This document shows positions 1-32,420 of a stretch of DNA of 32,420 nt, in pieces. The DNA lies in the NCBI GenBank assembly GCA_026988685.1, contig JALSKU010000218.1, positions 1-32,420 on the forward strand. Direction: 5' to 3'. Origin of the DNA: Campylobacterales bacterium (GTDB taxonomy: Bacteria > Campylobacterota > Campylobacteria > Campylobacterales > JALSKU01). How positions within the stretch are numbered: position 1 is the first letter of the stretch; the number at the start of each line of letters is the position of its first letter. The notes beneath the pieces were generated by a model. It did no database searches. It had not been told where the DNA came from and was given only the letters and a program-made list of their open reading frames with translations. The position numbers were made by a program, and so were the translations under genes.

Positions 1-93
1 TTTAATCTTCACAGGTACATTTTCACTATACTTCTTAGCCAAAACATACATAGAAGCAACAGCGTATAATCCTTTTAGTGAAAACTTTGCCAT
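1..93 (-). CDS. Rrf2-family transcriptional regulator (N-terminal part, runs off window)
   Basis: Minus-strand translation from ATG at 93..91: MAKFSLKGLYAVASMYVLAKKYSENVPVKIK, resembling the Rrf2/IscR/NsrR N-terminal winged helix (…FSxKGxYAVxxxxxLA…). Confidence 0.7.
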   Translation of the reverse strand, partial: MAKFSLKGLYAVASMYVLAKKYSENVPVKIK

Positions 94-127
94 CTTAACC
101 TCTCATATAGAATTGTCCTATTATATC

Positions 128-1405
128 CTAATAGTGATTAAAAAACATTTTAGCTCTTATAAGTTTATATTTTTTGGAGCTCATTTTTTCTATCTGCTCT
201 TTTGTCAAGCTTTTTGCACCTATTATGTTCTCTGGTTTTTTTAGCGATAAAACTCCCTGAGTTTTCCTGTTTTTATCCATTATAAGAGGATTAACATGAC
301 ACTCTTCGCAACTTTTTGCATATTTTCCTATCGTGTGAGGATAGTATGGCACCCAACCCTCTATCTTTTTTCCGGCTATTCCACTTTTGTCATCTACTAT
401 CATCTTGCCATTTTTATCTCGGTAGCTAATCCTATACTGAAAAAGTGGGCGAATAAGCACAACCTTTCCATCTTTTGAATTTGCAAGATAGAGATCTTCC
501 CATCTTCGGTATCTATACCCGCTATACCAGATACCTCTTTTCATCTTTTTTAAGACCCAGTCAGGCATCTTTGGAGCTATCTTTTTCTTACTTTTTAAAG
601 CTCTTTTTAGAAAGTTTTTTAGATAACCATCCTCTTGCAAAGTCAAATTTTTCCACTTTTTGTAATCAGCTATATCATCCCTAAATACTGATAACTCATA
701 AGAGTAAACCCCCCAGGAGGAGTGGCAGGCTACACAGGAGATATTTTTATGATAGTTTGGATGATTTTTTTTGGCTATCTGTTTATGACAGTCGATACAT
801 TGAACTTTTTTCTCTCCAATCATATCCTTAAAAGAGTGGCAGCTAGCACAGGTTAGTCCCTTTTTAAAGTGAATATCTTGACTTAAATGGTGAAAGTCTA
901 TGCCATATTTTTGTGGAGGGAAAAAACCATCTTTTGTTAGAGGTGCCCTGTAACTTTTGTCATAATCTTTTGGAAAAAGTCCCTTGTAGTCTGTTCCAAT
1001 AAACTCTTTATTGTGACAGCTTAGGCACTTTTTCATAGGAGTTTTGCTCTTTTTAAATTCTCCTCCTATTTGATGTTTTGTATGACAAGCAAGACAATTT
1101 TTTCCTCTTTTCATCCCTCTTTCACCACTACTTTTTATACTAACATGACACTTAAGGCACTTTCTTCTTAAAAAATCATCAACCAAATCGCTTACACTCT
1201 TTAGACTCTTTTTGGAGAGAGGAATTGTCTGGTAGGTTACATTACTATCTTTTACGCCCCATATCTCTCTTGTTATATTTATAGCCTTTTTTAGAGTATA
1301 GTGTATAGAGTGCTTACACCTATTAGCATCTTTTTGATGGCAATCTATACAGCTTTTGGCAAAAAGAGAGATTGAAAAAAGAAAAATAACAGCTATTTTA
1401 AACAT
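128..1405 (-). CDS. Secreted multiheme c-type cytochrome, 8 CxxCH motifs
   Basis: 425 aa; signal peptide MFKIAVIFLFSISLFAKS; CIDCH, CLKCH, CLACH, CLSCH, CASCH, CIDCH, CVACH, CEECH counted in the translation. Confidence 0.92.
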   Translation of the reverse strand: MFKIAVIFLFSISLFAKSCIDCHQKDANRCKHSIHYTLKKAINITREIWGVKDSNVTYQTIPLSKKSLKSVSDLVDDFLRRKCLKCHVSIKSSGERGMKRGKNCLACHTKHQIGGEFKKSKTPMKKCLSCHNKEFIGTDYKGLFPKDYDKSYRAPLTKDGFFPPQKYGIDFHHLSQDIHFKKGLTCASCHSFKDMIGEKKVQCIDCHKQIAKKNHPNYHKNISCVACHSSWGVYSYELSVFRDDIADYKKWKNLTLQEDGYLKNFLKRALKSKKKIAPKMPDWVLKKMKRGIWYSGYRYRRWEDLYLANSKDGKVVLIRPLFQYRISYRDKNGKMIVDDKSGIAGKKIEGWVPYYPHTIGKYAKSCEECHVNPLIMDKNRKTQGVLSLKKPENIIGAKSLTKEQIEKMSSKKYKLIRAKMFFNHY

Positions 1406-3192
1406 TTTGTCTTTCCACTATAAAAAAGTTTTTTAGAGTTGTTAAAATCTTTATATATTTTATCATCATAACTGTTATGGCATATGATACACTTATATGC
1501 TTCTACTATCTTATAAAGCTCACTTTTATTAAAGCTTCTGGCTCTTTTTCTGGAAGTGCTTTGAAACTGCTTCCCCTCTTCTGAAACAAAAGCATCTATA
1601 GGATAAGAAAAGGGCATACCACTTGCATTTGAGTCATAGATCGGCTCAAACACAATCTTGCCATTTTTTATATCAAGATGACCTCTGCCAAGCCCTAAAG
1701 AAGCCGGATTAAAATGGCAATCCTCACAGCTTCTGCTTTTTAATTGTGTAGTGTGGGGATCCCATCCTGCCATAGCCATAGAGTGAAACTTTTCAACCAT
1801 TTTATCTTTAAAGATAGTCCCTACCACCTGACACCCGGGGGCAAATGGCATAATCTTTCCGTTATAACCAATACCAAGAGAGGGGTGCTCCCATCTCAAA
1901 AAGCTCCTAAACTCCTGCCACTGACCCTTCGTAACCCTCTTTGAAACCCAGTCAAACTGCTTACCCTTTTTTATATACACCTCATGACAGCCGTAACAAC
2001 TTGGCATCCATTGTGAATGACAAGCTGAGCAATCAAGTCTTTTATGGATTAAGAGCGAGTGGTAAGGCTTATCTTTCATCTGCTTGAGATTAAATTTTTT
2101 ACCATCTATTTTTCTGTAAAAAAGAGTGGTGTTATTATCTTTTTGAATATTATAGAGCGGGGTTGAGAATTTTCTAGTATAAGCGATTATGTTTGATTCA
2201 GTTATATTGCCATTTAGATAGAGAAGTTTTTTTCCCAAGGTATCAATCTTTTTAAATTTTGCCTTATGGCAATCCTTGCACTTTATATCTTCAGCATCCT
2301 CCATATGTTTATGCACTCTTCCATCACCCATTACACCCTTTTCGGTATGACAATCGATACAATCAAGCCCTGCTTTGGTGTGATGAATATCAGCCGGTAA
2401 TTTATAGTAAAATCTCCTGCCATCACTCATCTTGTGAGTAAAGTTGCCGTTTTTATATGGAGTTCCATATCCTTCACTCTCAAAAACCCCAATATATGAG
2501 AGTCCGATTCTATTGGATCTGTTATGGCACTTTAGGCAATTTTTGGTCGGTATCTTTGTTGAAAACTTTGCATGTTTATTGCCTGATCCTTTAGAGACTC
2601 TATGACAGTCACTACAACCCCCACCTCTTTTTACCATACCTTTATCAAAAACCTTTTCATCTTGGTCTATATGACAAGCAGCACACATTTTTCTAAAATG
2701 ATCCTCAGCAAGTGAACTCTGTTTGCTCTTTCTTATATCTTTTATACCTATAGTAGAGTTTAAAGAGTTACTCTCTTTCCATTGATATTTAAGTACATTT
2801 AGTATGCCGCTTTGAGTATTCATAAGGGATTTAGAGACTCTTTTAACTATCTCCTTGTGACATTTGGAGCAAAATATTGAAGCATGTTCAAGTCTAGCAG
2901 GGTTTTTAACCATAAACCGATGAGCATCCTTTTTGTTTGTTGCCCATCTGTTTCCACCGTGACATACTGCACAGCCAAATATCTCTACCTGATGAGCATC
3001 ATCCATACTGCTCATATCTTTATGGCAAACTACACACTGATCCACACTCTCTTTTTTTATTGCACCTTTACCGCCTTTTGGGTAGTATAAAATAGTTATA
3101 AATATCAGCAGAAAAAAAGATAAATATGAAATATATCTCAAAATATTATATCTTTTCAAAACAGAGAAACCCAGGTATAAAATATCATCCAT
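1393..3192 (-). CDS. Membrane-anchored multiheme c-type cytochrome, 12 CxxCH motifs
   Basis: 599 aa; N-terminal hydrophobic segment; CVVCH, CAVCH, CSKCH, CAACH, CSDCH, CLKCH, CIDCH, CKDCH, CSACH, CYGCH, CEDCH, CIICH. Confidence 0.92.
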   Translation of the reverse strand: MDDILYLGFSVLKRYNILRYISYLSFFLLIFITILYYPKGGKGAIKKESVDQCVVCHKDMSSMDDAHQVEIFGCAVCHGGNRWATNKKDAHRFMVKNPARLEHASIFCSKCHKEIVKRVSKSLMNTQSGILNVLKYQWKESNSLNSTIGIKDIRKSKQSSLAEDHFRKMCAACHIDQDEKVFDKGMVKRGGGCSDCHRVSKGSGNKHAKFSTKIPTKNCLKCHNRSNRIGLSYIGVFESEGYGTPYKNGNFTHKMSDGRRFYYKLPADIHHTKAGLDCIDCHTEKGVMGDGRVHKHMEDAEDIKCKDCHKAKFKKIDTLGKKLLYLNGNITESNIIAYTRKFSTPLYNIQKDNNTTLFYRKIDGKKFNLKQMKDKPYHSLLIHKRLDCSACHSQWMPSCYGCHEVYIKKGKQFDWVSKRVTKGQWQEFRSFLRWEHPSLGIGYNGKIMPFAPGCQVVGTIFKDKMVEKFHSMAMAGWDPHTTQLKSRSCEDCHFNPASLGLGRGHLDIKNGKIVFEPIYDSNASGMPFSYPIDAFVSEEGKQFQSTSRKRARSFNKSELYKIVEAYKCIICHNSYDDKIYKDFNNSKKLFYSGKTKCLK

Positions 3193-3953
3193 ATCAAAAG
3201 CAAAACTCTTACAATATTTTTATATTTTACAACTCTAAATAGAAAAAGTAAAATGATAGGAAAAACAAGAGTAAAATTAACCAAAATTGCAGGTATCGAA
3301 AAAGAGAGCAATCTTTCAGCCCCTTTAAAAAACCAAGGGCTATAAAGGTTTGCCCCCTTTGCACTTAAAGGTACATCAACAGGCATTTTTAAAAACAGAA
3401 CTGATAATACAACCATAAACAAAGAAGCACCAAGATACTCTGTTTTTATCGTAAACTTTCTAACATGTTTTAAAAGTATAAAGTATAAAATTAGTGGTAA
3501 AAATAGAATGTGCCATATAAAAAATTTGTAAGTTATGATGTTTGTGTCTTTGACAAGAGGTAGCAGAGTATCGATAAATGGAGTATCTTTTATAAGTGTA
3601 AAAGTTACATTTGCTGCTGCATTTGCACTCTGATCCCCTTTTAGAACAAAACCACTGAAAAGAAAAAAGATAACTGCCAAAAAAGCTACGATGGAGTAAT
3701 TCCAAGAAGAGCGTGTTATAGTGATCCTCTTTTGAGACAGTTCAACTGTCACATGAAATAGAAGAAAGATTAAAAAAAGTTCAGAGCTAAAGTAGTGAAC
3801 TTTTCTATAAATTTCTCCATAAGGATATAAAAATGTAATCTTTTGGACAGTATCATAAGCCATCGAAGGATGATAAACAAACACCAAAACCAAGCCGCTT
3901 ATCAAGGATATAAACAGTAACGGCAAAAGCATAAAAGAGAGAGCTTTAAACAT
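3156..3953 (-). CDS. Cytochrome b (b6-like) membrane subunit
   Basis: 265 aa, several TM segments; two His pairs (HYFSSELFLIFLLFH = H-X13-H and HILFLPLILYFILLKH = H-X14-H) typical of cytochrome b/b6; next to a Rieske gene. Confidence 0.85.
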   Translation of the reverse strand: MFKALSFMLLPLLFISLISGLVLVFVYHPSMAYDTVQKITFLYPYGEIYRKVHYFSSELFLIFLLFHVTVELSQKRITITRSSWNYSIVAFLAVIFFLFSGFVLKGDQSANAAANVTFTLIKDTPFIDTLLPLVKDTNIITYKFFIWHILFLPLILYFILLKHVRKFTIKTEYLGASLFMVVLSVLFLKMPVDVPLSAKGANLYSPWFFKGAERLLSFSIPAILVNFTLVFPIILLFLFRVVKYKNIVRVLLLIWMIFYTWVSLF

Positions 3954-3956
3954 CTA

Positions 3957-4376
3957 CTAACCTATTATAACATTATCTTTGACTATTTTAAATGCTATTT
4001 TATCCAAATCTCTCTTTGCAGGTCCTTCAATCCTCCCTCCATCCTTTGTAAATTTACTGTGATGACAAGGACAGATAAAGAGTTTTTTATCGTCATAGTA
4101 TCTCAAAATACACCCCATATGTGTGCAATGGAGATTTAAGACTTCTACTTTTTTACCTTTTTTAAAGATAAAAAACTCCCCTTTTTCATGTAGATTGACA
4201 CCCTCTTTTAGGCTTTTTAGAGGGATAAGGTATCTTTTTCTATTATTTTTATCAAAAAATATAAACTCTTTTGAACTAAAAAGAAAAACTCCCCCCAAAG
4301 TGTATGGGAGAAGCTTTATAAAATCTCTTCTTTTAAGATTAGCACCCTTCAAATTTTGAGCCACCATCACTTGCAC
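3957..4376 (-). CDS. Rieske [2Fe-2S] protein, Tat-type signal; a TTG start at 4352 would shorten the overlap with the upstream gene
   Basis: CTHMGC and CPCHHS Rieske ligand motifs; RRDFIKLLPYTLGGVFLF Tat-like N-terminus. Confidence 0.92.
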   Translation of the reverse strand: MQVMVAQNLKGANLKRRDFIKLLPYTLGGVFLFSSKEFIFFDKNNRKRYLIPLKSLKEGVNLHEKGEFFIFKKGKKVEVLNLHCTHMGCILRYYDDKKLFICPCHHSKFTKDGGRIEGPAKRDLDKIAFKIVKDNVIIG

Positions 4377-4695
4377 TCGGAGCCTCTTTTGCTTTTGATT
4401 CTTCTATAAAAGTATCAAAATCTTCTATATCACCATTATCAGCAAGTTTTTGTATAACATCATTATAGTTAGCCCATGCGGCCTTTTCCCAAGGATTTGC
4501 CTGTATGGCTTTTTGTGCATAAACCTTTGCAAGCTGCAAATTATCTTTTTCCACTTCAGCTCTTGCAAGGTCTATATAGTGTTTGCATAAAACCCTATCC
4601 ATGCTATAGTCCTGCTTGTTTTGTGCATTCATAGACATGGATAAAAATCCCATAATCAGTGCAATCCCTATAACTGAAACCAATATCTTCTTCAT
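4339..4695 (-). CDS. Small secreted TPR-like protein with C-terminal Cys
   Basis: 118 aa; signal peptide MKKILVSVIGIALIMGFLSMSMNA; helical repeat AKVYAQKAIQANPWEKAAWANY; ends KFEGC. Confidence 0.6.
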   Translation of the reverse strand: MKKILVSVIGIALIMGFLSMSMNAQNKQDYSMDRVLCKHYIDLARAEVEKDNLQLAKVYAQKAIQANPWEKAAWANYNDVIQKLADNGDIEDFDTFIEESKAKEAPSASDGGSKFEGC

Positions 4696-4707
4696 CTTTT
4701 CTCCTTC

Positions 4708-5301
4708 TTAATAGTTAACAGTAACATAGTAAACATTTGGCATAGTTCCCTCATCCTCTTTGAGTCTTGTTATGGATGTAGCGTCTCTTAAGAGTTTGGA
4801 AACATTGCTGTCAGGATCATTTAGATCGCCGAAATTTCTTGATTCTCCCACACAAGTAGTAACGCAGGCAGGATCCAATCCTTGAGAAATTCGAGGAAGG
4901 CAGAAGGTGCACTTATCAACAGACTGCAACTCTTCATTATAGTATCTTGCATCATAAGGACAGGCAACCATACAAGCCTTACAGCCTATACACATATCAG
5001 GCTCAACAAGAACTATCCCATCCTCATCTCTTTTAAAGCTAGCACCAGTTGGGCAAACATCTACACAAGGTGCATTATCACAGTGATTGCACAAAGTCGG
5101 CAAAAAACTTATAGTAGGATTGCCATGACAATCCTCGCCCTCTACCTCATAAACCTTGGTTCTATATGCCTCTTTGAGTGCCGGAACCTCCCAGTCAGTT
5201 TTGCAGGCAACATAGCAAGCATCACATCCGATACACCTGTCACCAACTATAACCATAGCCAAATTTTTCTTTTTATCAATTTTACTCTCTAATAGTCCCA
5301 T
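4708..5301 (-). CDS. 4Fe-4S ferredoxin-type electron-transfer subunit (PsrB/PhsB/DmsB-like)
   Basis: Cys clusters CIGCDACYVAC, CNHCDNAPCVDVCP, CIGCKACMVACP, CTFC; in operon with a molybdopterin oxidoreductase and NrfD. Confidence 0.92.
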   Translation of the reverse strand: MGLLESKIDKKKNLAMVIVGDRCIGCDACYVACKTDWEVPALKEAYRTKVYEVEGEDCHGNPTISFLPTLCNHCDNAPCVDVCPTGASFKRDEDGIVLVEPDMCIGCKACMVACPYDARYYNEELQSVDKCTFCLPRISQGLDPACVTTCVGESRNFGDLNDPDSNVSKLLRDATSITRLKEDEGTMPNVYYVTVNY

Positions 5302-5302
5302 A

Positions 5303-7555
5303 TCAAGCCTTTTGAAGTTTTACAAAACCGTTATGAAATGCTGCCGCACCACTTATAGGATCAACGCCATCACTTATAAACCAGTTATCTTTTGTCCCTA
5401 TACCATTACCTCTGCTCCAAAATTTTGTCTTATGTCCAAAGCCGTGGTTTATAAATATGGTCCCCTCTTTAACTCTTTTTGTAATTTTAAGTCTTTCGGG
5501 ATGGTCTGATCTATGATTGGTCTTTACATTTACTATATAAGCACTGTCTCCCTCTTTAAAACCATGCTTTTTGGCATCGTTAGGGTGTATCCATATAGGT
5601 GTATCATCTTGAAGCTCCAAAAGTACCCAGTTATTTTGACTTCTTGCGTGTGAGTGGTGCGGAGTTCTACCAAACATCATCCTAAACTCACCCTCTTTTG
5701 GCATAGGTGGATCCTTGTAAATCGGTATAGGTGCAAAATCATCACCATTTTTTTTCTGTATCTCTTTAAGATCAGGAACATATAGTTGAACTTTGCCTGT
5801 AGTGGTGGCAAATTTCATAAGAGCACCACTTGCACCGGGATATGGATCAACATCCTCAAAAAGAACCACTCCATCTTTTTGTAGTCTTGCATATTGATCT
5901 TCACTCAATACTTCAGACAACTCCTCCACCATCTCTTTTGGAGATTTTTCAAACCATTTGCCAAGTCCAAACTCTTCAGCCATTCCTTTGCATATATCAA
6001 AACACCCTTTTGTGTCATATATCGGCTTTATAGCCGGCTCTCTTATGGCTATAAACGGTGTTTTGTCTTTTTGAACATACGGTGCATCATATCTTTCAAG
6101 ATAAGTTGACTCGGGAAATATAACATCACTATACATAACAGTATCGGTAAACTGTGTATCTATCGATATTATAAGTTCAAGATTTTTTATAGCATCAAAA
6201 ATCCCATTAACACCTACAGGCGAATGGCTTAAAGGATTGGTTCCATAAAGAAGCCATGCTTTAACAGGATAAGGTTTTTGTGTTAAGGTTGCCTCATATA
6301 TACCATTGCTTCTTCCAAGTGCTTCCGGAGCTAATGGAAATTTTTCATCTTTACCGACTCCATCGGCTCTTTTTACTCCTTTTACTTCAGGGTGCTCCTC
6401 TTTTGGAAATTCAACCGGAACAGGATTTCTCACAAAAATACCTCCCGGAACTCCCCAGTTACCCATAAGAGCATTTAGTATAGCTATAGCTCTTACTGTC
6501 TGAGTATCATTTCCATATCTTGTCATCCTTCTTGGAGGGATCGCCACTACATTTGGTGCATTTTTTGCAAAATCCCAGGCGATACTCTCTATAAGTTTTG
6601 CATCAATTCCTGTCTTTTTACTTGCCCAATCAGGAGTGTACTCTTTTATATGCTTAACAAGCTCATTATAGCCGTAGCAATACTCTCTTACAAAATCCAT
6701 ATTGGCAAGATTATCTCTTATGATGACATGTATAAGCCCCAAAGCTAGTGCCAAATCAGTTCCCGGATTTATCTGCAACCAATTTGTAGCTCTAACAGCT
6801 GACTCACTCTGTCTTGGATCAATATAGGTAAGTTTTGAGCCTCTTGCAAGTCCTTCTGCAAAATCCGCAGCCTCTCTTACCTGAACAGAGCCTGCCATAT
6901 TTCTTCCAAATATTATCATATGTTTTGAGTTTGCCATATCGTAAGTCTCATGTCCGCTTACACCCGTTCCAAATGTTAAAGCCCAAGCCATCTCTCTACT
7001 TCCAAGACACTGAGAGTATGCCGGTATAGTAATATTTGGACTACCAAGAGCCAGGGTAAAAAGATGCACATATCTTTCACCTGTTCCATGCATAAATGTA
7101 GCTAAAGTTTTAGCACCATATTTCTCTACCAGAGGATTTAGTTTTTGATGAACATATTTGTAAGCCTCTTCCCAACTCACCTTTTTAAATTTTCCTTCAC
7201 CTCTTTTTCCTGTTCTTATAAGAGGATACTGTATCCTGTCAGGATCATAAGTAGAAGCAATGCCTGCATTTCCTTTTGCACACAGATGACCTCTGTTGTT
7301 AGGATTTAGTTTATTTCCTTCAAGCTTATGGATTCTTCCTTCTCTAACATAAGCATCTACTCCACAGTTCCAAAAACACATCTCACAAAAGTTTTGACTT
7401 CTCTCACCCCTGTCATAGTGTAAAAATCTCTCACCTCTTTTTTGAGTTGAAGCTTCTAGCGGAGAAGGAATACCTGACAGACCTGCTCCAAAAGCTACCG
7501 AACTTGCTCCGGCAAGCTTTAAAAAGCCTCTTCTTGATATCTTAAGTCTACTCAT
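5303..7555 (-). CDS. Molybdopterin oxidoreductase catalytic subunit, Psr/Phs/Ttr-like (ORF track start is 7582; ATG at 7555 behind GGAGGAG is more likely)
   Basis: Tat signal SRRGFLKLAG; N-terminal FeS motif CEMCFWNCG…C; molybdopterin-domain signatures; AYSQCLGSREMAW with a candidate Mo-ligand Cys. Confidence 0.92.
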   Translation of the reverse strand: MSRLKISRRGFLKLAGASSVAFGAGLSGIPSPLEASTQKRGERFLHYDRGERSQNFCEMCFWNCGVDAYVREGRIHKLEGNKLNPNNRGHLCAKGNAGIASTYDPDRIQYPLIRTGKRGEGKFKKVSWEEAYKYVHQKLNPLVEKYGAKTLATFMHGTGERYVHLFTLALGSPNITIPAYSQCLGSREMAWALTFGTGVSGHETYDMANSKHMIIFGRNMAGSVQVREAADFAEGLARGSKLTYIDPRQSESAVRATNWLQINPGTDLALALGLIHVIIRDNLANMDFVREYCYGYNELVKHIKEYTPDWASKKTGIDAKLIESIAWDFAKNAPNVVAIPPRRMTRYGNDTQTVRAIAILNALMGNWGVPGGIFVRNPVPVEFPKEEHPEVKGVKRADGVGKDEKFPLAPEALGRSNGIYEATLTQKPYPVKAWLLYGTNPLSHSPVGVNGIFDAIKNLELIISIDTQFTDTVMYSDVIFPESTYLERYDAPYVQKDKTPFIAIREPAIKPIYDTKGCFDICKGMAEEFGLGKWFEKSPKEMVEELSEVLSEDQYARLQKDGVVLFEDVDPYPGASGALMKFATTTGKVQLYVPDLKEIQKKNGDDFAPIPIYKDPPMPKEGEFRMMFGRTPHHSHARSQNNWVLLELQDDTPIWIHPNDAKKHGFKEGDSAYIVNVKTNHRSDHPERLKITKRVKEGTIFINHGFGHKTKFWSRGNGIGTKDNWFISDGVDPISGAAAFHNGFVKLQKA

Positions 7556-7556
7556 T

Positions 7557-8705
7557 TTAATGCTCCTCCTCTTTAAGCTCAAAAAGCTTTTCTCCTAGGA
7601 AATAAACTATCATAGCTACTCCTATTCCACCTACAAAAAGAGATATCTCACTTGTTGTCGGCATATAGTAATGAAGTGTAAATGGTATATTGTTGTTAGG
7701 TCTGCTGAGCAACTGTCCACCTACAATATTGTCATATCTTGAGAAGAATACCCCAACCAAAACACCAATACCAGCTATAAACGAAAGTATTGTAGAGCTG
7801 AATTTTCCTATAAGTATCATCACTATAGGCAAAACAATACCCACTATCAACTCAAAATAGTAAAAGTTTGATGAAAGTACACCATTACCTATAAACAGTT
7901 TTATAGTTTTTGCAAGTTCACTATCTCCTCCATAACTGTTCAAAAACACACTCCATACATCTACAAAAAACATTAGACAAAGAGCCAAAAAGAGAGTCTT
8001 GTTAAGAGCGATTACATTACTCTTGTATCTATTTCCTTGATTGTGAAAAGCTACTAACATAAGCACAACCGCAACACCGGCTGCAACAGCTGAGACTATA
8101 AACTGAAGCTGAAACGAAACTGAATGCCACAGAGGTCTTGTAGCATTTGAAGCAAAAACAAAAGCCAAGGTAGAGTATGCGACTACTCCTACAAAAAGCC
8201 CTACTAAAGAGGCAAAAAATGCTGAACCGTGCTTTTTGCTCATCAAAAAGTAAAGCTCTAACGCCAACAGAGGTAACTCAATCATATAGAGTGTCACCAT
8301 CCACCATATAGGTGAAGTTATCTCAAAATTTGTATAATACTTTAGAAGCCTTAATGTCTGCAATTGATAAGGACCTGCAAGCTCCCAAAAGATTATAAAA
8401 AATGCTCCTATCAGTGCTGACAAAGAAACAAGAGCGACTCTTTTTGGCATCACATCAAAAGCCGATATCTTAAACACATGTGACAACGAACCCAAAATCG
8501 CCGTCCCTGCACTAATACCTACCAAAAAAGAGTAACCAATGATCAACAATCCCCAAGAAACCTCTCTACTTATGCCATAGGAAGCCTCTTGACCATTTTT
8601 AAAAACCATTATCATACCATATATCGATATGGCACCAATCACAAAAGAGAGCACAAGCCAAAATAGACTTGGTCTGTTATGAATTGTTTGAGTTTGTAAA
8701 CTCAT
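7557..8705 (-). CDS. NrfD/PsrC-family membrane quinone-interacting subunit
   Basis: 382 aa polytopic protein; WGLLIIGYSFLVGISAGTAILGSLSHVF, typical of NrfD; operon position. Confidence 0.9.
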   Translation of the reverse strand: MSLQTQTIHNRPSLFWLVLSFVIGAISIYGMIMVFKNGQEASYGISREVSWGLLIIGYSFLVGISAGTAILGSLSHVFKISAFDVMPKRVALVSLSALIGAFFIIFWELAGPYQLQTLRLLKYYTNFEITSPIWWMVTLYMIELPLLALELYFLMSKKHGSAFFASLVGLFVGVVAYSTLAFVFASNATRPLWHSVSFQLQFIVSAVAAGVAVVLMLVAFHNQGNRYKSNVIALNKTLFLALCLMFFVDVWSVFLNSYGGDSELAKTIKLFIGNGVLSSNFYYFELIVGIVLPIVMILIGKFSSTILSFIAGIGVLVGVFFSRYDNIVGGQLLSRPNNNIPFTLHYYMPTTSEISLFVGGIGVAMIVYFLGEKLFELKEEEH

Positions 8706-9244
8706 ATCTCCTCCTTTATAGAGCTAATCAATTTACTGCTAATACCAACAACTTCCCCATAAAATTTACCTGTTAGAGACAAACTATTCAAAGAGTTTGC
8801 TAAATCATCTATCCAAGTTAAAAATTTGGTAAACTCTTTAAACTCTTTAAATTTATTTTCTTCAGCCAATATAACTGCAAACATTATCATTGAAGATAGA
8901 TTGTCCGCCGGCTTTTTCATATTGTATTCATCGTATACATAGCCGCTTGCTTTGTAGGTTCTGTCTATTTTTATGAGACTTTTTCCATACAATTTTCCAT
9001 CAAGCCACCATGATGCATAAGGAACACATCTTGACTCCTGAGACTCCATAACAAAGATTTTGATATATTCAGCCTCTAAATCCACTAGCTTTAACCTTGG
9101 ATTTAATTTTAAAGAGAGCAACTTATTTAACTTTTCTATATCACTCTCCAAGCCGTCATATGGATAGTCCAAAATATCTGCACACAAAGATAGTGCAGAT
9201 ATTTTATCGTCAATTGATAAATTTTTAAATGTTTTATTTGACAT
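8702..9244 (-). CDS. TorD/DmsD-family molybdoenzyme maturation chaperone
   Basis: 180 aa; LEAEYIKIFV…VPYASWWLDGKLYG…KKPADNLSSMI pattern of the TorD family; operon context. Confidence 0.8.
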   Translation of the reverse strand: MSNKTFKNLSIDDKISALSLCADILDYPYDGLESDIEKLNKLLSLKLNPRLKLVDLEAEYIKIFVMESQESRCVPYASWWLDGKLYGKSLIKIDRTYKASGYVYDEYNMKKPADNLSSMIMFAVILAEENKFKEFKEFTKFLTWIDDLANSLNSLSLTGKFYGEVVGISSKLISSIKEEI

Positions 9245-9249
9245 TTAAA

Positions 9250-10188
9250 TTAGTTACCACCTTTTACAAGCTTTCTTTTTGGCCATCTGGTATAGTCAGC
9301 CATAGAACCGCTATATACTCTGTTTTTACCATCTTCCATCCCTACAACATACTTTTGTACAAACCATCCACCTGCAGCCAAGTGACCTGTGTTGCAGTAC
9401 CAGATAACAGGTTTATTTGGATCTATTCCGGCTTTTTTATACTCTTTTAGAGCATGATTCTTATCTCCTATATACCAAACGCCATCTTTTTTTACAGCAA
9501 GAACTTTTATATGCATTGGTCTAGCTCCAGGCAAATGCCCCTCTTTTAATCTTCTTGGATCTTTTGCGGTACCGTCCCAATGCTTGCCTTTACCGTTCGT
9601 ATCAACTGTTTGATAAGCTCCAGTCCATACTGCTTCATCCACATCTTCACCGGTAGCTATGATATTTTGATTGAATTTTGTGATTTTATACTTGCTTTTT
9701 TTAACTTTTGGTTTTTTATTGCTTACTTCACCACCATCTTTTTTCCAAGCAGCAAATCCACCGTTTAAAACAGCAGCATTATTAAAACCGTAATACTCTA
9801 CAGTGTACATTGCCAACGCACCATCTCTGTAATCTTTTGCTTTTGTGCCACCTGCATAAAATACCACAGCACTATCTTTTGTAATACCACTTTTTCTGAA
9901 AGTTCTCTCCATAGCAAGAGGAGCTGCTATGTATCCCGGTATCGGCTTTTTTGTGATCTTGCTATAGTATCTCCCCTCCCTAAAGTCTTTACCTTTCCAA
10001 TGCACTGCACCCTTTATGTGCTCTTTGTTGTACCCTTTTTTTCTTACATCTATGATAACCAAATCCTTATCACCCATATGTGACTTTAACCAAGCGGTAT
10101 CAACAAGATGGTTCTTTGGAACCTCGAGTGCCATTGCACCAACACCAATAACAGCTGAAACGATTAGAGTGTTTACAACCTTTTTCAT
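9250..10188 (-). CDS. Periplasmic two-domain rhodanese (sulfurtransferase)
   Basis: 312 aa; signal peptide MKKVVNTLIVSAVIGVGAMA; rhodanese motifs VIIDVRKKGYNKEHIKGAVHW and PVIWYCNTGHLAAGGWF (catalytic Cys in C-terminal domain). Confidence 0.9.
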   Translation of the reverse strand: MKKVVNTLIVSAVIGVGAMALEVPKNHLVDTAWLKSHMGDKDLVIIDVRKKGYNKEHIKGAVHWKGKDFREGRYYSKITKKPIPGYIAAPLAMERTFRKSGITKDSAVVFYAGGTKAKDYRDGALAMYTVEYYGFNNAAVLNGGFAAWKKDGGEVSNKKPKVKKSKYKITKFNQNIIATGEDVDEAVWTGAYQTVDTNGKGKHWDGTAKDPRRLKEGHLPGARPMHIKVLAVKKDGVWYIGDKNHALKEYKKAGIDPNKPVIWYCNTGHLAAGGWFVQKYVVGMEDGKNRVYSGSMADYTRWPKRKLVKGGN

Positions 10189-10264
10189 ATAACCTCCTTA
10201 AAATTTAGATTTAATAGGATGTTATTATAAAAAAGTGAGTAGAAAGGGAGTAGATTTAAAAAAT

Positions 10265-11707
10265 TTAGAATTTTATGATAAAATGAGCCTCATTGTGTAT
10301 ATTTTTCACACTAATTTGACCTCCGTTTTTTTCTATGATGATTTTAGCAAGATAGAGTCCTATACCCGTCCCCATTCCTTTATCTTTAGTTGTAAAATAT
10401 GGCTCAAACACCTTATCAATGGGTTCTACATCTATCCCACCACCATTATCATAAATATCTATATATTTTTTTTCATCTTTTTTGTATGTTTTTATAGTTA
10501 TGGCAGGTTCTTTTATCTCTCTTAATTTTAAAATATCTATAGCATTCTTTATGATATTAATCAAAGCCTGTATTATCTCATTTGAATAACCGTAGAGTTT
10601 GAAATTTTCATCAATATTGCTTATAAATTTTATACTGTTTTTATCTATGGATGAACTTAAAAGCTGATATGACAACTTAATAACTTCATCAATATGATAA
10701 AACTCTTTATCTTTTTGGGTAGAGAGAAAATTTCTAAAGTCATCTATTGTATTTGACATAAATTGTATCTGCCCCTTGGACTCATCTATCTTCTCTTTCA
10801 ACTTCTCCTCATCAAGGATACCTTTTTTCATTCTTATCTCTAAATTTGCCATTGCAAATGAGAGTTGCGATAGAGGCTGCTTCCACTGATGTGCAATATT
10901 TTCTATCATGCTACCCATTGAGGCAAGCTTGTTTTGGTGCATAAGAAGAAGTTCTCTTTTTTTCTGCAGTTTTTGATTGTTTTTATAGATTATGTACAAA
11001 AAGATAAATATCAAAACAAAAACTACAAAACCTATAGATATGGTTATAAAAAAGTCTTTTATATGGGTTGATACTATATTTGTTATAGGGACTTTTATGG
11101 AGATTATAGCTCTTAGATCTCCAACTTTTTCATGAAAACCTGCTTTGTCACCATACATTTTCATAAGTTCTCTTGGTGCATCTTTTGGATTGCCATGGCA
11201 CTTTAGACAAGATTTTTGATTTCTGTCTATCGGTAAAGCTACAAAAAAATACTCTATATCGTTCTCTTTTATAAAAGTGGAGAACTCTTTTATCTCTTTT
11301 TTTCTAAATTTTTGTAAAATTTTTTTCTCAAAACCATCAGCCAAATTTGCGGGATTTCTTGGATTGGTGGCGGCAAGTTTGTATTTATATGGCACAAAAC
11401 CATTATAAGCTTCACTCTTTTGTCTATATATATCATGTATGCTATTTGCTATAAAAGTGGATGACATAAGTCTTGGATCGAAAAATTCGCTATATAGTTT
11501 TTTCTCTTTTTTAAGTTTATAGATCACAGGTTTTTGGATATTTTCAATGTATGATCTTATCGCCTTGGTAGTATTTAATATAGTAAGAACTTCCTGTTTC
11601 GCATCTTTTATAACAAGGTGCTTATAAAAGTAATAAAAAAATATGACCATAAGGATATATAAAACTGTTAGTGAGATGGCAACAATTTTTATGTCTATCC
11701 TAAACAC
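10265..11707 (-). CDS. Membrane sensor histidine kinase with periplasmic c-type heme motif (DUF3365/Tll0287-like sensor)
   Basis: Two TM segments flanking a periplasmic domain with SCLKCHGNPKDAP; NIAHQWKQPLSQLSFA H-box; GGGIDVEPIDKVFEPYFTTK and GTGIGLYLAKIIIEKNGG ATPase boxes. Confidence 0.9.
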   Translation of the reverse strand: MFRIDIKIVAISLTVLYILMVIFFYYFYKHLVIKDAKQEVLTILNTTKAIRSYIENIQKPVIYKLKKEKKLYSEFFDPRLMSSTFIANSIHDIYRQKSEAYNGFVPYKYKLAATNPRNPANLADGFEKKILQKFRKKEIKEFSTFIKENDIEYFFVALPIDRNQKSCLKCHGNPKDAPRELMKMYGDKAGFHEKVGDLRAIISIKVPITNIVSTHIKDFFITISIGFVVFVLIFIFLYIIYKNNQKLQKKRELLLMHQNKLASMGSMIENIAHQWKQPLSQLSFAMANLEIRMKKGILDEEKLKEKIDESKGQIQFMSNTIDDFRNFLSTQKDKEFYHIDEVIKLSYQLLSSSIDKNSIKFISNIDENFKLYGYSNEIIQALINIIKNAIDILKLREIKEPAITIKTYKKDEKKYIDIYDNGGGIDVEPIDKVFEPYFTTKDKGMGTGIGLYLAKIIIEKNGGQISVKNIHNEAHFIIKF

Positions 11708-12398
11708 AAAATTTATAACCCATTCCGTAAATATTTTCTATGATATCTTTTTTACCAAGCTTTTTTCTAAGCTCTTTGACTATAAATTTTATGGCATCTT
11801 TTGACGGAAGATCTACACTCCATAGATAGTTATAGATGGTATCATAGGTTATAACTCTGTTTTTGTGCTTTAAAAAATACTCAAGAAGCCTACTCTCATT
11901 TTTTGATAGTTTATACTCTGCATCACTGCTCTTAACAGATTTTAGATATGGTTTGTAGATGCAGTTTTCATATACCTCAATACTCTCTTTATGATCTGAT
12001 AACTCTTCACTAACAGATTTAAGTGCAGATATTATCTCATCTGCTCCACAGGGCTTTGCCAAATATTTTGTTATCTTAAGCTCTATCGCTCTCCATAGAT
12101 ACTCCTGCTCAGTATGAGCGGATATGATAACAATAGGTATGTTTTTATCTCTTTTTCTAATAGCTTTTATGGCGTCTATACCATCTAAATTCGGCATAAA
12201 TATATCAAAGATCAATACATCATAACTACTGTCATCAAACTCTTTTAACGACTTTTTGCCATCTTCAACATACTTTACACTGCTAAAATATATCTCCAGT
12301 ATCTCTATAATATTTTTAGCAACTCCCCTCTCATCTTCAGCATAAAGCACTCTCTTGTCTGATAAAATATTGAGTATCTTATCATCTCGCATCACCAA
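11700..12398 (-). CDS. OmpR-family response regulator
   Basis: Receiver motif VLIFDIFMPNLDGIDAI…VVISAHT…KYLAKP; C-terminal winged helix (SRLLEYFLKHKNRVITYDTIYNYLW…RKKLGKKDIIENIYGMGYKF). Confidence 0.92.
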   Translation of the reverse strand: MVMRDDKILNILSDKRVLYAEDERGVAKNIIEILEIYFSSVKYVEDGKKSLKEFDDSSYDVLIFDIFMPNLDGIDAIKAIRKRDKNIPIVIISAHTEQEYLWRAIELKITKYLAKPCGADEIISALKSVSEELSDHKESIEVYENCIYKPYLKSVKSSDAEYKLSKNESRLLEYFLKHKNRVITYDTIYNYLWSVDLPSKDAIKFIVKELRKKLGKKDIIENIYGMGYKFCV

Positions 12399-12909
12399 AA
12401 CCTCTGCACTGACTAAGCAACTCTTTTGTGATAATTTTTATACTTTTATCCTCTACATTGATAATAACATCAGCTATCTTTTCATACTCTTTTACTCTTG
12501 TTTTATATAACTCTTTTGCTTTTTTTATATCTTGAAGCAGTGGTCTTTTTGCGAGTTTCTTCTTGGCATTTGGGTGGGATTTTAGTCTATTGAGTATCGC
12601 TTCAAAGGAGGATTCGAGATAGATAACTTTACCTATCTTTTTTATATTTTTTTGCCTGTAAAAACCGCCTCCGGTTGAGATGATTGTGCCTTTGACACTT
12701 TTTTGAAGCCACAAGGCACACCTCTTCTCAAGCTCTCTAAAGTAGCCCTCCCCTTCATCTTCAAATATAGCTTTGATCTTTTTATTAACAAGACTCTCTA
12801 TCAAATCATCCGTATCAACAGCAAACATTTTGCTCTCTTTTGATAACTCTCTTGCTATGGTTCCTTTTCCTACACCCATAAAACCGATCAAAACTATATT
12901 TTGCATCAA
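12382..12909 (-). CDS. aroK: Shikimate kinase
   Basis: NIVLIGFMGVGKGTIARELS P-loop, FAVDTDDLIE, FRELEKRCALWL, IISTGGG. Confidence 0.93.
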   Translation of the reverse strand: MMQNIVLIGFMGVGKGTIARELSKESKMFAVDTDDLIESLVNKKIKAIFEDEGEGYFRELEKRCALWLQKSVKGTIISTGGGFYRQKNIKKIGKVIYLESSFEAILNRLKSHPNAKKKLAKRPLLQDIKKAKELYKTRVKEYEKIADVIINVEDKSIKIITKELLSQCRGFGDAR

Positions 12910-13514
12910 ACCTCTTTTACAGTTATTACCTCGTCTAATTTTTCGCAGAGTATCTTTTCAACTCTCTCCTGCCAAAGTTTACCAAAAGTTTCCTTTTCAT
13001 CTTTTGAAGCAGCTCCTTGCATAATCTTTTGCATAAGTTGTGGCTGTCTTGGATTACCTGGAACTTTGGAATGATCATAAAAAACATCTACACTTTTACC
13101 TGTATCAACTCTTGTAAATCTTGCCGAAGAGCTAATATCAGCTCCAAAACCCATCAAAGAGTGCCTGATAAATTTACCGCCTATCCCTTTAAAACCGCTT
13201 TTTTCGGTGGCTCCGGTTATATTAGTGATAACATTTGCAATAACTCCAGCTACTCCATCTTCTAGCTTCTCTTTAAACTCGACTTTTATATCTCCTCTAA
13301 TAGGCGGGCTATCAGGGTATAAAGCCTTTAAAGCCTTATAAGTCATACCATAAGCTCCGGCAACAGTAGGACAGCTATGACCTGCAGCTTTTACCACTAA
13401 AAGATAGTTATATTTGATTTTACCATCTTTAAAAGTGCCAAGAAACTCAGCCAATGGGTCAATCATCACGATCTTTGGAACTCTGCTAAAAAACTCCGGA
13501 TACTCTTCTATCAT
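12906..13514 (-). CDS. FmdE-like domain protein
   Basis: LLVVKAAGHSCPTVAGAYGMTYKAL resembles the FmdE-family Cys/His motif; overlaps aroK and the DUF59 gene. Confidence 0.6.
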   Translation of the reverse strand: MIEEYPEFFSRVPKIVMIDPLAEFLGTFKDGKIKYNYLLVVKAAGHSCPTVAGAYGMTYKALKALYPDSPPIRGDIKVEFKEKLEDGVAGVIANVITNITGATEKSGFKGIGGKFIRHSLMGFGADISSSARFTRVDTGKSVDVFYDHSKVPGNPRQPQLMQKIMQGAASKDEKETFGKLWQERVEKILCEKLDEVITVKEV

Positions 13515-13813
13515 AACGCCCCCAATGCTTTTTTTACTTCATCACTTGCCATTGTTATATTCCAAGCCGGCTCCCAAACTATCTCTACTTCGCACTCGCT
13601 AACTCCATCAAGCTTCTCTACAGCCTCCTTTGTCCACTGTTTCATCATCTCATGCAATGGACATCCTCTAGTAGATAGAGTCATAGTAACTTTTACCTTG
13701 TCACCATCTATATCGATACCATAAATAAGCCCTAAAGAGTATATATCAAATCCAACCTCAGGATCAACTACCGTTCTTATCGCATCTTCAACCATCTCTT
13801 TTGTTACTGCCAT
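13511..13813 (-). CDS. DUF59/MIP18-family (SufT/PaaD-like) metal-sulfur cluster protein
   Basis: 100 aa; VVDPEVGFDIYSLGLIYGIDIDGDKVKVTMTLSTRGCPLHEMM typical of DUF59. Confidence 0.88.
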   Translation of the reverse strand: MAVTKEMVEDAIRTVVDPEVGFDIYSLGLIYGIDIDGDKVKVTMTLSTRGCPLHEMMKQWTKEAVEKLDGVSECEVEIVWEPAWNITMASDEVKKALGAL

Positions 13814-13817
13814 TTTT

Positions 13818-15089
13818 TTAAACTCCTTCTTTAAGTCTATCCAATCCGTAGATCAGAGTGTAGTAAATATTATAAATCACCAAAAGCGTTGCTGCTGCCA
13901 TTATGATAGCTCCACCAATAAACAAAATCTCCATCTTAAAAGCTATAGCAACAGAGCAGACTAAAACCCCAACCGTTGTAACCCAAAACTGTGTATCTGC
14001 TACTCTCTCTTTGACCATTTCATTCAGCATTGGAACTTTTATCTTGCCAACAAGTGGGGAGTATCTTTGATACCACACCAAAAAGGGAAGTATCTTGTAG
14101 ATATGTCCTACTATAAAAAATACAAAAAAACCAAAAAAGAGAATAAAACCAAAGAGTATATAGAGTATTTGACTGTTTTGAAGTATAGCAAACACTAAGA
14201 CTATGATAGATAGTATCAATGACACAAAAGAGGCTATCATATTTTTTGCCCAGAAGTCATTTTGTTTTCTAATTCTTCCTTTAAATATAAGCCACATTTG
14301 ATAAAGTCCCAAAAACACCGAAAGAGCTATAAGTGCTACTCCGGTGTATTTTACTAAAGGATTATCAAAAAATATGGAGCTTATGTAGATAACAAGTCCA
14401 GCTATTATAAGATAAAAGGCTACCTCTATCGCTTTCTGGCTAAAACCATGAGATAAAGAGAACATTGGCAAAAGTATCATACCTATCCCCATGATAGTCA
14501 TCAAGATATACCCAACAATAGTTGCAGATATATGAACTGTAACTAGTTGTACCAAATTACCGCTAAATCCATATATCAAATTTAGTGCCATATAAAAACC
14601 TATAGTAACGCCAATGAGTAAAAAGATATTGGAAACCAGTATATACTTTGCAGTTATGCTCCAAAGCTCTATATTTTTATAAGTTAAAAAAATATTTACT
14701 ATAAAAATAAGCATGGATATATACATAAGCATTGCACCATACGGTAATACCTTGATATATCCCTCAACTCCAAGTGCTGTTGAAAAGAGAACTATCCCCA
14801 CAACAAAGAGATAAAACTGCACATAGGCAAAATCTTTGGAAAATATAGGTATCTCCAAAACAACAGGCACTAGTTGATACATCGCTCCAAAGATTATCAT
14901 CATGATAAAGCCAAGAAGATAGAGATGCATCAAACTTGCTATCGAAGAGGTGAGAAAAAATGAGTGCAACTCTCCGCTATAAAATGGTAGAAGAAAAGAG
15001 GCTACCGTATAAAATAGCGCTCCGGCTATCATGTAGTGAGCCACCAATTTAAATGGTGGCGCCATCTCAGTTGCTAATTGCTTTGCCAT
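13818..15089 (-). CDS. Polytopic heme-copper-oxidase-like / NnrS-like membrane protein
   Basis: 423 aa, about 12 TM; conserved His in HLYLLGFIMMIIFGAMYQLVPVV, VHISATIVGYILMTIMGIGMILLPMF, FIVGHIYKILPFLVWYQRY. Confidence 0.65.
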   Translation of the reverse strand: MAKQLATEMAPPFKLVAHYMIAGALFYTVASFLLPFYSGELHSFFLTSSIASLMHLYLLGFIMMIIFGAMYQLVPVVLEIPIFSKDFAYVQFYLFVVGIVLFSTALGVEGYIKVLPYGAMLMYISMLIFIVNIFLTYKNIELWSITAKYILVSNIFLLIGVTIGFYMALNLIYGFSGNLVQLVTVHISATIVGYILMTIMGIGMILLPMFSLSHGFSQKAIEVAFYLIIAGLVIYISSIFFDNPLVKYTGVALIALSVFLGLYQMWLIFKGRIRKQNDFWAKNMIASFVSLILSIIVLVFAILQNSQILYILFGFILFFGFFVFFIVGHIYKILPFLVWYQRYSPLVGKIKVPMLNEMVKERVADTQFWVTTVGVLVCSVAIAFKMEILFIGGAIIMAAATLLVIYNIYYTLIYGLDRLKEGV

Positions 15090-15092
15090 CTC

Positions 15093-15449
15093 TTATCCGT
15101 GACAGTTAGTATCGTTAAAATCCGTATTTGCCTCAGGGTTGGCTTTTTTTGTAAAGATAAGTATGGTTTTTCCGTCAACCTCTTTATCAACAAAGTCAAA
15201 CTCACCCTCTACTTTTGGCAAAAGCCCCATAGGTTTTTTGTGATTTATCATCTTTACTTTTGTCTTGTCATCTTTTATCTGTTGAAGTGCAAGCATTGCA
15301 TTTACCATAGGCTCAGGTGGTCCACATCTGCTTGTATCAAACTCTATATAAGTTGTATCGCCTATCTTGTACTTATAGTAAGGAACTGTTTGCCCCTCAA
15401 CTTTTATCTCTTCGGCATCAGCCGGTCTTTCCAATGTAAAATCAGACAT
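15093..15449 (-). CDS. Small cytoplasmic protein, possible TusA-like sulfur-carrier fold
   Basis: 118 aa; FDTSRCGPPEPMVNAMLALQQI resembles the TusA CPxP helix start; adjacent to DUF59/HCO-like genes. Confidence 0.45.
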   Translation of the reverse strand: MSDFTLERPADAEEIKVEGQTVPYYKYKIGDTTYIEFDTSRCGPPEPMVNAMLALQQIKDDKTKVKMINHKKPMGLLPKVEGEFDFVDKEVDGKTILIFTKKANPEANTDFNDTNCHG

Positions 15450-15476
15450 AATTACTCCTTTTTAAAATTAAGTCGA

Positions 15477-15517
15477 ATTATATCACAATTAAAACTATTT
15501 GCATTGATTTATATCAA
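15477..15517 (-). promoter_or_regulatory. Putative FNR-family-activated promoter: FNR box TTGATTTATATCAA (15504-15517) and -10 TATAAT (15477-15482, minus strand)
   Basis: Perfect TTGAT-N4-ATCAA palindrome centred at 15510.5; TATAAT on the minus strand; box centre about 40-42 bp upstream of the expected start (~15470). Confidence 0.6.
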
Positions 15518-15958
15518 ATTTCTAATCTTTATGGCATACCATAATATACCAAGATTTAAGAAAAATATCATAAGCGAAGTGGCTCTTGATACTAGCTTCT
15601 CTTTTAAAGTTCTATCCCTTCCGTGTGCTTTTAAAGAGATATACATGTGTATAATAGTAGATATAGTGATAAAAGTTACAAGAGTTATTTTTATATAGAA
15701 GTATTTTGCAAGCTCCATTTCAGGATGCAAGATGATCTTTCCGATACTTAAAGCATGTATAAAATAGCCCCCAGTTATCAAAAGTATAGCAAGAACTATC
15801 ATCTCAAAATAGCCATAAAAAGGACCTATATAGTAGTAAACAGTTTTTTGGGCATCTTTGTCTCTAAAATAGACTCCCATACCAAAAAGAAGTATAGAGC
15901 CTCCTATCCAAGCCGCAGCAGCCAAAATATGGGTAAAAAGAATGATATCAAAAAGCAA
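15509..15958 (-). CDS. Small four-TM membrane protein, CopD/DUF2269-like
   Basis: 149 aa; MLFDIILFTHILAAAAWIGGSILLFGMGVYF, ITISTIIHMYISLKAHG; His residues in TM helices. Confidence 0.6.
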   Translation of the reverse strand: MLFDIILFTHILAAAAWIGGSILLFGMGVYFRDKDAQKTVYYYIGPFYGYFEMIVLAILLITGGYFIHALSIGKIILHPEMELAKYFYIKITLVTFITISTIIHMYISLKAHGRDRTLKEKLVSRATSLMIFFLNLGILWYAIKIRNLI

Positions 15959-16084
15959 AGAAACCCCTTAAAAAATAAGAGAAATTATACCCTATTTAAG
16001 ATATAAAAATCTTATACAATTTGATTAAATATTATATTTAACCATCAGGCACACTACCCCTCTACTCCTCTACCCCTTTCTACC

Positions 16085-17029
16085 TCACTCATAGAGTCCA
16101 CTACTTAGATATCTCTCTCCCGTATCACAAAGTATAGTTATTATAGTCTTACCTCTGTTTTCCTCTTTTTCGGCAAGCATTTTAGAGACAAAAACATTTG
16201 CTCCTGCACTAATGCCCACTAAAAGTCCCTCTTTTTTTGCCAAATCTCTTGAGGTTTTTGCGGCATCTTCATAACTGACATCTATAACTTCATCATAAAC
16301 GGAGGTATCAAGGTTTTTAGGTATAAAACCTGCGCCAATTCCCTGTATCTTATGGCTACCTGCTTTTTTACCTTGTAAAACAGCCGACTCTTTCGGCTCT
16401 ACCGCCACTATCTTTATGCCTGGAATCTTCTCTTTTAAAACTTTTCCTATACCACTTATAGTTCCACCTGTTCCAACTGCTGCAACAAACATATCCACTT
16501 TTCCATCTGTTTGTTCTAAAATTTCCAAAGCAGTTGTTTTTACATGTGCCATAGGATTGGCAGGATTTTCAAACTGGCTTGGTATAAAAGAGTTTTTTAT
16601 CTCGTTTGAGAGTCTCAAAGCTTCATCAATAGAGCCTTTCATCCCAAGCTTTGCATCAGTTAAGACAAGCTCTGCTCCAAGAGCGCTCAAGAGTTTTCTT
16701 CTCTCTAAACTCATAGAGCTTGGCATAGTTAAGATCAAACTTATACCCAAAGAAGCACAAACGCTAGCCAATGCGATTCCTGTATTGCCACTAGTAGCTT
16801 CAATAACAGTTGAATTGTTATCAATCTTTCCCTCTTTTAAGGCCTCAAGTATCATATTTGCTCCGATTCTATCCTTAACAGAATGGGTTGGATTTAAAAA
16901 TTCACACTTGCCCAAGACCAAAGCGCCACTTTTTGAAGCCTCTTTTAACTTAACCATAGGAGTATTTCCTATAAGTTCTACCACGCTATTTGCTACTTTC
17001 ATAATTTTTCCTATTGTTTTAAAGCCCAA
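16085..17029 (-). CDS. cysK: Cysteine synthase (PLP-dependent)
   Basis: VELIGNTPMVKL, PTHSVKDRIG, IEATSGNTGIALA, AVGTGGTISGIGKVLKE, GISAGAN. ATG within frame at about 17002 (MKVANSVVELIGNTP) also plausible. Confidence 0.93.
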   Translation of the reverse strand: MGFKTIGKIMKVANSVVELIGNTPMVKLKEASKSGALVLGKCEFLNPTHSVKDRIGANMILEALKEGKIDNNSTVIEATSGNTGIALASVCASLGISLILTMPSSMSLERRKLLSALGAELVLTDAKLGMKGSIDEALRLSNEIKNSFIPSQFENPANPMAHVKTTALEILEQTDGKVDMFVAAVGTGGTISGIGKVLKEKIPGIKIVAVEPKESAVLQGKKAGSHKIQGIGAGFIPKNLDTSVYDEVIDVSYEDAAKTSRDLAKKEGLLVGISAGANVFVSKMLAEKEENRGKTIITILCDTGERYLSSGLYE

Positions 17030-18279
17030 GAGAGATCTTCTATCAAATCATCACTATCTTCCAAACCGATACTTAGTCTTATAAGAGACGGAGAGATGCC
17101 TGCATTTCTCAACTCATCTTCGGATAATTGTTGGTGAGTTGTGCTTGCAGGGTGCGTTATGATGGATTTGCTATCTCCTATATTGACAACTACCGAAAAT
17201 ATTTTCGTACTGTCTATAACCTTTTTTGCTTTTTCAAAACTTTTCACTTCAAAACTCAAAAGTCCGCTACATAGCCCATCTCTAAAATATTGCTCTGCTT
17301 TTTTATGATAGGTGCTATTTTTAAGCCCGGGGTATGATACATTGGTTACTTCGGGGTGAGCCTCTAAAAACTTTGCTACTTTTAGAGTATTTTTGGAGTG
17401 CTTTTCCATTCTGATACTTAATGTCTCAAGACCCTGTAACAACAACCATGAGTTAAAGGGACTTGGAGCACATCCTATATCTCTTATAAGTGCTAGTCTC
17501 ACTCGTAAGGTAAAAGGTGGAAGTCCCACTTCGTTATAAACTAGACCATGATAACTCTCGTCAGGTTCATCAAAATGCTTATATCTTGGATTATCTTTTA
17601 AAAGCTCTACCAAATTTTCTCTCTCAACGATGATACCTCCTAGAGCTGTTCCTTGCCCTGTAGTGTATTTGCTTGTGCTATGCACTACGATATCTACACC
17701 AAAATTTATAGGATTGAAGAGTGCAGCCGAAGCTACTGTGTTATCGCAGATTGTCAAAACTCGTCTCTTTTTTGCGATCTGAACAATTTTTTCTATGTTT
17801 GGTATACTTATTTGCGGGTTTGATAAAGATTCAAAAAGTATGCATTTTGTTTTATCGTCTATCAGCTCTTCAAGGTTTGAGGCTTCATCACTCTCAAAAA
17901 CCTTTGCCTCTATGCCAAATCTTTTCAAAGTATGCGTGCAAAGCGTTACCGTGCCTCCATAAAGCTTATCTGATATGACTATATTATCCCCAGCTTTAGC
18001 CACATTTACTATAGAGTTAAAGATAGCCGCCATACCGCTTGAAGTTGCAATGGCAGCCACACCACCCTCATACTTTGCAAATCTCTGCTCAAAAACATCG
18101 GTTGTAGGATTGTTAAGCCTGGTATAAATTGGTCCTAACTCCTTTAGAGCAAATAAATTTGCCGCTTTTTCACTGCTTCCAAAGTCATAAGCAGTAGTTT
18201 GATATATAGGAACTGCCATAGTTCCCTCACCTTTTGTTTTATCATATCCATAGTGCAAAGCTATACTATCTCTCTTCAT
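17011..18279 (-). CDS. O-acetylhomoserine (thiol)-lyase / Cys-Met metabolism PLP enzyme
   Basis: ALHYGYD, YTRLNNPTTDVFEQRFAKYEGGVAAIATSSGMAAIF, VHSTSKYTTGQG PLP-lysine region. Confidence 0.92.
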   Translation of the reverse strand: MKRDSIALHYGYDKTKGEGTMAVPIYQTTAYDFGSSEKAANLFALKELGPIYTRLNNPTTDVFEQRFAKYEGGVAAIATSSGMAAIFNSIVNVAKAGDNIVISDKLYGGTVTLCTHTLKRFGIEAKVFESDEASNLEELIDDKTKCILFESLSNPQISIPNIEKIVQIAKKRRVLTICDNTVASAALFNPINFGVDIVVHSTSKYTTGQGTALGGIIVERENLVELLKDNPRYKHFDEPDESYHGLVYNEVGLPPFTLRVRLALIRDIGCAPSPFNSWLLLQGLETLSIRMEKHSKNTLKVAKFLEAHPEVTNVSYPGLKNSTYHKKAEQYFRDGLCSGLLSFEVKSFEKAKKVIDSTKIFSVVVNIGDSKSIITHPASTTHQQLSEDELRNAGISPSLIRLSIGLEDSDDLIEDLSWALKQ

Positions 18280-18425
18280 ATAATGCCTTTTAATTTAAAT
18301 TTTCGAAATTATATCTTTTTATTTTTATAATGTCAAGTATCTCTACTAATATACTCAAGATTATTTATTTATATTCTGTTTATACTATTTGTATATAATT
18401 TCACAAAATTATACGAGGAGAAAAG

Positions 18426-18836
18426 ATGAAAAAAATTCTAATTGTCAGTTTACTGTTTTCAACTATGCTATTTGCAAAATTTAACCACTTAGATGACAAA
18501 CAGGTACTGCAAATGGTTAAAAAAGGAGTTCCAATCATAGACATAAGAACACCCGGCGAATGGAAACAGTACGGCATTATCAAAGGTGCAAAACTCTTAA
18601 CATTTTTTGATGAAAACGGCAGATATGATGTAAGAAGTTGGCTTCAAAAATTTTCTAAAATAGTTAAAGATAAGAATCAACCCTTTATACTATACTGTGC
18701 CCATGCAAACAGAAGCAAAGTAGTAGGAAATTTTTTAGATAAACAGTTAGGATACAAAAATGTAAATGAGCTAAAAGGTGGTATAATCTACGGGTGGATA
18801 CAAAAAGGCAGAGATACCGTAAAACCTACAAAATAG
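18426..18836 (+). CDS. Secreted single-domain rhodanese-like protein
   Basis: 136 aa; signal peptide MKKILIVSLLFSTMLFA; IIDIRTPGEWKQYGIIKGA; PFILYCAHANRSKVVGNFL; upstream TATAAT (18394-18399) and gaggag RBS. Confidence 0.88.
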   Translation: MKKILIVSLLFSTMLFAKFNHLDDKQVLQMVKKGVPIIDIRTPGEWKQYGIIKGAKLLTFFDENGRYDVRSWLQKFSKIVKDKNQPFILYCAHANRSKVVGNFLDKQLGYKNVNELKGGIIYGWIQKGRDTVKPTK

Positions 18837-19050
18837 TAGCTTAATTTTTAATTCTTATTTCAAAAGGTATGGCTATAAGCCGGGTTTTGTCGATGGATGG
18901 TTATTCATCTACGCCCATACTTTGCAGTAAGGCTTTAGCGAGAAGTAAAGCATAAGACTTACCAATCTTCTCTTGCTGCGGATTGGGTTTACATAGCCTC
19001 TTTGGTTACCCAAAGAGCTGGTGGTCTCTTACACCGCCGTTTCACCCTTA

Positions 19051-19150
19051 CCTGCCCATATTTTTCGCAAGTGGCTTTTCAAAAAAGATATATCAAAACT
19101 CGTTCGACATATCTCTTAAAAAAGCTAATAGCTAAAGAAATATGGGCAGG
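19051..19150 (-). repeat. 100-bp palindromic element, copy 1, forming P12 of rnpB
   Basis: CCTGCCCATATTT…AAATATGGGCAGG termini; base-for-base identical to 19237-19336; sits between GCAACAGAGAGTAGACCG and TAAGGGTGAAA. Confidence 0.95.
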
Positions 19151-19236
19151 CGGTCTACTCTCTGTTGCACTTTCCCTAGGGTTACCCCTGTCGTCCGTTA
19201 GACGAAATCCTGTCTTATAGCAGCCCGGACTTTCCT

Positions 19237-19336
19237 CCTGCCCATATTTTTCGCAAGTGGCTTTTCAAAAAAGATATATCAAAACTCGTTCGACATATCT
19301 CTTAAAAAAGCTAATAGCTAAAGAAATATGGGCAGG
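19237..19336 (-). repeat. 100-bp palindromic element, copy 2, forming P3 of rnpB
   Basis: Same 100-bp sequence; sits between P2 (GATGGTT) and the GAGGAAAGTCCGGGC core. Confidence 0.95.
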
Positions 19337-19362
19337 CAACCATCTGCCATACCTTTGGGAGC

Positions 19363-19391
19363 ATTATAGCAAAATTACCTGTTTTTTTCAA
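19363..19391 (-). promoter_or_regulatory. Sigma70-type promoter of rnpB: TTGAAA - 17 bp - TATAAT
   Basis: Minus strand TTGAAA (19386-19391), 17-bp spacer, TATAAT (19363-19368), then 6 nt to the rnpB 5' end; -35 lies inside the end of the amidase gene. Confidence 0.8.
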
Positions 19392-20781
19392 AGTAACTTA
19401 CAACACCGTTTGCTATGCCTTTTGCAAGAAGATCTTCATAGTAGGGATTAAAGAGCCTTTTTGCTTCTGTAGGATTGGTTATATATCCGGTTTCCACTAA
19501 AACTGCAGGCATTTGAGCCCCTACCAAAACCCAAAATGGAGCCTTTCTAACACCATCGTCAACTAGGCTATATTTTCTCCTTACACTTTTTAGTATCCCT
19601 CTTTGTATATCAATTGCCAGTTTATTGGATGAGACAATTTTTTCTCTATTTAAAAAATTTAAAAAAACCTGCTTTGAGTAGTAATCCATACTACCTATAT
19701 CAACACTGTTTTCAATAGCTGAAACTCTTTTTGCCCTCGCGCTTCTTGCCGGAGATAAAAAGTAGGTCTCAACACCTTTACTTAAGAGGTATTGACTTCT
19801 TTTAGGGGCAGCATTTGCATGAATAGATATAAAAATATCAGCTTTTTTAAGGTTAGCATAATGTGTTCTGTTTCTTAGTTTTATAAAAATATCTCTATAT
19901 CTGGTATAGTAAACTTTAAAACCATATTTTTTAAGATATTTTCCAACCTTTTTTGCTATTTTTAAAACCGCATCTTTCTCTCTAAGTCTTTTATAACCGA
20001 TGGCTCCGGTATCTTTTCCGCCATGCCCCGGGTCTAGTATAACAACTCTCCCTGCTTTTATAGGAGAAAAGTATTTGTTTGTATAGTTACTCTTTATAGG
20101 CAATCTTTTTTTAAAAACTCTTTTAGCTACTTTTTTATCATTGTAGATTTTCACGATAGCTTTATCTCTTTCTATACTAAGTGTTGAGTTGATAGGAGTT
20201 GTCGACTCCAATACAACCCTTAGTGTATCTTTTTTGTATTGTGATACTCTAATATGCTTAATGCCCTTTATTTTGATAGGTCTTACTTTAAAAAAAAGTT
20301 TTGCTTTTATATCAAAAATATCCCTATATCTATCTTTTGCATTTAGCTCGTAAAATGATATATCTTTTTTATCTATATTTTTATTGAAAGTGATAACAAC
20401 TCTATCTTTAAAAGAGGCGATAGACCTAACTCTTGCAAGTGATACCTTTGATGATACTTTTTTGCTGACAGCTTTTTTTATTTTTTTTGATCTTTTAGGA
20501 GTAAGAAGAGCCAACTCTTTTTCATAGTGTTTATATGGCAATTTTAAAATCTTGGATATTTTTATCAGAGCTTTTATGGCTTCTATTTGCGCAGGTTTGT
20601 CATCATTTATAATAGCTTTAATATATAAGTTTTTTAAATTGTGATAGAGTCTTACACTACTATCCTTACTAGAAGAGTTAACAAGCTTGCTCTCTTTTAC
20701 AATCTCATTACTTAAGCCGCTTCCAAAAAGAAGAGTGACAAAGATAAGAGGAAGAAGTAATGTTTTAACTATCTTCCCCAT
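19375..20781 (-). CDS. N-acetylmuramoyl-L-alanine amidase (Amidase_3, AmiC-like)
   Basis: VVILDPGHGGKDTGAIG, YYTRYRDIFIKLRNRTHYANLKKADIFISIHANA, AVLVETGYITNPTEAKRL. Confidence 0.93.
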   Translation of the reverse strand: MGKIVKTLLLPLIFVTLLFGSGLSNEIVKESKLVNSSSKDSSVRLYHNLKNLYIKAIINDDKPAQIEAIKALIKISKILKLPYKHYEKELALLTPKRSKKIKKAVSKKVSSKVSLARVRSIASFKDRVVITFNKNIDKKDISFYELNAKDRYRDIFDIKAKLFFKVRPIKIKGIKHIRVSQYKKDTLRVVLESTTPINSTLSIERDKAIVKIYNDKKVAKRVFKKRLPIKSNYTNKYFSPIKAGRVVILDPGHGGKDTGAIGYKRLREKDAVLKIAKKVGKYLKKYGFKVYYTRYRDIFIKLRNRTHYANLKKADIFISIHANAAPKRSQYLLSKGVETYFLSPARSARAKRVSAIENSVDIGSMDYYSKQVFLNFLNREKIVSSNKLAIDIQRGILKSVRRKYSLVDDGVRKAPFWVLVGAQMPAVLVETGYITNPTEAKRLFNPYYEDLLAKGIANGVVSYFEKNR

Positions 20782-21865
20782 TTACCAGTCTATCCATTAA
20801 CTCTTTAACACTTATAAGCTCTTGCACCCTGTATCCGTTACTACCTGTAAAGAAAAGTCCCTTCTCTTTGTCTCCAAGCACTGCATCAGAGAGTCTATCG
20901 GCTATACAGTACCCTACAGCCTTTGCCTCAATTCCTCTTTTACAGGGAGAAACACAATTGCTTATACACTTTATCTTTGGAGCACTACCATCTTCTATCT
21001 TTTTGAAAAGTTCTGTTTTTACACCTCTAGCAGGATACCCGACAGGAGACTTAAAGAGCTTTATATCCTCCTCTTTTGCCTCAAGTATAATCTTTTTGAA
21101 GTTCTCATGTGCATCACACTCAAAAGTGCCGATAAACCTTGTCCCCATTTGGACACCTTTACAACCAAGCTCTAAAAACTTATCTATATCCTTTTTATCC
21201 CAAATACCTCCTGCAGCTATCAAAGGAAAGTCTCCCCACTTCTTTATCTCTTCCAAGATAGGTGCTATAAGGTTTTCAAGCTGATAATTCGGATCAAAAC
21301 ACTGCTCATAAGTAAAACCTTGATGTCCACCACTTAAAGGTCCCTCTACTATAACTGCATCAGGAACCCTATTGTATCTCTGCATCCATCTTTTACAGAT
21401 AATTTTCAATGCTTTTGCTGATGAAACTATAGGTACAAGCGCAACATCATCATATCCTTGTGTATATTCAGGCATATTTGTAGGAAGTCCGGCTCCTGTT
21501 ATAATGATATCAGCTCCCGCTTCACAAGCATCTCTTACAACTCTACCATAATCATTTATGGCATGCAATACATTTGCACCCAAAGGCTTATCACCGCAAA
21601 TCTTTCTGGCATTTTTAAATATCTGCTTCAAAGCATCTTTCGAGTAAAAGTTTGCTACCTCATAAGGCCTGTCACTTATCGCCTTTTGAATATATTTTTT
21701 ATCTTTATAGTATCCTGTTCCAACTGTGCTTATAACTCCAAGACCACCCTCTTTGCTAACACTTCCGGCAAGTCTGTCCCAGCTTATACCAACTCCCATA
21801 CCACCTTGAACTATGGGAATTTTTATCTTGTGTTTTCCTATTTTTAAAGATTTGTAAGACATCAT
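20765..21865 (-). CDS. Nitronate monooxygenase / FabK-like flavoprotein
   Basis: [63 protein letters not shown]. Confidence 0.88.
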
Positions 21866-23061
21866 ACCACCTTTGCTTTTGCAAACTTTCTTTTTCCAAC
21901 TTGTAAAATATACTCTCCCACTTCTAACTGCAGCTGTTCATCACTACATTTTTTAGAGTCTATTTTAACAGCCCCCTGCTTTATATCTCTTCTAGCTTGA
22001 GATGTTGAGTTTTCTAGTTTGGTTTCTACCAAAGCTTTGGCGATCCATATAGGAGCTTTCAAGCTAAACTCTTCTATCTCTGTGGGTATCTCTCTTTTGG
22101 AGTGAATTTTATCAAACTCATCCTTTGCTCTGTTTGCCTCATCCTTTGAGTGATACCTTGATGTTATCTCTAAAGCCAACTCCTCTTTAACTCTCTTAGG
22201 ATGTAAACTACCATCTTCAACACCTTTTTTAAGTGCTTCTATCTCTTCTAAAGTTTTCTCGCTTAAAACTTCGTAATATTTCCACATAAGCTCATCACTA
22301 ATACTGAGCATCTTTGCGAACATATTATTTGCACTCTCGGTTATACCTATATAGTTACCAAGAGACTTGCTCATTTTATTAACTCCATCAAGTCCTTCAA
22401 GCAGTGGCATAGTTATAACCGCTTGCTCTTTTCCAACACCATAAGCTCTTTGAAGATGTCTTCCCATTAAAAGATTAAATTTTTGATCTGTCCCACCTAG
22501 CTCTATGTCACTCTTTAGTGCTACAGAGTCATATCCTTGCAAAAGAGGATATAAAAACTCACTTATGCTTATAGGGGTGTTTGATTTGAATCTTTTTTCA
22601 AAATCTTCTCTCTCTAACATTCTTGCTACATTAAAAGTTGTTGTCAACTCCAAAAGCCCTATACTTCCCATCTCATTGAACCAACTTGAGTTAAAATATA
22701 TCTTAGTTTTACTTGGGTCCAATATCTTAAACACTTGCTCTTCATAAGTTTTGGCATTTTTTAAAACCGTCTCTTTATCCAGCTTCTTTCTAGTCTCATT
22801 CTTCCCGGTAGGGTCACCTATCATCCCGGTAAAATCGCCTATAACAAACTGAACTATCGCACCATATTTTTGCATCAATGCCATCTTTTGGATAAGAACA
22901 GTATGACCTAGATGAAGATCAGGAGCCGTTGGATCAAATCCCGCTTTTATATAAAAATTTTCTCCCGTTTTATAGTAATTGTCCAAAAGTTTTAACACTC
23001 TCTCTTCATCTATTATTTCACTGATACCTCTTCTTATCTCATTGTAAGCTTTTTGCACCAT
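21862..23061 (-). CDS. tyrS: Tyrosyl-tRNA synthetase
   Basis: [19 protein letters not shown] (HIGH-like), [11 protein letters not shown] (KMSKS), C-terminal S4-like domain. Confidence 0.95.
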
Positions 23062-23064
23062 TTT

Positions 23065-25224
23065 TTATCCCTCTTTTGAACTATTTATACTAAAAAGTTC
23101 TATTGTTTTATATTTATCTTTTAACTGTTTTACTATTTTATCATAATTACTGCTTGGAATCTCTACAATCAACTCAAAAAAGTCAGCCAACTGCTCCTCA
23201 TCATTCTCAAGCTCTATACTAATAACATTAACCCCTATTTTAGCCAAAAATGTCAAAAAAGCAGCTAAAGAGCCTCTTCTATTTTCTAATGTTACTACAA
23301 TTTTAGTCCTATTTGGCAAGTCCCTAGCCCATTTTACAAAAACCATCGGCTCATGTTTTTCTATATAGTTTATGGCCTTTTGGCACAATTTATGATGAAT
23401 CGTAACAGTTGAGCCTTTTTTAAACGCCACAATGTCATCTCCTATTTTTGGATGACAGCAGTAGTCAAACAGGATATTTGATATAGAAAAATCGGCATAA
23501 AAAACAAGATGATCAAACTTCTGTTTTTTTATCTTATGATACCCTATTTTCAATATAGGAAAAAATATTTTATCATTTTGTGAGTATTTATTTAAAACAC
23601 TAACAACCTCTTTGAGAAATTGTGAATCCGTGGCAATTCTATCTAATTTTTTATAAAATTTCTCTTTTCTAAGCCAAGCTAGTAGCCTACCCTCTCTTAC
23701 ATGAAAGATTGTGCTTAGAATATTTAGAGCTGTTTTTTGATTGATCTCTCTTGTTTTTTGCCTGCAACTTAGACTTATGGCATTTTTTGCTTTAGATGTT
23801 TTCAAAGAGTTGATCCAACTACATCTATATATCGGCTTATCCCCGGTTATAACATTGACAATATCGCCGTTTTTAAGTTTTGTCAGCAGAGGAACTTTTT
23901 GTTTGTTAACGAACACCTCTTTTGCATAATTACCAATATCCGTATGCACTATATAGGCAAAGTCAAGAGCCGTGGTTCCCTTTGGCAAAGTAAATATATC
24001 ACCCTTTGGCGAAAAAACGGATATATCTTCACTATATAGATCATTGGTGGCATACTCATAAAACTCTTGGACATCATCTTCTTCATTTTGATTATTTGCC
24101 TGAAGCTCTTGAAGCCACTCTAACTTTGGACTAAGCCCACTCTCTTTATATTTCCAATGGGCTGCCAAACCATACTCTGCACTTTTGTGCATATCATAAG
24201 TTCTAACCTGTGCTTCTATGATCGACTTATCATCAAAAACGGTTGTATGTATAGTTTGATAGCCATTTTCTTTCGGAACCGCTATATAGTCCTTAAATCT
24301 TGATATCAAAGGGTTGAAGTTAAGATGTATAACTCCCAAAACCCTGTAACAATCCAAAGGCTTACTAACAAGAACTCTTATGGCTAAAAGATCCAATACC
24401 TCTTCTATACTGATACCCTTTCTCTGCATTTTAAGGTATATGGAGTAGTGGTGTTTTATCCTTTTTTGTAGGTCAAAACTTCTATCTATAAAGCCATTGT
24501 TTATAAGAAGATTATGAACTTTTGAGATAAAGTGATTTAACTTTAACTGCAATTGTTGTGAATGCTCGCTAAGATAGTCATCTATCTTTTTATACTCTTT
24601 TGGTAAAACTATAGCGAAAGATAGATCCTCGAGAACATTTTTTATAGTTGATATACCTAGTCTGTGGGCGATGGGTGCATAGACAACGAGTGTCTCTTCA
24701 GCTATTCTTTTTTGTTTTTGTGGTTTTAGGGCACTGATTGTCAACATATTGTGCAATCTATCACACAGTTTAATGACCAAAACTCTAACATCTTTGATGG
24801 ATGCCACAAGCATTTTTCTAAAAGAGAGTGCCGACTTTGAAAGTCTATCATTGGAGTATGAGGGCACAAGATTTTCATCTCTTATCTCAACAATCTTTGT
24901 AAGCCCTTCAACAAGATCAGCAATAGACTCTGAAAATTCTGCTTTTACCTGTTCTATACTGCACTCCGTATCCTCAACAACATCATGCAAGAGTGCAGCT
25001 ATAATCATCTCACTGTCACCACCATAATATGCTACTATATAGGCAACCAGTATAGGATGGACCGCATACTCTTCTCCACTTTTTCTGTATTGTCCTTCGT
25101 GGTAAAAGATACAAAAATTTAGAGCTTTTTCTATTAGCTCATTAAACTCTGTCTTGTAGTATAAAAGTTTTTTTGCCTGCTCTACTGTTTTACAGGATTT
25201 TACTTCGTCTAATAAATTGGTCAA
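23065..25224 (-). CDS. spoT: RelA/SpoT-family (p)ppGpp synthetase/hydrolase
   Basis: HD domain (AALLHDVVEDTE), synthetase region (KDYIAVPKENGYQTIHTTV), TGS (SVFSPKGDIFTLPKGTTALDFAYIVHTDIG), C-terminal ACT-like domain. Confidence 0.95.
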   Translation of the reverse strand: MTNLLDEVKSCKTVEQAKKLLYYKTEFNELIEKALNFCIFYHEGQYRKSGEEYAVHPILVAYIVAYYGGDSEMIIAALLHDVVEDTECSIEQVKAEFSESIADLVEGLTKIVEIRDENLVPSYSNDRLSKSALSFRKMLVASIKDVRVLVIKLCDRLHNMLTISALKPQKQKRIAEETLVVYAPIAHRLGISTIKNVLEDLSFAIVLPKEYKKIDDYLSEHSQQLQLKLNHFISKVHNLLINNGFIDRSFDLQKRIKHHYSIYLKMQRKGISIEEVLDLLAIRVLVSKPLDCYRVLGVIHLNFNPLISRFKDYIAVPKENGYQTIHTTVFDDKSIIEAQVRTYDMHKSAEYGLAAHWKYKESGLSPKLEWLQELQANNQNEEDDVQEFYEYATNDLYSEDISVFSPKGDIFTLPKGTTALDFAYIVHTDIGNYAKEVFVNKQKVPLLTKLKNGDIVNVITGDKPIYRCSWINSLKTSKAKNAISLSCRQKTREINQKTALNILSTIFHVREGRLLAWLRKEKFYKKLDRIATDSQFLKEVVSVLNKYSQNDKIFFPILKIGYHKIKKQKFDHLVFYADFSISNILFDYCCHPKIGDDIVAFKKGSTVTIHHKLCQKAINYIEKHEPMVFVKWARDLPNRTKIVVTLENRRGSLAAFLTFLAKIGVNVISIELENDEEQLADFFELIVEIPSSNYDKIVKQLKDKYKTIELFSINSSKEG

Positions 25225-25231
25225 TTAAACT

Positions 25232-25447
25232 CTACTTTTTTTGGGTAATCTCAGACAAATCAAGTTTGTTCTGGGCTATCTCCATCAAAGCAATATCAGT
25301 AAACTTATATTTTTTCTTATCTATATCTATAACAGGCTCAGCCCCGCTACTTAACTGCTCAACTCTTTTTGCCACTGCTATTGATAAAAGATATCTATCA
25401 TTACCCATATTATTCAACGCTTCTGCTGTTATTTTTTCAAGTCTCAT
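25232..25447 (-). CDS. rpoZ: RNA polymerase omega subunit
   Basis: MRLEKITAEALNNMGNDRYLLSIAVAKRVEQLSSG; adjacent to spoT. Confidence 0.9.
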   Translation of the reverse strand: MRLEKITAEALNNMGNDRYLLSIAVAKRVEQLSSGAEPVIDIDKKKYKFTDIALMEIAQNKLDLSEITQKK

Positions 25448-25463
25448 TATATTTCCTTTTATT

Positions 25464-26204
<741 letters not shown>

Positions 26205-26232
26205 TTATATCCAAATATTGTTTAAACCCGGG

Positions 26233-27420
26233 TTAGTATCTAATCAACCTAAGAGGATTAATGTGACTATTTTTCTGAGTCACTTCAAAAATCAAATCCT
26301 TTTTAACTCTACCTATTATATACCCTTTTCTTATCTTCATACCTTTTTTTACGGTAGGAGCAATTTTAGATAGATGCGCGTAGATCGTATGAATACCTCT
26401 GGCATTTTCGATGATCACGACATTATCTAAGATAGGTGTTGATTTGGCAAAGATAACTTTTCCATTTAAAACATTTCTGACTTTTGCATTTGGAATTTTT
26501 GATGAAAGAGTTACGGATTCGTTAAATATCTTTATTTTATATATTGGATCAAAGTAGTTTCCAAATTTTCTTTTTATATAGAAGCTTCTTAAAGGCGCTA
26601 TAGTTTTTGGCCCCCTATATTTTGCTATTTTACCTTTTATATAAGAGTTTCCAAATTTTTTAACTTTTTGCTTGTTAATATTTGAAAGTTTCGAAGTCAC
26701 ACTTTTTTTTGTACTTTTGATTTTTAAAATATTTAATTTTTTCAAAGTTCTTTTTATAGCATTTTGTTCACTAAATATCCTATTAAGTTTTTTGTCATAT
26801 GCAATTTTTTTATATTTTAAACTTCTAATGCTTCTAACTCTTTTTGTTTTCATCTTTTTTAGCATCTCTTTTTTATCTTGCATTGTTTTTATATATTTTT
26901 TTAAATCTTTAACCTTTACACTAACACTTTCTATTTTACTGTTAGTATCTTCATATCTATTTTTTATATTATTAAACTTATCCTTAACAATTTTACTTAA
27001 AGTCTCAATGCTTTCATTTGTTATAACGCTCTCTACATTATCAAAATTATCTTGTTTTAAAATTATCTGTAAAGACAACTCTTTAGAAATAAGATCTATC
27101 AACTCCTTTTCAGTACTACTTTTTAACTTGTTTAAAGACGATATCTGCTTTCTTAAGTTATCTAACTCCTTGGTTTTTGCACTATACTCATCTTTTTGTT
27201 TTGATAAAAACTCATCACTTTTGGCTATATTTTTATCTATATATTTTATCTCAGCTTGCAACTTCTTTATGCTCGCTGCAATATCCTCAAGTTTATCTTT
27301 TATCTTAAGCGCTTTTGCCTTTTTTATCTTCAAAATTTTTTGATTTTTAACTATCTTACTATTGATATTTGCTTGCATAGAAACTAAAAAGATGAAGAGT
27401 ATAAAAAAAATTCTTATCAT
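26233..27420 (-). CDS. EnvC-like coiled-coil protein with degenerate M23/LytM domain
   Basis: Signal peptide, long coiled coil, C-terminal M23-like domain (IHTIYAHLSKIAPTVKKGMKIRKGYIIGRV) lacking the usual HLHFE motif (DLIFEV); next to ftsX/ftsE. Confidence 0.85.
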   Translation of the reverse strand: MIRIFFILFIFLVSMQANINSKIVKNQKILKIKKAKALKIKDKLEDIAASIKKLQAEIKYIDKNIAKSDEFLSKQKDEYSAKTKELDNLRKQISSLNKLKSSTEKELIDLISKELSLQIILKQDNFDNVESVITNESIETLSKIVKDKFNNIKNRYEDTNSKIESVSVKVKDLKKYIKTMQDKKEMLKKMKTKRVRSIRSLKYKKIAYDKKLNRIFSEQNAIKRTLKKLNILKIKSTKKSVTSKLSNINKQKVKKFGNSYIKGKIAKYRGPKTIAPLRSFYIKRKFGNYFDPIYKIKIFNESVTLSSKIPNAKVRNVLNGKVIFAKSTPILDNVVIIENARGIHTIYAHLSKIAPTVKKGMKIRKGYIIGRVKKDLIFEVTQKNSHINPLRLIRY

Positions 27421-28229
27421 TGCTCTTTATTTAACTTACTTATAGCAAATGTTACCGATATGATGGATATAACCACTCCGATTCCCAAAAGTATGGAGCT
27501 ATCATTGACGATATCAACCTGCGGAAACCTTATCCCCATATTTGAAAAATAACTTAAAAACTCCTGGTTTTTTGAAAGGTAGAAAAACAAAGAAACGACT
27601 AAGAGTGCACTAACAATAGAGTCAACTATAACAACTCTATAAAGCATTGCACTTTTCATCCAAAAGGGAGCCCCGAGTATTGACATTATCTCAAATCTCT
27701 GTTTATGTTCAAATATCCAAACCTCAGCCTGTTTTATGATCAAAAGCAGGACTATAATAGATACAAATATCATAAAAAACTCTAACAAACCTCTTTCAAA
27801 AAGCAGAAAGTGATAAAATTGATTATAACTCTTTTTAAAAACTACAACTTTTTTAACACCGGTAATGTTTTGAAGTGATTTTTTTATTTTTAAAAGCTCA
27901 CTTTCACTTGGCAAGTGCTTTAATTTGAGTGAATAAAAGAGAGGAAGAGTATTTTTAAGTTTCTGTAAACTACTTTTATTGATACTTCTGTTAAGCTTGG
28001 CTAAAACTTTATCGCTTTTTATAAGAACCAAATCTTTTGCGATATCTATCTTTTTTTGCAAACTGTTTTTATCCAATGGAATTTTTGATACGATAACCAC
28101 CGAGTAGTCATTGCTTATCTCTTGTTCGTAGTCATCTATCATCTTTTTTAAAAGATGGAAACTCTCAACCGCAAAAAGAAGAAGAAACAGAGGCAAAACT
28201 ATGGATATATGATACTTAAGAGACTTCAT
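27417..28229 (-). CDS. ftsX: Cell-division protein FtsX
   Basis: 270 aa, four TM, periplasmic domain after TM1; overlaps ftsE. Confidence 0.88.
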   Translation of the reverse strand: MKSLKYHISIVLPLFLLLFAVESFHLLKKMIDDYEQEISNDYSVVIVSKIPLDKNSLQKKIDIAKDLVLIKSDKVLAKLNRSINKSSLQKLKNTLPLFYSLKLKHLPSESELLKIKKSLQNITGVKKVVVFKKSYNQFYHFLLFERGLLEFFMIFVSIIVLLLIIKQAEVWIFEHKQRFEIMSILGAPFWMKSAMLYRVVIVDSIVSALLVVSLFFYLSKNQEFLSYFSNMGIRFPQVDIVNDSSILLGIGVVISIISVTFAISKLNKEQ

Positions 28230-28893
28230 CTATGCCTCCGTTGTCTATGATAAAATGTCTATAGCTTACTCTAAGCAGTGAAGGTATTCTGTGAGTAACG
28301 GCGATGACAGTAGTGCCAAGATGCTCATTGGCGCCTTTTAGAAGGTCCCATATAACTCCACTTGAGTAATCATCTAGATTTCCTGTAGGTTCATCAGCAA
28401 GTATTAGTATGGGGTTGTGAGCCAAAGCTCTGGCAACTGCTGCTCTTTGTTGTTCTCCACCGCTAAGCTCCAAAGGATACTTATCTGCTTTATGTAGAAG
28501 TTTTACATGTTTTAAAAGTTTATGCGCTTGAGAGAGGCAGACATCCTTTGAAAAGCCGGCAATAAAAAGAGGGAGCATCACATTTTTTTCTATACTCCAA
28601 CTATCTATAAGTTTATAATCCTGAAAAACAACTCCCAAATGCTTCCTCAAAAAGTTCTTATTTGCTTTTGATATATTATGCAGGTTGATACCACAGACAT
28701 TAAGTCTTCCGGCTTGAACAGGCAAAGCTCCATAGAAAGATTTAAGAAGAGTTGACTTCCCGCTTCCACTTTTACCTGTTATAAAAACAAAATCTTTTGT
28801 CTTTATATCAAGGTTTATATCCGTTAAAATCGGCTCCTCTTTTTTGTATGATAGGGTTAGATTTTCTGCTGTAACTACACTATTTTGACTCAT
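28216..28893 (-). CDS. ftsE: Cell-division ATP-binding protein FtsE
   Basis: ABC ATPase: GKSGSGKSTLLK, LSGGEQQRAAVARALAHNPILILADEPTGNLD. Confidence 0.92.
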   Translation of the reverse strand: MSQNSVVTAENLTLSYKKEEPILTDINLDIKTKDFVFITGKSGSGKSTLLKSFYGALPVQAGRLNVCGINLHNISKANKNFLRKHLGVVFQDYKLIDSWSIEKNVMLPLFIAGFSKDVCLSQAHKLLKHVKLLHKADKYPLELSGGEQQRAAVARALAHNPILILADEPTGNLDDYSSGVIWDLLKGANEHLGTTVIAVTHRIPSLLRVSYRHFIIDNGGIDEVS

Positions 28894-30049
28894 GCATATA
28901 CTCTTTTATAGTTTCTAAAGCAAGTAAATTTTGTCTTATGGGAAGTATCTCTTTTGGCAAAAAAGAGATGGTATTATCTCTTAAAATCATATACTTATGT
29001 TCACTCATTTTATAATCACCAAAAGAGAGTTTTATAACAATTAAATTTTCTTCATCATTTTTGTAGATTTTTTCAAAATGAACAAAATAGTCATCCCCTC
29101 TTATAGTTTTGTTTGAAAATTTTCTTTTCACCAACTCCAAATCGACTCTCTTATCAAACTCGACCATCTTTCTATCTTGTAGAGGCTTGGATAACTCTTG
29201 ATTGATAAAATGAAGATCATATATATTTTTCTCCATTTTTCTCCATCTATCCTCATATTTGCTACTTATCTCAAGTGAACTGTTTTTGTTTATCTTGAAC
29301 TCACCTTTTTTAAGCGACAATAAAATTTCTAAAGAGTATCTAAAATAATTTTCACTATCAGTTCTTATCTCTAGCCTGCCGTTTGGCTTTAAAACTCTTA
29401 TACATTCATCCATAAAAGCTCTGCTTACGACTCTTCTGTGTGGTTTTTTATCCCAAGGCACCGGAAAATGTAGATATATCTTCGAAACGGTATTGGATTT
29501 TAAAATCTGAAGAAGTATCCTGGCATCATAGTCTATCACCATTATATTTGTTATGCCTTGCAGTTCACACTGTTTTAAAAGTTGTTCAATGGAGGGCTTA
29601 TGTATCTCAATACCTATAAATGTTTTATGAGGCTGTTTTTTCGCCTGATGTAAGATATGTCTGCCGCTACCAAAGCCTATCTCTATCTCAACTTCTCTAG
29701 CAACTTCAAAATCTTTAAAATAGAGTATATCCTTTAAAAATGGTGATCTCTTTTTAAGATGATTTTTTTTTGAAAAGATATTGGATGAGATGATTTTCAA
29801 ACCGTTTTTCTCTACAAAACACCTAATAGCATCTTGAACTATCTTTATATTTGTAGGTCTGGTTATCTTTTCTGACTTTAAAAGATATGAGTCATCCTTA
29901 TCTATAAGCTGCAAAAAGAAACTCTCCTCTTTGTTTTTACAAAATATCAAAGACTCCTTTTTGTCATCTGCTTTAAATATATAGGTAAAGTCCTCTTTTT
30001 CAAAAGGGAAAGAGCAGATATCACTCTTTAAAAAATGGGCATTTGGCAT
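28880..30049 (-). CDS. trmB: tRNA (guanine-N7-)-methyltransferase with N- and C-terminal extensions
   Basis: EIEIGFGSGRHILHQAKKQPHKTFIGIEIHKPSIEQLL; KIYLHFPVPWDKKPHRRVVSRAFMDE. Confidence 0.92.
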   Translation of the reverse strand: MPNAHFLKSDICSFPFEKEDFTYIFKADDKKESLIFCKNKEESFFLQLIDKDDSYLLKSEKITRPTNIKIVQDAIRCFVEKNGLKIISSNIFSKKNHLKKRSPFLKDILYFKDFEVAREVEIEIGFGSGRHILHQAKKQPHKTFIGIEIHKPSIEQLLKQCELQGITNIMVIDYDARILLQILKSNTVSKIYLHFPVPWDKKPHRRVVSRAFMDECIRVLKPNGRLEIRTDSENYFRYSLEILLSLKKGEFKINKNSSLEISSKYEDRWRKMEKNIYDLHFINQELSKPLQDRKMVEFDKRVDLELVKRKFSNKTIRGDDYFVHFEKIYKNDEENLIVIKLSFGDYKMSEHKYMILRDNTISFLPKEILPIRQNLLALETIKEYMHESK

Positions 30050-31305
30050 TAGTTATTGTCTGCCTTTGGAACATCTATGGTTATATCTTCTGTTGGCTTT
30101 GATTCTATACCGTTTTTATCTACGGCAATAACTTGATAATTATATTCTACTCCGGGAACTACATCGTTATCTATATATTGATTTTCCCTTATATTTATAT
30201 ATTTTGTCTTCTTTTGGCTAAAACCCTGGCTATATTTTTTTATAACACTATATTTTACTGCCCTGTTGTCTCCCGGCATCCAAGTTATCTTGACACTGTT
30301 TCCTTGCATCGTTATATTTGTTACAACCGGGGCCGCAGGTTTTGGCAGAGTTGTCCCCATGACGGGATTTTCCTGCTTTAAAGACTCTAAGCCTTGATTG
30401 TCAACTGCTGTTACTTTATAATATCTTGCTGCGCCATCTTTTCCTATTATATCGACAAACTTTGTATCGGCTGTTTTTGCCAAATATGTATAAAAAAGAT
30501 ATGGTGTTACGGCTCTGTAAACATTATAGTAAACCACATCTTTGTTAGGGCTTTTATCCCAGCTTATCTCGATGCGTTTTGGTAGATCTCTCGAAGCTTT
30601 TACATTTGAAACTATAGGAGGCAAAGGTTTTGTGTTGCCTTCAACTTCTGCACTTGGAGTAGATATAATGCCATCATAGGTCTTAACTTTAACTCTATAT
30701 TTAAAAGCTCTGTTATCAGGTAGGTCTTTATTGATATACTCAGCATTTAGCCTCCCATCGATCGTGGCAATCTGCTCCCATTTTAAATCGGTTAAATTAT
30801 TTCTCTCTATTATATACCCCTCAACCCTTGGATTGGGATGTGGTCTCCATATAAGCTTAATTCTGTGAGGAAGTCCTGAAATGGCCTTTATAAATGGAAC
30901 TGATGCAAGAAGAGGCATAGTTTTTACTTCCACTACCTTACTTGGTTCTGACTCTCTGTTCTCATCCGCATAGGTTGTCATTCTGTAGTAGTAGGTGGTT
31001 CCGGGAACCAACTTTGTATCTACAAAGTGAGAAACATATCTGTCATCTATCGTAGCAATCAAATGAAGCTTCCCGCCATTTTTCAAAGGATCAGATCTAT
31101 AAAGGCGATATCCTTTTATGTTACTTGTATAGATAGGTCTCCATTCAAAAGCAACTTCAGTCATATCAGTAAGCGTTTTTATATCGCTTACCTGTGGCAA
31201 ACCGGGGTCTATAACTTTTTTAGGAGGCGTTGGAACTATATTTTGACATCCGCTAACAAAAAGCATCAAAACTATTGATGATATAAGAAGGATCAATTTT
31301 TTCAT
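30049..31305 (-). CDS. Fibronectin type III repeat lipoprotein
   Basis: Lipobox LMLFVSGC; four FnIII-like repeats (IKLIWRPHPN…, IEISWDKSPN…, VKITWMPGDN…). Confidence 0.85.
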   Translation of the reverse strand: MKKLILLISSIVLMLFVSGCQNIVPTPPKKVIDPGLPQVSDIKTLTDMTEVAFEWRPIYTSNIKGYRLYRSDPLKNGGKLHLIATIDDRYVSHFVDTKLVPGTTYYYRMTTYADENRESEPSKVVEVKTMPLLASVPFIKAISGLPHRIKLIWRPHPNPRVEGYIIERNNLTDLKWEQIATIDGRLNAEYINKDLPDNRAFKYRVKVKTYDGIISTPSAEVEGNTKPLPPIVSNVKASRDLPKRIEISWDKSPNKDVVYYNVYRAVTPYLFYTYLAKTADTKFVDIIGKDGAARYYKVTAVDNQGLESLKQENPVMGTTLPKPAAPVVTNITMQGNSVKITWMPGDNRAVKYSVIKKYSQGFSQKKTKYINIRENQYIDNDVVPGVEYNYQVIAVDKNGIESKPTEDITIDVPKADNN

Positions 31306-32209
31306 CTATTTTCTCCATATTAAATTTTTCTTGCAATACCTCTTTAAAATCATCAAAAAGAGGTGCCTTTATCAACAACTCTTTGCCCGTTCTAGGGTGA
31401 GAGAGATAAAGTAGATATGCGTGTAACATTACTCTTTTTATTTTACCTTTTTTGCTCTTAAAACCGTATAAATTATCGCCTAAAATATGCCGTGATATGG
31501 AGTTTAAATGAACTCTTATCTGATGAGTTCTGCCGGTAAAAAGCTTTGCGGAAATCAGCTCTGTTTTTAAATCATTTGAAAGCATAAGCTTTAAAAATGC
31601 GCTTCTTGCAATTTTTCCTCTCTCGTCAACCCCCATTTTAAGTCTATTGTTCCTGTTTCTTGCTATAGCTTTTTCTACAATGCTATTCTCTTTTAGCGGC
31701 ATATCTACTAATGCAAGGTAGTATCTTCCCATACTTTTATCTTGAAGTTGTTTTGAAAGATTTAAATGAGCTTCATTATTTTTGGCCACCACCAATGCCC
31801 CGCTTGTTTGCTTGTCTATCCTATGGACGATCCCATGTCTTTCATCACCACTTATAGTAGAGAGAGATACGCCTCTTGTTTTTAGCCAGTCAACTAAAGT
31901 TGCCTCTTTAACGCTTGGTGCTTGATGAACCGTCAAAAAAGGCGGTTTGTTGATAACCAGGATATCATCATCTTCATATAAAATATCTACATCAAAATCC
32001 ACTCTGCAATCTTCACTTTGCTCTTTGGCACTCTTTATCTTATACTTTACTACTTCCCCACCTTTTAACTTATATCCACACTTTTTTATGACCTTATCAT
32101 CAACCGTTACATTTCCTGTTTTTATAAAATTTTCAACCTGATTTCTTGTTTGGCCTAGTTCAAGTTGCAAAATTTTATCCAGTCTGCCCTCTTGTGAAAT
32201 AAACTGCAC
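31253..32209 (-). CDS. rluD: RluA/RluD-family 23S rRNA pseudouridine synthase
   Basis: S4 domain; HGIVHRIDKQTSGALVVAKN catalytic motif; TGRTHQIRVHLNSISRHILGDNLYG. Confidence 0.93.
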   Translation of the reverse strand: MQFISQEGRLDKILQLELGQTRNQVENFIKTGNVTVDDKVIKKCGYKLKGGEVVKYKIKSAKEQSEDCRVDFDVDILYEDDDILVINKPPFLTVHQAPSVKEATLVDWLKTRGVSLSTISGDERHGIVHRIDKQTSGALVVAKNNEAHLNLSKQLQDKSMGRYYLALVDMPLKENSIVEKAIARNRNNRLKMGVDERGKIARSAFLKLMLSNDLKTELISAKLFTGRTHQIRVHLNSISRHILGDNLYGFKSKKGKIKRVMLHAYLLYLSHPRTGKELLIKAPLFDDFKEVLQEKFNMEKIDEKIDPSYIINSFDAFC

Positions 32210-32232
32210 TTTATCCTCTTTAGTGTATAATG

Positions 32233-32250
32233 CCCTAAAAATTTTTAGGG
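32233..32250. repeat. Perfect 18-bp palindrome CCCTAAAAATTTTTAGGG
   Basis: Read directly; lies just after TATAAT (32226-32231) and includes the AGGG likely RBS of rodA. Confidence 0.9.
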
Positions 32251-32257
32251 ATAAGCT

Positions 32258-32420
32258 TTGCTACAAATCGATAGAAGAATAGTAACACATTTTGACTTTG
32301 TTATTCCTATCTTGATAACTCCGATTATTATTTTATCATTTTTTTTGGTCAATGAGGCAAGTCAGGCATTGGCTCACAAACAGCTTATATATTTTGGCAT
32401 AGGTTTTATAGTCTTTTTTC
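32258..32420 (+). CDS. rodA: RodA/FtsW-family cell-shape protein (N-terminus, TTG start, runs off window)
   Basis: Translation LQIDRRIVTHFDFVIPILITPIIILSFFLVNEASQALAHKQLIYFGIGFIVFF resembles RodA; RBS-like AGGG upstream. Confidence 0.75.
   Translation, partial: MLQIDRRIVTHFDFVIPILITPIIILSFFLVNEASQALAHKQLIYFGIGFIVFF

Follow-up and report, generated by a model that had tools for sequence, protein, structure and literature searches.

Two peripheral hairpins of a Campylobacterales RNase P RNA are probably copies of one palindromic element

How do two separate helices of a single structural RNA come to carry the same sequence? The question is raised by a 32,420-nt stretch of DNA (the window, meant here at its full length) from the draft metagenome assembly of a Campylobacterales bacterium (232 contigs; the source genome, G000 below). 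A first-pass annotation had described two identical palindromic sequences inside rnpB, which comes after an N-acetylmuramoyl-L-alanine amidase gene. Comparison of the window with itself confirmed that positions 19051-19151 and 19237-19337 agree at 101/101 bases in direct orientation; their starts are 186 nt apart, the distance originally given, and 85 nt intervene. Both copies have the perfect 13-bp inverted ends that had been noted (CCTGCCCATATTT/AAATATGGGCAGG), the 100-nt unit is computed to fold into the single long imperfect hairpin that had been proposed (-43.5 kcal/mol), and no ORF of at least 80 aa is listed across either copy. The features of the locus are as follows.

18862-19356, minus strand: rnpB, RNase P RNA of class A, about 495 nt (RF00010, 225.7 bits; ends defined by the P1 pairing AAGGTATGGC/GCCATACCTT)
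19237-19336, minus strand: P3 hairpin, 100 nt, copy 1 of the proposed element (by identity; between P2, GATGGTTG, and AGGAAAGTCCGGGC)
19051-19150, minus strand: P12 hairpin, 100 nt, copy 2 of the proposed element (by identity; P12 insert in the RF00010 alignment)
19324-19336, no strand assigned: outer arm of copy 1, CCTGCCCATATTT on the minus strand (inverted pair I4)
19237-19249, no strand assigned: second arm of copy 1, complementary to 19324-19336 (inverted pair I4)
19138-19150, no strand assigned: outer arm of copy 2 (inverted pair I3)
19051-19063, no strand assigned: second arm of copy 2, complementary to 19138-19150 (inverted pair I3)
19152-19236, minus strand: part of the catalytic core separating the copies (GAGGAAAGTCCGGGC ... 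ACAGAGAGTAGACCG; from the sequence and the RF00010 alignment)
19363-19368, minus strand: putative -10-like box of the rnpB promoter, TATAAT (from reading the sequence)

The gene matches RF00010 as a class A RNA on the minus strand with a conserved core (E = 2.8e-72; bit-score cut-off 100). The match begins at 19301, within the first hairpin, since a P3 of 100 nt does not fit the model; the P1 pairing places the 5′ end of the RNA near 19356. The P12 copy is precisely flanked by ACAGAGAGTAGACCGC and TAAGGGTGAAA. The earlier assignment of the copies to P3 and P12 is supported. Subtracting both copies from the 495 nt of rnpB leaves 295 nt, the length that had been estimated, and the proposal that the native hairpins were replaced, not inserted into, is likewise supported. 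Elsewhere in the window, the minus strand of 128-10188 carries a cluster encoding multihaem cytochromes, a Rieske-like protein, a molybdopterin oxidoreductase (Pfam) and a rhodanese-like protein, which, to judge from the translations, looks like a system for the respiration of sulfur compounds.

Two further species carry such twins. In the congener G008, P3 and P12 are 99 nt each and identical at 95/99 positions (96%), and these hairpins are only about 67% similar to those of G000. In G276, a member of family f20 (possibly Sulfurimonas-like), P3 equals P12 over 67/67 nt, with an interior unrelated to that of G000. The outer stem CCYGCCCATAYTTT is common to the hairpins of all three genomes, and within each genome the two copies are equally oriented. 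When P3 and P12 were scored within and between genomes for 143 rnpBs from 21 families, the three twins reached 100, 87 and 67; the P12 5′ arm was one base short in this scoring, and only the P3 and 3′-arm scores were used. Since no P3 scored above 16 with a P12 from a different genome, compared with 100 in G000, the identity of the twins is beyond chance. The automatically placed P3 start was wrong in a few non-carrier rows (e.g., G011, G032, and G319). In G004, contig C142 (L043) ends 14 nt into the P12 element, within its last 28 bases, as expected for an unresolved repeat.

The twins of the two congeners differ from each other in an informative way. The interiors of G000 and G008 agree at 72/108 aligned columns; the P3 interiors score 68, against a mean of 35 (sd 6.9) for shuffled interiors, and the P12 version scores 67 against a shuffle maximum of 66, a narrow margin. 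Judged by their sequences, in a single alignment, the two interiors are homologous but diverged. On the same grounds, the two copies of one genome resemble each other far more closely than the orthologues do, which is a signature of concerted evolution. The SpoT DNA tree of the genus reads (G000,(G008,(G002,G006))), with G000 joining at 81/82; in the congeners G002, G005, G006, and G007 the hairpins are short, their ends still being recognisable, and G001 has none.

The 101-nt sequence is found nowhere else in the G000 draft, where the next matches, apart from the self-match of the palindrome, reach at most 31 bits, and no third full copy was found in G008. As full copies are otherwise absent from both genomes, copying within the gene, inferred from sequence and taking the form of gene conversion or of template switching, best explains the identity of the hairpins. 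Such copying would account at once for the identity, the equal orientation, the lack of further copies and the divergence between species; the agreement in orientation, with three cases, is weak support.

The ends of the hairpin extend well beyond the twins. The pair CCYGCCCATAYTTT/AAARTATGGGCRGG is present in the rnpB of three families. The Hydrogenimonas species G046 and G070 have the stem in P12 only, while the f20 species G288 and G360 have long P3 hairpins with it; P12 is short in both, with the same ends in G360 and unrelated in G288. The interiors are unrelated across the P3 hairpins of f20 (G276, G288, and G360) and the P12 hairpins of Hydrogenimonas (G046 and G070), whereas the ends are kept. 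A search of 399 Campylobacterales genomes for the end-pair at two spacings gave matches in P3 and P12 of rnpB only, save for three intergenic copies in G000. The reversed control end-pair had 0 matches in this search and a single match over all end-pair searches.

Are these occurrences inherited or gained? The rnpB cores cluster by family, with f20 split into two blocks, and transfer of whole rnpB genes between families was rejected on this basis; the forks of the core tree inside f20 are weak. Within f20, 22/25 P3 helices end in AAG and CAGG occurs only in the three carriers. The near relatives of G276 and G360 have an ordinary CTTG..AAG P3 and an unrelated P12, and in G312, the closest to G276 in the core tree, both helices are ordinary. 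Given that the cores follow the families and that P3 and P12 are ordinary in the near f20 relatives, repeated gain appears likelier than inheritance.

In G000 the ends also recur outside rnpB. The pattern search recovered copies on C153 (99 nt), C41 (57 nt), and C200 (58 nt), and a looser fourth on C97 (63 nt, ends AACTGACCCTAT) came from a 374-kb sample of the genome, in which 6/27 inverted repeats have such ends, a count that takes in both copies of rnpB. Each of the four is intergenic: gltB, a ferredoxin gene, and a gene of 400 aa each have one between their start codon and a -10-like box, and the C41 copy lies between glmU and coaBC, the names being taken from reading the translations. The C153 interior scores 49 against the rnpB unit, which is not significant (shuffled mean 45). 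The palindromes at C97:6840-6902 (L280), C41:15370-15430 (L276), and C200:3266-3327 (L268) are about 60 nt long, have the form AACTGNCC.TAT../..ATA.GGNCAGTT, and share TGTAG after the stem on one strand; those of C97 and C200 have a -10-like box on one side and a start codon on the other.

These results bear on the two origins offered by the first-pass annotation, a dispersed palindrome or gene conversion, and parts of each are needed. The search for further copies, whose failure was to favour conversion, returned no full copy beyond rnpB; in G000 the full sequence is confined to this one locus, and G008 and G276 are likewise twins. On the other hand, conversion alone is insufficient, because the outer stem is found with unrelated interiors at three to four intergenic sites of G000 and in the rnpB of two other families.

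The stem itself behaves as a helix under constraint. Over 16 distinct end-stems, 10/12 pairs have changed on both sides and 95.8% of the cells are paired, figures that are not a probability, as the rows are related. Taken together, the alignments indicate that the helix is maintained through compensatory change. In species with short loops the stem drifts with compensation, whereas long-loop species mostly keep the consensus; we infer that the short hairpins are decayed copies.

The explanation that we favour, and hold to be probable, is that P3 and P12 each represent a copy of the same palindromic hairpin element, whose ends are conserved and whose interior changes fast, and that the interiors are homogenised within rnpB. 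More generally, the distribution suggests a hairpin repeat that repeatedly invades rnpB and is then copied from arm to arm. Copies would be tolerated as P3 and P12 are peripheral helices. Once the same ends occupied both sites, intragenic conversion, or template switching between the palindromes during replication, could operate; this requires ends that resemble each other at the two sites, and the conserved stem supplies them. Either process would homogenise the interior, yielding identity within a genome and divergence between species. Later, loss of the loops and drift under compensatory change may turn the long hairpins into the short P3 and P12 of relatives. For the first arrival in rnpB, transposase-like mobility and hairpin template switching are candidates. 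G288 counts against a simple version of this scheme, in that a P3 copy need not have its source in a P12 that still survives. A bolder form, which we put forward only tentatively, is that of a selfish palindrome specialised on RNase P RNA, which would invade P12 or P3 depending on the lineage, spread to the other helix, and persist through tolerance and repair by conversion.

Alternatively, a MITE-like transposable element with 13-bp inverted ends could have inserted separately into P3 and P12, the identity then reflecting recent, near-simultaneous events. Bacterial MITEs (reviewed in PMC10969869) are indeed short and ORF-free with terminal inverted repeats, as is this 100-nt unit, and conserved ends with variable interiors, their intergenic dispersal in G000 and their recurrence in three families all fit such an origin. 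However, only the ends are dispersed in G000 and no additional full copy exists there or in G008; the occurrences are concentrated in rnpB, where the native hairpins are exactly replaced and not interrupted; and the same copy would need to strike both sites in three species. At 7/8 Campylobacterales sites the flanks show no target-site duplication above the control, C41 alone having a TAAAAA duplication between A-rich flanks. No autonomous partner was seen when sought through the exact 12-nt ends in the G000 draft, where these occur in palindromes only, although such an element may be missing from the assembly. We therefore regard independent insertion as unlikely.

Also unlikely is that CCYGCCCATAYTTT is the ancestral P12 stem of the Campylobacterales, vertically inherited and occasionally copied into P3 with no mobile element involved. 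P12-only carriers are known, and degenerate versions of the stem occur in the P12 of several Hydrogenimonas, f6, and f22 species. Yet the stem drifts freely within Hydrogenimonas while exact matches appear in remote families, close relatives of G276 and G360 have an unrelated P12 and an ordinary P3, and the intergenic copies of G000 are left unexplained. That a protein recognises the stem as a conserved motif, which selection instead of copying retains in rnpB helices and gene leaders, would suit the position of the three G000 copies upstream of start codons, with the fourth between glmU and coaBC, but this reading is very improbable: it leaves the identity of the interiors unexplained, the arms are anything from a few to about 76 nt apart, and the stem drifts in short-loop species. 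Finally, duplication of one hairpin in assembly, a worry natural for a draft of 232 metagenomic contigs and raised in the first-pass annotation, can hardly be credited, as each copy has its own correct flanks and independent twins occur in G008 (with 4 differences) and G276.

Repeats within RNase P RNA have precedents. The universally conserved nucleotides all lie outside P12, a helix that can sometimes be dispensed with, and STRR repeats are known in cyanobacterial rnpB (PMC2858038); these likewise represent a repeat family inside RNase P RNA, but are tandem short units, whereas a single palindromic hairpin occupies both P3 and P12 here. A cyanobacteria-like tandem arrangement was rejected, Tandem Repeats Finder reporting 0 arrays. 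Rickettsia palindromic elements, of about 150 bp, lie within genes, in protein genes in frame and encoding peptide (PMC10969869). They share with our hairpins the tolerance of palindromic repeats within genes, but the G000 element occurs only in a structural RNA and between genes, never in frame in a protein gene, and its interior is barely conserved. The open-access literature that we searched contained no description of a single element shared by P3 and P12. A viral origin was also rejected: viral scans gave no relevant match, the only hit, L264, being an unrelated phage locus.

Other inserts were seen in P12. The f6 species G319 (L193), G343 (L192), and G385 (L195) have a different repeat-like insert with GGTCAGACCC boxes, so that P12 seems open to more than one kind of palindromic insert. 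In the Hydrogenimonas family, the P12 region of G011 (L024), G060 (L231), G071 (L227), and G073 (L229) extends to roughly 130-170 nt and contains a conserved GGGCCCGCTGCCGAAGCGGAC-like hairpin that bears no relation to the G000 element, and the f20 species G027, G057, G156, G196, G205, G270, and G282 have a different, mutually similar P12 extension of about 100 nt (AGCTTTGCTTGTC..AAGACRGTTTAATGG). Outside the phylum, Candidatus Wolfebacteria PFKY01 (CPR) has two 106-nt palindromes (L110:5759-5864 and L113:6051-6156), 98% identical, with ends CCCCGCCCATACTTTG and short flanks that are alike in inverted orientation. Like the G000 hairpins they are palindromes of about 100 nt terminating in CCCGCCCATACTTT, but they are intergenic, with no rnpB in the two 8-kb loci, and the resemblance may be due to chance.

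Palindromic repeats in structural RNA genes are of an already known kind. What is unexpected is that two unrelated arms of one essential ribozyme evolve in concert: in RNase P, which processes tRNA, two separate hairpins of G000 are the same 100-nt palindrome, and two more species have twins with other interiors. Palindromes appear to land in RNase P RNA again and again, and conversion between two RNA helices encoded by one gene can here be tested directly. Covariation and phylogeny methods assume that the helices of an RNA are independent of one another; alignments of rnpB may hold peripheral helices copied from each other, and caution is advisable in their use.
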